From positions 124,001 through 188,000 of the forward strand of contig JAJFJU010000026.1 in the NCBI GenBank assembly GCA_021773645.1: DNA of 64,000 nt, read 5' to 3'. The DNA is from Gammaproteobacteria bacterium. GTDB lineage: Bacteria; Pseudomonadota; Gammaproteobacteria; HK1. Below are positions 1-64,000 of the stretch, piece after piece. A program made the position numbers and the translations under genes. How positions within the stretch are numbered: the first letter of the stretch is position 1; every line of letters begins with the position of its first letter. The notes below the pieces were generated by a model. The model ran no database searches, was not told the DNA's origin, and saw only the letters and a program-made list of their open reading frames with translations.

Positions 1-146
1 GTGGCTGGTTCCCAGCCTTGAATGCCGTGAACCCGCAGGATCTCCACCCCGTACTCCTCCTTCCCGAGCAGAAAGGTGAGGTACTGGCCATTGCCCATGG
101 CCATCTCCGCTTCGCTCCCAAGGCTCTGTGCCTGTGCTTCACTCAT
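1..146 (-). CDS. cheW: CheW chemotaxis coupling protein, N-terminal part only
   Basis: About 48 codons of a CheW-like protein whose C-terminal part lies outside the window. The start is the ATG at 146, and the protein opens MSEAQAQSLG. The segment NGQYLTFLLGKEEYGVEILRV is the typical first beta strand of the CheW SH3-like fold, and IQGWEPAT leads into the second. CheW links receptors to CheA in the cytoplasmic signalling array. It lies 17 bases after the cheA stop and is the last visible gene of the aer-cheY-cheA-cheW operon. The family assignment is firm from the N-terminus; whether this is the main CheW or a paralogue cannot be judged here. Confidence 0.88.
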   Translation of the reverse strand, partial: MSEAQAQSLGSEAEMAMGNGQYLTFLLGKEEYGVEILRVHGIQGWEPA

Positions 147-163
147 GCTTATCTCCAACGCCC

Positions 164-2260
164 TCAGGCGACCTCATTTTCCAGTGCGCTTTTTTCCGAC
201 CAACTGTTGACGATGCCCGGCACGTCGAGAATCAGGGCGATGGTGCCATCGCCCAGCACCGTGGCCCCCGCCATGCCGGCGATTTGCTGGTAATTATCTT
301 CCAGGCTCTTGATCACCACCTGTTGCTGGCCGAGCAATTCGTCCACAAACAAACCAATGCGGCGGCGTTCAGCCTCCACCACCACCAGTAATCCGTGTGC
401 CAAATCGCGGTGTTCAGGCTCAATACCGAGGCTCTCGTGCAGGCGAATAATGGGGATATACTCGTCACGCAGCTTGTAAAGCTCCGCCTGCCCGCCGATT
501 CCACTCACATCCTTCATCTCGATCTGCAAGGACTGCACCACGGACAGCAGGGAAATGATGTAGGTCTCACTACCAACCCGCACCAACTGACCATCCAGGA
601 TAGCCAAGGTCAGCGGTAAACGAATACTCAGTGTGCTGCCCTGCCCCGGAGTGGAGCGGATATCTACATGCCCGCCCAGTTCCTTAATATTGCGCCGCAC
701 CACGTCCATACCCACACCACGCCCAGAGACATCACTCACCACTGCAGCGGTGGAAAAGCCTGCTTGAAAGATCAGGTTGTAGATACGCTCGTCGGAGATC
801 TCCTCATCGACCCCCACCAGTCCACGCTCGCGCGCCTTGCCCAAAATCCGGTCTCGATCCAGCCCCGCCCCATCGTCGCTCACCTCAATGACAATATTGC
901 CGCCAGCGTGAAAGGCATTAAGGGTCAACACGCCAGTCTCGGACTTACCCGCAGCGAGGCGGATTTCCGGAGTTTCCAAGCCATGGTCGAGGGAATTACG
1001 CACCAGATGTACTAGCGGATCACCAATCTTTTCCAACACCGTCTTGTCCAGCTCGGTAGTCTCACCCAATAACTGCAGCTCCACCTTCTTACCCATCTTG
1101 TGGCTCATATCCCGCACCAGCCGCGGAAAACGCTGAAAGGAAAAACTAATGGGCAACATGCGGATCTGCATCACGCTCTCTTGCAGCTCACGGGTGTTGG
1201 CGGTTAGCTGTTGCAGGCCCTCGCGCAGCTTCTCCAACTCGCTCATCTTAAAATCTTCACCAAAGTGCGTGAGCATGGACTGGGTAATCACCAGCTCTCC
1301 CACCAGGTTGATCAGGGCATCCACCTTATCGGTGCCGACGCGAATGGAACCGCCCTCTTTTTTAGCTCCCCGGCGATCCGGCTTGGCCGCACGGCGATTT
1401 TGCTGGCGTCGCTCTGGCTCTTTGGGATTTTCAACCGCCGCGGTGGAGGCTTCTGGAATTTCTGCTGGAGCAGGCGCAGCCGGGGTTTTGGCCGCCGCAA
1501 GCGCCTCGACCACGGGCTCAGCCTCTGCCGGGGCGTCCAAGGGGCTGATTTCCAGCTCACAATCCCCATCCACCCAATCGAAAATCTCGTCCAGATCATT
1601 ACAGGAAATATCCCCTTCCAGGCGAATATCCCAGGCCAGAAAACATTCCTCCGGGTCCAGTGATTCAAAGGCCGGCAATTTCGAGGTGTCGACTTCGACG
1701 CTGTAGCTGCCCAGGGATTCCAACTCACGCAGCATTCGCACCGGCTCGTTACCGGTTTGCAGCATGTGCGGGAAGGGGGCAAAACGGATGAGCCAGCCAG
1801 TGCTGAGAGGTATCGTGGCGGCTTCTGCGTCTACCGGTTCAACAGCTGTAGCGGTATCGGCCGCTGCGGATTCTCCCGCCAGCATAGCCTCCAGCTTGGC
1901 CTGGGTTTCCGCCACCTGAGCGGCATCTTCCGGCTCGCCGTCGCGGGCGGCTTCGAGCATATCGCGCAGCCGATCCACTGAGGCCAACAGCAGATCCACG
2001 GTCTCCCGCTCCACCCCGCGCCGGCCATCGCGCATCTCGTCCAACAGGGTCTCCATAACATGGGTGAAGCTGGCAATGCTGTCGAAACCAAAGGTGCCAC
2101 TACCGCCCTTGATGGAGTGCGCAGCGCGGAAAATGGTGTTGACCACCTCGGCATCGGCATCGCCGATATCGAGATTGAGCAGCTCAGATTCCATCGTCTC
2201 CAGTCCCTCGAAGCTCTCTTCGAAAAAGACCTCATGGAATTGGGCCATATCAATGGACAT
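164..2260 (-). CDS. cheA: Chemotaxis histidine kinase CheA
   Basis: A 698-residue CheA with the usual domain order. A P1/HPt domain (about 1-105) carries the phosphorylatable His48 in FRAAHSIKGGSGTF. A region at about 150-245 is the likely P2 CheY-binding domain, followed by a charged linker of Arg/Lys/Glu. The P3 dimerisation helices (about 300-365) contain ALINLVGELVITQSML. The P4 ATPase has the N box HLVRNSLDHGLE, the G1 box VSDDGAGLD and the G2 box SGRGVGMDVV. A P5 CheW-like domain occupies roughly 555-690. A single HPt and no C-terminal receiver make this a flagellar-type CheA rather than the multi-HPt ChpA of twitching motility. It follows cheY by 17 bases in one transcription unit. Confidence 0.97.
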   Translation of the reverse strand: MSIDMAQFHEVFFEESFEGLETMESELLNLDIGDADAEVVNTIFRAAHSIKGGSGTFGFDSIASFTHVMETLLDEMRDGRRGVERETVDLLLASVDRLRDMLEAARDGEPEDAAQVAETQAKLEAMLAGESAAADTATAVEPVDAEAATIPLSTGWLIRFAPFPHMLQTGNEPVRMLRELESLGSYSVEVDTSKLPAFESLDPEECFLAWDIRLEGDISCNDLDEIFDWVDGDCELEISPLDAPAEAEPVVEALAAAKTPAAPAPAEIPEASTAAVENPKEPERRQQNRRAAKPDRRGAKKEGGSIRVGTDKVDALINLVGELVITQSMLTHFGEDFKMSELEKLREGLQQLTANTRELQESVMQIRMLPISFSFQRFPRLVRDMSHKMGKKVELQLLGETTELDKTVLEKIGDPLVHLVRNSLDHGLETPEIRLAAGKSETGVLTLNAFHAGGNIVIEVSDDGAGLDRDRILGKARERGLVGVDEEISDERIYNLIFQAGFSTAAVVSDVSGRGVGMDVVRRNIKELGGHVDIRSTPGQGSTLSIRLPLTLAILDGQLVRVGSETYIISLLSVVQSLQIEMKDVSGIGGQAELYKLRDEYIPIIRLHESLGIEPEHRDLAHGLLVVVEAERRRIGLFVDELLGQQQVVIKSLEDNYQQIAGMAGATVLGDGTIALILDVPGIVNSWSEKSALENEVA

Positions 2261-2277
2261 ATCCGAATTTCCTATAG

Positions 2278-2640
2278 CTAACCCAGCACTCGTTTTACCG
2301 TTGCGAGCAGGCTATCTGGGTTAAAAGGCTTGACCAACCAACCAGTGGCCCCCGCCGCCTTGCCCGCCTGCTTTTTGTCCATACCCGACTCGGTGGTGAG
2401 CAACAGCATGGGCACGAAGCGATAATTGGGCAGCTTGCGTAGCTCCTTGATCAGGGTGATGCCATCCATGTTCGGCATATTCACGTCGGTGATCACCACA
2501 TCCACCTTCTTGCCCCGGGCCTTGCTCAGGGCATCAACCCCGTCTACCGCCTCGACAACCTCGTGGCCCGCACCCTTGAGGGTGAAGCTCACCATCTGAC
2601 GCATCGAAGCCGAATCGTCTACCGCTAATACACTTGCCAT
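2278..2640 (-). CDS. cheY: CheY-type single-domain response regulator
   Basis: A 120-residue stand-alone receiver domain. Acidic pair Asp8-Asp9 (VDDSASMRQ), phosphoacceptor Asp52 (VVITDVNMPNMDG), the Thr of LLLTTES and the Lys of WLVKPF are all present. No output domain follows, so it acts by protein contact, most simply at the flagellar motor switch after phosphorylation by the neighbouring CheA. It resembles the CheY of CheA-linked clusters with PAS-type receptors. It lies between the receptor gene (stop 24 bases upstream) and cheA. Confidence 0.95.
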   Translation of the reverse strand: MASVLAVDDSASMRQMVSFTLKGAGHEVVEAVDGVDALSKARGKKVDVVITDVNMPNMDGITLIKELRKLPNYRFVPMLLLTTESGMDKKQAGKAAGATGWLVKPFNPDSLLATVKRVLG

Positions 2641-2664
2641 GTCACCTTGCCTCCTGAGAGGAAA

Positions 2665-4251
2665 TTAAAGTTTGAAACGCTGCACCAGCGCCTGCATACC
2701 CGTGGCATGCTCCTGCACCCCGTAGGCCGCCGCGGTGGTTTGCTCGGCAATGGACAAAGCCTCATCGGAGACTTCTCGCACATCCTGCAGATTGCCAGCA
2801 ATATCACCACACACCACGGATTGCTCCTCGGCGGCACTAGCGATCATCGCATTCATGTCATTCATCTGCGCCACCTGAGTGGTAATGGCATCCAACTCAT
2901 CGCCCACTCGCTCGGCCTTTTGCACGCTGTTCTCCACCCCTTCAGCACCCTTTTCCATCACCGTTACGGCGTTGCGCGCTGCGCCTTGCAGGGATTCAAC
3001 CATCTCGCGAATCTTCTCCGTGGAGCCCTGGGTGCGGCTAGCGAGAGTGCGTACCTCATCCGCCACCACTGCAAAACCTCGTCCCTGCTCGCCAGCACGG
3101 GCGGCCTCGATAGCGGCATTAAGCGCCAGCAAATTAGTCTGCTCGGCAATATCGCGGATGACCCTGACCACCTCACCGATACCCTCGGCATCACTTTCCA
3201 GCGTCTGAATCACGTCGGTAGCCTGCCTTACTTCGCCGGCAACCCCCTGCACCGCGGTCAGTGAATCAGTCACTGCGGCCTTGCCACTCACCGTCAGGTT
3301 GTCGGCCTCCCGCGCCGCATCCGCGGCCCCGGCAGCACTTTGTGCCACCTCCCTCACTGCGGTAGTCATCTCCTCCATAGCGTGGGCTGCTTGATCCACA
3401 ATCGCCTGCTGGCGGCCCGCTCCCTCACCCAGCTTTGCCACCGCAGTTGCAGTATTGGAAGCGCCATCCGCAAGCCCTCTGGAGGCCTCCGAGACGCGCC
3501 CCAATACCGTGCGCGACTGCGCCTTCAATACCTGAATGGCGTATTGCAGCTGCGCCACCTCATCGTTCCCGCCGGTATAAACCCAGCGCATCAGCGGATT
3601 GCCCACCACCGATTCAGATTCCTTCGCGGCCTGACGCAAGCGCGCGGTGGCCCATCCAGAGGCCAACCAAGCCAACGCTATGGCGACTACAAAGGCATAG
3701 CCAAAACCATTGGGGGGATTGGCCACAAACCAGCGCAACCAGGCATACACGGGAGCCAGCACGGCCAGCATGGCGACGAAACTATGTGCCCGTGAGCTAC
3801 CCTTATAGGCCTGTATCCAGGCCTGCCAGAAAGGTGCTTTACCAGCATTCCATACCGCCTTGTAAAGCTGCTCCGCACGCTCAATCCATTCGCGCTTGGG
3901 CTTGACCCGCACGGATTCATAGGAAACCACCTGGTTACCGTCAAACACTGGCGTCACATAGGCATCCACCCAATAGTGATCGCCGTTCTTGCAACGATTT
4001 TTGACGATCCCCATCCAGGCCTTGCCATTCTTGAGGTCATTCCAGAGATCGGCAAAGGCCGCGGGCGGCACGTCTGGATGGCGCACGATATTGTGATTCT
4101 TGCCAAGCAGCTCATCCTCGGAGAAACGCGCTATCGCGCAAAAATCCTCGTTGGCATAGCTCACGGCACCTTTGAGATCAGTAGAGGAGACCAGTTCGGC
4201 ATCATCTGGATAATTGTTCTCAACACCTGTTACGGGCAGATTGTTTTTCAT
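2665..4251 (-). CDS. aer: PAS-containing methyl-accepting chemotaxis protein, Aer-like
   Basis: A 528-residue energy or redox taxis receptor. The N-terminal PAS domain (about 10-110) contains FSEDELLGKNHNIVRHPDVP and WMGIVKNRCKNGDHYWVDAY, typical of the FAD-binding PAS of Aer. Two close hydrophobic helices (about 157-176 and 183-202) form a membrane hairpin without a periplasmic sensor. A HAMP-like stretch follows, then a long signalling coiled coil whose tip reads DIAEQTNLLALNAAIEAARA. The start at 4251 is preferred over an ATG 33 bases upstream because GGAGAG lies 8 bases before it. It is the first gene of the che operon, downstream of a sigma-28-like promoter. FAD binding is inferred from family, not shown. 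Confidence 0.93.
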   Translation of the reverse strand: MKNNLPVTGVENNYPDDAELVSSTDLKGAVSYANEDFCAIARFSEDELLGKNHNIVRHPDVPPAAFADLWNDLKNGKAWMGIVKNRCKNGDHYWVDAYVTPVFDGNQVVSYESVRVKPKREWIERAEQLYKAVWNAGKAPFWQAWIQAYKGSSRAHSFVAMLAVLAPVYAWLRWFVANPPNGFGYAFVVAIALAWLASGWATARLRQAAKESESVVGNPLMRWVYTGGNDEVAQLQYAIQVLKAQSRTVLGRVSEASRGLADGASNTATAVAKLGEGAGRQQAIVDQAAHAMEEMTTAVREVAQSAAGAADAAREADNLTVSGKAAVTDSLTAVQGVAGEVRQATDVIQTLESDAEGIGEVVRVIRDIAEQTNLLALNAAIEAARAGEQGRGFAVVADEVRTLASRTQGSTEKIREMVESLQGAARNAVTVMEKGAEGVENSVQKAERVGDELDAITTQVAQMNDMNAMIASAAEEQSVVCGDIAGNLQDVREVSDEALSIAEQTTAAAYGVQEHATGMQALVQRFKL

Positions 4252-4292
4252 AATTCGATCTCTCCAGCGCCATCCATGGGACATTAATTTAG

Positions 4293-4314
4293 TGTGCGGT
4301 AGCGCACAGTTTTT
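4293..4314 (+). terminator. Small hairpin followed by a T run, plus-strand orientation
   Basis: TGTGCG (4293-4298) pairs with CGCACA (4303-4308) around a 4-base loop, followed by GTTTTT. It looks like an intrinsic terminator for plus-strand transcription, but it lies between divergent genes and just at the predicted start of the minus-strand che transcript. It may therefore be a 5' stem of that RNA or chance. Confidence 0.25.
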
Positions 4315-4339
4315 AACGGCCCGCTCTCTGGAAACTTTA
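4313..4339 (-). promoter_or_regulatory. Sigma-28 (FliA) type promoter for the aer-cheYAW operon
   Basis: On the minus strand TAAAGTTT (4339-4332) is followed by exactly 11 bases and then GCCGTTAA (4320-4313). The enteric FliA consensus is TAAAGTTT-N11-GCCGATAA, so only one base differs. The predicted transcript starts near 4305 and runs about 55 bases to the receptor ATG at 4251. This places the chemotaxis operon among late flagellar genes. Confidence 0.8.
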
Positions 4340-4415
4340 ACTTGTGGGAAGCGATCTACTATTAGCAGCTCAATCGGTTTGTATCCGGGGCTTCAGTACT
4401 TTAATTTTAGCTACT

Positions 4416-5255
4416 ATGCCGTCTATCACAGACCTTCACAGCCACTCCACCGCCTCCGACGGCACCCTCTCCCCCGAGGCCCTGATCACCCATGCTGCAG
4501 CGCAAGGTTTACAGCGCTTTGCGCTCACAGATCACGACACCACCGCGGGTCTGGCTGCAGCGGGCCAACGGGCACAAGAGTTGGGAATAGAACTGGTGCC
4601 CGGGGTCGAGCTATCGGTGTCCTGGGAGGGGAAGGTCCTGCATGTGGTGGGGCTTTACATCGATGTCACTCACCCGCCGCTGCAGGCGGGCATGGCTATC
4701 CTGCGGGAGAAACGCGACACCCGTGCGAGGGAAATCGGCCAGCGCTTGGCTGAGCACGGTATTGACGATGCCTATGCGGCGGCCCAGGCATTTGCCGCGG
4801 GCGAGATGATCACTCGCGCCCACTATGCCCGTGCCCTAGTTGCAGATGGACACGCAAAAAGCCCACAAGATGCCTTTCGCCGCCTGCTCGGACGTGGCTG
4901 TCCGGGTTATGTGGCTGGCCCGGGCGCCGGTCTAGGGGAGGCTATCGGCTGGATTAGGGGTGCAGGTGGCGTGGCAGTACTGGCACACCCGCTCGCCTAT
5001 GGGCTGACGCGACTGTGGTTGCCATTAACCCTGGAAGCATTTCGGGATGCAGAGGGCAGGGCCATCGAGGTGGTCTATGGCAACAATACTCCCGCGCAAA
5101 ACCGCAAGAGCGCCCAACTGGCGCGAGAATACGGCCTACTGGCCTCGCTGGGCACCGACTATCACGGCCCAAAACAAGGCGGTGTCCGGCTAGGGGAATT
5201 ACCAGCACTACCAGCGGATCTTGAGCCGGTGTGGCAACATTTAGAATCTAAATAA
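4416..5255 (+). CDS. PHP-domain phosphoesterase (RNase AM / nucleoside bisphosphate phosphatase family)
   Basis: A 279-residue PHP-family metal-dependent phosphoesterase of the YciV (RNase AM) group. Metal-ligand motifs are in order: DLHSHS near the N-terminus, TDHDT, VPGVELSV, LAHPLAY and finally GTDYHG. Characterised relatives remove phosphate from 3',5'-nucleoside bisphosphates or trim 5' ends of RNA. The start at 4416 was chosen because the protein then begins MPSITDLHSHS, as family members do; an in-frame ATG 72 bases upstream would add a non-conserved tail. No Shine-Dalgarno sequence precedes it, and a -10-like TTAATT ends a few bases upstream, so a leaderless mRNA is possible. Confidence 0.88.
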   Translation: MPSITDLHSHSTASDGTLSPEALITHAAAQGLQRFALTDHDTTAGLAAAGQRAQELGIELVPGVELSVSWEGKVLHVVGLYIDVTHPPLQAGMAILREKRDTRAREIGQRLAEHGIDDAYAAAQAFAAGEMITRAHYARALVADGHAKSPQDAFRRLLGRGCPGYVAGPGAGLGEAIGWIRGAGGVAVLAHPLAYGLTRLWLPLTLEAFRDAEGRAIEVVYGNNTPAQNRKSAQLAREYGLLASLGTDYHGPKQGGVRLGELPALPADLEPVWQHLESK

Positions 5256-5260
5256 GCCAA

Positions 5261-5368
5261 TGTAGGATGGGCCGCTCTCGCTCTTCCTGTGCTTTGCGAC
5301 ATAAGGCCATCCTTGGCCAAAACCATGTCAGCCAACACCATCGCTAGGCGGATACGGTCCGCCCTACA
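5261..5368. repeat. Dispersed intergenic repeat with TGTAGG/CCTACA ends (copy 1)
   Basis: A 108-base intergenic unit beginning TGTAGGATGGGCC and ending GGTCCGCCCTACA, so its ends are inverted (TGTAGG and CCTACA). The centre contains CCTTGGCCAAAACCATG. A second, shorter copy lies at 9082-9152 with the same ends and the related centre CCTTGCCAAAACTATC. It fills the gap between the convergent PHP and Nudix genes. No coding potential is seen. Confidence 0.7.
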
Positions 5369-5370
5369 AA

Positions 5371-6240
5371 TCAACTTTCATCCCGGCTCCGCAGGCCTTT
5401 CTGTAGCGACACATAGTCCGGATGCTCGGGCCCGAGGATGCCATGGCGGATGATGAAGTCGATGATTACCAGCGAGCAGTTAAATTTGAATTCCTCACTG
5501 TCACGCACCGTCTCGATCACCCGCTCAATGGGCCAGAGGAAAAACTCCTCTACTTCACCATCGGTATTGCAAGGCACAAAGTCGACGGGCAATTCCAGAT
5601 CGTAGACGAAGATCAGGTCCGGCCGTAATCCCTGCGTATCCTCCACCATATAGCTAATGGCGCTGACAGATTGGGCCGGAGCCACCAGTGCCGGTGCTAT
5701 CCCCGCCTCTTCGCCACATTCCTTAATCAGATTCTCCAGCAGGCCAATCCCCCAAGGCTGACCGCCAGCAACCAACTGATCGAGTTTCCCGGGCTCAGTC
5801 GGTTTATTCCACGAGCGCCGCGCCACCCACATATGTAGGCCATCGGGACGACGCACGAAGCCATTCATATGCACGCTGTAGGCACAGGTCCCGAACAACA
5901 CCGAGGCCGCGCGTTCAATGAGCAGTAGCGGTGGATCGGCCCAGTATCGGTTGAGCGGATATAACTCGCCCCGCCAACCAGGAATCAAGCCCTCTTCACG
6001 CAACACCTCCAGTACCTCAGCCACCGCCTGGCTACGCTCCGCCTCCGGGGTGGTGGGCTGGTTCAATGCCGACGCCAGGGTGACGCGGGTCGCCTCCACT
6101 CGGAATACCTCCGGCCAACGCCGCAGGCTTTCGGCAAAGGCATGACGTAGCCAACCACCCGGTTGGCCAGCGATTTCAAAGGGCCGGAAACCGCTGGGGT
6201 CATAGCCATTGGCGGCTCGAATACGATCGAGAAAACTCAT
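5371..6240 (-). CDS. Nudix hydrolase, DUF4743 family
   Basis: A 289-residue protein with an N-terminal DUF4743-type region (about 1-115) and a C-terminal Nudix fold. The Nudix helix reads GLLENLIKECGEEAGI, with the metal-binding KECGEEAG core (Lys replaces the usual Arg of REUXEE). Relatives in plants and fungi are Nudix proteins of the thiamin pyrophosphokinase-related type, and some hydrolyse damaged thiamin diphosphate. That activity is a family inference here. Its ATG overlaps the stop of the upstream glutaredoxin-like gene as ATGA, so the two are probably translationally coupled. Confidence 0.87.
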   Translation of the reverse strand: MSFLDRIRAANGYDPSGFRPFEIAGQPGGWLRHAFAESLRRWPEVFRVEATRVTLASALNQPTTPEAERSQAVAEVLEVLREEGLIPGWRGELYPLNRYWADPPLLLIERAASVLFGTCAYSVHMNGFVRRPDGLHMWVARRSWNKPTEPGKLDQLVAGGQPWGIGLLENLIKECGEEAGIAPALVAPAQSVSAISYMVEDTQGLRPDLIFVYDLELPVDFVPCNTDGEVEEFFLWPIERVIETVRDSEEFKFNCSLVIIDFIIRHGILGPEHPDYVSLQKGLRSRDES

Positions 6241-6476
6241 GTAAGGCGCTCCTGCAAGGCCACTTCATCCAGATGGTAATGGCAGATCTCTCGTCCCTGA
6301 AAATACAAACAGGGGATCTTTTGCCGAAAGCGTTTCTCCAGTTTCGAATCGCTCTCTATAGCCACGTACTCCAGGCTAAACCCGAGACGAGTCTGCCAAG
6401 GCTTAAGCGCTACCTGCATCTCATCACAGAGGTGACACTCGGGACTGCCGTAGAGGGTTAACAGGAGTGTGGGCAT
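6237..6476 (-). CDS. Glutaredoxin-like protein (DUF836 type)
   Basis: A 79-residue thioredoxin-fold protein. It opens [20 protein letters not shown], with a CHLC redox-type motif, and has the cis-proline segment [12 protein letters not shown]. This matches the short glutaredoxin-like family often written DUF836. The start at 6476 is favoured because AGGAA lies 10 bases before it; an in-frame ATG at 6509 would add 11 residues but lacks a ribosome site. It overlaps the Nudix gene by 4 bases. The substrate is unknown; a role in disulfide or glutathione chemistry is inferred. Confidence 0.8.
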
Positions 6477-6574
6477 GGTTGTCGTATTCCTGGGTACAAG
6501 TGTTTCCATCAGTGATTTTCACGCATGGAGTGCTATATTTTTATCAACAGAGCTTATCTCAAAGGGGAACAATG

Positions 6575-7627
6575 ATGACTGACATTCAAGCTTTATTGGG
6601 TCGAGAGGCAAGTGATCTGCTGGAACATAAGTGCACTGGCATTCCACATTCCCTGCTACACCTGCCCGGACCCGATTTTGTCGACCGGGTAGTGGCCCAA
6701 AGTGACCGCACACCCGCACTGCTGCGTAATCTACAAACCCTCTATAACCACGGTCGCACCGCGGGGAGTGGCTATCTTTCACTACTGCCCGTGGATCAGG
6801 GAGTCGAACATTCTGCCGGGGCCTCCTTTGCTCCAAACCCAATTTATTTTGACCCGGAAAACATCGTTCGCCTCGCCATGGAAGGGGGCTGTAACGCGGT
6901 GGTTTCTACCCTAGGTGTGCTGGGCTCAGTCAGCCGCGCCTATGCCCATCGCATCCCCTTCCTGGTCAAGCTCAACCACAACGAGCTACTGACCTATCCC
7001 AACAGCTTTGACCAAACCCTGTTCGCCAGCGTCGACCAGGCCTTTGATTTGGGTGCTATTGCCGTCGGGGCGACGATCTTTTACGGCTCAGAGGAATCAC
7101 GCCGGCAAATCATGGAGATCAGTGAGGCCTTCGCCCACGCCCACGAATTAGGCATGGTAACGGTGCTGTGGGCCTACCTCCGTAATCCCGCCTTCAAACA
7201 CGAAGGTACCGACTATCACGCCTCTGCTGATCTGACTGGCCAAGCCAATCATCTCGCATCCACCATCCAGGCAGATATCGTCAAACAGAAACAGGCGGAG
7301 AATAACGGTGGATACGGTGCCATCGGCTTTGGTAAAACCCATCCTCTGGTCTACGACACCCTCTGCAGCGACCATCCCATCGATCTGGTGCGCTATCAGG
7401 TGGCCAATTGCTACATGGGGCGGGCGGGGCTGATTAATTCCGGTGGTGCCTCCGGCGGCAAGGATGATCTCCACCAGGCGGTACGCACCGCGGTGATCAA
7501 CAAACGAGCGGGGGGTATGGGCATGATCTCCGGCCGCAAGGCCTTCCAGAAACCCATGTCCGAGGGCATCCGGCTACTGCACTCGATACAGGACGTATAT
7601 CTATCCCCCGAGGTAACTATCGCCTAG
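6575..7627 (+). CDS. fbaB: Class I fructose-bisphosphate aldolase
   Basis: A 350-residue DhnA-type class I aldolase that splits fructose 1,6-bisphosphate into glyceraldehyde 3-phosphate and dihydroxyacetone phosphate. As I recall it, E. coli FbaB has the same length and is closely similar throughout: MTDIQALLG at the start, [49 protein letters not shown] around the Schiff-base lysine, and [20 protein letters not shown] near the end. Two ATGs are adjacent (6572 and 6575). The second matches the known N-terminus and lies 7 bases after AAGGGG. It stands alone, divergent from the glutaredoxin-like gene and convergent with purA. Confidence 0.96.
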
Positions 7628-7724
7628 CTATCCCCAGGGATGGGGTGTATATCGTCAGACGCCGGGAGCGGATGGCGGCACGAGCCTAAACTTCTTTCAA
7701 CAGCCTGCTAGAAGCCTTTCGGAC

Positions 7725-9077
<1,353 letters not shown>

Positions 9078-9081
9078 TCAA

Positions 9082-9152
9082 TGTAGGGTGGACCATGTCC
9101 ACCATGACCTTGCCAAAACTATCATCGTGCGGGGCACATGGTGCGCCCTACA
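9082..9152. repeat. Dispersed intergenic repeat with TGTAGGG/CCCTACA ends (copy 2)
   Basis: A 71-base copy of the repeat at 5261-5368. It begins TGTAGGGTGGACC, ends GTGCGCCCTACA, and shares the centre CCTTGCCAAAAC. It lies between hisZ and purA, so it is probably transcribed within that operon and could fold into a hairpin. Confidence 0.7.
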
Positions 9153-9174
9153 TTAACTTTCGCTCAAATTCCGT

Positions 9175-10365
9175 TCAGGCAATAGGGCGCAGCACCCAAG
9201 TGCCGTCAATCTCTACTAACTCTCGGTCGCAATCCATCTCGTGCGGGCCTTCCAGCTGATTGGGAAGCCCCTGCACCACCTGCTCCCCAGCGGCGCGCAA
9301 GTCATGAATGGCCACCAACAACTCCGGCGCATCGGACCACGGTGCAAAGATGCGCCCGTCCGTCTGCTCTCGCCCACCACCACTAAGTAGCGCCAGGGTA
9401 TTGAGATCGGTACTGAAACCGGTGGCTGGACGGCTGCGCCCAAAGGCTGCGCCAATACCATCATAACGCCCACCACGCGCCACCTCCTGACCATGTCCCG
9501 GCACAAAGGCAGCAAACACCAGCCCCGGGTGATAGCGATAGCCACGCAACTCGGCCAGATCAAAATGCAGCGCCACACCGGGAGCCCGCACCTTCATTAC
9601 CCGCTCTAATTCTTCCAGCGCACCGAGGGCCGCCAGTACCGTGCTACCACCGCCCTTGAGCAAACGCCGCGCCCGCGGCAATACCTCGGAACCACCATTG
9701 AGATCTGCCAGCCCAGCAATCCGTTTTACATCGCCCTCTTTTACCTGGTGGCTTTCCAGCAAGCTCGCAATTTCTGCATGCACCTTGCGTTGCAGAGCAT
9801 CAAAAAGATCGGCTTCCCCGGACTCGCCCAGTTCCAGCTTCTCCACCAGCGCATGGAAGATCCCCACGTGGCCAAGATCCAGATGAACACCTTTGGCACC
9901 AGCAGCCTCCAGGGTCGCAAGCATCAGACAAAGCACCTCAGCATCGCTCTCGATACCAGCATGTCCGTACAACTCCGCACCCACCTGAAAAGGGCTGCGG
10001 CTACGGGAAAAGCCATCGGGGCGGGAATGCAAAACGGTGCCGAGATAACACAGCCGCACCGGCCCCTCACGGCGCAAATGATGGGCATCGATACGCGCTA
10101 CCTGTGGCGTCATATCAGCGCGTACCGCCATCAACCGACCGGTTAATTGGTCCGTTAGCTTAAAGGTCTGCAATTCCAGATCACTGCCGGCACTGATGTG
10201 CAGTGATTCCAGATATTCGATAAAGGGCGGGATGACGAGTTCGTATCCCCAGGTGCCGAAAAGATCCAGCAGCCGACGGCGCAGAAACTCAAAATGCGCG
10301 GCCTGTGGGGGCACGATCTCGTCGATACCTTCAGGTAATAACCAGCGGTCAGGGGAAGTCGACAT
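9175..10365 (-). CDS. hisZ: ATP phosphoribosyltransferase regulatory subunit
   Basis: A 396-residue HisRS-like protein without tRNA ligase function, the regulatory partner of a short-form HisG in the first step of histidine synthesis. It opens with WLLPEGIDEIVPPQA. Class II synthetase core segments are visible (ELQTFKLTDQLTGRLMAVRADMT, and ARGGRYDGIGAAFGRSRPATGFSTD). The C-terminus lacks the HisRS anticodon-binding domain, as expected for HisZ. The ATG at 10365 lacks a strong ribosome site, so the start is moderately secure. The DUF2065-hisZ-purA order is standard for gammaproteobacteria. Confidence 0.94.
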   Translation of the reverse strand: MSTSPDRWLLPEGIDEIVPPQAAHFEFLRRRLLDLFGTWGYELVIPPFIEYLESLHISAGSDLELQTFKLTDQLTGRLMAVRADMTPQVARIDAHHLRREGPVRLCYLGTVLHSRPDGFSRSRSPFQVGAELYGHAGIESDAEVLCLMLATLEAAGAKGVHLDLGHVGIFHALVEKLELGESGEADLFDALQRKVHAEIASLLESHQVKEGDVKRIAGLADLNGGSEVLPRARRLLKGGGSTVLAALGALEELERVMKVRAPGVALHFDLAELRGYRYHPGLVFAAFVPGHGQEVARGGRYDGIGAAFGRSRPATGFSTDLNTLALLSGGGREQTDGRIFAPWSDAPELLVAIHDLRAAGEQVVQGLPNQLEGPHEMDCDRELVEIDGTWVLRPIA

Positions 10366-10403
10366 ATTGTATTAGTATCCCGGAAACTGGCGCGGGACAG
10401 GTG

Positions 10404-10587
10404 CGCCTGAACGCCGTGCTGGAATGAAAGCCATAGCCATTCTATGGCTTGAATGAAGAACAAGTTCAGGCGTGCATGGACCAGCCAGGATAGGCCTTGG
10501 GTCCCTAACCAAACGCAACCATCGAACTTGAATGTATATCGCCATGTTAAATAAGCGCTTCAACATCATTATTCCGGACCCAAGGCC
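10404..10587. other. Highly structured intergenic region between DUF2065 gene and hisZ
   Basis: The 245-base gap holds three perfect inverted repeats. CGCCTGAAC (10404-10412) pairs with GTTCAGGCG (10464-10472). Nested inside, AAGCCATAG (10428-10436) pairs with CTATGGCTT (10442-10450) around a 5-base loop. A separate pair is GGCCTTGGGTCC (10493-10504) with GGACCCAAGGCC (10576-10587). I see no convincing gene here. It may be an RNA structure in the operon or a small mobile repeat. Confidence 0.6.
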
Positions 10588-10610
10588 GACTAATGCAATA
10601 TGCCGACTTT

Positions 10611-10796
10611 TCATCGAATCAAGGCCAGTAAAATCACCCCGACCACCATGCAACTCAGGCCGGTAAAACGCAGCGCATTATCACTCATTTCATTCATCAA
10701 CTTCATGGTCCGGCGCAAGCCCCGGGGATTGAGGAAGGGCATAATGCCCTCGATAACCAGTACCAGCGCCAACGCGGCCCACAAATCCTGCCACAT
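10611..10796 (-). CDS. Small membrane protein, DUF2065 (YjeT) family
   Basis: A 61-residue protein with two hydrophobic helices, DLWAALALVLVIEGIMPFL and FTGLSCMVVGVILLALI, joined by a short basic segment (NPRGLRRTMKLMNEM). The sequence and its place between hflC and hisZ/purA match the DUF2065/YjeT family, whose function is unknown. The ATG at 10796 is 12 bases beyond the hflC stop; a GTG at 10802 is an alternative. It is co-transcribed with hflK-hflC by position. Confidence 0.88.
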   Translation of the reverse strand: MWQDLWAALALVLVIEGIMPFLNPRGLRRTMKLMNEMSDNALRFTGLSCMVVGVILLALIR

Positions 10797-10808
10797 CAAC
10801 ACTAGCTC

Positions 10809-11681
10809 TTATTTTCCACCCTTACGGCTATTAAAGTAACGGAAAAAGTCACTATCGGGGCTCAACACCAGCACGTCGGAAGGATTGGCAAAGGTATTTC
10901 GATAGGCATTGATGCTGCGATAAAAACTGTAGAACTCCGCATCCTGCCGATAAGCATTGGCATAGATCTCCGATGCCGCGGCATCACCCTCACCACGCAA
11001 CTGTTCCGCCGCACCCTGAGCCTCGGCCAGCAGCACCTCTCGCTCACGGTCCGCCTTGGCACGAATCACCTTGGCCGCCTCAGAACCACGGGAGCGAAAC
11101 ATCTGGGCAACTTCCTTACGTTCCGCTGACATGCGCTGAAATACCGAGTTGCTGACATTCTCCGGCAGATCGATGCGCTTGACCCGCACATCGACGATCT
11201 GAATACCGAAAGGCACCGCCTCTTCGTCTAAGGCAATCGAGAGGGCCGCCATCATGGCGCTACGCTCGCCGGAAACCACCTCACGAATAGTGCGCTTGCC
11301 AAATTCATCCTTCAGCCGCTTCTGCGCTACCGTAGAGAGACGCGAAGCCGCCCGCCGCTCATTACCGCCGGTGGCAGTAAAGTAGCGCTCTACGTCTTTA
11401 ATCCGCCACTTTACGAAAGAGTCGACCTTAACGTTCTTCTTTTCGCTAGTGAGATAGAGCTCCGGATCAGAATCGAGCGTCTGCACCCGACGGTCAAACT
11501 TCTTAACGCTCTGCAACAAGGGAAACTTGAAATAAAGCCCGGGGGGGTATTCGGAGCGAACGATCTTGCCGAGCTGAAATTTGATGGCAAGCTCACGCTC
11601 ATCCACCACAAACAAACTACCCGAAGCGAGCACGCCCGCCAGCACCAGCAGCATGGCCACGGCTTTTAATTGATTGATCAT
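10809..11681 (-). CDS. hflC: HflC, modulator of FtsH protease
   Basis: A 290-residue SPFH/band-7 membrane protein. One N-terminal transmembrane helix (about 7-25, AVAMLLVLAGVLASGSLFVV) is followed by the band-7 domain, including ERELAIKFQLGKIVRSEYPPGLYFKFPLLQSVKKFDRR, and a coiled-coil region with RSRGSEAAKVIRAKADRERE. With HflK it forms the periplasm-exposed complex that encloses FtsH and restrains its proteolysis. Its ATG overlaps the hflK stop by 4 bases, which indicates tight coupling. Confidence 0.96.
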   Translation of the reverse strand: MINQLKAVAMLLVLAGVLASGSLFVVDERELAIKFQLGKIVRSEYPPGLYFKFPLLQSVKKFDRRVQTLDSDPELYLTSEKKNVKVDSFVKWRIKDVERYFTATGGNERRAASRLSTVAQKRLKDEFGKRTIREVVSGERSAMMAALSIALDEEAVPFGIQIVDVRVKRIDLPENVSNSVFQRMSAERKEVAQMFRSRGSEAAKVIRAKADREREVLLAEAQGAAEQLRGEGDAAASEIYANAYRQDAEFYSFYRSINAYRNTFANPSDVLVLSPDSDFFRYFNSRKGGK

Positions 11682-12865
11682 CTGTCCCTCCCGCTACGCC
11701 GATCACCCGGCTGACGCAAACCGCGGAGTATCTCCGCGGTGGTATCACGACCACTGCCAGCGTTCGCAGCTCCTGCTTCGGCACGCTGGGAAATCAGCTT
11801 GTCTAACGGTAATAACATCAAATTATTTCCACCTTGGGTATCCACCACCACCTTGCTAGAACGGGAAAGCACTGATTCCATGGCATCCAGATAGAGACGC
11901 TGACGAGTCACCTCTGGTGCCTTCTGATACTCCGTCAACACCTTGATGAAGCGGCTGCTTTCACCGCGGGCCACGGTCTCAACCCGCTGTTTGTAGGCAA
12001 CGGCCCGTTCCTTCATGGCACTGGCCTCGCCGCGGGCCTTGGGCAAAATGTCCGCTGCATAGGCACGCGCTTCATTTTTCTTGCGCTGCTCGTCCTCACG
12101 GGCACGCACCGCATCAGAAAAGGCCTCTTGCACCTCTCGTGGTGGCTGTGCGCTTTGCATATTGATAGCAGAGATCTGCAGACCCGCCTTGTAGCGATCA
12201 AGAATATCCTGGGTCAGCAACTTCACCTGGGAGGCCACCTGCTCGCGCCCCTCGGTGATAACAAAATCCATATTGCTCCGGCCTACGATCTCGCGTACCG
12301 CACTCTCGGTGGCTTGACGCAGGGTGATCTCCGGATCACGTACCTGAAAGAGAAAATCAGGGGCGTCCTTGACCTGGTACTGCACTGCAAACTGGATATC
12401 GATGATATTTTCATCTTTGGTCAGCATCAGTGATTCGTGAGGTACCCCGGCATTACTGCCGCTGGCACTGCGAAAGCCAATCTCGGCACTACGCACCTCT
12501 TCCACGTTTACTTTGCGCACGCGGTCGATGAAATAGGGTGCCCAGTGCGGACCCGAGGCCGTGCTGTGGCTGTACTTGCCAAAGCGCAACACCACGCCCA
12601 CTTCCGCAGGCTCAACAATATAAACACCGGCAGCAAACCACCCCAGTGCCGCAATGACGACTATCAAGCCAAAGCTAGGCGCACCGGGACCACTGCCACC
12701 GGCTGTTGGCTTACCTGGCGACTTACGTCCGCCAAATAGCCCACCGAGCATAGCCTGCAACTTGCGCAGGGCCTCATCCAAGTCCGGAGGACCCGCCTGC
12801 CCACCGCGATTACCCCAAGGGTCCTTATCGCCACCATTCCCGCCACCGGGTTGATTCCACGCCAT
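11678..12865 (-). CDS. hflK: HflK, modulator of FtsH protease
   Basis: A 395-residue partner of HflC. The N-terminal 70 residues are Gly/Pro/Asp-rich and cytoplasmic (MAWNQPGGGNGGDKDPWGN), then comes a transmembrane helix at about 76-95 and a band-7 domain starting with YIVEPAEVGVVLRFGKY. The C-terminal coiled coil and an Arg-rich tail (GLRQPGDRRSGRDR) complete it. About 246 bases separate it from hflX. That gap holds one short stem, GCTGGC/GCCAGC near 13020, without a T run, and no gene that I can see. Confidence 0.96.
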   Translation of the reverse strand: MAWNQPGGGNGGDKDPWGNRGGQAGPPDLDEALRKLQAMLGGLFGGRKSPGKPTAGGSGPGAPSFGLIVVIAALGWFAAGVYIVEPAEVGVVLRFGKYSHSTASGPHWAPYFIDRVRKVNVEEVRSAEIGFRSASGSNAGVPHESLMLTKDENIIDIQFAVQYQVKDAPDFLFQVRDPEITLRQATESAVREIVGRSNMDFVITEGREQVASQVKLLTQDILDRYKAGLQISAINMQSAQPPREVQEAFSDAVRAREDEQRKKNEARAYAADILPKARGEASAMKERAVAYKQRVETVARGESSRFIKVLTEYQKAPEVTRQRLYLDAMESVLSRSSKVVVDTQGGNNLMLLPLDKLISQRAEAGAANAGSGRDTTAEILRGLRQPGDRRSGRDR

Positions 12866-13111
12866 CGTTTAAGTCTCCAATTACGAATGGACAACCATTA
12901 GCAAAATCATCGTTTACTCTGTTTCCATCCCAAACCGCCCAACCATAAAACAGGGAGGAAAGGCTGCGTCAGGGTCGGGGTAACAGAACTCTATTTGTGG
13001 ACCGCTTTCCAGAGGCTGGCCGCAGCCAGCGAAAAGCCCCCGAAGAAAAGGCGGCATTGTGCCAACTCCGGGCCGAAAAGGCCACGTTTTAGCCCCGTCG
13101 AGACCACCGCT

Positions 13112-14395
13112 TCAGGCCGCTATGGCAGCGCGATCCAGGCCCTCATCACGGCATAATTTTTCCAGTAAGGAAGGCTCAATCTCCACCTTCAAGGTCCAGC
13201 TACCCTGATCATCAATAGCCTCGTGAAGGATTTTTCCCAGCTCAAATAAACGCGCTCGCAAACGCCCCTCGGCGGTAGACAAATGGACCTCGCAACGCAC
13301 CATGCGCCGGGCGTAGCGCTCTACCAGCAGGTCATGCAACAGTGATACCCCCTCACCGGTCTGGGCAGAAACCCAGGCCCGCTGGATGGCGCCCTCACTG
13401 TCCCGCTCCAGGCGCGGTGATTGCCCCTCCATCAGGTCGAGCTTGTTGTACACCTCGATCTGCGGCACCTCCCCGGCGCCGATCTCCGCCAATACTTCAT
13501 TGACCTGGGCAATGCGCAACTCACGCTCGGGAGCAGCGGCATCGATAACATGGAATAGCAGGCTGGCATTACGAGTCTCTTCCAGCGTAGCGCGAAAGGC
13601 TGCCACCAAATCGTGCGGCAAATGGCGGATAAAACCCACCGTATCGGCCAACACGAAGGGACCAGCACCCTCTGCCGTAACCCGTCGCAGCGTGGGGTCG
13701 AGGGTAGCGAACAAGCGATCCTCAGCCAGCACATCAGCGCCGCTTAAACGATTGAACAGACTGGATTTCCCGGCGTTGGTATAACCCACCAGTGAAATCA
13801 CCGGCACATCGGCCTTACGGCGGGCACGGCGGCTCAGCTCTCGGCGTTTCTCCACCCCGTCCAGCCGACGATTGATCTGCTTGATGCGGGCGCTCAGTAA
13901 TCGGCGATCGGTCTCCAGCTGCTTTTCGCCGGGACCACGCAAACCGATGCCACCCTTCTGGCGCTCCAAGTGGGTCCAGCCGCGCACTAAACGGGTAGAC
14001 AGATGCCGCAATTGCGCCAGTTCTACCTGCAGCTTGCCCTCAAAACTCTGAGCGCGTTGGGCAAAGATATCGAGGATCAGCCCAGTGCGGTCCAGCACCC
14101 GACACTGCAGTAATTGTTCGAGATTACGTTCCTGCCCTGGATTAAGTGCGTGGTCGAAGATCACGAGTTCGGCACCGGTCTCCTGTACCTGCTCGCCAAT
14201 CTCCTCGGCCTTGCCACGCCCGACAAAGTAACGTGCATCCGGTGCCCGCCGGCTGCCACCAATCAGGGCCAGCGGCTCGGCACCCGCAGAAATCACCAGC
14301 TCGCGGAATTCCCCCACATCCTCATGGATCGCGGCATCTTTAAATTCCAGGTGAACGAGAACGGCGGCGGAACCGCCCTCGGGGCGCTCAAACAA
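13112..14395 (-). CDS. hflX: Ribosome-associated GTPase HflX
   Basis: A 427-residue HflX. An N-terminal nucleotide-binding subdomain (about 10-180, with YFVGRGKAEEI and FDHALNPGQERNL) and the glycine-rich GGIGLRGPGEKQLETDRR motif precede the GTPase domain. G1 is GYTNAGKSSLF, G3 is DTVGFIRHLPHDLVAAF and G4 is YNKLDLM. HflX splits stalled or idle 70S ribosomes, for example after heat shock. It lies 29 bases after hfq, the usual hfq-hflX order. Confidence 0.96.
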   Translation of the reverse strand: MFERPEGGSAAVLVHLEFKDAAIHEDVGEFRELVISAGAEPLALIGGSRRAPDARYFVGRGKAEEIGEQVQETGAELVIFDHALNPGQERNLEQLLQCRVLDRTGLILDIFAQRAQSFEGKLQVELAQLRHLSTRLVRGWTHLERQKGGIGLRGPGEKQLETDRRLLSARIKQINRRLDGVEKRRELSRRARRKADVPVISLVGYTNAGKSSLFNRLSGADVLAEDRLFATLDPTLRRVTAEGAGPFVLADTVGFIRHLPHDLVAAFRATLEETRNASLLFHVIDAAAPERELRIAQVNEVLAEIGAGEVPQIEVYNKLDLMEGQSPRLERDSEGAIQRAWVSAQTGEGVSLLHDLLVERYARRMVRCEVHLSTAEGRLRARLFELGKILHEAIDDQGSWTLKVEIEPSLLEKLCRDEGLDRAAIAA

Positions 14396-14424
14396 ATTTG
14401 TTTACCAAGCTTAAAACAGTGGCT

Positions 14425-14673
14425 TTATTCGTCGTCGTCTCCATCACACTCATCATGCCGAGGGAGCTTGATATTGCGGGCAGGAACGACGGTGGAAATT
14501 GCATGTTTATAGACCATCTGACTCACAGAGTTTTTTAGCAACACCACGAACTGATCGAAGGATTCGATCTGCCCCTGCAACTTAATGCCATTGACCAAAA
14601 AGATGGCCACCGGCACGCGCTCCTTGCGCAGGGTATTTAGAAAAGGGTCCTGCAATGATTGTCCTTTGCTCAT
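14425..14673 (-). CDS. hfq: RNA chaperone Hfq
   Basis: An 82-residue Sm-like protein. Sm1 contains [34 protein letters not shown] with the Gln8 and Lys/Asp positions of the proximal face, and Sm2 contains [12 protein letters not shown]. The C-terminal tail is short and acidic ([10 protein letters not shown]). Hfq hexamers pair small RNAs with mRNAs. It is preceded by AGGAAAGACC before the ATG, a good ribosome site, and lies 138 bases after miaA. Confidence 0.98.
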
Positions 14674-14811
14674 GGTCTTTCCTCCTGAACATTTTTGTTA
14701 TGGCTTCCACGGTAGGTATCTAACCCGTCGGCATCCATTCCGGTTCCCAGCTGGCTAACCCGCGCAGTGGAGCGTTGCTGCAGCTCAAGTATAAACCATT
14801 CTGGGCACTGC

Positions 14812-15756
14812 CTAGCCTAGTCGCGCCGCCAACCAAACCCGAGCCGCCTTATGCAGCTGCACATCCTGGCAATCAAACCAGCGCGCCCCCGCCTCACCCC
14901 GCAGCCAAGTGAGCTGACGTTTGGCCAACTGGCGGGTAGCCGCCAGCGCCTTTTCCACCATGGTTGGGTGGTCCCAGGTGCCATCGAGATAGCCCCAGAC
15001 TTGGCGATAACCCACCGCCCTTACCGCTGGTAAAGCGGGCTGTAAGTTGGGGTTGGCACGCAGTGCCTCCACCTCCGCCACCAAACCGGCATCAAGCATC
15101 ACCTGAAAGCGCTGAGCGATGGCCTGGTGGAGAATTTTTCGCTGTGCGGGTGCCAGAATAAGGGTCAATACCGGACCATCCAGACAATCATCCGAGCCCT
15201 TGGCCCACTGCTCACTCATGGGCTGACCGGTGAGTTCAATCACCTCCAGGGCGCGTTGCAGGCGCTGGGTATCCCTAGGATGCAGGCGTGCCGCAGCCGC
15301 CGGATCCAGGGTTTTCAGGCGCTGATACAAACCCTCCCAACCCGCACTTTCCGCCTCCTCCAACAGACGCTGGCGGATTGCTTCATCGGCCGCCGGCAAC
15401 GGTGAGAGGCCATGCCGGAGGGCGCGAAAATACAACCCCGTTCCCCCCACCAACAATGGTATCCGTCCACGAGCGCGAATTTCGGCAATCTCCGACATCG
15501 CATCGGAGCTAAAGCGCGCGGCGGAGTAGATCTCGGTGGGTTCACAAATATCCACCAAGCGATGGGGAAAGGCCGCAAGGATTTCAGCCGATGGCTTGCC
15601 GCTACCGATATCCAAACCACGGTAGACCAGTGCGGAATCCACGCTGACGATATCGCACGGAAAGTGTGTGCAAAGTTCCAGCGCCAGTTCGGTCTTACCA
15701 CTGGCGGTGGGGCCCATGAGAAAAATAACCGGCGGAAGGGAGGCGCTATTCGGCAT
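14812..15756 (-). CDS. miaA: tRNA dimethylallyltransferase
   Basis: A 314-residue MiaA, which prenylates A37 of tRNAs reading codons that begin with U. The P-loop GPTASGKTELALELC, the DSALVYRGLDIGSGKP segment, LVGGTGLYFRALRHGLSPLP and the C-terminal TRQLAKRQLTWLRGE are present. The ATG at 15756 is preferred because it gives the usual N-terminus; an upstream in-frame start at 15810 would run into mutL. The mutL stop lies 8 bases before this start, so coupling is likely even without a strong ribosome site. Confidence 0.96.
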   Translation of the reverse strand: MPNSASLPPVIFLMGPTASGKTELALELCTHFPCDIVSVDSALVYRGLDIGSGKPSAEILAAFPHRLVDICEPTEIYSAARFSSDAMSEIAEIRARGRIPLLVGGTGLYFRALRHGLSPLPAADEAIRQRLLEEAESAGWEGLYQRLKTLDPAAAARLHPRDTQRLQRALEVIELTGQPMSEQWAKGSDDCLDGPVLTLILAPAQRKILHQAIAQRFQVMLDAGLVAEVEALRANPNLQPALPAVRAVGYRQVWGYLDGTWDHPTMVEKALAATRQLAKRQLTWLRGEAGARWFDCQDVQLHKAARVWLAARLG

Positions 15757-15764
15757 GGTAAAAA

Positions 15765-17552
15765 CTATGGAAACAACCGCGCCAGAGCCGCGCGGTCCAG
15801 CTGCACCCACAGGTCCTTACCACCGTCACCCGCTTCCAGGGCCCGCAACTCGGCCTCCATCTCAGTCATACCCACAGGCAATCGCCTGGCCTCGACCGCA
15901 TGCCGAGCCAATAGCGGCAACATCGTGAGCACCTGCGCCTTGATGTCAACATCTGTCTTCCAAGCAGCAAACAGTTCCGCATATAAAGTCTCGGGAGAGA
16001 CGCCACGCAATAGTGCCGGCAGTTGATGCACCATCACCGATTCCGGCCCACAGATTCGTGGTTCCAGGGCCAACATCCGCAAACGCTCTGGTTCAGCCTC
16101 CAGGCGGCTAACGATCTCGGCCCTGGGATGCAATTCCACTGGCAATAATAAGGGCTGGGGGCACAGCTTTTCCGTATCCAGGGCCGCCCGCAGCTCACGC
16201 TCACTACGCCGCCGCCACGCCGCACCCAAATCCACCAGCACCAAGCCAGCACGATTTTCGGCCAGCAGATAAGGCCCCTCAATAAGCCCGATGGCGCGTC
16301 CCAAGGGCAACTCCCGGGATGCCTCTGGGGCTGAAGGCAGGGGCGTGCCGTGTAAACGCCCGTAGGCAGTGAGTTGTTCCCGCACTCGGGGTACCGCCCC
16401 GGAAACACGCGCTCTTGAACCACCACCGAAGGCGCCCTGAGCTGAATGGGTAATAGCTGTCATTGGAGCTTCCGCGGCTGCAGGCTCGGCACTCATGCTT
16501 GGCGGTTCCGCGGCCTCGCTTTGCTCCAGAGTCCGCTGCAGGCTACGAAAGATAAAGTCGTGCACCAGCCGAGCCTCGTGAAAACGCACCTCCTGCTTGG
16601 CCGGATGCACGTTGGCATCCACCATCGACGGATCCAGCTCCAGATACAGCACATAGGTGGGGTGACGACCGGGATAGAGTAATTCCTGAAAGGCCTGGCG
16701 CACCGCGTGCTGCAATAATCGATCCTGCACCGCGCGCCGATTGACGAAAAAGTATTGCAGATCCGTCTGGCTGCGTGAAAAAGGCGGCAGCCCCAGCCAA
16801 CCAGTCAGACGCAGGCCGGCGCTCTCGTATTCCAGCGCCACAGCACTGTCCACGAAGGCTTGGCCGCAGAGACGTGCTACGCGCTTGGTCCGCGCCACTG
16901 GCTCCGTGGCGGGTGGGAGCTGAAAAACCCGCTGGCCACCTCGCGTCAATTCAAAGCCAACTCCAAAATGGCTAAGCCCAGCACGCCGCACCACGGTCTC
17001 GATATGGCGGCTCTCGGTCTTCTCGGCACGCAGAAATTTGCGCCGCCCCGGCGTATTGTAGAAAAGCTCACGCACCTCGATGCTCGTACCCTGCGGCTGG
17101 GCCACGGGCTCCGGGCTGGAGATCTCATCTCCTCCCTCCACTCGCAGCGACCATCCCATGCCCTCATCACGAGCGCGGGAATTAAGACAAAAACGCGATA
17201 CCGAGGCGATGCTCGACAATGCTTCACCGCGAAAGCCCAGACTATCCACACCCTCCAGATCCGCCAGGCTACGAATCTTGCTGGTGGCATGGCTGCCCAC
17301 CGCCAGAGCGAGATCCTGAGAATGGATACCACAACCATCATCCCGCACCCGGATGAGTCCGGCGCCCCCGCCCTCTATCTCTATCTGCAAACGGCGGGCA
17401 CCGGCATCCAGGCTGTTCTCCAACAACTCCTTAATCACCGAGGCGGGGCGCTCAATCACCTCTCCCGCAGCGATCTGGTTGGCCAGCGCTGCAGACAAGG
17501 GCCGGATCCTCGGCATCTCTTCGCTATGTTTAAGTTTTGTGTCTTCAGCCAC
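15765..17552 (-). CDS. mutL: DNA mismatch repair protein MutL
   Basis: A 595-residue MutL with the GHKL ATPase at the N-terminus: NQIAAGEVIERPASVIKELLENSLDAGA, VRDDGCGI, and SHATSKI with GFRGEALSSIASV. The C-terminal dimerisation domain (about 400-590) does not show the DQHAAHERI-type metal motif of MutL endonucleases; the equivalent stretch reads VLVDLGAAWRRRSEREL. That suggests a non-nicking MutL of the MutH-dependent kind. The GTG start at 17552 has GGAG 5 bases upstream. It heads the long minus-strand block and is divergent from the DUF2628 gene. Confidence 0.96.
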   Translation of the reverse strand: MAEDTKLKHSEEMPRIRPLSAALANQIAAGEVIERPASVIKELLENSLDAGARRLQIEIEGGGAGLIRVRDDGCGIHSQDLALAVGSHATSKIRSLADLEGVDSLGFRGEALSSIASVSRFCLNSRARDEGMGWSLRVEGGDEISSPEPVAQPQGTSIEVRELFYNTPGRRKFLRAEKTESRHIETVVRRAGLSHFGVGFELTRGGQRVFQLPPATEPVARTKRVARLCGQAFVDSAVALEYESAGLRLTGWLGLPPFSRSQTDLQYFFVNRRAVQDRLLQHAVRQAFQELLYPGRHPTYVLYLELDPSMVDANVHPAKQEVRFHEARLVHDFIFRSLQRTLEQSEAAEPPSMSAEPAAAEAPMTAITHSAQGAFGGGSRARVSGAVPRVREQLTAYGRLHGTPLPSAPEASRELPLGRAIGLIEGPYLLAENRAGLVLVDLGAAWRRRSERELRAALDTEKLCPQPLLLPVELHPRAEIVSRLEAEPERLRMLALEPRICGPESVMVHQLPALLRGVSPETLYAELFAAWKTDVDIKAQVLTMLPLLARHAVEARRLPVGMTEMEAELRALEAGDGGKDLWVQLDRAALARLFP

Positions 17553-17628
17553 GGATACTCCACCCCCCCTTGCCGCTATTGTCCCGCCGCCGTCTTCCCT
17601 TATCCAGCCCCTATATATCTCTATCCGC

Positions 17629-17634
17629 TATAAT
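17629..17634 (+). promoter_or_regulatory. Possible -10 element for the DUF2628-yihY pair
   Basis: A perfect TATAAT lies at 17629-17634, 41 bases before the next plus-strand start, in the 123-base gap between divergent genes. No clear -35 sequence is present 16-18 bases upstream, so this is only a weak promoter call. Confidence 0.35.
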
Positions 17635-17675
17635 CGCGCCGATTACTCCCACTTGAGCACCGCACCCGAAAAACT

Positions 17676-18260
17676 ATGAATTCACAAACCGAAGCCAGTA
17701 TCAGCGACAATCCCGAAAACTCTTCCAATGACACCAAGCTGTTAATGCCACCAGGTTACGGCCACGTGGTCGGCGTAAAAGGCCACAGCTACTACCTGGA
17801 AGTTTTTTTCGACTTCCAGCAAAACGGCCAGTTATTCCATCCCGTATGGAATCTCCCCGCCTTTCTGTTTGCCGGTTTCTGGGCCTTCTACCGCAAGATG
17901 TATGTAAGTGCCGGACTATGGGCAGTCGGTATTTATGTCGCCCTGCAGCTGGGGCTGAAAACCGATCCACTCGCCATGGGCCTATTGCTGATCATGGCCC
18001 TCGCATTTGGCCTCTATGGCAACGCCCTTTATTACCACAAGGTGGAGCGAACCATCGCCCGTTTTGCCAAAACTGACACCGATGATCGAGGCAAGGCCAT
18101 CGCCGACCTCACCTTTGCCGGCGGGGTCCATAGCTGGGTGCCGTGGTTGCTGATATCCGTATTGGTCCTTAGCTCTGCCACCTCCATCGTCGCCAATTTT
18201 ATTTCCGGCGAGGGTCGTAGTGGCGTATCCATCATCCAGATGCTGATGTCCGCTGAATAG
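17676..18260 (+). CDS. DUF2628 membrane protein
   Basis: A 194-residue protein with a hydrophilic N-terminal 50 residues, including YYLEVFFDFQQNGQ, then three or four membrane segments: PAFLFAGFWAFYRKMYV, AVGIYVALQLGL, LAMGLLLIMALAFGLYGNALYY and WVPWLLISVLVLSSATSIVAN. The aromatic motif FWAFYRKMY and GNALYYHKVE fit the DUF2628 family of unknown function. It is followed 17 bases later by the YihY gene, so they probably form a pair. Confidence 0.75.
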   Translation: MNSQTEASISDNPENSSNDTKLLMPPGYGHVVGVKGHSYYLEVFFDFQQNGQLFHPVWNLPAFLFAGFWAFYRKMYVSAGLWAVGIYVALQLGLKTDPLAMGLLLIMALAFGLYGNALYYHKVERTIARFAKTDTDDRGKAIADLTFAGGVHSWVPWLLISVLVLSSATSIVANFISGEGRSGVSIIQMLMSAE

Positions 18261-18277
18261 CACGCACGAAAAAACCC

Positions 18278-19651
18278 ATGGAAAACCATCTACAGCGCAT
18301 CAGGGAAAAATGTCAGACGCTGCTCTGGGGTAGCGAATGTACGCCTACTGACAGCAGCAAAGGCGGCGCGCTGTGCGCCTTGCGCATCGTCTACGCCGTC
18401 TTCCGCGACCTCGCTGCCGGTCAGCTCACGCTGCGGGCCATGAGCCTGGTCTACACTACCCTGCTCTCGCTAGTGCCCCTGCTGGCCGTCAGTTTCTCGG
18501 TGCTCAAGGGCTTCGGGGTGCACAACCAGATAGAACCGATGCTGCTGAATCTGCTTACCCCGCTGGGTGACAAGGGCATCGAGATCAGCCAGACGATCAT
18601 CGGCTTTGTGGAAAACATGCGTGTTGGGGTGCTCGGCACGGTGGGGCTGGCGCTGCTGCTCTACGCCGTTATCTCGCTAATTCAGAAAATAGAACGGTCG
18701 TTTAATTTCATCTGGCGAGTGGATAAAGCCCGCCCCTTCGCACAGCGCTTCAGCGATTATCTCAGCGTCATTCTCATCGGCCCGGTGCTGGTTTTCTCTG
18801 CGCTAGGTGCTACCGCATCAGTGATGAATACCTCCCTCGTACAGTCGCTGGTAGCCATTCAGCCCTTCGGTTATCTGGTAAGTTTCGGCGTCAAGATGGT
18901 GCCCTATGTGCTGGTCATCGCCGCCTTTGCTTTCGTCTACAGCTTCATTCCCAATACCCGCGTACGGCTGTCTTCGGCGCTCATCGGCGCGGTGGTGGCA
19001 GGAGTGCTATGGCAGAGCGTCGGCTGGGGCTTCGCCTCCTTCGTGGTTTCCTCCGCCAGCTACACCGCCATCTATTCCGGCTTTGCCATCCTTATCCTAT
19101 TCATGATCTGGCTTTACCTCGCCTGGCTTATCCTCCTTATCGGCGCCTCCATCGCCTTTTACCACCAGCACGGGGAATACCTCATCAGCCGCAAGCGCGA
19201 GCTGCATCTCAGCCCACGCCAGCGCGAACAACTAGCACTACTGGCCATGTATCACATCGGCGCCCAGCATCTCGCTGGCGACACACCCTGGGCCGCAGAG
19301 GCCCTAGCCACGAGGCTACGAGTTCCGCAGGGGGCCCTGCAACGGATTCTGGATACCCTGGAAAAAGCTGGCTTGCTCAGCCCCGATCATACCGAGCCCC
19401 CCGCCTACCTGCCCGCCCAAGCACTGGAGAACATCTCCCTTTACCGCATCCTGAAAACTGTACGCCGAGCCGAGGAAGAAGGCTTTCTTGGCCCTTGGAA
19501 AATACAGCGGGAAAATACCGTGGAGGGACTGTTAGCCGAGATAGAAAACGCTGTCAGCCAGATCTTGGAAGAGCGCTCATTACGCCACCTGCTCGCCGCT
19601 GGTGAAGTTGGCAAGCACACAGCTACTGAGGGTTTAAAGCCGCTCGAATAA
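18278..19651 (+). CDS. YihY/BrkB-family inner membrane protein with C-terminal winged-helix-like domain
   Basis: A 457-residue protein. Residues about 30-305 contain the six-helix YihY/UPF0761 membrane domain (AMSLVYTTLLSLVPLLAVSFSVL, FIWRVDKARPFAQRFSDYLSVI, GVLWQSVGWGFASFVVSS). From about 310 the protein is soluble, with a helix-turn-helix-like stretch AAEALATRLRVPQGALQRILDTLEKAGLL and an acidic helical tail. The family was once called ribonuclease BN, but this is not an RNase. Function is unsettled. Its end overlaps the convergent rlmD gene by 18 bases. Confidence 0.85.
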   Translation: MENHLQRIREKCQTLLWGSECTPTDSSKGGALCALRIVYAVFRDLAAGQLTLRAMSLVYTTLLSLVPLLAVSFSVLKGFGVHNQIEPMLLNLLTPLGDKGIEISQTIIGFVENMRVGVLGTVGLALLLYAVISLIQKIERSFNFIWRVDKARPFAQRFSDYLSVILIGPVLVFSALGATASVMNTSLVQSLVAIQPFGYLVSFGVKMVPYVLVIAAFAFVYSFIPNTRVRLSSALIGAVVAGVLWQSVGWGFASFVVSSASYTAIYSGFAILILFMIWLYLAWLILLIGASIAFYHQHGEYLISRKRELHLSPRQREQLALLAMYHIGAQHLAGDTPWAAEALATRLRVPQGALQRILDTLEKAGLLSPDHTEPPAYLPAQALENISLYRILKTVRRAEEEGFLGPWKIQRENTVEGLLAEIENAVSQILEERSLRHLLAAGEVGKHTATEGLKPLE

Positions 19652-20956
19652 GGCGATGGCCTCCAAGTGGGTGGTGTGGGGAAACATATCGACTGCCCCC
19701 AGGCGAGTGAGGCGATAGCCGTGCTGCTGCACCAATGAAACAGCATCACTCGCCAGCGTTTTGGGGTTGCAGGAGATGTAGAGGATGCGGCGTGGATAAG
19801 GGGCGGCCAGCCTATTGATGACCTTGGCGGCACCGGTACGCGGGGGGTCTAGCAAGATGCCGTCCCAGGGCTGAGCCAGATACGACGCGAAGGCCTCGGG
19901 GATGCGTAGATCTACGGTATGGAACTCGGCCTGTAGGTCGTTAGCCAAAGCATTGTCCCGGGCGCGCTGGATCAGTGCGGCATCGCCTTCCAGGCCTGTA
20001 ACTCGCCCACCGCGAGCGGCGATGGCCAGGGTGAAGTTGCCCAGACCACAGTAGAGATCCAGAAAGTGCTCACCAACTTCCGGGGCAAGCCAGGATAAGG
20101 CGCGCGCTACTAGGGCACGGTTTACCTCACCATTAACCTGGACAAAATCCAAGGGTTGAAACTGGTATTCAAGGCCCTCGGCCGGCAAACGGTAAGCCAG
20201 CGCAGGAGTCTCGGGCCAGAGCGGTGCTACGGTCTCGGGGCCACCGGATTGGAGGTATAAATGCAGACCTTCAAGCTGGGCAAAACGGCGTAAATGCGAA
20301 CGATCCTCGTCGCTCAACGACTCTAGATGGCGCAGGATTAATGCGCAGCCGGTATCGCCTACGGCTATTTCAATCTGCGGGATGCTTATCCGGGCATCCA
20401 ATGATCCGAGCAATTCTCTGAGCGCCGTGATGCGTAGACCGATGGCAGGATCCAAGGTCGCACAGTGACCCAGCACCGCAAGCCGCCCCCCGAAGCGCTC
20501 ACGAAAGCCCACCAGCGCGCCACCCTTGGCCGGCACATACTTGGCCCCCATACGCGCCTTACGGCGATAGCCCCAAGGATGGCACGCCAGAGGGAGTGTT
20601 GGCTCTGGCAGCTCCAACGCACCCTCGGCGGCAAAGGCGGCCATTAACCAGGACTGCTTGAGCTCTAGTTGTGCCCCGTATGCCAGATGTTGCAGGGTGC
20701 AGGCCCCGCATTCGGAGGAATGTGGACAGGCCGGGGACACCCGTAGAGGTGAGGACTCCAGCACCGCCTCGAGCTTCGCCTCGAGTATGCCTTTACGCCG
20801 CCGTTGAGGGCGAAAGCGCACACGTTCGCCTGCCAGCGCACCCTGCACCCGATAATGCTGGCTTTCCACCGTGCACAGCCCCCAGCCCTGCCCGTCCAGA
20901 GCCTCAATGTGGGCAGTAATGGCAGTATCGCGAAAACGTCTGCGCCGTCGGCTCAT
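19634..20956 (-). CDS. rlmD: 23S rRNA (uracil-1939-C5) methyltransferase
   Basis: A 440-residue RlmD/RumA-type enzyme. An N-terminal TRAM domain (DTAITAHIEALDGQGWGLC...) is followed by iron-sulfur cysteines in CPHSSECGACTLQHL plus a fourth in GHCATLD. The SAM-binding domain has FLDLYCGLGNFTLAIA, and the catalytic regions read LLDPPRTGA and ILYISCNPKTLASD. Start 20956 (MSRRRRRFRD) is chosen over an upstream ATG at 21004 because it matches the family's basic N-terminus and the 433-residue E. coli length. In many gammaproteobacteria rlmD sits with barA/gacS and cysM, and both are within 11 kb here. Confidence 0.95.
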   Translation of the reverse strand: MSRRRRRFRDTAITAHIEALDGQGWGLCTVESQHYRVQGALAGERVRFRPQRRRKGILEAKLEAVLESSPLRVSPACPHSSECGACTLQHLAYGAQLELKQSWLMAAFAAEGALELPEPTLPLACHPWGYRRKARMGAKYVPAKGGALVGFRERFGGRLAVLGHCATLDPAIGLRITALRELLGSLDARISIPQIEIAVGDTGCALILRHLESLSDEDRSHLRRFAQLEGLHLYLQSGGPETVAPLWPETPALAYRLPAEGLEYQFQPLDFVQVNGEVNRALVARALSWLAPEVGEHFLDLYCGLGNFTLAIAARGGRVTGLEGDAALIQRARDNALANDLQAEFHTVDLRIPEAFASYLAQPWDGILLDPPRTGAAKVINRLAAPYPRRILYISCNPKTLASDAVSLVQQHGYRLTRLGAVDMFPHTTHLEAIALFERL

Positions 20957-21020
20957 AGTGAGCACCCACCACGGAGCAAATACCGAATCCATAGATCCGG
21001 GCAAACTTCAATAAACGGAT

Positions 21021-21791
21021 TCATGTCTTCCAGGCGTCCAGAAATTTAGCTAAATGTGGCTGCCCAGACTCAGCCAAGGTATCGCGTACGCGCTGGCATT
21101 CCTGCGTGTACGCTGTCGCCGTGAGATGGCCACGAGTCTGTTCAAAACGCAGATAAATGAGGTAGGTATTGAGCACATCGGTTTCGCAATAGTCGCGAAT
21201 CCCTTTCACATTACCCGCCAGATATTGGTCCCAGACATGAGCGCCGCTTTGCCCCAGCTTGCCGGGAAAGCCCAGCAGGGTGGCGATCTGGTCTAGGGGT
21301 GCCTTGGCGCTGAATTGATAGGCCGAGAGCACGTCCATGAGATCGGTGTGGCGCTCATGGAAACGGCTGAGATAATTATTGAAACGGAAGTTGCGGTCCT
21401 CGTCACCATTCTCCCAATAGCGCGCGGCGTCGATACCGTGCAACAGGGCACGGTAGTGCAACACCGGCAGGTCAAAGCCGCCACCGTTCCAGGACACCAA
21501 AGTAGGTGAATACTTCGCCACCCCGTCGAAGAAACGCTGGATTAACTCCGCCTCGGAGGATTCCTCCGACCCCAGAGACCAGACCTTAAAGCCATCACCC
21601 GAGCGCAATACCGCAGAGATAGCGACGATACGATGCAGATAATGACGCAGGAACTCGTGCCCCGCCTCCTGCTGGCGCTGGTGGAACATGGCGCGCGCCA
21701 CGTCGGCATCATCGAGATCCTCGAGATCATAGAGCCGGCGTCCAGCCTCGACGTCAGGGATGGTTTCCAGATCAAAGACAAAAACGTGCAT
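21021..21791 (-). CDS. Predicted 3'-5' exonuclease, DEDDy (DNA polymerase B exonuclease-like)
   Basis: A 256-residue ribonuclease H-like exonuclease. Exo I is VFVFDLETIPD, Exo II includes LVSWNGGGFDLPVLHYRAL, and Exo III is DYCETDVLNTYLIYLR, giving the Asp-Glu-Asp-Asp set with the Tyr of YxxxD. It matches the stand-alone family related to the PolB 3'-5' exonuclease domain. The substrate is unknown. The ATG at 21791 overlaps the upstream stop codon by one base (TAATG), and this start gives the conserved N-terminus. Confidence 0.87.
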   Translation of the reverse strand: MHVFVFDLETIPDVEAGRRLYDLEDLDDADVARAMFHQRQQEAGHEFLRHYLHRIVAISAVLRSGDGFKVWSLGSEESSEAELIQRFFDGVAKYSPTLVSWNGGGFDLPVLHYRALLHGIDAARYWENGDEDRNFRFNNYLSRFHERHTDLMDVLSAYQFSAKAPLDQIATLLGFPGKLGQSGAHVWDQYLAGNVKGIRDYCETDVLNTYLIYLRFEQTRGHLTATAYTQECQRVRDTLAESGQPHLAKFLDAWKT

Positions 21792-22378
21792 TATTTTTGC
21801 CGCCAGCGGCCGCCGTTTTGATACCACCATCCACGCCGAGCCTTGGCCACCCAACGGCGGGCAAAGGTAGCGCGGATTTGCGCCTCCCACTCGGGATGGC
21901 CGTTGGCACGGGCGATCTCCCGATACAGAGCGCTACGATCACGACTTTGATCAGCCACCAGCCGTGCGACCTGGGAACGGGAACGCAGCGGGATGGACTT
22001 CAGATCGCGCACTGCCAACTCACCATTGCTAGTCAAACCAACACTACCCGCCGCATAGTGAGGTGCCAACTGCTGGTGGCGTTTGCGCATGGTGCCACGG
22101 ATGCGGGCAATAGCCGGGGAGGAAATATCCAGATTGGGTGCCGCAGCCGCCGCGCTCGGGATAAAGAACTCCACCACCAGCTGCAATGCACTGCCCGTTT
22201 GCGGTTGATAGAACGCACCTTTATCCGCCGGTGCCTTCTTGCCTTCACCACCACCCCAAACATCCTCAATGATGCGATCTGCCGCCTTTTCTGCCGCCGC
22301 CGCGGGAAAATAGACATTGATGGTTACGCAAGCGCTGAGAAATATCAGCATCCAGCTATTACAGAGCAGTTTTTTCAT
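21791..22378 (-). CDS. Lipoprotein-like DUF1318 (YdbL family) protein
   Basis: A 195-residue exported protein. The signal sequence ends in LIFLSACVTINVYFPAAAAEKAADRIIEDVWG; LSAC is a good lipobox, and TINVYFPAAAAEKAAD is the family signature. The C-terminal half (residues 90-195) is the DUF1318 region, ending in a Trp/Arg-rich tail. YdbL-type genes accompany YdbH, a long AsmA-like protein thought to move phospholipid between membranes, and here the partner lies 27 bases upstream. The start at 22378 has AGGAGA 5 bases before it. Confidence 0.82.
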   Translation of the reverse strand: MKKLLCNSWMLIFLSACVTINVYFPAAAAEKAADRIIEDVWGGGEGKKAPADKGAFYQPQTGSALQLVVEFFIPSAAAAAPNLDISSPAIARIRGTMRKRHQQLAPHYAAGSVGLTSNGELAVRDLKSIPLRSRSQVARLVADQSRDRSALYREIARANGHPEWEAQIRATFARRWVAKARRGWWYQNGGRWRQK

Positions 22379-22405
22379 TGCCATCTCCTAAGGAATTTAA
22401 ATTGA

Positions 22406-24454
22406 TCATTTGACCACCGGCCCTTGCGAAGCCGTCGCCTGCTTCAAGCGTTCCACCAGGGTGTTCCAATCCACCTTACGGTTAAAACCCTTCACATCGA
22501 TACGCGGTATGCCTCCACCCTTGACCAGATAATAGCCTTGTGGACTATCCTCTACGCCACCCATCTCACACAGCCCCCGACGCAGTCGACAACTGAGACC
22601 AAGACGCTGGTAGGAAAAATCCTCGAAAAAACGCAGGAAGCTACGAGACAGGATATCCGCCGGACCACCGCCCAAACTGCTCAAGTTACCCACTGCACGC
22701 TGACTGATCCGATGCCGACTACGGTCATCCAGCGGAGTAGCGAATCTGGCATCGAAAGCACGCGGTTGCCAATCTTCCAGCAACAAATCATGAACCGCCC
22801 CATCCAATCTGCCGCGGATGGTACCAAAGGAGAAAACCCGGGTCAGCGCATCCAGTGAGAGATTACGAAAATCCACCTCGGCCCGCAGCCGTGGCACCAC
22901 TCCGAAGGGCTCCTCCAGGCGTAGATCCCGTATCACCATATCGCCGTCAAAAACCTGCACCCCAAGCTCGCCCTCAACCTCCATCACCCCCTGGGCATAG
23001 CGAATAGCCGGGATCTCTCCCGCCAAGTTGCCTTCAAAAGGTGGCCAGTCCAGCACTTGGCTCACCCGCTCCATAGATAGAGGACCGAGACTACCGGCAA
23101 GTTCCCATGCGAGTGCCGGGGTACCGAGCCCTTGCGCCTTGAAGCCGGCGATACGTAGCGGGCCATCAAGGATTTGAACTTCCAGTGGCCCGCTAAGTTG
23201 GAAGCTCTTACCCTTGAACTCACCGCGCAGACTGGCGGGACCCAGCGGTGCCCGATACAAGTGTCCACCCGCCCAGTTCAGAGCACTCTTCGAAACCTTT
23301 CCAGCGCTGCTCCAGTGCAGGCTACCCGAGAGCTGTTCCAGACCAAAGCGCTGCTGGTCATCATGCAGATCCACCTGTCGCAGTTCGATTTGCGCACGCA
23401 GTTCGCCATCGCCATCTCGAAGCAGGCGAAGCTCCACGTCGCCCGCAGTCTCCAATTCCGCCAACGGGGTGCCATATAAAAACGGCTGTAGATAGCTCTG
23501 GTAAAGCGCCGGGAAGTGCCCCTGTTTAAGTTCGGCCTGATGCAGCGTCCAATGATCATTGACCCGACTGGCCCGCGCGCTTAGCACGCCTATCCCCGGG
23601 TGCTGAATATGCACTTGCTGCAGTTCCAGGGTTTTACTCCGAGCTCGCCACCCCACTTTGAACTGCATTGCCAGAGGCGCATCCCCCACCTCTACCCAAA
23701 CGGGCTCCATCCCCAATACGCCCGCTTTCAGATCGGCATTTCCCGCTAGCTGCCAGCCATCTTTCACTTGTCTACCATGCAGCCGAAGTTCCACGTCGAG
23801 GTTTTCCCCGGCGGTTTCACCATCTTCACTGGAATAGGCAAGATTCTTGAGTGTGGCGCGCAGTTCGCCCTGGAGCGTCTCAACCTGCTGTTCTAGCTCG
23901 AGTTTTCCGCTCATCCGCCCAGTGGGGAATTCCGGAATCTCCGCCAAACCCCACGTTGCAAGCCATCGGCGCAGTTTGGACAGCACAATGCCATCCGCAT
24001 GCAAGGCAACCTGCCAACCTTTGGGCCTGGCAAGAAGATCCAGATTCAGTTTGCCTCCAGCAAGTCCCATACCCCGTATGTGTAGTCCGGTATCCGCGTC
24101 GACGTGGACAGCCAATTGAGGCGGGCTCCATGTGCCCCCTGATCGATGCAATTTGAGCTTTGCCGCAGGACAGAAGTAACCATCACTCCAGTCCAGAGCG
24201 GGGCAGGAAAATGCTATGACTCGGATTTTTTCCAGCGGAGCCGGGAGTTTGAGACCAAAAATCCGGCCACTGGCGCGGGTGCTACCGGTGGCCATGAATT
24301 CAAGCGCGATACGAGCGCCAGCGGCGGACCAACCCGGGCCTTCCAGGGGGCCCGTATCCAGATGCAGACCCGGGCTTCCCCATACCGGGACAATCGCTAA
24401 CCATAGCAGCAAGCCCAGACTGCAGGACGCGATCCGGGCTGACAACGAGGGCAT
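22406..24454 (-). CDS. YdbH-like (AsmA/DUF3971-related) envelope protein
   Basis: A 682-residue exported protein. A signal peptide (about 1-28, SCSLGLLLWLAIVPVWG) precedes a long run of alternating beta strands, consistent with the elongated lipid-carrying groove of AsmA/TAM/YdbH proteins. The C-terminal part, with DMVIRDLRLEEPFGVVPRLR, LDGAVHDLLLEDWQP and the conserved FEDFSYQRLGLSCRLRRGLCEMGG, fits the YdbH group. In E. coli YdbH, TamB and YhdP share transport of phospholipid to the outer membrane; that role here is by homology. It lies 21 bases after cysM and upstream of the DUF1318 gene. Confidence 0.78.
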   Translation of the reverse strand: MPSLSARIASCSLGLLLWLAIVPVWGSPGLHLDTGPLEGPGWSAAGARIALEFMATGSTRASGRIFGLKLPAPLEKIRVIAFSCPALDWSDGYFCPAAKLKLHRSGGTWSPPQLAVHVDADTGLHIRGMGLAGGKLNLDLLARPKGWQVALHADGIVLSKLRRWLATWGLAEIPEFPTGRMSGKLELEQQVETLQGELRATLKNLAYSSEDGETAGENLDVELRLHGRQVKDGWQLAGNADLKAGVLGMEPVWVEVGDAPLAMQFKVGWRARSKTLELQQVHIQHPGIGVLSARASRVNDHWTLHQAELKQGHFPALYQSYLQPFLYGTPLAELETAGDVELRLLRDGDGELRAQIELRQVDLHDDQQRFGLEQLSGSLHWSSAGKVSKSALNWAGGHLYRAPLGPASLRGEFKGKSFQLSGPLEVQILDGPLRIAGFKAQGLGTPALAWELAGSLGPLSMERVSQVLDWPPFEGNLAGEIPAIRYAQGVMEVEGELGVQVFDGDMVIRDLRLEEPFGVVPRLRAEVDFRNLSLDALTRVFSFGTIRGRLDGAVHDLLLEDWQPRAFDARFATPLDDRSRHRISQRAVGNLSSLGGGPADILSRSFLRFFEDFSYQRLGLSCRLRRGLCEMGGVEDSPQGYYLVKGGGIPRIDVKGFNRKVDWNTLVERLKQATASQGPVVK

Positions 24455-24475
24455 CAAGGGAAAAAAAGGAGCTGT

Positions 24476-25366
24476 TTAGCTTTCGGGAAATACGCCGGTG
24501 GAGAGATAACGATCGCCGCGGTCACAAACGATGGTCACGATAATCCCCCGCTCCACCTCACGCGCCACCCGCAAGGCTGCCGCCACCGCACCACCGGAAG
24601 AGATGCCGGCAAAGATCCCTTCACGAGCGGCCAGGTCGCGGGCAATCTGTTCGGCCTCTTCCTGCCCCACATCGAGGGTGCGATCCACACGGCTGGCATC
24701 GTAAATATCGGGCAGATATTCCTTCGGCCAGCGCCGGATACCCGGCACCCGGGCACCCTCGGCCGGCTGTACGCCGACAATCTCGATAGCCGGATTGACC
24801 TCCTTGAGATAACGCGAAACCCCCATGATGGTGCCGGTCGTGCCCATGGCACTGACAAAGTGGGTAATCTTGCCTTGGGTGTCACGCCAGATTTCCGGGC
24901 CCGTGCCCTCATAATGGGCGCGAGGGTTATCTGTATTACCGAACTGGTCGAGGATCCGCCCCTCACCCGCCGCCTCCATGGCCCGGGCACGGTCTATCGC
25001 CGCCTCCATGCTGCCCTTGGCCGGGGTCAGCACAATCTCCGCCCCATAGGCACGCATCACCGCCCGCCGCTCGACACTCATATTGTCGGGCATCACCAGA
25101 ATCATCCGATAACCACGGATCGCCGCGGCCATGGCCAGCGCGATGCCGGTATTGCCGCTAGTGGCCTCGATAAGCACATCCCCGGGCTTGAGTTCGCCAC
25201 GCTCCTCGGCACGGCGGATCATGCTTAGCGCCGGCCGATCCTTCACCGAACCCGCAGGGTTATTACCTTCAAGCTTGAGCAGCACGGTACTGTTGCCAGC
25301 ATCCAGACGTTGCAGACGTACCAGCGGCGTATTGCCGACAAATTCTTCAATCGTTGGGTAGTTCAT
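24476..25366 (-). CDS. cysM: Cysteine synthase B (O-acetylserine sulfhydrylase B)
   Basis: A 296-residue PLP enzyme that forms cysteine from O-acetylserine and sulfide or thiosulfate. Start MNYPTIEEFVGNTPLVRLQRL is typical. The PLP lysine lies in NPAGSVKDRPALSM, the substrate loop is EATSGNTGIALAM, the phosphate loop TMGTTGTIMGVSRYL, and EGIFAGISSGGAV is conserved. Length agrees with CysM (about 300). The gap to the divergent TonB receptor gene (25367-25498) contains TATCGG and CCGATA in inverted orientation about 17 bases apart, a possible operator. Confidence 0.96.
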   Translation of the reverse strand: MNYPTIEEFVGNTPLVRLQRLDAGNSTVLLKLEGNNPAGSVKDRPALSMIRRAEERGELKPGDVLIEATSGNTGIALAMAAAIRGYRMILVMPDNMSVERRAVMRAYGAEIVLTPAKGSMEAAIDRARAMEAAGEGRILDQFGNTDNPRAHYEGTGPEIWRDTQGKITHFVSAMGTTGTIMGVSRYLKEVNPAIEIVGVQPAEGARVPGIRRWPKEYLPDIYDASRVDRTLDVGQEEAEQIARDLAAREGIFAGISSGGAVAAALRVAREVERGIIVTIVCDRGDRYLSTGVFPES

Positions 25367-25498
25367 GGCAGCAGTTTAGCGGAAGCGGAATATCGGTACA
25401 TCCCGGGTCGTTTCCGATACCAACATGGGAAGTACAGGTGCTTTTTGATAGATTGCGCGCGGGGTTAGCATATTTATAAGAGCAGGGGACGCAGAACG

Positions 25499-27418
25499 GT
25501 GATAAAAATTCTCGTAATGGTGCTTTCACGACTGATCGCATCATCCCTCCTGCTAATGCCTATAGCCGGCCTAGCTAACTCTCCCGCCCTACCCAGCGAA
25601 GACAGCGTTTATTTTGAGCTTCCGGTGGTGCTATCGGCCACTCGTCTGGAACAGCCCATGCTCGATACCCCCGCCTCGATTACGGTCATCGACCGGGAAA
25701 TGATTGTCGCCAGCGGTGCCCGCGAGATCTACGAGTTATTCCGCATGGTGCCTGGCTTTCAGGTGGGCTCGGATAATGGCGGCGTGCATACCGTGACCTA
25801 CCACGGTCTCGGGGATCAGTTTTCCCGACGCATGCAGGTGCTCGTCGACGGCCGCTCGGTGTATACGCCCGCGGTTGGCCTGGTGGAATGGAGCAATTTT
25901 TCCGTCGATCTGGATGACATTGAACGTATTGAGGTAGTGCGCGGCCCCAACGCCGCCAGCTATGGTGCCAACGCCTTTCTCGGAGTAATCAGCATACACA
26001 CCCGACATCCTACCGTTGAGCAGGGTACACAGCTCAAGGTCATCCGGGGCGGAAACGGCATAGAACACTACCGGGCCCGCTATGCTGGCAGCGCGGGGCC
26101 GCTCAGCTTTCGCGCCAGTATTGGCCATCGTGCCGACGATGGCTTTGATCGGCGTCATGACAGCAAACGCAGCACCTTGGGTAATCTGCGCGCCGAGTGG
26201 CTGATAGGAAGCACCGATCGACTGGAATTTCAGGCCGGATTTAACGATGGGCGCCGCCAGGATGGCTTCATAGGAGACCCGCTACAAAACCCGCGCGCCA
26301 AGGCTGACAGCACCCACTTTGGCATGCTGCGTTGGCAACACGTATTTCAGCCAGAACACGAATTAAGCCTGCAGGCCTACTACAATTATTTTGACCGTAA
26401 AGAGACCTATGGCAGCGGCTTCTTTATACCTACCCCCTCACCGGTCACACAGCGCCGTTACGATCTGGAATTGGAACATCGCTTTAGCCCACACAAGCAC
26501 TGGCGAGTAGTCTGGGGTGGCAGCGCACGCCTTGACCAAGTAGATGCCCCGTTATTTCTCGGGGTGTCCCGTCCACGGCTACAAAACCATCTCTACCGGC
26601 TGTTTAGTAACGTCGAATGGCATCTGCTACCCGCGCTTAACTTCAATGCTGGGGTGATGATGGAAAACAACGACATCACCGGCACCGACTGGTCGCCCCG
26701 CCTGGCTCTTAATTATCGTATCCGGCCACGCGTCGCCATTCGTGCCAGCATTAGCAAAAGCGTACGCACCCCCTCATTTTTTGAAAATAACGTTGATTGG
26801 AAAATGCCGATTGCCGGCGGAGGTGGTGCCACAGCACTCATCTTCCTCGGCTCTGACACGCTACAGCCAGAAAAGATTATTGCCCGGGAATTAGGGCTGA
26901 TTGCCAGCACCGCCAATGGCGTTTTCCGCCTCGAGCTAAAAGCATTTAGGAATTCCCTGAGCCAAGTCATCAGCACCAGTGGTGGCGCCCCCTTTACCTT
27001 CATCAACAAGAGTTCCGCCACCGTAGAAGGGCTAGAGGGCCAGCTTCAGTGGCGACCAACACCCCAGACCCGCTTCATCCTTAGTCAGTCCAATGGACGC
27101 ACAACCAGCGACGCTGCCAATCTGGTAGCCAGTACGCCGTCAGCCACGACCCATTTACTCGGTATCTTCGATTTGGGGAACCGATATGACGCCAGCTTTT
27201 CCTTCACTCGGGTAAGCCAAATGGAATGGCTCGGAGAGGGTAATCTAGTGCCTTCATTCCGACGCGTCGATCTTCGCCTTGCCCGGCGATTTGGAGCACG
27301 TGGCAACGAAGGACAAATTGCCCTGATAGTTCAGAATCTGATGGAGAGACATATCGACTTCCGTGACCAGAACCGTTTAGGACGAACGGGATTTCTACAA
27401 CTGGAGTTGCCTTTGTAG
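25499..27418 (+). CDS. TonB-dependent outer membrane receptor
   Basis: A 639-residue receptor. The signal peptide is about residues 1-26 (LIASSLLLMPIAGLANS). The plug domain includes VVLSATRLEQPMLDTPASITVIDREMI and the signature IERIEVVRGPNAASYGANAFLGVISI. The rest is a 22-strand-type barrel ending in GFLQLELPL. GTG at 25499 is the likely start, with AGGGGA 9 bases upstream. The ligand cannot be read; similarity is to the short siderophore, cobalamin and colicin-I receptor class. It leads a three-gene operon with a periplasmic binding protein and a hybrid kinase. TTGATA-N18-CATATT upstream is a candidate promoter. Confidence 0.92.
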   Translation: MIKILVMVLSRLIASSLLLMPIAGLANSPALPSEDSVYFELPVVLSATRLEQPMLDTPASITVIDREMIVASGAREIYELFRMVPGFQVGSDNGGVHTVTYHGLGDQFSRRMQVLVDGRSVYTPAVGLVEWSNFSVDLDDIERIEVVRGPNAASYGANAFLGVISIHTRHPTVEQGTQLKVIRGGNGIEHYRARYAGSAGPLSFRASIGHRADDGFDRRHDSKRSTLGNLRAEWLIGSTDRLEFQAGFNDGRRQDGFIGDPLQNPRAKADSTHFGMLRWQHVFQPEHELSLQAYYNYFDRKETYGSGFFIPTPSPVTQRRYDLELEHRFSPHKHWRVVWGGSARLDQVDAPLFLGVSRPRLQNHLYRLFSNVEWHLLPALNFNAGVMMENNDITGTDWSPRLALNYRIRPRVAIRASISKSVRTPSFFENNVDWKMPIAGGGGATALIFLGSDTLQPEKIIARELGLIASTANGVFRLELKAFRNSLSQVISTSGGAPFTFINKSSATVEGLEGQLQWRPTPQTRFILSQSNGRTTSDAANLVASTPSATTHLLGIFDLGNRYDASFSFTRVSQMEWLGEGNLVPSFRRVDLRLARRFGARGNEGQIALIVQNLMERHIDFRDQNRLGRTGFLQLELPL

Positions 27419-27455
27419 GCCAGCGCCCTAACGGGACGCCAGCGGAATATTACCT

Positions 27456-28409
27456 ATGGAAGGGAATACACGCGCAAAGGGGTTTTATCGCCCCGCAAGC
27501 CTTATCTTGAGCCTCATGCTGCTGGCTTTCCCGGTGCATGCTCAGGACGTGATCTGGGTTATCGCAAATCCAGAACACGCGGCCCACGGGCAATTCATCC
27601 AGGGGCTGCGCGATAGCCTTTCGAAAGCCACTCAGTCCATACCAACACTGCGCCTGCTGCGTCCCGCGGAGCTGGCAGGTATCTCGATCCCGGAACGCCC
27701 CATCCTATCCATTACCGTCGGCAGCCGGGCGGCAGAATTTCTTAACAAGGCGAAGCTGGAACCTCAGCGGGAACTACATGCGCTGATTCCTCAAGCGGCA
27801 TACCAAAAGCTCTATCCACAATGGAAAACAGATTCGTTAGCAAGCACACATTCCGCCATTTACGTGAATCAGCCGATATCGCGCCTGCTTCGTCTCGCCC
27901 GTCTGGTGCTGACGGACAGCCCCCGTATCGGGGTTCTGCTCGGCCCTTGGTCACGCATCCACGAAGATGAGCTAAAACGCACAGGCAAGGTAGTAAATAT
28001 TCACACCATAGGGGCCAAACGACAGTTAATCCCTGCCCTTCAGGGGATCTTGCCCCGCAGTAACCTGTTACTTGCCCTGCCCGATCCCACGGTATACAAC
28101 CGCTCAAGTGCCCATGCCGTGTTACTCAATAGTTATCGCCACCGCGTTCCTGTGCTGGCTTTTTCTCGCAGCTATACGCGCGCTGGGGCCCTGTTATCAC
28201 TCTATTCCACACCAGGGCAGATTGGTCGCCAGACCGGAGAACTGGTCACACGCATGGCAACGACGGGCGCATGGAAACTACCACCCCCCACTCATCCACA
28301 ATATTTCAGCATCAGCATTAATCGCCAAGTGGCCTACTCCATGGGGCTATCCCTAGCTACGGAATCTGAACTGAGCGTTCAGCTTAATGCCGGGAAGAGC
28401 TCACCATGA
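27456..28409 (+). CDS. Periplasmic substrate-binding protein without transporter genes (ABC_sub_bind-like)
   Basis: A 317-residue exported protein with a Sec signal (ASLILSLMLLAFPVHA, cleavage before QD). The body has an alternating alpha/beta layout of a type I binding protein: VIWVIANPEHAAHGQFIQGL, PILSITVGSRAAEF, RIGVLLGPWSRIHEDEL, NLLLALPDPTVYN and VPVLAFSRSYTRAGAL. It resembles the uncharacterised ABC transporter periplasmic component family PF04392. No permease or ATPase gene lies nearby. The gene is 37 bases after the receptor and its stop overlaps the kinase ATG by 4 bases, so a sensory rather than transport role is suggested, by inference. Confidence 0.75.
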   Translation: MEGNTRAKGFYRPASLILSLMLLAFPVHAQDVIWVIANPEHAAHGQFIQGLRDSLSKATQSIPTLRLLRPAELAGISIPERPILSITVGSRAAEFLNKAKLEPQRELHALIPQAAYQKLYPQWKTDSLASTHSAIYVNQPISRLLRLARLVLTDSPRIGVLLGPWSRIHEDELKRTGKVVNIHTIGAKRQLIPALQGILPRSNLLLALPDPTVYNRSSAHAVLLNSYRHRVPVLAFSRSYTRAGALLSLYSTPGQIGRQTGELVTRMATTGAWKLPPPTHPQYFSISINRQVAYSMGLSLATESELSVQLNAGKSSP

Positions 28410-31096
28410 ACAAGCTGGGGATCCGTACGCGCGTCATCCTGCTGGCCTTGGTGCCCTCGCTACTCATCGCATTGTCTCTGACCGTCATCTATACCCATCT
28501 ACGGGTCCTCGATCTGGAACGTGGGTTGGAAGAACAGGGCCGGGCTCTGGCCACATATCTCGCTCCTGCCAGCGAGTACGGAGTATTTTCCGGAAATCTG
28601 CGTGTACTTCAGGGACTTGCCAACGCAGCCATTGGAGATAGCCAGGTGCGTTCCGTACGCATCGAGAATCAGCGCAACGAAATATTGACCCACAGCGGCC
28701 CCCCCCCCCATAGCCACGCCGCGTTTAAAGCTAACCCGGGCACGCGCCCCATATTATTGGATTCACAGGATGGCCGGACTCTATTTATTCGCACCCCGGT
28801 ACTTTCGCACGAACTTGAGATCGTGGATTTCGCCCTTGATCCTGAGCCGATATCAAGCACATCTAGCCCTACTATCGGCTGGGTAACAGTAGAACTGACA
28901 CGCTCAAAGATGCTTAACAACAAGCGCCAAATTATTATTTTAAGCCTGTTGATCATGTTGCTAGGGGCCGGTTTCATCATCATCCTTGCCCTGCGCTGGA
29001 GCAGGGGGATCGTGCAACCCATATCCCACCTTACCCAAGCAGTAGAACAACTGGAAAATGGCCAACTGGATACACGGGTAAGCCTGGAGGGTGAGGGTGA
29101 ATTACAACGCCTACAAGGCAGCATCAACACTATGGCCCGCTCCCTGCAAACAGCACAGCATGACCTCCAAGAGAAAGTAGATGCCGCAACCCGCCATCTA
29201 CGCGAAACCCTGCGCACGGCGGAGTCGCAAAATATTGAACTGGAGGCGGCCAAGGAACAGGCACTTGCTGCCAGCAGAGAAAAATCCAACTTTCTCACCC
29301 ATATGAGCCACGAGCTGCGTACCCCACTCAACGGGGTGTTGGGCTACTGTAAGTTGCTGGATGCCAGCCCGCTCGATCCGGAACAGCGTGACTACGCCGA
29401 GATCATCCACAACTCCAGCCAAAATCTGCTGCGCCAGATCAATGAACTACTGGATTTATCCCGTATCGAGGCGGGACGAATCGATCTGGAATGCACTGAG
29501 TTTCACATGGGCGAATGCATTGAGGATGTACTCGACCTGCTGGCACCGAGTGCACATGCCAAGGGTCTGGAACTGGTTTACTTCATAGCCTCGGATATCC
29601 CGCACTGCTGCCAAGGGGACCCTTTGAGAATTCGCCAAGTGGTGCTCAACCTGGTGGCCAACGCCATCAAATTCACCACTGCCGGTAGCGTCATTGTCAG
29701 CCTCACTCATGCCGATGAGGAATCCGACACCATGGGCATCGAGATCAGCGTAAGTGATACCGGCACCGGTATCCCCGAGGCGCTACAGCAACGCATTTTT
29801 GATCCCTACCAACAGACCGAGCGGGAACACCAGGCCGAAGGCAGCGGCCTCGGGCTCGCTATTTCGGCAAAACTAGCGGCCTCCATGGACGGTGACATCC
29901 GAGTCGAAAGTGTCGCGGGAGAGGGCTCTACTTTCATCTTTTCACTGCGCTGCTGTCATCTGCCACCCCCCGTCTATGAGCAGAGTGAGCTCGAGGGCAG
30001 CCGCGTATTGCTCTATGTGCCGCATCCCTTTGCACGCATGTCGATACGCGAGCAAATGCGCAACTGGGGCATACAGGTTAGAGAGATTCGCACCCTGGAT
30101 GCCTCTACAAAGGGGCACGCCCACGGACAGAATCGGCGGGCCCACCCCGACTGTGTGATCCTGGATCTGAGTCGTGAGGACGACAAACAACAAATCCTCG
30201 ACCGCATGACACTGTCGTGCCCGGTATTGATACTCGATCATCGGGACTCGGCACTTAGACAGCACAACGGCGAGCCCTGCGCCTTCGTGAGAAAACCCGT
30301 ACGCAACGCAGAGCTACGGCTACAACTACAGCAGCTAACAGGATCGGTAGAGAAATCGAAACCCGAGCCGATATCCCGAGACCAAAACACGCCGCAGCCA
30401 CACTCGGGAGCCCACGTGCTGTTGGTGGAAGATAATCTAGTCAATCGAAAACTCGCCACCACTTTATTGGAAAATCTTGGCATCCGGGTCAGCCAGGCTG
30501 GCACCGGCCAAGAGGCCCTAGAGGCCTTCTTCCATCACCGCTTTGACCTGATATTGATGGATTTACAGCTGCCCGATCGGGATGGCCTGTGGCTGACCGA
30601 ACGCCTGCATGTACTGGAGTCCGGCTCCCGCCATACCCCTATCATCGCACTCAGCGCCGATGCCATGCCCGAGACCCAAACCCAAGCGATCGCTGCTGGT
30701 ATGGATGCCTTTCTTAGTAAACCGCTGGATCGCAAGACGCTCCATCAAACCCTGGCGCGATGGTTACCCGTTCGGGCATCAGCCCCGGGAGCAATCCCTG
30801 ATACGCCCGTCCAAAACACTGACCAATCCTCGCTGGAGACGGATCTGGCGGCCTTATTGCGAAAAGACCTAAAGCCACGTCCTAGCAAAATCAACGCAGC
30901 CCTTAAAGCCAAGGATTGGCGCACTCTCCGTGAGGAAGTTCACACCATTGCCGGTGGAGCGGCATGCTGTGGTGCGATGCAACTGAAATCTGCTGCTAGT
31001 GCCTTAGAACAAACCATTGTTGATGAGGAGTTTGGGAGTATCGCAGACGACGTGGAGCAGTTATTACGGGAGATCGACGAGCAGCTAGAGAACTAA
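28406..31096 (+). CDS. barA: BarA/GacS-type hybrid sensor histidine kinase
   Basis: An 896-residue hybrid kinase. TM1 (about 9-29), a periplasmic loop of about 140 residues with LEEQGRALATYLAPASEYGVFSGN, TM2 (about 173-193), HAMP, then HisKA with His302 in THMSHELRTPLNGVLG. The ATPase has the N box VVLNLVANAIKFT and G boxes VSDTGTGIP and GSGLGLAIS. A degenerate receiver (about 530-645) is followed by a true receiver with Asp719 (LILMDLQLPDRDG) and an HPt with His846 (VHTIAGGAACCG). This is the BarA/GacS phosphorelay layout, which normally signals to UvrY/GacA and the Csr system; that partner is not in this window. It overlaps the binding-protein gene by 4 bases. Confidence 0.92.
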   Translation: MNKLGIRTRVILLALVPSLLIALSLTVIYTHLRVLDLERGLEEQGRALATYLAPASEYGVFSGNLRVLQGLANAAIGDSQVRSVRIENQRNEILTHSGPPPHSHAAFKANPGTRPILLDSQDGRTLFIRTPVLSHELEIVDFALDPEPISSTSSPTIGWVTVELTRSKMLNNKRQIIILSLLIMLLGAGFIIILALRWSRGIVQPISHLTQAVEQLENGQLDTRVSLEGEGELQRLQGSINTMARSLQTAQHDLQEKVDAATRHLRETLRTAESQNIELEAAKEQALAASREKSNFLTHMSHELRTPLNGVLGYCKLLDASPLDPEQRDYAEIIHNSSQNLLRQINELLDLSRIEAGRIDLECTEFHMGECIEDVLDLLAPSAHAKGLELVYFIASDIPHCCQGDPLRIRQVVLNLVANAIKFTTAGSVIVSLTHADEESDTMGIEISVSDTGTGIPEALQQRIFDPYQQTEREHQAEGSGLGLAISAKLAASMDGDIRVESVAGEGSTFIFSLRCCHLPPPVYEQSELEGSRVLLYVPHPFARMSIREQMRNWGIQVREIRTLDASTKGHAHGQNRRAHPDCVILDLSREDDKQQILDRMTLSCPVLILDHRDSALRQHNGEPCAFVRKPVRNAELRLQLQQLTGSVEKSKPEPISRDQNTPQPHSGAHVLLVEDNLVNRKLATTLLENLGIRVSQAGTGQEALEAFFHHRFDLILMDLQLPDRDGLWLTERLHVLESGSRHTPIIALSADAMPETQTQAIAAGMDAFLSKPLDRKTLHQTLARWLPVRASAPGAIPDTPVQNTDQSSLETDLAALLRKDLKPRPSKINAALKAKDWRTLREEVHTIAGGAACCGAMQLKSAASALEQTIVDEEFGSIADDVEQLLREIDEQLEN

Positions 31097-31119
31097 ACTC
31101 TGGTTTAATCAGACTTCTC

Positions 31120-31587
31120 TTAAAGCGATAGCGAATAAACCAGTGCATCCTCGCGCACATCGGCACCCGGATAGTAGCCACGACGGCGGCCAATCTGGCT
31201 GAAACCGAAACGCTCATACAGGCGGCAAGCCACCGTGTTGGAAGGCCGTACCTCGAGAAACATCACCTTCGCACCATGCTCGCGGGCAATATCCAGCATT
31301 TTCTCCAGCATTTGTCTGCCGTAGCCCTGCCCTTGATAGGCAGGGTCCGCGCACAGGTTGAGCATATGGGACTCACCCGCCGCCACCGAAAGCACGCCGT
31401 AGGCAAAGATAGTGTCCCGATTGGCCAACACCCAATTTGAGTAGCCGGCCGCAAACAAGCAATCGGCAAAGGTGCTTTTAGACCATGGATAGGGATAGGC
31501 GGCACATTCAATACGCCAGATATTGGTCACATCGGCCATGGCCATAGGCCGCGGCAAAGCCAATGCCGAAGCCATGACTGCGCTCAT
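31120..31587 (-). CDS. rimI: Ribosomal protein S18 alanine N-acetyltransferase
   Basis: A 155-residue GNAT acetyltransferase. The acetyl-CoA motif is NLCADPAYQGQGYGRQMLEKML, followed by MFLEVRPSNTVACRLYERFGF and RRGYYPG..REDALVYSLSL, characteristic of RimI. The N-terminus has IECAAYPYPWSKSTF. The ATG at 31587 overlaps the stop of the uracil-DNA glycosylase by one base (TAATG), so the pair is coupled. RimI acetylates the N-terminus of S18. Confidence 0.93.
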   Translation of the reverse strand: MSAVMASALALPRPMAMADVTNIWRIECAAYPYPWSKSTFADCLFAAGYSNWVLANRDTIFAYGVLSVAAGESHMLNLCADPAYQGQGYGRQMLEKMLDIAREHGAKVMFLEVRPSNTVACRLYERFGFSQIGRRRGYYPGADVREDALVYSLSL

Positions 31588-32249
31588 TATTCGGTTAACA
31601 CCGAACGCGCAAGCAGCAGATCTTGCCAGGCCTTCTTTTTCTGCAAAGGCGCACGTAATAAGTACGCCGGATGGTAGGTCACTACCAGTGGGGTATCGTT
31701 ATCTCCGTAGGAATGCAGCTCCCCACGCAACCGTGCCAACGGCAACTTGGTGTCGAGCAATCTCTGTGCTGCCACCAGGCCCACCGCAAGAATAATCCCC
31801 GGATTAATGAGTTCCATCTGACGGCGCAGATAGGGCGCGCAATGGCTCGCCTCCTCGGGCGTGGGATTGCGGTTGTCCGGCGGCCGACATTTCAGGATAT
31901 TGGCAATGTAGACATCCTGACGCGCCAGTCCCATGGCCAACAGCATGGCATCGAGCAATTTCCCGGAACGCCCGACAAAGGGCTCACCCCGAAGATCCTC
32001 TTGCTCCCCCGGCGCCTCCCCCACAATCATCCAGCGGGCCGCACGATCGCCCACGCCGAAGACCGTTTGGGTGCGGCTACGATGTAGATCGCAGCCCGTG
32101 CACGCCGCCACCCGCTGCTCTAATTCGCTCCAGCCCGGTGCTTCCATCACTGTTTCAGAGGCCTCATCCGGCAACGACTCCGCGACACCACGAGGCACCC
32201 AGCGGGCGATCCCCATAGCTGCTAAACACTGTCGCTTGCGCGCATCCAT
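31587..32249 (-). CDS. Uracil-DNA glycosylase, family 4 (iron-sulfur)
   Basis: A 220-residue family 4 UDG that removes uracil from DNA. Motif 1 reads VGEAPGEQEDLRGEPFVGRSGKLLD with Glu and Asp at the active site. Iron-sulfur cysteines are seen in CTGCDLH, in ANILKCRPPDNRNPTPEE and in SHCAPYL. The late motif VTYHPAYLLR carries the catalytic His. An N-terminal extension of about 45 residues precedes the first cysteine. AGGGGA lies 7 bases before the start, and the gene begins 14 bases beyond leuA. Confidence 0.93.
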   Translation of the reverse strand: MDARKRQCLAAMGIARWVPRGVAESLPDEASETVMEAPGWSELEQRVAACTGCDLHRSRTQTVFGVGDRAARWMIVGEAPGEQEDLRGEPFVGRSGKLLDAMLLAMGLARQDVYIANILKCRPPDNRNPTPEEASHCAPYLRRQMELINPGIILAVGLVAAQRLLDTKLPLARLRGELHSYGDNDTPLVVTYHPAYLLRAPLQKKKAWQDLLLARSVLTE

Positions 32250-32263
32250 GGGGCATTCCCCTG

Positions 32264-33799
32264 CTAGACCTGCGGGTGAGTACGAACTACCGGACGCAGG
32301 ATCTTATTGAGCGCATTAAGGTAGGCCTTGGCTGAGGCAATCACGATATCTGTATCCGCCCCCTGTCCGTTGGCTATATGCCCACCCTTCTCCACTCGCA
32401 CCGTTACCTCACCCTGGGAGTCGGTACCACTGGTGATGTTATTCACCGAGTAGAGCAACAGATCGCAATCACTTTTCACCTCTGTCTCAATAGCCTTGAA
32501 AGCGGCATCCACAGGGCCGCTACCCTCGGCCTCAGCAGATTTTTCCTCGCCATCCACGCTCAAGGTAATACGCGCCAATGGCGTCTCACCGGTCTCGGAA
32601 CACACTTTCAAGGTGAGCAGCTTAAAGCGCTCGTTTTCACCCTCAAGACGGGAGTCGGTAACCAAGGCCTGTAGGTCGTCATCGAAGATTTCATGCTTCT
32701 TGTCGGCGAGGTCCTTGAAACGGGCAAAGGCATCGTTCAACTCCTCTGCCGAGGCCAATTCGATACCCAATTGTTCCAGCCGCGAACGAAAGGCGTTTCT
32801 ACCGGAATGCTTGCCCAACACCATACGGTTGGCACTCCAACCCACATCCTCGGCGCGCATGATCTCGTAGGTCTCGCGACTCTTCAGCACCCCGTCTTGA
32901 TGGATCCCGGCCTCATGGGCGAAGGCATTGATGCCCACGATGGCTTTATTGGGCTGTACCGGAAAGCCGGTAATGGTCGATACCAGACGGGAACAAGGCA
33001 CCAGCTGAGTGCTATCCACCCGAGCCTCACAAGAAAACTCGTCCTTGCGGGTGCGCATGGCCATGACGATCTCTTCCAGCGCGGCATTGCCCGCACGCTC
33101 ACCCAGACCGTTGATGGTGCATTCCACCTGCCGCGCACCGTGATCTACCGCCGCCAGAGAGTTGGCCACCGCCAGGCCCAAGTCATTGTGGCAATGCACT
33201 GAAAATATCGCCTTATCGGAATTGGGAACGCGCTCCCGCAGGGTCTGGATCAAGGCTCCAAAACGGTGTGGCAAGGCATAGCCCACGGTATCCGGAATAT
33301 TCACCGTACGGGCTCCCGCGGCGATCACCGCCTCGATCACCCGGCACAGAAAATCAGTCTCAGAGCGCCCGGCATCCTCCGGCGAAAACTCCACATCATC
33401 GGTATAGCGAAGCGCACGCTTCACCGCCCGCACGGCCGCCTCTACCACCTCATCAGGCGTCATCCGCAACTTGTCCCGCATGTGAATGGGCGAAGTGGCG
33501 AGAAAAGTATGAATACGCGGGGCAGCGGCGTCTTTCAATGCCTCACCAGCACGGTCAATATCCCCATCCAGGGTGCGCGCCAGCCCACACACGGCGCTGT
33601 CTTTCACCAGTCTGGCCACCGCCTCAACGGCAGCAAAATCGCCTGGGCTGGCAGCCGGAAATCCCGCCTCAATAATATCCACGTGCATACGCTCCAGCGC
33701 CGTGGCGATGCGCAATTTTTCATCCTGATTCATGGAGGCACCAGGGCTCTGCTCGCCATCGCGCAAGGTGGTATCGAAAATAATGAGTTTATCGGTCAT
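32264..33799 (-). CDS. leuA: 2-isopropylmalate synthase
   Basis: A 511-residue LeuA, first committed enzyme of leucine synthesis, joining 2-oxoisovalerate and acetyl-CoA. The start [16 protein letters not shown], metal site [14 protein letters not shown] with [18 protein letters not shown], and [15 protein letters not shown] are present. The C-terminal LeuA regulatory (allosteric) domain, about 390-505, is intact, so feedback inhibition by leucine is expected. AGAGGA lies 8 bases before the ATG. That ribosome site is inside an inverted repeat of the leader (see 33802-33946). Confidence 0.97.
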
Positions 33800-33801
33800 T
33801 T

Positions 33802-33946
33802 CTAAAATCCTCTGGACAGCGGATTAAATCCGCCATCAAGATATTAGGGCAGACAATCCAGAGGCAGGATTGTGCCTCCGCTTGTTTTACTTTGGGTGGT
33901 CCGCCAAGGAACCTGATGTGGAGAGACTATGACTGCCCTAGGGCAG
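33802..33946 (-). promoter_or_regulatory. Candidate leucine attenuator with ribosome-site occlusion
   Basis: Four alternative pairings can be drawn on the minus strand. CTGCCC (33946-33941), overlapping the last leader codons, pairs with GGGCAG (33938-33933). GGGCAG can instead pair with a second CTGCCC (33852-33847). CCTCTGGA (33864-33857) pairs with TCCAGAGG (33816-33809), which covers the leuA ribosome site and is followed by ATTTTAG; the short stem GCGGATT/AATCCGC (33833-33819) sits inside it. GAGGCA/TGCCTC (33878-33861) and ACAATCC/GGATTGT (33873-33853) exclude one another. This fits leader-peptide control of leuA. Confidence 0.6.
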
Positions 33947-34030
33947 CAGTCGTAGCAGGGCAGGAACGAGGCACGCAGCAGCCACCACGGGGGCAACGGG
34001 AAATACACAAGGTGTTGTCGTGCGGCTCAT
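33938..34030 (-). CDS. leuL: Leader peptide upstream of leuA
   Basis: A 30-codon reading frame, ATG at 34030 and TAG at 33940-33938. It begins MSRTTTPCVFPVAPVV and ends ACLVPALLRLLP. Five Leu codons (CTC, CTG, CTA, CTG, CTG) fall in the last ten positions and five Val codons lie upstream. The stop sits inside the first hairpin of the candidate attenuator. No ribosome site precedes it, but the -10 element of a good promoter ends 8 bases before the ATG, so the RNA may begin at or near the start codon. Function is inferred from composition and position. Confidence 0.65.
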   Translation of the reverse strand: MSRTTTPCVFPVAPVVAAACLVPALLRLLP

Positions 34031-34038
34031 GGGGTAGA

Positions 34039-34067
34039 AATATAACGGGATTTCTGCGGCTTTCCAA
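34039..34067 (-). promoter_or_regulatory. Sigma-70 promoter for leuA and its leader
   Basis: TTGGAA (34067-34062), 17 bases, TATATT (34044-34039) on the minus strand, directly downstream of the pssA stop codon. The transcript would start near 34032, at the leader peptide ATG. It gives leuA its own regulated transcription although it follows pssA. Confidence 0.65.
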
Positions 34068-34074
34068 GTTGCGA

Positions 34075-34866
34075 CTAATGACCAGTTTTTGTCCGTGGCG
34101 TAGCAACATCCCCAGAGTGCCCGGTTACTTTACGCTCGGCACGGCGGCGACGAATTTGGGAAAGGGTCAAAATCGGTCCCGACAGCGCATACACCAGGGC
34201 AGTACCAAACAGCACCTCGGGTGGGCCCAGCGAAACCAGCACAAACAGCAGCACCACGATCATCAGCGCTACAAAAGGCACCCGCTCGCGCAGATTGAAT
34301 TCCTTGAAGCTGTGGTAGCGGATATTGCTCACCATCAACACCGCAGCCAGCACCGCGATGGCGAATACCAGTGCTGCCAGGCTCTCACCCTTGACCTGAT
34401 AGACCTCACCCACCCAGATTAGTCCAGCAATAAGCGCTGCGGCCGCTGGACTGGCAAGCCCCTGGAAATAACGTTTGTCGGCAATCCCTACCTGAGTGTT
34501 AAAGCGCGCTAGACGCAATGCCACCGCCGCGGTATAGAAGAAGGCCCCGACCCAACCCAGAGTGCCAAGGGATGCCAGCGCCCACAGGTAGGCCACTAAT
34601 GCTGGAGCAACGCCAAAGGCCACCATATCCGAGAGACTGTCGTATTCCGCCCCGAAAGCACTTTGAGTATTGGTCATACGGGCCACGCGCCCGTCGAGCC
34701 CATCAAGAATCATGGCAATAAAGATCGCGATAGCAGCTGTACTAAAGCGCCCTTCCATCGCCGAAATAATGGCGAAGAAGCCGGAAAACAGGGCTGCCGT
34801 GGTAAACAGATTGGGTAGCAGGTAAATCCCGCGACGACGTTTGGTCGATGTCGATGCAGTACTCAT
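34075..34866 (-). CDS. pssA: CDP-diacylglycerol-serine O-phosphatidyltransferase
   Basis: A 263-residue integral membrane enzyme of the CDP-alcohol phosphatidyltransferase family. The complete signature D-x2-DG-x2-AR-x8-G-x3-D-x3-D is seen in DGLDGRVARMTNTQSAFGAEYDSLSD. Hydrophobic helices follow through residue 240. It makes phosphatidylserine from CDP-diacylglycerol and serine; length and N-terminus (GIYLLPNLFTTAALFSGFFAII) match the type II (Bacillus-like) PssA. It follows the psd-like gene by 71 bases. The C-terminal tail (RRRRAERKVTGHSG) is basic. Confidence 0.95.
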   Translation of the reverse strand: MSTASTSTKRRRGIYLLPNLFTTAALFSGFFAIISAMEGRFSTAAIAIFIAMILDGLDGRVARMTNTQSAFGAEYDSLSDMVAFGVAPALVAYLWALASLGTLGWVGAFFYTAAVALRLARFNTQVGIADKRYFQGLASPAAAALIAGLIWVGEVYQVKGESLAALVFAIAVLAAVLMVSNIRYHSFKEFNLRERVPFVALMIVVLLFVLVSLGPPEVLFGTALVYALSGPILTLSQIRRRRAERKVTGHSGDVATPRTKTGH

Positions 34867-34937
34867 TAAACCTTAACCTCGGAACAGATGTGCCAAGAAC
34901 ATAGGACCATCATACCCCGCCGTGGAGCAAGCGACAC

Positions 34938-35552
34938 TCAAGCTTCCTCCCGCACCAGGGTCGCAAGCACACCTGAGCCCGCCATGATCCGCTCACCAAT
35001 AACCACATCGAAGCATGAAGTCGTAGGTACCAGCAATTCAAAATGCCGTGCCCAGTATACGAAGCCACAGCGCTGCCCCTGACCAATACGTTCTCCAGGC
35101 GAGAAGCTGAAACGGCAATGAAAGAACGGCGTGGTGCCCACTAAGCGGAACACCACATCGTCCCCCTCATCGGTCTGAATCCAGGCCGTATATTGCCGTT
35201 GTTTAGGATCATTGGGGAGCGCTTCCCCAAGCCAGACTTCCTGTACTGTGCCCTCGGTGGGACTACGCAGACTAGAAATACCTGGGAGAGAAAGCCGCAT
35301 AACGAGACGCCGCAAGGTCTTGCCGAGATGCCCCTCCTCGGTTTGAGCCATCGCCTCAACGCGGCCATCGACCGCCGCCAACACTGCTAGCGGCAGGGCT
35401 GGAATCGTACGTTTGGGAAAGTGGAAAACACTAAGCAGCAGCGCTACCAAGAGCCAGAGGGGAAGTGAGCTATACAAGCCGTAGCCAAAACCCACCCCTA
35501 GCGCCAGACCACCAACAAGGGCTAGAGGGAAAATGCCTTCACGCGCCAACAC
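34938..35552 (-). CDS. Phosphatidylserine decarboxylase-like protein lacking the catalytic residues
   Basis: About 204 residues from a GTG at 35552. Position between ilvC and pssA, length, an N-terminal membrane hairpin after AREGIFPLALVGG, and the C-terminal GERIMAGSGVLATL all fit the short (type II) phosphatidylserine decarboxylase. However, SPADGKV is replaced by AAVDGRV, the usual CHVNRAP by GISSLRSP, and the self-cleavage FGSR by VYWAR, which has no serine. It therefore should not form the pyruvoyl cofactor. Nothing suggests a frameshift: the frame is open and well composed. The start is uncertain, because upstream codons run through the palindrome after ilvC. Its real role is unknown; it may bind PssA or lipid. 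Confidence 0.65.
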   Translation of the reverse strand: MLAREGIFPLALVGGLALGVGFGYGLYSSLPLWLLVALLLSVFHFPKRTIPALPLAVLAAVDGRVEAMAQTEEGHLGKTLRRLVMRLSLPGISSLRSPTEGTVQEVWLGEALPNDPKQRQYTAWIQTDEGDDVVFRLVGTTPFFHCRFSFSPGERIGQGQRCGFVYWARHFELLVPTTSCFDVVIGERIMAGSGVLATLVREEA

Positions 35553-35589
35553 TGGGAATAGGTCCAGTCGAATAAGCAAGCCACTGCAA

Positions 35590-35617
35590 TCCGGTGGGCT
35601 GTTAACAGCCCACCGGA
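35590..35617. other. Perfect 28-base palindrome after ilvC
   Basis: TCCGGTGGGCTGTT at 35590-35603 is followed at once by its exact reverse complement to 35617. It lies 7 bases after the ilvC stop codon. In RNA it gives a very stable stem, but no T run follows on the minus strand, so it is not a typical intrinsic terminator. It could be a processing or 3' protection hairpin for ilvBNC mRNA, or a protein-binding site. Confidence 0.7.
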
Positions 35618-35624
35618 AGAGCAA

Positions 35625-36644
<1,020 letters not shown>

Positions 36645-36700
36645 TTATCTCGTCTAGGAAGGGCCCGAAACGGGCGTTGTCTGGGCTAAGTGTCAGGCCG

Positions 36701-37195
36701 TTAAATACGCAGGCTTTTGGTTCCGCGTCCAATACCAAGGGCACCTGAACGCACCACCTCAAGGATGGATTTGGGTTCCAAGGCATCGATAAAGGCATCG
36801 AGTTTAGCGCCTACACCGGTAACCTCAATGGTATAGGTCGAACTGGAAACATCGAGGATGCGGCCACGGAAAATATCGGTAAGGCGCTTTAATTCCTCAC
36901 GCCGGGTCCCCGTGGCGCGCACCTTGACCAGCATCATGGCACGCTCAACGTGCTCTCCCTCGGTGAGATCCAGCACTTTGATCACATCAACCAGCTTATT
37001 GAGCTGCTTGGTGATCTGCTCGACGATCCCTTCGTCCTCCTCACGGGTGACCAAGGTCAAGCGTGAAACCGAAGGATCATCAGTAGGCGCCACACACAGG
37101 GAATGAATATTGTAGCCACGCGCCGAGAACAACCCCGCCACCCGGCTCAGGGAACCCGGCTCGTTTTCCATTAGCATCGCTATGATATGGCGCAT
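36701..37195 (-). CDS. ilvN: Acetolactate synthase small (regulatory) subunit
   Basis: A 164-residue regulatory subunit. The ACT domain at the N-terminus, [33 protein letters not shown], binds valine in relatives; a second ferredoxin-like domain begins near residue 80 (MLVKVRATGTRREELKRL). Length matches the IlvH-type subunit. Its ATG overlaps the ilvB stop by one base (TGATG), which supports equal production of both subunits. Confidence 0.97.
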   Translation of the reverse strand: MRHIIAMLMENEPGSLSRVAGLFSARGYNIHSLCVAPTDDPSVSRLTLVTREEDEGIVEQITKQLNKLVDVIKVLDLTEGEHVERAMMLVKVRATGTRREELKRLTDIFRGRILDVSSSTYTIEVTGVGAKLDAFIDALEPKSILEVVRSGALGIGRGTKSLRI

Positions 37196-38898
37196 CAGGC
37201 TAGCTCCCTCAACATCATCTCGTTATGCCCTCTACCCGCTTCCATCATGGGGTAGACGTTTTCAGAAGGGTCGGTAATAAAGTCCATAAACACCAGGCGG
37301 TCCTTTAGGGCCAAGGCCTCTTTCAATGCCCCCTCCACATCGGCAGGTTTATCGATACGCATGCCCACATGGCCAAAACTTTCCGCCAGCTTGACGAAAT
37401 CGGGTAGCGTTTCCAGATAAGTCTGAGAATAATTCTTCTCGTAAAAGAACTCCTGCCACTGGCGCACCATGCCCAGATAACCATTGTTCAGACTAATGAC
37501 CTTGACTGGCAGGCCATACTGCTTGGCAGTGGCCAGCTCCTGGATACACATCATGATGCTGCCATCGCCAGTAATGCAGGCCACGGTCTCATCCGGGTGG
37601 GCAAACTGCACCCCCATAGCCGCGGGCAAGCCAAAGCCCATGGTCCCGAGCCCGCCGGAATTGATCCAATGCCTTGGATCTTTGAAGGGATAATACTGGG
37701 CCGCAAACATCTGATGCTGACCCACATCCGAGGCCACATAGGCATCACCGTTGGTGAGTCTGTGGAACGTCTCCAACACCATTTGTGGTTTGATCAGCTC
37801 GCTGGAGGTGTCGTAGGAAAGACACCTCTTGGCGCGCCATCCCTCGATTTCCTCCCACCATGTCGCCAATGCCGCCTTATCCGCCTGCTGCTCACTGCTC
37901 TTGAGGGCAGTCAATAATTCGCCTAGCACTTCCTTGACCCCACCCACGATGGGGATGTGAACCTTGACCACCTTGGAGATGGAAGCCGGGTCAATGTCGA
38001 TATGGATAATCTTCGCCTTGGGGCAGAACTTTTTAACGTCCCCCACCACGCGATCATCAAAACGGGCGCCGATGGCAATGAGCACATCGCAACCATGCAT
38101 CGCCATATTCGCCTCATAGGTGCCATGCATCCCCAGCATGCCAACAAACTGCCGGTCCATGCCCGGATAGGCGCCCAGCCCCATGAGGGTACTGGTAATG
38201 GGATAACCCAATTGCTGCACTAACTGCCTTAATTCCGCCGAACTCTCGCCCAGCACCACGCCACCACCGGAATACACCATGGGGCGCTTGGCGCCAAGCA
38301 TCAGCTTGAGTGCCTTCTTAATCTGCCCACCGTGGCCCCGGGTGACCGGATTATAAGAGCGCATCTCTACTTTTTCCGGATACACATAGTCGGCCTTGAG
38401 CGCGGTGACATCCTTGGGGATATCCACCACTACCGGGCCAGGGCGACCGGAAGTGGCCACATGAAAGGCCTTCTTCAAGGTCACGGCCAGATCCTTCACA
38501 TCCTTGACCAGGAAATTATGCTTTACACAGGGGCGGGTGATGCCAACGCTATCCACCTCCTGAAAGGCATCGCTGCCAATGGCCTGAGTAGGCACCTGCC
38601 CGGTAATGATCACCATGGGGATGGAGTCCATATACGCGGTGGCGATACCCGTCACCGCATTGGTAGCACCAGGCCCTGAGGTAACCAATACCACGCCAGG
38701 CTTGCCAGTAGAGCGCGCATAGCCATCAGCCATGTGGGTGGCGCCTTGCTCGTGACGGGGCAGGATGTGTTTGACTGCATCCTGCTTGTACAGCTCATCG
38801 TAAATAAACAGTACCGCGCCACCGGGGTAACCAAAAAGATATTCCACTCCCTCGTCTTTAAGGAAGCGACAAAGGATTTGTGCGCCGGTGAGTTCCAC
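37195..38898 (-). CDS. ilvB: Acetolactate synthase large subunit
   Basis: A 567-residue thiamin diphosphate enzyme that condenses pyruvate with pyruvate or 2-oxobutyrate. N-terminal [21 protein letters not shown] with [20 protein letters not shown], the FAD region, and the ThDP motif [29 protein letters not shown] are present. The GTG at 38898 (VELTGAQIL) is preferred, because GAGG lies 9 bases upstream; an in-frame ATG at 38913 would overlap that site. An intrinsic terminator lies directly upstream (38919-38940), so readthrough must be controlled. First gene of ilvBNC. Confidence 0.96.
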
Positions 38899-38918
38899 TA
38901 TTGACAACCTCATAAATG

Positions 38919-38940
38919 AAAAATGCCCGCAATAGCGGGC
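38919..38940 (-). terminator. Intrinsic terminator (attenuator) in the ilvB leader
   Basis: On the minus strand GCCCGC (38940-38935), loop TATT, GCGGGC (38930-38925), then ATTTTT (38924-38919). The GC-only 6-base stem plus T run forms a standard intrinsic terminator only 5 bases before the ATG at 38913. A weak leader frame (39052-38990, 20 codons, containing Leu-Leu, Ile and Val) lies upstream, but it is not rich in branched-chain codons, so the controlling signal is uncertain. Confidence 0.6.
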
Positions 38941-39124
38941 GCTGATACAGCATGCTGACCGGGTAAATTACTGGGTATTCGCAGATAGATCAAGGCACTG
39001 TAGGCTGTTGCTTAATCGGCATCCTAAGCAAGGGACGGAAAAACATCTGCATGATCTGACAGCGCCTATCATAAGGGTGACTTATACTCTCCTCTGAATC
39101 CCGGGCTAATATATGGATATTCCC

Positions 39125-39574
39125 ATGCGAAAATTTCTGCTGATACTGCTTACTCTGGCCACCTTGCTGCCCACGCAAGACAGCTTCGCCCGCATGTTCA
39201 AATGGGTCGACGGCAACGGTGAGGTTCAGTACACCCAACACCCCCCGGTGGGGCGCAGCGCCACAGAGATCAAGGCGCACACTTCTCCCGTCCGTGATGA
39301 AGATGCCAAAAAGCAGCTGGATGCATTGCAGGAAAGGGCCGAAGAACGACGACTGGAACGCAAACTGGGCGCAGAAAAGGCCGCACGGCTCAAAAAGACC
39401 AAGGAAGACAAACAGAAAAATTGCCTGACTGCCCGCAAGAATCTTGAGGTATTAATGACCGCGCCGAGGATACGTGACAAGAACACCGGCGGAGAATTCG
39501 TCTATCTTGATGAAAAGACCCGCCAAAAACGCCTTGACGCCACCCGGCAACAGATTAAAGAGAACTGCAAGTAG
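39125..39574 (+). CDS. DUF4124-domain exported protein
   Basis: A 149-residue protein. A signal peptide (MRKFLLILLTLATLLPTQDSFA) is followed by the DUF4124 motif RMFKWVDGNGEVQYTQHPP. From about residue 60 it is a charged helix, probably a coiled coil, rich in Glu, Lys and Arg (LQERAEERRLERKLGAEKAA), with two cysteines near the C-terminus. Such proteins are common in gammaproteobacterial envelopes and their role is unknown. The ATG at 39125 gives a proper signal peptide; an upstream in-frame ATG lies at 39113. It is divergent from ilvB. Confidence 0.8.
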   Translation: MRKFLLILLTLATLLPTQDSFARMFKWVDGNGEVQYTQHPPVGRSATEIKAHTSPVRDEDAKKQLDALQERAEERRLERKLGAEKAARLKKTKEDKQKNCLTARKNLEVLMTAPRIRDKNTGGEFVYLDEKTRQKRLDATRQQIKENCK

Positions 39575-39588
39575 CTTCTTCTCCCCTA

Positions 39589-39749
39589 GGAGCCTGTCTG
39601 ATTTAGGCGCTCGTAGCGAGGGAAAGACATTTTGTGACAGATTTTCCGGTCATTTGAGGATAATAACCGAGCTATTAGACGAAAAGGACCGGGGAATATG
39701 GCCAAAATGGCTTTTCCGCAGTAGAGCAGTCCTAAGTCCGACAGGCTCC
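39589..39749. mobile_element. Miniature inverted-repeat element before proS
   Basis: A 161-base non-coding unit. The left end GGAGCCTGTCTGATTTAGG and the right end, read inward on the other strand, GGAGCCTGTCGGACTTAGG, match at 17 of 19 positions. Both ends are flanked by TA (39587-39588 and 39750-39751), as left by a TA target duplication. No transposase is encoded. It ends 18 bases before the proS start codon, so proS transcription must start in or run through it. Confidence 0.75.
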
Positions 39750-39767
39750 TAAACAAGGTTTCAACCC

Positions 39768-41492
39768 ATGCGTACCACCCGACTTCTCCTGGCCACGGTC
39801 AAGGAGGTACCCGCTGATGCGGAAGTAATAAGCCACCAACTCATGTTGCGCGCGGGCATGATCCGAAAGCTCGCTGCCGGTCTCTATACTTGGCTGCCGC
39901 TGGGGCTACGCGTGCTGCGCAAGGTCGAGGCCATCGTACGCGAAGAGATGGATCGGGCGGGTGCCCAGGAGGTGCTCATGCCCGCCATTCAGCCCGCCGA
40001 GCTGTGGCAAGAATCTGGGCGCTGGGGGGAGTTTGGACCGGAATTGCTACGCCTCCATGACCGACATCAGCGAGAATTTTGCGTCGGCCCCACCCATGAA
40101 GAGGTGATTACCGACATGGTGCGACGGGAGATCCGCAGCTATAAGCAGTTGCCCAGCAATTTTTATCAGATCCAGGCCAAATTCCGGGATGAGACCCGCC
40201 CCCGCTTTGGCGTCATGCGGGCGCGTGAATTCTTGATGAAGGATGCCTATTCCTTCGATTTGGACAAGGAAGGTCTGGATCGCAGTTATCAAACTATGCG
40301 CGCCACCTACACCCGAATCTTCAGCCGTACCGGCCTCGACTTCCGCGTGGTGAAGGCAGACACCGGTGCCATTGGCGGCAGTGGCTCAGAGGAATTTCAC
40401 GTGCTTGCCGACTCCGGTGAGGACGCCATCGCCTTCAGCAGCAAAGGCGATTATGCGGCCAATATCGAGATGGCCGCTACGGTTCCATCTCTGGAGCCCC
40501 GTGCCGCCGCCACTGACACACTCGCCGAACAGGCCACCCCTGGGGTGCAAAGCATTGAGGAGGTAAGCAAATTCCTCGATGTGCCGGCAACGCGTTGTCT
40601 CAAAACCTTGCTGGTGGAAGGAGTCGATGATCAACTGGTGGCCCTGGTACTGCGCGGCGATCACCAGCTCAATCTCATCAAAGCCGGCAAACATCCCTTG
40701 GTCACGACGCCCGTTACCCTGGCGACAGAGAAGCAAGTCCGGGCTGCCACTGGTGCCAGCCCCGGCTCCATCGGACCCATTGGACTCAGCATCCCGGTGA
40801 TTGCCGATTACGCAGCCCTAGAGGCCACGGATTTCGTCTGTGGTGCCAATGTCGATGGCCAACATTTGAGCGGCACCAACTGGGAGCGCGACCTGCCGCT
40901 AGCCGAAGCTGCCGATCTGCGTAATGTTGTGGATGGGGATCCGAGCCCCGATGGCCATGGCACCCTCGCCATCGCCCGCGGCATCGAAGTGGGACACATC
41001 TTTCAATTGGGGACCAAATACAGCGAGGCCATGAACGCAGTCTGCCTTAACGAAGCAGGCAAGGCCGTGGCTCTCAGCATGGGTTGTTATGGCATCGGCG
41101 TCTCGCGGGTGGTGGCCGCTGCCATCGAACAGAACCACGATGCCCGTGGCATCACCTGGCCCACCGCCATCGCACCGTTTCAGGTGGCCCTGCTACCCAT
41201 GAATATGCACAAATCCACACGCCTAAAGGCCGCCATGGAGATACTCTATAGTGAGCTGTGTGAGGCGGGAATTGAGGTGCTGTTTGATGATCGCCGGGTG
41301 CGCCCGGGGGTGATGTTTGCCGACGCAGAGTTGATCGGCATCCCCCACCGCATCGTCCTCGGTGACCGTGGCCTCGACTCGGGAATGGCGGAATACAAAG
41401 GCCGCCGCGATGAGGAAAATACTGAAATCCCGGTGGCCGAGGTGGCTGCCTGGGTCGGCAAACGCATCGTCACCGAGTTAACTGCGAGCTAA
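39768..41492 (+). CDS. proS: Prolyl-tRNA synthetase, bacterial type with editing domain
   Basis: A 574-residue class II synthetase. Motif 1 and 2 regions read [35 protein letters not shown] and [25 protein letters not shown]. The YbaK-like editing insert (about 235-380) includes [16 protein letters not shown] and [14 protein letters not shown]. Motif 3 is [18 protein letters not shown] and the anticodon-binding domain ends near residue 565. AAGG lies about 10 bases before the ATG. It is preceded closely by a miniature element and convergent with the sugar-acid kinase gene, overlapping it by 4 bases. Confidence 0.97.
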
Positions 41493-42907
41493 GAGCCTGC
41501 CAGTTTGTGGGCAATGGCTAGCAGACCATCCTTATCGCCCACATTGCCAGGAAAGACAATGTAGGGCAGCCCTGGAAAACGGCTCTCGGGTCCCAGATTC
41601 CACACCGGCACCCCCGGCAGAATCTGCCCCGGCACCAAGGCACGCTTTACCTCCAAACCGAGGGTGGCCAAATCGCTGGAGGTAATCCCACCCTTGGCCA
41701 CCAGATATCGCGGCCGAGTGCTTATCCCTCGAAGCATCGCCACCAATCCAGAGGAAACGCGCTGGCTGATGTCGAGATTGGCCTCCTTGCCCGCCACCGT
41801 GTGTAGCAAGCGCCCAGTATAGATCACCACATCCTGCCCCGCTTTCAGGGCCTGCTCTGCAGCCCCGGCAACCCGCTGAATTTCTCGCCCTCGGCCCATC
41901 TCCTCCAACAGTTGCTCCACATCTACTTCCAACGCTAAACAGGGCCAGGCAGCCAGCAAAGCCTCTAATTGAGCGGTAGTTTTTGGAACATGGGAACCCA
42001 CCATCATCAGACCACCACCGGACCCCAAATCCAGCTCCGTAGGCTCCAGCAAGGCTCGCGGTTCCAGTCCGATGCGCGCAGGCACAAAGGAAGCCGCGGT
42101 ACGACACAAAAATCTCTTACCACCCGCCTCCACCGCCAGCAGCGCCAGACTAAAAACCTCAAGATCGCGCATATGCGCAGCATTGACCACGCACACGGCA
42201 CCACGCGGTAACGCATTGAGCAAGGCACTAACCCGCTCAACTCCGCCACAACGCAGATCATCAATGGAGATAGAGACCACCTCGTTAGCCACTACTTGTC
42301 CCGCGGTCTTTTCCTCCACCCATGCGCGCAAATTAGAGGCCTTAAAGCCAAACGCCGTATCGCGGGCAAAGGCAGTTTCCCCGGCCGGAACAAAACAGCC
42401 GGCCTCGTCTACATAATGCACATCAGCAACGGTATAACGCCCCCCCTCCAGGAAAAAGGGAATCAGAATCCAGGCATGAAAGCGGTCATCCAAGCCCTCG
42501 GCCAGCGCCTCCACCTCGCCGGGGAAATGCCCACGCAGAGTAGAATCACTGCGACTTACCACGGTGAAATCTTGCCCAGTCTGGGCCGCTGCCTGAGCCA
42601 GATTCGCAGCAACTTCCAAGGTCAGCGCCCTTGCCTCTGCCAAGGGCAAACCACGGGAATTAGTAAGGATGTAAAAAGCTGGATAGTCACCCGCCAGTTC
42701 CGTCGCCAGGCTATCCACAGACCAGTCACACAGCACCGGCAAATCATGCACCGTCTGACAACCCGTAGGATCATCATCTAGCACCACCAACTTACGCTGG
42801 CTCGCGCATACCGCCTTACGAATCGCCGGCAATAAATCTTCTGAAACCGGGGACGGCAATGCCCCCAACACCTGTTCCCGCTGCATTCGAGTCTGTTCCT
42901 CAACCAT
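41489..42907 (-). CDS. Four-carbon acid sugar kinase family protein (DUF1537)
   Basis: A 472-residue protein of the OtnK/DtnK-type family that phosphorylates four-carbon sugar acids such as threonate or erythronate. The N-terminal domain has [19 protein letters not shown] and [17 protein letters not shown]. The C-terminal nucleotide-binding domain has [18 protein letters not shown] and [18 protein letters not shown]. Family members usually sit beside an aldolase, dehydrogenase or isomerase of this pathway; none is here, so the substrate is not set. AGGA lies about 8 bases before the ATG. It follows acyP by 10 bases. Confidence 0.85.
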
Positions 42908-42917
42908 CTATTTTTTC

Positions 42918-43196
42918 CTAAGCGGTGGAAAAATCTTGCGGGGCTATAGCACCTGCGACATCCTGGCAATCCAGTTGATCAACACGAGCTGCGGTAGGCC
43001 CCCGACGTAACCAGGCACATAGGGCTCGCACCGCAGAGGCCTCCCCACACGCCAGCACCTCCACTCGACCATCCGACAGATTATTGGCATGCCCAGTGAG
43101 CCCCAGCTCCAAGGCCTTCTGACGAGTCGAAGCGCGGAAATACACCCCCTGCACCCGTCCATCCACCAGGCATCTCCGACAGATAAGCTCGCTCAT
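42918..43196 (-). CDS. acyP: Acylphosphatase
   Basis: A 92-residue acylphosphatase, which hydrolyses carboxyl-phosphate bonds. The substrate-binding loop with its catalytic Arg reads VDGRVQGVYFRAST, and the catalytic Asn is in GLTGHANNLSDGRVEV. Length is normal for the family. The C-terminus (GAIAPQDFSTA) resembles other bacterial AcyP. It is the upstream partner of the four-carbon acid sugar kinase gene. Confidence 0.95.
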   Translation of the reverse strand: MSELICRRCLVDGRVQGVYFRASTRQKALELGLTGHANNLSDGRVEVLACGEASAVRALCAWLRRGPTAARVDQLDCQDVAGAIAPQDFSTA

Positions 43197-43320
43197 AAAT
43201 CCACCGTGTCATCATTGATATCGAAAAAATAATTATAGCTCCTCGCCCTTGTGCCGATAACTTTCATCTACAGACTGAATTCTGCGAGAATCAGCACATC
43301 GCTTTTTCCTAGGACGCCCC

Positions 43321-44928
43321 ATGGCATTAAACCTCCACCTTCCACAGGTGGCCGCACAAGCCGACCCCGAGGTTGAAATACGATCCGTCTATGTGGAGGA
43401 ATGGGTCGATGCCCTGCCCTACGCCAATTCCGGGGTGCTCATGCGCGAGTTGCAGGACGCCCTCCAAAAACTCAACCGATCGCCTCTAAAGCCCAGCCTG
43501 CGCTTAGAACTACTGGAACACTACCGTCAGCCTTGCCTACGTCTGCTACAAAACAGAGAGGTACAAACTTCCGCTGTCCATGCCGGCACCTTTGAAAAAG
43601 TTCGTGCCGAAACTGGTGAGCTACGCCAACTGCTGGCAGAACTGGCCAACGGTTATAAACGGGTGCTCAGCGACAGCCTGACCGGCCGCAGCCGATGGGG
43701 GAAAAATAAAACAGTCGCGACCGCCACGCAACGAAGCATCCATTGCCTAGTCAACCAACAGCTACTTTGTTTTGAACAATACCACTCGATTCCCGCCGCC
43801 CTGTGGCGTGAACTGGGCGAGTTATGGGCCTTTGCCGAAAAGTCAGGGTTCCATCAACAATCAGGAAAAGCCAATGCGAGCTCTGCGGATGCACACCTGA
43901 GCCCCGAGAATCTATATAAGCAAATCCTGCTCTGCAGCCTGGTGGATCCCTGTCATCTCGCCTACGGCGCGATCTGGAAGATATCCCGCTTACTGACAAG
44001 CTATACGGATAAAGCCGTCTTTCAGGTGGGCAAACCCATCGACAAATTGACCGGCCTATTTCTTGTACCCACCAATGGAGAGGCTCCCAGCCCCTGCCGC
44101 GAGGCACCCACTGCAGTGGATTCTTGCCAGCTGCTTGATACCAGCCCACTGCTTACGGCACTGCGCACTCAGCTTGAGCTACCACCCAAAAGTCATAGCT
44201 CAGAGACCCATGCTCTGCTGCAACACATGGTGCGTGCCTTTAGCCTACCCCCACAGCGTCATCTGCCCCGCGCTGCCGGAAAAGGAGAGGTGCTAATCGC
44301 CAGTGGGCTCAGCACTCTGCATCATTACCTGGGAGAAGGCTCAACCGATACGACGACTGGCATCGCTGGCAACGAACCGCATGCGGAAACCGGGGATGCA
44401 GACGATATTGAAATTGGACTGCCGGACAATGAATTCACCTCTGGCCCAGCGATCCACAGCTACGCAACTGAGTCTTGGGAGATAACCAACGAGGGTCCAG
44501 GTGGAGTGGGAATGCTGCGTCAACTTTCTCCCGGCGTTACCCCTCGAGTTGGAGAACTGGTGGGCATACGCAGCCAACCGGAAACACGCTGGAGTATCGG
44601 GGTGGTGCGATGGCTCAACATAGGTGAGAACGGGGCCCACCAGGCTGGCGTCCAGCTGCTGGGAAAAAAGGCACGTGCAGTTATGCTACGCCCGACAGAG
44701 TCCAAGGCATCCGCCCTGAATCAACTACCCGCTTTAGTACTGGCGGCTGCAGATGATTCGGGAAAACCCACCCTCCTCATCCCTGCCGGTATCTACGCCG
44801 CCGAACGCCCCATGCGAGTCACCACCAGCAACGGCGCCACCCACCGAATCGTACTCGAACGCTGCTTGGATAATAGTGGGAACTATGAGCGTGTGGACTA
44901 CCGCGCCGCAAACAACGGAGGCGGCTAA
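43321..44928 (+). CDS. Large cytoplasmic protein with C-terminal PilZ-like domain
   Basis: A 535-residue protein without signal peptide or membrane segment. Residues 1-330 are mostly helical (LMRELQDALQKLNRSPLKPSLRLELLEHYRQPCLRLLQ) and match no family I can name. An acidic linker follows. The C-terminal part (about 385-525) has the layout of a PilZ domain: SWEITNEGPGGVGML, VGELVGIRSQPETRWSIGVVRWL and HQAGVQLLGKKARAVMLRP. The canonical D/NxSxxG is changed to NEGPGG, and no clear RxxxR is visible, so c-di-GMP binding is doubtful. AGGA lies 7 bases before the ATG. It is divergent from acyP. Confidence 0.65.
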   Translation: MALNLHLPQVAAQADPEVEIRSVYVEEWVDALPYANSGVLMRELQDALQKLNRSPLKPSLRLELLEHYRQPCLRLLQNREVQTSAVHAGTFEKVRAETGELRQLLAELANGYKRVLSDSLTGRSRWGKNKTVATATQRSIHCLVNQQLLCFEQYHSIPAALWRELGELWAFAEKSGFHQQSGKANASSADAHLSPENLYKQILLCSLVDPCHLAYGAIWKISRLLTSYTDKAVFQVGKPIDKLTGLFLVPTNGEAPSPCREAPTAVDSCQLLDTSPLLTALRTQLELPPKSHSSETHALLQHMVRAFSLPPQRHLPRAAGKGEVLIASGLSTLHHYLGEGSTDTTTGIAGNEPHAETGDADDIEIGLPDNEFTSGPAIHSYATESWEITNEGPGGVGMLRQLSPGVTPRVGELVGIRSQPETRWSIGVVRWLNIGENGAHQAGVQLLGKKARAVMLRPTESKASALNQLPALVLAAADDSGKPTLLIPAGIYAAERPMRVTTSNGATHRIVLERCLDNSGNYERVDYRAANNGGG

Positions 44929-44934
44929 GGAAGC

Positions 44935-45396
44935 TCAACGAAATGCCCGCTCCACCCGCTTGTGCACTTCGGCTGCAAGCACACGAAGTTTTTCCATCTC
45001 ACCCCGCCGTGCTGCCCGCTGTGCAGTAGATAAATAAAGCGCCGCAGCACTCACATCCAGCCCCTTTTTTCGGCCTTCAGTCACGGCTTGGGTTGCCAAG
45101 ATGAGAATCTCACTGATAGTGCGCGCAGCTAGCGCCACCTTCCTCGCTGCCAAGGCCTTGCGTCGTGCATCACCGTAGTCCTGTTGGCGCAGATCCGAGC
45201 GCGCCCCCAGCAGTAGGGTCTCTGCCCGATCCAGCTTATTCGGGCTATGGCTACCAGCCCCAGCGACCCGTGCCGCCTGAATTGCCTGGCGGGCATCGCT
45301 CATCTCCTGAGTTGGGGCCACGGCACAGGCCATCAGCATAGCCACACCACCAAAGGCCACAAAAAGACGCATCCATCGGGTCCACAACAAAGACAT
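44935..45396 (-). CDS. DUF4398-type lipoprotein
   Basis: A 153-residue predicted lipoprotein. The signal sequence contains FVAFGGVAMLMACAVAP, with the lipobox LMAC. The mature part is all helical and Ala/Arg-rich: EMSDARQAIQAARVAGAGS, LDRAETLLLGARSDLRQQDYGDARRKALAARKVA. This fits the DUF4398 family of outer-membrane associated proteins of unknown function. The ATG at 45396 has GGAA 7 bases upstream; an in-frame start at 45456 would spoil the signal peptide. Convergent with the PilZ-like gene. Confidence 0.78.
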   Translation of the reverse strand: MSLLWTRWMRLFVAFGGVAMLMACAVAPTQEMSDARQAIQAARVAGAGSHSPNKLDRAETLLLGARSDLRQQDYGDARRKALAARKVALAARTISEILILATQAVTEGRKKGLDVSAAALYLSTAQRAARRGEMEKLRVLAAEVHKRVERAFR

Positions 45397-45512
45397 AAAA
45401 TGGTTCCAGCTAACGGGAAAGCCTATAATCCGCCGGCACGCTAGCACCGCCTCCAAAGAACTGTCAACACTATAAGGCAGACCTTCCCCAATACCCGTCC
45501 AGAGGACTCACA

Positions 45513-45860
45513 ATGAGCGTTACCATCTTTCACAACCCGCGCTGCAGCAAGTCTCGCCAGACCCTGAAAATGCTGCAGGAGCGGGGCATTGATCCAGAAA
45601 TTGTGGAGTACCTGAAGACTCCGCCCACCACCGAGCGACTGGAAGAAATTCTCGGTCTGCTGGGCATGGACCCGCGGCAACTGATGCGCACCGGCGAAAG
45701 CATTTACAAAGAACAAAACCTTGTAGATAGTTCGCTTTCTCGCGCCGCCCTGGTGCAGGCCATGAGTGATCATCCGATCCTCATAGAGCGCCCAATCGTG
45801 CTGGCCAACAACAAGGCGGCACTCGGTCGCCCGCCGGAAAACGTGTTGGAGATCGTCTAG
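45513..45860 (+). CDS. arsC: Arsenate reductase, glutaredoxin-dependent (ArsC/YfgD type)
   Basis: A 115-residue ArsC-family protein. IFHNPRCSKSRQTLKMLQE carries the catalytic Cys, and ILIERPIVLANNKAALGRPPENV contains the conserved RPIV segment. It is of the YfgD type that lies next to hda/perM in enteric bacteria rather than in an ars operon. No arsR or arsB is nearby, so a general redox role is as likely as arsenate reduction. AGAGGA precedes the ATG by 6 bases. The wrbA ATG follows its stop directly. Confidence 0.93.
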   Translation: MSVTIFHNPRCSKSRQTLKMLQERGIDPEIVEYLKTPPTTERLEEILGLLGMDPRQLMRTGESIYKEQNLVDSSLSRAALVQAMSDHPILIERPIVLANNKAALGRPPENVLEIV

Positions 45861-47157
<1,297 letters not shown>

Positions 47158-47161
<4 letters not shown>

Positions 47162-48210
47162 GGCTGGTAGTAATCGCTTTCGCGGTAAGCGCTATGCAAG
47201 TGGACGAGCAACACCATGATCGCCGCGGCCACGGGCAGCGCCAGCAGGATGCCGATAAAGCCAAACAATTGGCCACCGGCGAGCACCGCGAAAAGCACCG
47301 CTACCGGGTGCAAGCCAATGCGCTCGCCCACCAAACGTGGTGTCAAAAACATTCCCTCGACCAACTGCCCCACCACAAAGACCAAACCCGCAAGCAATAC
47401 CGGCTCCAAGGCATGAAACTGAAAAAAGGCGGCGATGCTAGCAAAGGTGAGGCCGACCATCAGGCCCAGATAAGGTACAAAGCTCACCAGACCAGCGGTG
47501 ATGCCAATGAGCAACGCCAGCTCCAAGCCAAGCAGTGAAAGCCCTGCGCTATAAATCACCGCAAGCGCTACCATCACTAATAACTGGCCGCGCATAAACT
47601 CCGCCAGCACCTTGTCCACCTCGCCCGCCAGCACCACCATCCGTGGTTCGACATGGCGTGGCAGCAGCTCTCGCAGGTGTTGCATCAGCACATCCCAATC
47701 CCGCAGCAGATAAAAGGTCAACACCGGAATCAGCACCAGATTCCCGATCCACGCCAGTATCATCATCCCGGATTGGGATATCTCCGCCACCAGATTAAGC
47801 GCGAACCCACCCGCCTTTTGCCAGTTTTGCGTCAACGCCTGGCGTAGCGTGTCAATCTCGGGCAACTCGCCCTCGATCCCCAACATCTCGGATAGTCGTG
47901 GCAGTAGATAGGTCTGCGTCCACTCCAGGCACGCCGGCAACAAGCGCAGAAAAGAGAGGATTTGTTGCTGCAACAGGGGCACCAGGAATAACACCAGTAA
48001 CAGGCCCAAGGTGCCGAAAATAACGAACACACACACCACTGCGAGGGAACGAGGGACTCGCGGTCCCTCCAGGCGGTCGACCAGCGGGTCACCCAAATAA
48101 CCCAGTAGCCCAGCGACAGCGAAGGGGATGAGTACCGGGGCCAGTAAATACAGCAGCCCACCCACAGCAGCCGTGCCGGCTAATAGCAACCATCGCTGCG
48201 AGTCATTCAT
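47158..48210 (-). CDS. perM: AI-2E family transporter (PerM-like permease)
   Basis: A 350-residue membrane protein of the AI-2E/PerM family. Hydrophobic segments run from the start (WLLLAGTAAVGGLLYLLAPVLIPFAVAGLLGYLGDPLVDRLE), through a central pair with VLIPVLTFYLLRDWDVL, to the terminal LFGFIGILLALPVAAAIMVLL; LTPRLVGERIGLHPVAVLFAVLAGGQLFG is the family signature. The start at 48210 (MNDSQRW) matches relatives and has GGAA 8 bases upstream; an ATG at 48228 overlaps the DUF2066 stop. The substrate is unknown. Confidence 0.9.
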
Positions 48211-48224
48211 GCGGGGCATTCCAC

Positions 48225-49292
48225 TCATGGGCGCAGGCGAAAAACGCCATCCTCGCCATCTGCCTTCATCAGAACCTCGCCCAGCACGAACAGGCGTTGC
48301 AGAGCCTCCAGACCACCACGTGCCTCAATATGAAAACCAACACGCTCTCCTTCCAAACGCGCCACCTCAACCCGATTCACCCGCTCCAGCGAACGCAGGT
48401 AGGCGTGTACTCGAGCATAGTCCTCTAGTCGGCTCAATCCCTTGACCGTCAGTATTTCCGACTCACCCATAGCACTGCCCATCTGGACAAAAATGGTGGC
48501 CAGCCGATCGACGCTCTCGTGGATACCCTCTTCCAACAAAGCCTCTACACCATCGGCACGGCTGGTCCAGCGTTGTATCCCATCTGCCAGCATCAGTGAC
48601 CAATGCACCTCCCATAAGGTAGGTAATACTGGATAGGCCTTGCCCACTAGGATGGCTTCACTGCCATAGCGTAGTGATGCCGTATGGATGGGTTCAAGAA
48701 AGCCACCCCAAATGTCGCTAAGGCGCACCTGCGCCCGGTCCTCAAGATCAAGGAGCGGTAAATTAAATGGCAGGCCACGCGCCTCGGCACCGGCCTGTAG
48801 CAGCTGGGGAAGCGAGTCGGGATTATCACTGGCCAATATTTTCCGGCCCTCAGCCTGCTCCAGCGCCAACCACATCAAGAGTGCTGGCCGAGTCCGCCCC
48901 CACACTGGTAAACCGACCTGGCGTAACAAGCGATTGACGCTGTCACGATCAAAATTCACCTTGAGAAGTAGTGGCAAATTCTCATTGCTAGTGGGCTCAT
49001 CAGATGCCGCAAGGTGATAGCGAAATTGCTGTACGAAGCGGGCGGGTTTTTGGAATGCGGATTTAAGCTTGGCAGTGGCCAATGGTGCACGAGAGCCACT
49101 CACCTTCACCAACACCTGCCCGAGGGCCAAACGAAAGGCCCGGCGCTGCTCACTGACGCCCTTGTCTTGCACCGGAATAGCAATGTTATAGAGCCCCTCC
49201 ACCTCGGCACCCCGTGCGTCCCCAAAGGACAGTAGGAGCAACACGGCAAGGCCTATCCACTGTGCCGGCCGTAAGGGGAGTAAATCAGACAT
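48225..49292 (-). CDS. DUF2066 exported protein
   Basis: A 355-residue protein with an N-terminal signal ([19 protein letters not shown]). The domain contains [34 protein letters not shown], the DUF2066 signature, followed by [11 protein letters not shown] and a long C-terminal alpha/beta region. Function is unknown. Its place between purM (divergent) and perM-hda is conserved in gammaproteobacteria. The ATG at 49292 is chosen to give a proper signal peptide; no strong ribosome site is seen. Confidence 0.87.
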
Positions 49293-49392
49293 GGCCGGCA
49301 CGCTATGCAAGCCTTGCAGGCAAGTCAAGTTAGTCGCCGCTCAGGCCAAAATCCCGATTGCACGCCAGCGGTCCCCTCTATACCATGCGCGC

Positions 49393-50442
49393 GTGACTTC
49401 CCCGGACGAAAAATCTCTCAATTACCGCGACGCCGGCGTCGATATCGACCTGGCTAACGAGCTGGTCAACCGCATCGGCCCCATCGCCAAATCAACCCGG
49501 CGACCTGGGGTGCTGAGTAGCATTGGCGGCTTTGGTGGGCTCTTCGAGCTACCACTAGATCGCTATCGGCAACCGGTACTGGTTTCCGGCACTGATGGTG
49601 TCGGCACCAAGTTACGTCTAGCCATTCAGACGGGCATTCACGATGGCATCGGCATCGATCTGGTAGCTATGTGCGTTAACGACGTATTGGTCACCGGCGC
49701 AGAGCCATTATTTTTTCTCGATTATTACGCCACCGGCAAGTTGGAAATCGATGTTGCCGAGGCGGTGATTGCCGGTATCGCCCGCGGTTGTCGTTATGCC
49801 GGTGCGGCGCTGATCGGTGGCGAAACCGCGGAGATGCCTGGCCTCTACGAGGGGGGGGATTACGATCTCGCCGGCTTTAGTGTCGGCATCGTAGAAAAAT
49901 CCAAAATCATTGACGGCTCCAAAGTAGGCCCGGGTGACAGCATCATTGGTATCGGTGCCAGCGGTCCCCATTCCAACGGCTACTCCCTCATCCGCCGCAT
50001 CCTGGAACACGCCAATGCGGATCTGAATCAGTCCATAGGCGACGAGACCCTGGCCGAGGCACTGATAAAACCCACCCGCATCTACGTCAAATCCATGCTG
50101 GAACTGATGGATAGCGTGCCGGTCCATGGCGTTGCTCATATTACTGGCGGTGGGCTGTTAGAGAATCTGCCACGGGTTATGCCGGAGGGGACGATCGCCC
50201 GCTTACGCGCCGATAGCTGGCAGGCACCTCCCGTTTTTGCTTGGCTCCAGAGCGCCGGCAACGTCAACACCGAAGAAATGCATCGTACCTTTAACTGTGG
50301 CATTGGCATGACGGTCTGTGTCCCCGCTGAGGCAGAGCAGCAAGCGCTGGAGATACTCCACGCCAACGGTGAAAAGGCCTGGGCCATCGGCAGCATTGAA
50401 AAAGGCGAAGACTCAGCAACCCCCCTCGTTATCGTCGAATGA
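49393..50442 (+). CDS. purM: Phosphoribosylformylglycinamidine cyclo-ligase (AIR synthetase)
   Basis: A 349-residue PurM for the fifth step of purine synthesis. [71 protein letters not shown] and [17 protein letters not shown] are all family signatures. The GTG at 49393 gives the usual length; no strong ribosome site precedes it, and a four-codon frame (ATG at 49385) ends over this start. The stop overlaps the purN ATG (ATGA). Confidence 0.97.
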
Positions 50443-51080
50443 GCGCGAAGCAACGGGGCAAGCTCCCCATCGTCGTCCTCATCTCCGGCGGCGGCACCAA
50501 CCTCCAATCCATCATCAATAGTGCCACACAGGATCTGCCGGTATTCATTCGCGCAGTGATCAGTAATGTGGAAGAGGCCTTCGGTCTACAGCGCGCTGCA
50601 AAAGCTGGTATCAGCACCATCGTCCTGCAGCACCACGCGTACCCGGACCGCAACGCCTACGATGAAGCCCTATGCCAGGAAATCGACCGCCATGAGCCTG
50701 GGCTGGTGGTGCTCGCCGGCTTCATGCGCATCCTTACTCCTGCCTTTGTAGCCCGCTACGCCGGTCGGATGATCAATATCCATCCCTCCATTCTGCCCGC
50801 CTTGCCCGGCCTCCATACCCACCAACGCGCCATCGATGCCGGACTCCATGAACATGGTGCCAGTGTGCATTTCGTCTCCGAAGAAGTGGACGGTGGTCCA
50901 ATCATCATCCAGGCCCGAGTGCCCGTATTAGCAACAGACAACGCGGATAGCTTGGCCGCCCGGGTATTGAAGCAAGAACACCAGATTTTTCCCCAAGCCA
51001 TCCGCTGGTTTGCCGAAGGCCGCCTGGAGATTAGCAACGGCCAGGTCCTTCTGGATGGCCAGCCAGCCCTAAATACCTAA
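50439..51080 (+). CDS. purN: Phosphoribosylglycinamide formyltransferase
   Basis: A 213-residue PurN using 10-formyltetrahydrofolate. [18 protein letters not shown] binds the substrate phosphate. The catalytic Asn-His-Asp set is visible in [27 protein letters not shown] and [14 protein letters not shown]. Coupled to purM by a 4-base overlap, and convergent with trmJ with a second 4-base overlap. Confidence 0.97.
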
Positions 51081-51814
51081 CGAGAAGCCTTACGCAGGGT
51101 GTCCGTGAGTATCCCGCGCAGAATGCTGAGTTCACTCTCCAGCGGCCGGGCCCGACCATACAGACGCCGCATGCGCCGCATCAACCGTTTTGGTGCCTGC
51201 GGATTGAGATAACCAATCGCCAACAGCGCCTCCTCCAGATGGACATAAAAACGCTCCATATCCTCCACGCTGGCGACCGGATCCCGGGCGGGCGCTGCCG
51301 GTAATGTCTCCGTTCCGACTCGGGATAACTCATAGGTCATAATCTGCACCGCCGATGCCAGATTCAAGGAGCTGAAATCAAGGTTAGTGGGGATATGCAC
51401 CACCGCCTGACACAGATCGAGCTCGGCATTACTAAGCCCGGCTCGTTCACGACCAAATACCAGCGCCACTTCACCTTCAGTGGTACCGGCAATAGCCTCC
51501 CGCGCACAGCTTTCCGGGTCCAGTGTCCGCCAGGCTATATGACGAGAACGTGCGCTGGTGCCCACCGCCCAGGCACAATCAGCTAGGGCCTCGGCCAGAT
51601 TGTCGCAGCAGACCGCCGCCTGCAATAGATCGTCGGCCCCGGCAGCGCGAGCGGTGGCCTCGGCACAGGGAAAGCGCTCTGGCGAGACCAGATAGAGACG
51701 CTCTAACCCCATGGTTTTCATCGCCCGAGCCGCCGCACCGATATTGCCGGGATGGGTTGTTCCCACCAACACGATGCGTATTCGAGTACGCCACTTTATA
51801 TCTGCTGTCACCAC
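51077..51814 (-). CDS. trmJ: tRNA (cytidine/uridine-2'-O-)-methyltransferase TrmJ
   Basis: A 245-residue SPOUT methyltransferase. IRIVLVGTTHPGNIGAAARAMKTMGLERLYLVSP is the motif 1 region, VALVFGRERAGLSNAELDLC motif 2, and IPTNLDFSSLNLASAVQIMTYEL motif 3, forming the knotted SAM site. TrmJ methylates position 32 of several tRNAs. GTG at 51814 has GGAG 7 bases upstream (a second GTG at 51811 is possible) and gives the E. coli length. It is divergent from suhB, a conserved gammaproteobacterial arrangement. Confidence 0.94.
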   Translation of the reverse strand: MVTADIKWRTRIRIVLVGTTHPGNIGAAARAMKTMGLERLYLVSPERFPCAEATARAAGADDLLQAAVCCDNLAEALADCAWAVGTSARSRHIAWRTLDPESCAREAIAGTTEGEVALVFGRERAGLSNAELDLCQAVVHIPTNLDFSSLNLASAVQIMTYELSRVGTETLPAAPARDPVASVEDMERFYVHLEEALLAIGYLNPQAPKRLMRRMRRLYGRARPLESELSILRGILTDTLRKASR

Positions 51815-51945
51815 CTCAAATCTCCGTCGCCCATAGTCAGCGCGAGAGCGTAACCACAACTGGCAGCGCTGAAAAGGTCGCCCGACTGCGGGGAAGCGAC
51901 TACAATCGCGCACCTTGTCATCACGCTTTCCCCAAAAGGCTATAC

Positions 51946-52938
51946 ATGGAACCCCTGCTTAATATCGCCATCCCCGCCGCCCGCGCCGCCGGCAAGCTCA
52001 TTGTCTCCCATCTCGATCGCCTGGATGCCCTTAGCGTCACCCGCAAGAGCTTCAATGAGTTGGTAAGCGAGGTAGACCGGCAAGCGGAGCAGACTATCGT
52101 GCAGGCGATTCGGCGCATCTATCCGAACCACGGCATCCTTGGTGAGGAGGGTGGCCAGCAGGGTGAAGATGAATACACCTGGATCATCGACCCGCTGGAT
52201 GGCACCACTAATTTTCTCCATGGCTTCCCGCAGTTCTCGGTTTCTATCGGCATCACCCACCGTGGTCGATTAGAACACGGGGTGGTCTACGATCCCCTAC
52301 GCGCGGAGATTTTCAGTGCCAGCCGTGGACGCGGCGCCATGCTCAACGACAAACGCATCCGAGTCTCCCACTGCAATCGCCTCGAACACGCCTTGCTGGG
52401 AACGGGTTTTCCCTATCGACGCCTAGGCCGGGTCGAGCCCTATCTGGGCATCCTAGGCGAACTGTTCGGAAAGACCGAGGGCGTGCGGCGTGCCGGATCG
52501 GCCGCTCTGGATCTCGCCTACGTGGCCGCCGGACGACTGGACGGCTTCTGGGAATTCGACCTGCAAAGCTGGGATATGGCCGCTGGGGCACTGCTTATTC
52601 AGGAGGCCGGTGGCATCGTTACCGAACCCAACGGCGGTAGCGACTATCTGAAATCCGGTGATATCGTCGCTGGCAATCCAAGGGTGTTAAAGGCCCTGCT
52701 TCGTGTCATCCACCAGCATCTTGGCAGCACCGCTATCGCGAGCAAGAAGCCAGGTGATAATAAAACCCGCGAGAAAACAGCTACGGAAAAAAAGCCCGCC
52801 GCCACGAAGGCCCAAACACCACGCAAGAAATCAGCACCCGCCAAGCAGAGCAGCACCAAGGGCAGCAAGCTCTATACCAAAAGCAAGCCCACACCAGCTG
52901 CCTCGGAAGAGGCGGTCAAATCGGTGTGGAAAAAGTAG
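51946..52938 (+). CDS. suhB: Inositol monophosphatase family protein SuhB with basic C-terminal tail
   Basis: A 330-residue protein. Residues 1-262 are a normal SuhB: GEEGGQQGEDEYTWIIDPLDGTTNFLHGFPQFSVSI holds the metal-binding Glu and Asp residues, and FDLQSWDMAAGALLIQEAGG follows. E. coli SuhB ends near residue 267. Here about 65 residues are added, almost all Lys, Ala, Thr, Ser and Pro (KKPAATKAQTPRKKSAPAKQ), like histone H1-type tails. SuhB works with Nus factors in rRNA transcription antitermination, so a nucleic-acid-binding tail could be meaningful. The ATG at 51946 gives the family N-terminus. Confidence 0.94.
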   Translation: MEPLLNIAIPAARAAGKLIVSHLDRLDALSVTRKSFNELVSEVDRQAEQTIVQAIRRIYPNHGILGEEGGQQGEDEYTWIIDPLDGTTNFLHGFPQFSVSIGITHRGRLEHGVVYDPLRAEIFSASRGRGAMLNDKRIRVSHCNRLEHALLGTGFPYRRLGRVEPYLGILGELFGKTEGVRRAGSAALDLAYVAAGRLDGFWEFDLQSWDMAAGALLIQEAGGIVTEPNGGSDYLKSGDIVAGNPRVLKALLRVIHQHLGSTAIASKKPGDNKTREKTATEKKPAATKAQTPRKKSAPAKQSSTKGSKLYTKSKPTPAASEEAVKSVWKK

Positions 52939-52951
52939 CCGCTTCCCGCTC

Positions 52952-54919
52952 TTAGTCTAGCGGCGACTTTAAGGCCCCAGCCGCCACGAACCTGGCAACC
53001 ACCACTTGGTGGCGAGCCTCTATCTTCTCGGCACCCTTGATGTCTCCAGCAGCTCGCAGCCGCTCAGCCAATAACTGGTAATAACCCAACAACGGGACCC
53101 TTGGCTTATAGGGGTATTCTCCCCCCGCCTTAAGCACACCCAAGGCCCTGGCCTCTTCTTTTTGCTCCAGCAACAGGCGAGCATAGGCCATGCGCGCAAG
53201 ATAAAAACGTGGGTCTACACGCAAAGCTTTCACATAAGCATCACGCGCCTGCTCCCACCAATCTTCCCCGGCCAGTTCCGGTGCAGTTTGCGCCAAGCGT
53301 CCCCGATAAAAATAGGTTTGCGGAGAAAGCGGATTATTGCTTTTTGCCTGCGCCAGCAACCGCAGCGATTCATAGTAATACCCGGCGCGCTTCTCCGCCG
53401 GCATATTCGGATCCAAATGCATCAAGGCAGTATAAATTCTCGCCTCTTCATTGCGAGCGACATGAGCTCCCGGCGCATAAAATGGGACGCCCCTAAGCGC
53501 CTTGAGCGCCGCTTGAATTTCACCCTTTTGCAGGCGTAGCTGGGACTGATCCCACTGATGCTGACTAAGCCCCGTGCCCAATAGATAGAAAACCGCTAGC
53601 AACATGCCGCAAACAATAGTGAGGCGATAACCCAAGGGGGTAAATCGGCGCGCTGGCTGCAGCAGGAAATGCCCGGAAGGCTGATTATTCGTGGCAAGTT
53701 GATGCAAACGCGCCAGCACCAGACCAACCAGCATCACAATAGGCAAAATATAAAGATTAAAGGTGAAAAAGCTGTGCATCGCCGTGGCTATCAATCCCGC
53801 AAACAGGCCGGACATCTCCAAGTGCAGGCCAGCGTCCGCATCTACACGCCGCATCGCCCGACGGTAAAGAACGAACACCGCCAGCAGAAAAAGGAGAAAT
53901 AAGCCCAGACCAGGCACCCCGGTCTCCAAGGCCAGCTCTAAATAATCGTTATGGACATGGGAGCCTGCACTGGTATCAATCACATCACGATACGAAGGAT
54001 AGACCAGCCAGAAAGTACCGGCACCAATACCCAGCCATGGCGCATCAAGCAACATATGCCATGCTGGCTCCCAAATAACATAACGACTCATGCCGGCGCT
54101 GCCCGGCTCCGACAGACTTGACAAGCGCTCTGAAACCACACCATTGAAGTCAGTTGCTGCATAGGCCAAAACGAGTAGCAGCAACACCGTCAGCGGAGCA
54201 TGGGCCGGGACAGCTTTGCGGCTGGGCCAGAGGACGAATGCACTACCGATAAGCAAGGCCAACGTGGCGCCACGACTGCCTGTAGTAAACACCGCAAGGG
54301 CAAACATGAACAATACTGATCCATGCCAGATGCTAGCAGGCCATGCCAGACGCCCTTTAGCCAAGCTATGCACACATATCCCCATGCCTGCCAAGGCAAT
54401 GAGGTTGAGAAAAGCCGCGTGCGAATTACGGGTGGAAAAGAATGATCGCGGGTCCTCCCCTAGACCCATCTTTTGATACAGGGCATACAGGGCAAGCGCA
54501 ACCCCCAGGCACTGCACCAACAAAAAGATCTGCCGCCACAGCCCTTTGGAAGGTGCTAGCTTCCAGATCAGAAAGATCAGCGGCAAGCTGCCTATTTCCC
54601 AAAAATTAAGCAGGCTGGCGTAGGGGGCCACACTCCAGCTAATACTCAGCCCCTGCCATATCCAAAATAACAGCAAGGTAGTTACCACCCAGCTTTTGGG
54701 CAAAACAAAACCGCTCCCATAGCCGCGTAGCAGGGTGGCGCCTAACCAGAGCAATAGCAGGAAGAGAGAAACGGCAAAATATTCGGGATGCTGCCCCCGG
54801 TAGCCAAGCGCAAACCCCAAGGACAAAATCGGCAGTAAGGCCACAGCACAACGAGCTAGGGCGCCTTGACGTCTGTCATCGGTCTCGGACAGCGTATTAA
54901 CGGATCTACTCCACATCAT
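52952..54919 (-). CDS. O-antigen ligase/polymerase family membrane protein with TPR-like C-terminus
   Basis: A 655-residue protein. Residues about 25-470 contain around twelve transmembrane helices with the Wzy_C (WaaL/PglL) core. The large periplasmic loop has SRYVIWEPAWHMLLDAPWLGIGAGTFWLVYPSY, followed by the ligase signature H-N-x9-G-x-x-G in HNDYLELALETGVPG. Residues 500-655 are soluble, helical TPR-like repeats (EKRAGYYYESLRLLAQAKSNN, YVKALRVDPRFYLARMAYARLLLEQ). It may polymerise or ligate a glycan to lipid A or to protein such as pilin. The start at 54919 overlaps the upstream gene by 14 bases. Confidence 0.82.
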   Translation of the reverse strand: MMWSRSVNTLSETDDRRQGALARCAVALLPILSLGFALGYRGQHPEYFAVSLFLLLLWLGATLLRGYGSGFVLPKSWVVTTLLLFWIWQGLSISWSVAPYASLLNFWEIGSLPLIFLIWKLAPSKGLWRQIFLLVQCLGVALALYALYQKMGLGEDPRSFFSTRNSHAAFLNLIALAGMGICVHSLAKGRLAWPASIWHGSVLFMFALAVFTTGSRGATLALLIGSAFVLWPSRKAVPAHAPLTVLLLLVLAYAATDFNGVVSERLSSLSEPGSAGMSRYVIWEPAWHMLLDAPWLGIGAGTFWLVYPSYRDVIDTSAGSHVHNDYLELALETGVPGLGLFLLFLLAVFVLYRRAMRRVDADAGLHLEMSGLFAGLIATAMHSFFTFNLYILPIVMLVGLVLARLHQLATNNQPSGHFLLQPARRFTPLGYRLTIVCGMLLAVFYLLGTGLSQHQWDQSQLRLQKGEIQAALKALRGVPFYAPGAHVARNEEARIYTALMHLDPNMPAEKRAGYYYESLRLLAQAKSNNPLSPQTYFYRGRLAQTAPELAGEDWWEQARDAYVKALRVDPRFYLARMAYARLLLEQKEEARALGVLKAGGEYPYKPRVPLLGYYQLLAERLRAAGDIKGAEKIEARHQVVVARFVAAGALKSPLD

Positions 54920-55799
54920 CTGTGAGCACCGTGACGCTGCCCCGATCACACCCAAGGGCAACGGCGAAGATAAAACCCTCACCCACAAGGAACCAAAGCC
55001 GGGAAAATACCGCAATGCTGGTGGCCTCAGCCGTTGCGAAACCCGATGCGAACAAAATAACTCCCAGCACACCCTCTCTAATCCCCATCCCACCGGGTGC
55101 CAACACCATAAGGATACCGAGGGTGGCCGCAAGGGGAAAAGCGAGGCCGACCAGCAGGGAAAATTCACCACCGCCAAGCGCGCTCACCAGCAGCGCAAAA
55201 GAAAGGCTCCAGCAACACCAAGTGAGAAAAAACCAGGGACCCGCACGCAATGCCAGCCTAAATCCAAGGGCAGAGAATTTCACAGACAATCCAAAAACAC
55301 GCAATAACACAGCAACGGCGTGGTTAAGAGGACTGGAAAAAAGTAGTGCGCCAATTCCTGCCGCCACCATCACCAACATTCCGCCCCAATAGACGGGCAG
55401 CGCCAGGCCAAATAGTGGAATCACACCCAAGGCCAAGCCCGCCAGTAACGCTAGTAACTGAGCCTGTAGAGAAATCAGGGTCAATCGGCTCATAGCACCA
55501 CCCAACTTATCCCTCAGGTAAATGCTGCGACCGATGATAATCCAGAATTTACCCGGGATATATTTGCCAAAGATAGCGAGCCCGGTGGAGGCAAGGCTCT
55601 GACGTCCGCTGACATCAAAACCCTGCAGACGCAACATCCGATGCCAACTCGCAGCCTCTGCAAGAAAGCCGAGAAACAGAAATATGAAGGAGGCAGCTAG
55701 CAGCCCCGGCGCGTACACCACCGGGATGATGAGATAATCCGCAGACTGGAGCGCATAGAGGAGAAAGGCGAGCGACAGGTAGACGAAATACTTATGCAC
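54906..55799 (-). CDS. Flippase-like membrane protein (lysylphosphatidylglycerol synthase TM / UPF0104 family)
   Basis: A 297-residue protein with about eight hydrophobic helices. Family signatures are ASTGLAIFGKYIPGKFWIIIGR near residue 75 and MVLAPGGMGIREGVLGVILF near residue 240, as in the flippase-like membrane domain of MprF and in stand-alone proteins of glycan loci. GTG at 55799 has GGAA about 8 bases upstream. It overlaps the O-antigen ligase gene and is divergent from the methyltransferase gene. The lipid or glycan moved is unknown. Confidence 0.78.
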   Translation of the reverse strand: MHKYFVYLSLAFLLYALQSADYLIIPVVYAPGLLAASFIFLFLGFLAEAASWHRMLRLQGFDVSGRQSLASTGLAIFGKYIPGKFWIIIGRSIYLRDKLGGAMSRLTLISLQAQLLALLAGLALGVIPLFGLALPVYWGGMLVMVAAGIGALLFSSPLNHAVAVLLRVFGLSVKFSALGFRLALRAGPWFFLTWCCWSLSFALLVSALGGGEFSLLVGLAFPLAATLGILMVLAPGGMGIREGVLGVILFASGFATAEATSIAVFSRLWFLVGEGFIFAVALGCDRGSVTVLTDDVE

Positions 55800-55918
55800 T
55801 CATTCAATTCCGTACTTTAATCAAGGTTAAGGATGCCTCAGATGGAGGCTCCTGGGGAGCGTACACTATCCGCGAAGGATAGCAGGAGCCCGCCAGACTT
55901 GGGATTACCCAACCACCC

Positions 55919-56590
55919 ATGAAATTTTTAGATGACCAATTACTGACTACACTCGCCCAGCGGCTTGCTCCCGAGGATCGGGACGAAATGGCCATCCCCA
56001 GCTATCTGCACCACAATCCACTGTTGCGATGGGTGGCACGGAGGCGTTTGCATTTGATTGCAGCCTGGTACGAACGCCTGGCAATGAGTACGGGCCAGGA
56101 TTTACGGGTGATGGATTTTGGCTGTGGTACGGGAATCCTGTTCCCGACCTTGCTGGCTCATGCCGGCAAGGTGTTTGGCGTGGACCTCGTATTGGATGCC
56201 GCGGCTTATGTGGTCAAGCAGCTTGGACTATCGGACCGTGTCGAGTTGGTGTCCGCAGATGAGACAGAGCAACACATCGAGTCCGACAGCTTAGACATCA
56301 TCGTCGCCGGCGAGGTGCTCGAGCATGTGGACAATGTCGTTGAGATATCAAAACTGTTTCACCGCCTGCTGCGCACGGACGGAATCTTGCTGGTGAGCCT
56401 GCCCACGGAAAGCGCCCTATATCGCCTTGGACGCCGACTAGCGGGCTTCCACGGGCATTACCATCACAGCAACGCGGCCACCATTCATCCACTGATTTTG
56501 GAAAATGGATTCATACTGGAACGTATTGCTCGAGTGCCATTGCCTACTCCATTCGCCATCTACTGGATCGCCAGCTATCGGAAATCCTGA
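55919..56590 (+). CDS. Class I SAM-dependent methyltransferase
   Basis: A 223-residue methyltransferase. Motif I is VMDFGCGTGILFPTLLA, followed by the acidic VFGVDL, and IIVAGEVLEHVDN and LRTDGILLVSLPTES are the later motifs. The N-terminal 50 residues (IPSYLHHNPLLRWVARRRL) suggest a bound lipid or glycan substrate as in ubiquinone/glycan type enzymes. It stands alone on the plus strand within a minus-strand glycan locus and is probably part of it. The methyl acceptor is unknown. Confidence 0.82.
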   Translation: MKFLDDQLLTTLAQRLAPEDRDEMAIPSYLHHNPLLRWVARRRLHLIAAWYERLAMSTGQDLRVMDFGCGTGILFPTLLAHAGKVFGVDLVLDAAAYVVKQLGLSDRVELVSADETEQHIESDSLDIIVAGEVLEHVDNVVEISKLFHRLLRTDGILLVSLPTESALYRLGRRLAGFHGHYHHSNAATIHPLILENGFILERIARVPLPTPFAIYWIASYRKS

Positions 56591-56611
56591 CGGCCGCCGC
56601 ACCTGGCGCCG

Positions 56612-57472
56612 CTATCTGCGCTCGCTATAGAGCAGCATAGTGATCTGTTCGGACACCAGACCAATGAGAAAAATCAGTACGGAAACAATCAATAGCAGCG
56701 CACTCATATTGGTGAAACGCCCGTATGAAAAATAGGTGTAGGCGTAATGCCCAATGCCGACGAGAAAGTGCACTAGACTGACCGGAAAAAAAACCTTGAG
56801 CGGTGAATACAAGGTGCCGATCTTGAAGATAATAAGAAAAAAACGCGTGCCATCCCGGAGGAGATTGATATGGCTTTTACCATGACTCCCACGGGCATGC
56901 GCATGTATAGGGGCATATGCAACCGTGTAGCCCGAACGAAAGAACGCCATGGTTATCGTTGTCGGATAGGAAAACCCATTTGGCAACAAGTGTAAAAACT
57001 CTCGAAACTTATCGGCTCTTACCGCACGAAAACCCGAGGTAAGATCCTCGATTTTCCGCCCCACCATCCATCCAGCCACGCGATTATAGATGGCGTTGGC
57101 GCCCCATCTGCCAATGCTGGCGTGGGTATCCGCATGACGTGCTCCTACCACCATGTCGAAACCCTCGCTCAACTTCAAAAGCAGTTTGGAGATAACCGCC
57201 GGATCGTGCTGGCCGTCCGCATCCATAAACACCAGGGTGCGGCCCTGCGCAGCCCGCGCACCAGTCTTTACCGCAGCACCATTTCCCATGCTATAGGAAT
57301 GCGAGATAACATTTATCTGATGCTGCTGGCAAATATCAATCGTTGCATCCGTAGAGCCATCGTCAACCACAATAATCTCTGCATCTGGCAAAACTTTTGT
57401 CAGCTTCGGGAGCAGGCACGCCAGGTTTTTCGCTTCATTCTTTGCAGGTATGACTACAGAAATATCGCACAT
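56612..57472 (-). CDS. Glycosyltransferase family 2 with C-terminal membrane helices (polyprenyl-phosphate sugar synthase-like)
   Basis: A 286-residue GT-A enzyme. ISVVIPAKNEAKNLACLLP, EIIVVDDGSTDATIDI and VFMDADGQHDPAVI carry the nucleotide-sugar and DxD motifs. Residues 225-280 form two membrane helices (VFFPVSLVHFLVGIGHYAYTYF and MSALLLIVSVLIFLIGLVSEQI), like dolichyl/undecaprenyl-phosphate mannose or glucose synthases. It probably loads a sugar on undecaprenyl phosphate for a GT-C enzyme such as the neighbour at 57509-59593. Confidence 0.87.
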   Translation of the reverse strand: MCDISVVIPAKNEAKNLACLLPKLTKVLPDAEIIVVDDGSTDATIDICQQHQINVISHSYSMGNGAAVKTGARAAQGRTLVFMDADGQHDPAVISKLLLKLSEGFDMVVGARHADTHASIGRWGANAIYNRVAGWMVGRKIEDLTSGFRAVRADKFREFLHLLPNGFSYPTTITMAFFRSGYTVAYAPIHAHARGSHGKSHINLLRDGTRFFLIIFKIGTLYSPLKVFFPVSLVHFLVGIGHYAYTYFSYGRFTNMSALLLIVSVLIFLIGLVSEQITMLLYSERR

Positions 57473-57508
57473 AAGAGCTCAGTATTTGTCATTTATAAAA
57501 AACTAAAA

Positions 57509-59593
57509 TCAACTGCTGGTCGACAGCGCCTTGGCGAGGCGTTGCTTTAAGGTATCCACTTCGCTCTGTCGTAAAGCCGAAAAACCACCATCCAGTTCTA
57601 TATGCCGAAGCATTTTATCCGCCTCACGCAAACGATCCTCCTTGAGATACAGTGAGACCAACTCAAGCACGTACTGCATCTGGCTTGGGTCAACGTCCGC
57701 TGCCTCTCTGAATAGCGCAATGGCCTGCTCCGGCTGGTGTTCAACAAGATATAACTCTGCCAGACCACCCAGCAAAATTGCCTTCCCCCGTCGTCCGAGC
57801 CGCTGATTGGCAATCGCCAAATAAAACCAGTCTTTCGCCTGACCGGAAAGCGCCACACAATAAGGCCCGCCATTTTTGCTAATACACTGCTGAAGATTAC
57901 GTAAGGCATGGAGGGTCGATGTCTGAATGCCGTGGCTCCGCAAGCGCGACTCAATCTCCTCATCCACGCCTAAGGAAAATAACCTAAGCTGCTCCGCGTC
58001 CCCACTTAATTCCGTAGAAAAGATAGATAACGGTGGCTTTTCGTTCGTGATATTCGGACTTGTGGAAGCCGATATCGGCAGGCTTTGCTGCAGCAGCGAC
58101 AATAGTTTACGCATCTCTATCAGGGTAATGACTGACGCCGGATCCAAATAGGCTGCTTTTTGGTAGTGCATAAAGCTAACGCTTATCTCCCCCCCCCGAT
58201 GATGATTGGTAATCGCATAAACACCATGTAGCCGGCTTGATTGCGGATGATTGCGTAGGCTTATTTCAATCATTGCCTGGCGATTCTGCCAAACATTCGC
58301 CCTGGAGGAAGTGACAAAAGCCAGGGTTCCCAGCATCAGTATCAGCACCGGGATAAGCAAACGGCCCGACTTACTAACCCGCTCCAACCAGGTGGCGAGA
58401 TAATAAAGTGCTGCAAAGAGCAGGCCAAAGGTCGGCACGTAATTACGATGCTCATGCACGATCTCCAAACCCAATATGCCGGATTCGACCCCATGCCCGA
58501 CCACAAACCACAATATTCCAAACGCCCACATCGCCTGCCGTCGTATCCCCGCAACAGATAGTCCCAGCAGCAGTGCCCAGGCACCCACGGACCAGAGGGT
58601 AGCCAGTGGCTCCAGTACCCCCCGGCTAATATTGATATCATCGTGAAACAGGCCAAAGGCACGAATATCAGGAATAAATATCAGACCCAGATAGAAAAAT
58701 AATATGCGTGTTTCCGTCAACAGGCGCTCGTAAAGCGTGAAGTCCCGGATGAGATACATCTCTGAAAGAAAATCTGGTTTCAGGAGCAGCACACCCACAA
58801 TCAACACCGTCGGCAAGGCAACCGTTAGGGCATAAAATGCCAGTAGCCAGCGCTGGCGAGTGCTGGACAGCACAGCTCGGGAGAAAAAGAAGCACTCCAG
58901 CAACAGGGCCAGATAGGGCAACAAAACGGCATTCTCCTTGCACAATGCCCCAAGGATTGTGCCCCCCGCCACCCCCAGCAGCATCAGGGGTAAGCCCCAT
59001 CCATGTCCGGCCTCGAAACGCCCGCGTCCCCAGACAAAAACAGCCAAGCCGGCAAATACAAAAAACGCCGCCATGCTAGTCATCCGCTGCACCACGTACA
59101 GCACGCTGGTCAGTTGTATGGGATGCAGCAACCAAAGCCCCGCTACCAGTAAAGGAAAATAGATGGCTAGGCTCCCATTGGCGGGCATCGCTGCCGTCCC
59201 TGCAAGTGACCATCTCCTCACCAATAGCAGGCTCAACAGATAAATCAGAACACCATTGGCCAAGTGAATCAGGATGTTAGTGAGTTTAAAGACCTCGATT
59301 TCAAACGCCTCGCCCGCAAAATAGTAATTCAGTGCATAGCTTAGGCGCGCCAAGCCACGCCCCGGAAAACGTTCCCCCCCGGAAAATATAGCGTCATACA
59401 AGCTGCTCGTACCTAGGTCCTTGATAGCAATGAGCGGTTCTTGGAGCAGATTGGGGTAATCGTCAAACAGAAAGGAACCTGGCAAGCCTAGGGAATAGAC
59501 AAAGCCCGTCAGCAGCAGCAATCCAGAAAACAGGAAAACCGCCCAAAGCGAGGGTGGTGTAGATACGGGGAAACGGACAAACTTCAAACGCAT
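57509..59593 (-). CDS. TPR-containing multi-helix membrane protein (TMTC/GT-C-like)
   Basis: A 694-residue protein. Residues 15-410 form about eleven transmembrane helices with an early luminal acidic motif FLFDDYPNLL, as in GT-C glycosyltransferases that use lipid-linked sugars. The C-terminal third (about 430-690) is soluble with TPR units (LYLVEHQPEQAIALFREAADVDPSQMQYVLELVSLYLKEDRLREADKML). This layout resembles TMTC-type O-mannosyltransferases and bacterial proteins near type IV pilins. Protein glycosylation is inferred only. Gap to the GT2 gene is 36 bases. Confidence 0.75.
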   Translation of the reverse strand: MRLKFVRFPVSTPPSLWAVFLFSGLLLLTGFVYSLGLPGSFLFDDYPNLLQEPLIAIKDLGTSSLYDAIFSGGERFPGRGLARLSYALNYYFAGEAFEIEVFKLTNILIHLANGVLIYLLSLLLVRRWSLAGTAAMPANGSLAIYFPLLVAGLWLLHPIQLTSVLYVVQRMTSMAAFFVFAGLAVFVWGRGRFEAGHGWGLPLMLLGVAGGTILGALCKENAVLLPYLALLLECFFFSRAVLSSTRQRWLLAFYALTVALPTVLIVGVLLLKPDFLSEMYLIRDFTLYERLLTETRILFFYLGLIFIPDIRAFGLFHDDINISRGVLEPLATLWSVGAWALLLGLSVAGIRRQAMWAFGILWFVVGHGVESGILGLEIVHEHRNYVPTFGLLFAALYYLATWLERVSKSGRLLIPVLILMLGTLAFVTSSRANVWQNRQAMIEISLRNHPQSSRLHGVYAITNHHRGGEISVSFMHYQKAAYLDPASVITLIEMRKLLSLLQQSLPISASTSPNITNEKPPLSIFSTELSGDAEQLRLFSLGVDEEIESRLRSHGIQTSTLHALRNLQQCISKNGGPYCVALSGQAKDWFYLAIANQRLGRRGKAILLGGLAELYLVEHQPEQAIALFREAADVDPSQMQYVLELVSLYLKEDRLREADKMLRHIELDGGFSALRQSEVDTLKQRLAKALSTSS

Positions 59594-59688
59594 AAACCCA
59601 TCATCGCAATCACAAGCGGGTTACAGGAGATATTGTAGGCAGTGAGAATCACCGCTGGAAGCATACCGATAATAATCGCGATACTCAT
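59584..59688 (-). CDS. Possible 34-residue hydrophobic peptide overlapping the TMTC-like start
   Basis: An ATG at 59688 opens a frame that begins MSIAIIIGMLPAVILTAYNI and ends AMMGLCV, with its stop overlapping the first codons of the next gene by 10 bases. It would be a single-span membrane peptide. There is no clear ribosome site and I recognise no family, so it may be a coupling frame or chance. Confidence 0.2.
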   Translation of the reverse strand: MSIAIIIGMLPAVILTAYNISCNPLVIAMMGLCV

Positions 59689-59778
59689 CTATGCCCCAGG
59701 GGGAACGGGCGGGCTGATGAGATCGGAATAGTCGTAGAAGAATATTCCCGTTACGTGGGAGACGACATTACGGCTGGG

Positions 59779-59814
59779 AAAAAAACAGGGAGGCCCTGTG
59801 TGGGGCCTCCCTGT
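59779..59814 (-). terminator. Intrinsic terminator of pilA
   Basis: A perfect 12-base stem, ACAGGGAGGCCC (59785-59796) with its complement (59803-59814) and a 6-base loop, followed on the minus strand by TTTTTT. It lies 25 bases after the pilin stop codon and should end the abundant pilA transcript before the glycan genes. Confidence 0.9.
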
Positions 59815-59838
59815 CTGATACTGCTAAATGAAGCGAGC

Positions 59839-60291
59839 TTACTGCTTCGGACGGTACTTGCTAGCAACCGTACCGGAAATGGCCCAACTCAAGCCACCGG
59901 CACCACAAGTACCCGTATAGATTACGGTTTGGTTATCGGTTACCGCGGCACCAATTGCGGTATAGACGATGGTGACAGTACCAGCCGTAGCACTGGTACC
60001 AGCGGCGGTCACAGATTTTACATAAGTACCAACATAGGAAGTGTTAGTGGCCAGATCCAGACTCGAGTTATTGGTGCCATTCGCCAGCGAAGCATCGCTA
60101 CACGCAATACCCAGAGCAGTACGCGCCGGGGCAGAAATACCGGAGCCTTCAGAGACTTTGGCTTTAACGGTGTAGTCCTGATAAGCGGGAATGGCGACGG
60201 CCGCGAGGATGCCGATAATGGCAACCACGATCATCAATTCGATAAGGGTGAAACCCTGCTGAACCTTCTGCATGTTTTGTAGCTGTTTCAT
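59839..60291 (-). CDS. pilA: Type IV pilin major subunit PilA
   Basis: A 150-residue type IVa prepilin. [13 protein letters not shown] precedes the prepilin peptidase site and the N-terminal helix [20 protein letters not shown], with the conserved Glu5. The globular part has two cysteines (in GIACSDAS and TGTCGAGG) that can form the C-terminal loop, and it ends KYRPKQ like many PilA proteins. Many Ser, Thr and Asn residues ([15 protein letters not shown]) make O-glycosylation conceivable. The ATG at 60291 has AAGGAG 8 bases upstream. It is transcribed from a sigma-54 type promoter. Confidence 0.96.
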
Positions 60292-60354
60292 GAATATTCT
60301 CCTTGGGAGACGGTATGGTAAATGGTCTATATCAGTTGCTGCCGGGAAACATAG

Positions 60355-60371
60355 AAGCACGTGCCATGCCA
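60355..60371 (-). promoter_or_regulatory. Sigma-54 (RpoN) promoter of pilA
   Basis: On the minus strand TGGCATGGCACGTGCTT (60371-60355): the invariant GG (60370-60369) and GC (60358-60357) are separated by exactly 10 bases. It matches TGGCAC-N5-TTGCWT at 10 of 12 scored positions. The start site would be near 60345, 54 bases before the ATG. PilR, a sigma-54 activator, is encoded just upstream. Confidence 0.82.
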
Positions 60372-60512
60372 ATGCTCCAAATCAGGCTAAACTTGTGAAT
60401 CAGTTCCCAATTCCCGCCCCTTTCAGGGATACAACCAGCTAACAAACGATATTTTCGAGTTTGAAAACTGCTGAGTTTCAGCACAATGTGCGCATTTTCC
60501 GCCGCACACTTA

Positions 60513-60673
60513 GGGAAGCTCTGATTTATTCTGGGTGAAGTAGATTGTGATTCAAAATGCTCAGCTTTGAGACGCTGTTCGCACGTAATAGTCGCTCTAT
60601 TGCGAAGAACAGCAACGATAAAGATGGATATTTTGGGCGCAAAATACGAATCTACGAATAGACCAGGGCTTCC
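60513..60673. mobile_element. Miniature inverted-repeat element between pilR and pilA
   Basis: A 161-base non-coding unit. The left end GGGAAGCTCTGATTTATTC and the inverted right end GGAAGCCCTGGTCTATTC agree over most positions (about 17 of 21 when flanks are included). It is flanked by the same trinucleotide TTA (60510-60512 and 60674-60676), as expected for a 3-base target duplication of IS5-type elements. No protein is encoded. It begins 142 bases upstream of the pilA -24 element, and together with the promoter accounts for the 417-base gene-free stretch 60292-60708; nothing else is recognised there. Confidence 0.68.
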
Positions 60674-60708
60674 TTAGAGATAAGGCAAAGTGATATTCCC
60701 TTGGGACC

Positions 60709-62016
60709 CTATTCCAATCCCAATTTCTGCAGTCGATAGCGCAAGGCCCCAAAACTAATTCCCAGCTTCCGTGCTGCCGCAGTCTTGTTCCAGCGCGTTT
60801 CCTCCAGTGCCCGCAGAATCGTTTCTTTTTCGGTGCTGACCAACAGATTCTCCAGAGGCTTTGCCGATTGCACTTCCTCAACAATCTTTGGCAAATCAAG
60901 ATCATCAGCTTCTATACGGCTGCTCTCGCATAAGGTCATGGCACGCTCAAGGATATTTTCTAACTCCCGTACATTGCCCGGAAAGGTATATTTACTGAGC
61001 TTTCCCATGGCCTGTGCACTGATATCTGGTGGCTCATTTCCTGATTGACGCCCCAGCCGAGAGAGAATGTAGTTTACCAATACCGGGATATCCTCGGCCC
61101 GCTCACGCAGGGCCGGAACCTGTAGTTCGATCACGTTAATCCGATAATAGAGGTCCTCGCGGAATTGCCCTGCCTGAACCAGCTTTGCCAGATCTTTATG
61201 GGTAGCGCTCAACAAACGCACATCGACGGCCACTTCCTGTTGGGCGCCCACTGGCCGGACCAGTTTCTCTTGGATAGCACGTAGTAATTTCACCTGCATA
61301 TGCAAAGGCAAGTCCGCCACTTCATCGAGAAACAAGGTACCGCCATCGGCCGCCTGGAACAGCCCGGGCTTGTCCGCTACCGCACCGGTAAAGCTACCTT
61401 TGCGATGGCCAAAGAACTCACTCTCCATCAAAGCTTCGGGGATCGCACCGCAGTTCACCGGGATAAAAGGCGCCTCGGCCCGCGGGCCATGTTGATGAAT
61501 CATGCGTGCAACTAACTCCTTGCCGGTGCCAGATTCGCCGCTTATATAAACGGGTGCCTGACTGCGGGCCAATTTTGAGACCTTCGCCCGCAAGGCAATC
61601 ATTAGCGGTGACTCGCCCAACACCGTACCCGTGGTCTCACTACGCATGGGCCCCAGCTTCAAGGCGCTGTGCACCAGGCTACGTAATACCGCGAGATCGA
61701 CGGGCTTGGAGACAAAATCAAAGGCCCCGGCCTTGAGTGCCTCCACTGCCAGCTCCATATTCCCGTGGGCGGTGATCATCGCTACCGGCAAGCTCGGACA
61801 ATGCTCCTGAATGAAACGCACGAGATCGATGCCATTACCATCGGGCAGCCGCATATCGGTTAGACACAGGGCAAAGGCACGCTGTTCTAGTACCCGGCGA
61901 GCTTGTTCCAGATTCTCCACCGCAGTGGATGGAATATCCATCCGCCCCAGGGTGATCTCCAACAATTCACGAATATCGGGTTCGTCATCAACTATTAGTA
62001 CCTGACACTCACTCAT
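60709..62016 (-). CDS. pilR: Sigma-54-dependent response regulator PilR
   Basis: A 435-residue NtrC-family activator. The receiver (1-120) has VLIVDDEPDI and phosphoacceptor Asp in CLTDMRLPDGNG. The AAA+ domain (about 130-360) has Walker A GESGTGKELVARMI, the sigma-54 contact loop GSFTGA (the form found in Pseudomonas PilR), Walker B GGTLFLDEVADLP and the arginine-finger region REDLYYRINVIELQVPALRER. A Fis-type helix-turn-helix (TRWNKTAAARKLGISFGALRYRL) ends the protein. It activates pilin transcription. Its ATG overlaps the pilS stop by 4 bases. Confidence 0.96.
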   Translation of the reverse strand: MSECQVLIVDDEPDIRELLEITLGRMDIPSTAVENLEQARRVLEQRAFALCLTDMRLPDGNGIDLVRFIQEHCPSLPVAMITAHGNMELAVEALKAGAFDFVSKPVDLAVLRSLVHSALKLGPMRSETTGTVLGESPLMIALRAKVSKLARSQAPVYISGESGTGKELVARMIHQHGPRAEAPFIPVNCGAIPEALMESEFFGHRKGSFTGAVADKPGLFQAADGGTLFLDEVADLPLHMQVKLLRAIQEKLVRPVGAQQEVAVDVRLLSATHKDLAKLVQAGQFREDLYYRINVIELQVPALRERAEDIPVLVNYILSRLGRQSGNEPPDISAQAMGKLSKYTFPGNVRELENILERAMTLCESSRIEADDLDLPKIVEEVQSAKPLENLLVSTEKETILRALEETRWNKTAAARKLGISFGALRYRLQKLGLE

Positions 62017-63635
62017 GCCAACGGAACCTCCTGGCGTCTCGGGTCTGAAAAGGTGATGCGAAAACGGCAGCCATGCGCTTCAGGAATATGCTCCAGGGAG
62101 GCTTGATTAGTCACACAGAGCTCCCGCGCAATAAATAGCCCCAAACCCGTCCCACTCCCCTGAGTGGTATAGAAGGGTTCGAAAATCCGCTCTCGATCCG
62201 CCGCCGAAATACCGGGCCCATTATCACCCACTTCCAGACAGGCGCGTCCCGTTTCCGCCAGGGGAAAAACCGAAATTTTGATTTTTGCCCCCGCACCACC
62301 GTGGTGAATTCCGTTCTCTACTAAATTCCATACCACCTGCCGTAATTGCGAAGGGTCAAATCTAAGCGCCGTGCTCACGCTTTGAATATCCACCGAAATG
62401 CACCCTTTTTTGATGCCATGATTCGCCACGACCTCATCACAAAATTCATCTAGCCAAGTATCCACCGCTAGGTTTTCAGCCACAGCTGGCCGTTGCCGAC
62501 TCAAGCTCAACACATTCTCAATGATGCCATTCATACGCTGACAATTATCCCTAATGATTTCCACAAGACGTCGATCATTACTTGCCAGCTCTGGCGCCTC
62601 TTGTAATAGCTGACCCGCGTGCGAGATAGCGCCCAATGGATTGCGAATCTCATGAGCAATGCTGGCGGTAAGCCGACCTAGGGAGGCCAATTTCAACTGC
62701 TGTGCCCGCCGGGTAATCGCCGTTGCATCTTCCAGAAAAACCAACACGCCCGCTCCCGCAGGTTCCCCGAGGCTGGCAAAAGAGGCCATGACCTGAACGG
62801 CCATTCCCTCCGCATGAAAAAGATGGCTATTCCAACCATCTCCATTGCGCCATTTCTGCAATAAAGTTTGAAGATCGGGGCATAATTCTGGCAGAGCTCG
62901 TCCCTCCACCTCTCCAGACAACGCCAAAAAGCCTCGTGCAGACTCATTCAACAAGCGCACCCTTCCCCGCGGACCCAAGGCCAGAATACCGGCCTGCATG
63001 CGCTGGATAATATGTTCATTCAGTTGCGCCAGCTTGGCCAGATCCTGCTCCCGCCGCGCTGCCAACGCCTCGCTCGCCCTGACCCTAACGGCCAGGCGCT
63101 GAGCAACATGGGCCACAGCAAAACACAGGGCGCCAAGAATTCCTGCTTGGGCGTAATTCCCCACCGGGAGATGTACTGCTAGCCCGATATAGAGCTGCTC
63201 GCTGAGTAAAATCAGGGAGGCCATGGCGGCAAACAGCAAGGCGACGCGACTGGCAGCCAGGATACTGCCGCCGGCAACCGCCACTAGCAGCAACATGCCA
63301 AAACCACTTTTGATGCCGCCACTGGCGTGCATCAAAAGGCTAATGGCAATCACATCGACCATCACTTGTAATACGATTTGGAGGTCAAAATCCGGCCGCC
63401 GTCGGTGAATTGTAAGGCTGCTGAAAATACTGAATGCGAAGTAGAATAAGGCGGTATTACGAAATAGCGCAGTGTCGACCTGCCCCAGAGTACGCGGTGC
63501 GACACCCCAGAACACCAGCACCAAAAATAATCCGGCCAGCGTGGTGCGGTAGAGATTAAAGAAGTAAAGTGGCCGCCATTCTTGGTCGCTGGCGAGTGGC
63601 CACGCGTGATTTGGCGGTAGATTTGTTGCCTTCAC
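62013..63635 (-). CDS. pilS: Sensor histidine kinase PilS
   Basis: A 540-residue membrane kinase. About six transmembrane helices occupy residues 25-185, then a PAS domain (HIIQRMQAGILALGPRGRVRLLNESARGFLAL). HisKA contains His in TASIAHEIRNPLGAISHAGQLL, and the ATPase has RQVVWNLVENGIHHGG, VGDNGPGI and GSGTGLGLFIARELC. In Pseudomonas, PilS senses the pilin level in the inner membrane. The GTG at 63635 (VKATNLP) has GGGG 5 bases upstream; the frame is open further, but those codons lie in the divergent promoter region. Confidence 0.95.
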   Translation of the reverse strand: MKATNLPPNHAWPLASDQEWRPLYFFNLYRTTLAGLFLVLVFWGVAPRTLGQVDTALFRNTALFYFAFSIFSSLTIHRRRPDFDLQIVLQVMVDVIAISLLMHASGGIKSGFGMLLLVAVAGGSILAASRVALLFAAMASLILLSEQLYIGLAVHLPVGNYAQAGILGALCFAVAHVAQRLAVRVRASEALAARREQDLAKLAQLNEHIIQRMQAGILALGPRGRVRLLNESARGFLALSGEVEGRALPELCPDLQTLLQKWRNGDGWNSHLFHAEGMAVQVMASFASLGEPAGAGVLVFLEDATAITRRAQQLKLASLGRLTASIAHEIRNPLGAISHAGQLLQEAPELASNDRRLVEIIRDNCQRMNGIIENVLSLSRQRPAVAENLAVDTWLDEFCDEVVANHGIKKGCISVDIQSVSTALRFDPSQLRQVVWNLVENGIHHGGAGAKIKISVFPLAETGRACLEVGDNGPGISAADRERIFEPFYTTQGSGTGLGLFIARELCVTNQASLEHIPEAHGCRFRITFSDPRRQEVPLA

Positions 63636-63713
63636 GGCATCCCCTGACTGACTGGATATGACTAGCCTAACAGGCTGTTCATAAAGAACCACCACCCCGA
63701 CAAGGACCCCAGA

Positions 63714-64000
63714 TTGACCCAGCAACAAACAGATAGCGGTTCCGCATCTCTCACCATCGCACTGGCGCAGTTAAATCTGGTGGTGGGTGACATCCACGGC
63801 AATACCCAGCAAGTGCTAGATGCAGCCCGCGAGGCCCGCGACGAGCTGCATGCCGACCTGGTTATATTTCCAGAACTCACCCTCACCGGTTATCCGCCGG
63901 AGGATCTGTTGCTGCGTCCTGGGCTACACCGCCAAGTGAGCGAAGCTCTAGCCTGGCTGCAACGCGAGGTTCGAGGCATCGATCTCCTCATTGGTTATCC
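63714..64000 (+). CDS. nadE: NAD synthetase, glutamine-hydrolysing; N-terminal part
   Basis: About 95 codons to the window edge. The sequence SLTIALAQLNLVVGDIHGNTQ, ADLVIFPELTLTGYPPEDLLLRPG is the nitrilase-type glutaminase domain, with the catalytic Glu in FPELTLTGY. In full length an ammonia-dependent NAD synthetase domain follows; it is outside the window. TTG at 63714 is the likely start, with AAGGA 7 bases upstream. Divergent from pilS. Confidence 0.9.
   Translation, partial: MTQQQTDSGSASLTIALAQLNLVVGDIHGNTQQVLDAAREARDELHADLVIFPELTLTGYPPEDLLLRPGLHRQVSEALAWLQREVRGIDLLIGY

Follow-up and report, generated by a model that had tools for sequence, protein, structure and literature searches.

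Why should a TonB-dependent receptor (TBDR) of the outer membrane, an orphan periplasmic binding protein (SBP) and a BarA/GacS-type hybrid histidine kinase be encoded one behind the other? The Gac/Bar-Csr pathway governs biofilm formation, virulence, secretion and carbon flow in many Gammaproteobacteria. The signal of GacS is described as unidentified (PMC7695008), and the GacS and BarA literature that we consulted, both reviews and primary papers (including PMC7695008 and PMC8639471), does not mention TonB and treats the kinase as a lone sensor. In a gammaproteobacterial stretch of 64,000 nucleotides (the window), the three genes lie in series at 25499-31096 (+). A preliminary description of this locus regarded it as the usual barA locus with two sensory genes joined to it, and proposed a relay in which the receptor imports a ligand that the binding protein captures and reports to the kinase. 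We examined the genes of the locus, their distribution and their ancestry.

The three genes and the barA locus

Our check of the open reading frames in the window gave a gap of 37 bases between the TBDR and SBP genes and an overlap of 4 bases (ATGA) between the SBP and kinase genes, in exact agreement with the spacing described previously. The putative operon is flanked by cysM and rimI. Upstream, on the opposite strand, are cysM (24476-25366, -) and rlmD (19634-21004, -), the two barA-locus markers that had been named as neighbours, which we recognized from the ORF list and the neighbour gene annotation. In E. coli, rlmD directly adjoins barA; here, three genes (encoding an exonuclease, a DUF1318 protein and a 683-a.a. 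protein without a Pfam match) stand between rlmD and cysM. The latter two, at 21791-24457 (-), look lineage-specific, because the rlmD-cysM gap is far shorter in a relative (L054). The intergenic region between the divergent cysM gene and the putative operon (25367-25498, +) is the presumed promoter region by sequence inspection and promoter scan; its single sigma-70-like match (9/12, at 25445-25474) is at chance level. Promoter-like matches in the sigma-70 scan were not above chance, and the terminator scan, likewise at chance level, found no terminator-like site on the + strand within the putative operon.

The kinase (896 a.a., 28406-31096, +; ORF, Pfam and NCBIfam) contains, according to Pfam, an sCache_4 domain (residues 35-170), HAMP (200-248), HisKA (293-357), HATPase (404-515), a receiver (671-783) and Hpt (817-892), which is the domain order of BarA and GacS. 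Its best NCBIfam model is BarA with 602 bits (LetS, 428 bits); since the curated cut-off is 890, we file the protein as BarA-type and not as the NCBIfam BarA equivalog. Aligned over residues 1-871, it shares 32% identity with E. coli BarA. The periplasmic sCache_4 sensor (28508-28915, +; Pfam and structure model), the proposed partner of the SBP, matches the GacS periplasmic domain (5o7j) in sequence, and is modelled with a pLDDT of 92 as one Cache domain flanked by two membrane-spanning helices that run on into HAMP.

No second kinase with an sCache_4 sensor was found in the genome of the window, and on that ground we rejected the possibility that this kinase is a paralogue accompanying a canonical barA. 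The genome also encodes an orthologue of UvrY (47% identical), directly before uvrC, and two csrA genes outside the window (C28:224058 and C19:235400). The single sCache_4 kinase, the UvrY orthologue, CsrA and the rlmD/cysM locus together indicate that the whole barA pathway is present. The designation as a barA locus thus holds, on the kinase domains, the neighbours and the single copy in the genome. A UvrY-like regulator was present in 68 of the 72 genomes tested.

The SBP (317 a.a., 27456-28409, +; ORF, family profile and predicted fold) has a Sec-type signal peptide ending in FPVHA and no lipobox. As a single sequence it matches Pfam ABC_sub_bind (PF04392) weakly, with 16.8 bits, below the cut-off. 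Its family profile matches 3lkv (3e-18), TrpX (3lft) and CD0873, and its predicted fold (pLDDT 86) aligns with CD0873, the V. cholerae protein 3lkv and TrpX at Z scores of 20-23. The model is closer to these three than to other two-lobed proteins, LuxP being remote. The profile match and the predicted two-lobed fold place the SBP in the PF04392/TrpX superfamily. No second copy was found in the genome of the window.

The TBDR (639 a.a., GTG start, 25499-27418, +) consists of a plug and a TonB barrel; Pfam shows only these, with the plug starting at residue 55, and no FecA-type STN signalling domain at the N-terminus. Its nearest solved structures are the colicin I receptor Cir and the enterobactin receptors, a kinship that leaves its ligand unfixed. 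The best NCBIfam model, the TOL_0244 family, scores 252 bits, below the cut-off of that model.

Distribution, core and outputs of the module

Among 55 genomes of relatives, 11 encode the SBP, in most cases with the same TBDR and kinase genes on either side. In the main survey of 369 gammaproteobacterial genomes, drawn evenly over the class, the SBP profile matched in 89 genomes and in 73 of the 272 genera. The trio therefore recurs far beyond close relatives, a spread that led us to reject an insertion confined to a single genus. We then compared 160 loci, 80 from the survey and 80 with organism names (the sets overlap in part); the latter include Sedimenticola, Marinobacterium, Porticoccus, Nitrincola, Thiobacillus, Sulfuricella, Sulfuritalea, Rhodoferax and Rhodocyclus. 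An sCache_4-HAMP protein is encoded directly downstream of the SBP in 69 and 76 loci of the two sets, a TBDR directly upstream in 56 and 60 (116/160), and both together in 49 and 57, all of these counts being lowered by contigs that end early. Of the 74 strong SBP matches in the 369 survey genomes, 66 were followed by the sensor.

The linkage was also observed directly when the search started from the sensor. Pfam sCache_4 retrieved 70 proteins in 67 of the 369 genomes, 47 of them with an SBP directly upstream, and a sensor plus HAMP profile retrieved 101 proteins in 97 genomes, 69 with the SBP gene directly upstream; the latter profile leans to the linked state because it was built from linked and solo sequences, of which the linked were more numerous. 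Sensor proteins without a directly upstream SBP include two loci with reordered parts (regulator-TBDR-kinase-SBP in L256, and kinase-SBP at the rlmD locus in L257), two with a weaker SBP match (L260, L286) and one with a TBDR alone (L261). About half of the linked non-redundant kinases (37/83) are encoded near cysM or rlmD. The true solo kinases occupy the same rlmD/cysM locus, a place next to gltX or other sites.

The output behind the sensor is exchanged. We observed the SBP and the sCache_4 sensor in front of a BarA-type hybrid kinase, of a one-receiver kinase (Rhodocyclales, Rhodoferax) and of GGDEF-EAL domains (Thiobacillus, Sulfuricella and others). Since related loci keep both parts while the output changes or the TBDR is missing, the core of the module is the SBP plus the sCache_4 sensor, and the TBDR is a frequent, dispensable accessory. 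In Thiobacillus and Sulfuricella (L145, L148, L151, L154, L191), the SBP and an sCache_4-GGDEF-EAL protein are encoded without a TBDR, behind rnhA, gloB, methyltransferase and dnaQ-like genes; by analogy with NspS-MbaA, this pair would be a two-gene receptor acting on c-di-GMP. At seven other loci (L057, L067, L070, L086, L090, L099, L107), a response regulator gene, of NarL/LuxR type where read, directly precedes the TBDR or SBP gene, which completes a two-component system with a regulator of its own. In L060 (1-8227), a TBDR and an SBP are encoded next to lexA, with no signalling protein adjoining.

The earlier relay is accordingly retained in part: the sensory genes are joined to the kinase, but an obligatory start at the receptor is weakened by several loci that retain SBP and sensor yet lack a TBDR. 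One could go further and regard the TBDR as the outer end of uptake for a nutrient unrelated to the signal, so that the sensor comprises SBP and kinase only. Four loci with SBP and kinase but no TBDR at the same cysM/rlmD place (L079, L084, L117, L182) and the SBP-GGDEF-EAL pairs of Thiobacillus and Sulfuricella speak for such a division. However, the TBDR is directly upstream in nearly three-quarters of the loci, and TBDR distances correlate with SBP distances (0.63 when the kinase domain is controlled for), and we consider the division rather unlikely.

Is the SBP simply part of an uptake system? According to this explanation, the TBDR and SBP would belong to ordinary uptake and rely on an ABC permease and ATPase encoded elsewhere, and the kinase would merely lie downstream or regulate the uptake genes. 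The solved members of the SBP superfamily do include ABC binding proteins such as TrpX, and the genome of the window has four BPD_transp_2 permease genes, in two pairs, elsewhere. As the preliminary description had noted, however, no ABC permease or ATPase gene adjoins the SBP in the window. The same holds for the 160 related loci, which gave no permease match (one ATPase and two permeases served as queries, so distant permeases could be missed) and contained ABC ATPase genes in 16 cases, none adjoining the module. The partners expected of a TrpXYZ-type uptake system are thus absent beside the SBP. Moreover, SBP and sensor remain neighbours in loci that lack the TBDR and in those with a GGDEF-EAL output. 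We therefore judge ordinary uptake to be improbable. Natural fusions of SBP and sensor, which would show a physical partnership, were looked for and none was found.

Ancestry of the linked loci and a sensor signature

We next compared the distances of the parts with one another. Over all linked loci, the rank correlation of SBP distances was 0.61 with the sensor domain and 0.22 with the kinase domain. For loci other than barA, partial rank correlations were 0.68 for SBP and sensor versus 0.02 for SBP and kinase domain, suggesting that sensor and SBP travel together from one output to another. At the barA locus, the values were similar (0.33 with the sensor and 0.46 with the kinase domain), which suggests that all parts descend together there; an SBP that follows the kinase domain no less closely than the sensor is what simple vertical descent would produce. 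SBP distances at this locus also follow those of cysM (0.62), which again favours vertical descent.

A quick, midpoint-rooted tree of 109 kinases (83 linked, 25 solo and one with a TBDR only) has the linked kinases spread over its whole extent, and the solo ones form several small groups amid them. The label changes between linked and solo 12 times, at least 5 of which are forced by starred branches, as against 23.5 times in shuffles. E. coli BarA falls within a starred set of 13 that also holds linked kinases. Solo kinases such as E. coli BarA probably derive from linked ancestors by loss of the accessory genes. Loss is the simpler reading and falls short of proof, since the root is a midpoint, many forks are open and several branches are long. 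The picture of a usual solo locus to which two genes were added is thus probably backwards: the linked state is the commoner one in both sensor-first searches, and the solo state is scattered on the tree.

The opposite history would be that TBDR-SBP cassettes were repeatedly inserted beside barA by transfer and that the solo state is ancestral. Such a history could be accommodated by a tree that lacks an outgroup root and on which the label changes many times, but it is at odds with the agreement between SBP and cysM distances and with the nesting of small solo groups within the linked kinases, and we regard it as unlikely.

Several positions of the sensor differ between the two classes. The motif SEYGVFSGN (kinase residues 56-64; 28571-28597, +; alignment and model), predicted to follow the long first helix as a short helix plus turn, is kept in SBP-linked sensors and relaxed in solo ones. 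In the major loop of the sensor, Asp141 (28826-28828, +; alignment and model) is present in 62 of 82 linked and 4 of 25 solo kinases. In the column comparison, the proportions for D141 are 74% in linked kinases, 78% in SBP-linked non-kinases and 17% in solo kinases. The corresponding proportions are 64, 74 and 12% for S62 and 75, 83 and 29% for G63, and Tyr or Phe occupies position 58 in 79 of 82 linked but only 12 of 25 solo kinases. Thus D141, S62, G63, E57 and Y/F58 are conserved in linked kinases and linked cyclases alike and relaxed in solo kinases, a class-specific conservation that can be read directly from the alignment. The D141 contrast had the same direction on independent pairs (five starred-branch pairs, agreeing 3.9 on average), and is not significant because five pairs cannot reach 0.05. 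Columns 57-63 and 141 are candidate docking or gating sites.

The pocket of the sensor itself raises a further possibility, namely that the SBP and the sCache_4 pocket of the kinase sense different ligands, the SBP then providing a further input or an inhibition, in the manner of YfiR on YfiN. In E. coli, BarA itself binds acetate and responds to its protonated form without any SBP (PMC8639471), and His97 is essential in P. aeruginosa GacS (PMC5595915). With a loop alignment that is uncertain, the window kinase has His at position 97 and Glu at position 133 of the GacS pocket, and thus keeps the essential histidine. Across the linked kinases, on the other hand, His97 and His133 are not conserved, both positions being too variable in the linked and solo groups to serve as a mark of direct ligand binding (again with the uncertain loop alignment). 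Two separate ligands seem to us unlikely.

A probable multi-part receptor and its known relatives

Taken together, we think it fairly probable that the products of the putative operon form a multi-part receptor of the BarA-UvrY-Csr pathway. The recurrence of the same arrangement in dozens of bacterial families suggests that the SBP is probably the missing signal catcher. From the anatomy of the locus, its conservation and the precedents of NspS-MbaA and LuxP-LuxQ, we infer that the SBP acts as the ligand-binding subunit of the sCache_4 sensor and that the TBDR supplies the ligand. In the proposed mechanism, the TBDR would carry a ligand that is scarce or bulky through the outer membrane, and the SBP would bind it in its two-lobed cleft and dock on sCache_4, probably near the SEYGVFSGN turn and the Asp141-bearing major loop. 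Docking would change the kinase or phosphatase activity, phosphate would pass along the His-Asp-His route via receiver and Hpt to UvrY, and UvrY would control CsrA through small RNAs.

More tentatively, and with somewhat less than an even chance in our estimation, BarA/GacS may have been multi-part ancestrally: an outer-membrane port and an SBP would capture the signal, the sCache_4 kinase would read the loaded SBP, solo kinases would be reduced forms, and the long-sought signal might be found via the SBP of linked species. If the signal is borne by the soluble SBP, this protein can be purified and searched for its ligand by extraction or thermal shift, which is far harder with a membrane kinase. 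If the multi-part receptor is true, the module would be a sensory front end common to histidine kinases and c-di-GMP enzymes.

How does this receptor relate to known systems? It resembles BarA-UvrY and GacS-GacA in the kinase architecture, the rlmD/cysM locus, UvrY before uvrC, CsrA and the single copy in the genome, but textbook BarA and GacS are described without a TBDR or SBP. We found no report of a TBDR-SBP-BarA trio in open-licence papers, a scope that makes this weak evidence of absence. TrpX and CD0873 of the PF04392 superfamily share the sequence profile and fold of the SBP; TrpX, however, is part of an ABC transporter.

Closer in function are systems in which a periplasmic protein acts on a membrane signalling protein. 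In LuxP-LuxQ, the AI-2 receptor of Vibrio harveyi, a periplasmic binding protein is likewise paired with a hybrid kinase, and LuxP and the SBP both have the type-I two-lobed fold; yet LuxP is only a remote structural match, and the sensor here is sCache_4 and not LuxQ-type. To our knowledge, no TBDR belongs to the LuxPQ system. YfiR, a DUF4154 protein, is a small periplasmic regulator of the cyclase YfiN, a Cache/HAMP-type membrane signalling protein. The likeness lies in a periplasmic regulator acting on such a protein, and the difference in the regulator, which here is a binding protein and not DUF4154. NspS is a PotD-type protein. In the V. cholerae polyamine receptor NspS-MbaA, the binding protein reports to an inner-membrane GGDEF-EAL protein (PMC8967002, PMC5646818), an arrangement that resembles the SBP-sCache_4-GGDEF-EAL relatives found here, although NspS binds polyamines, the sensor domain is another one and no TBDR takes part. 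SBP-assisted sensing is thus known elsewhere; what appears to be new is its occurrence in the BarA/GacS family and its joining to an outer-membrane receptor.
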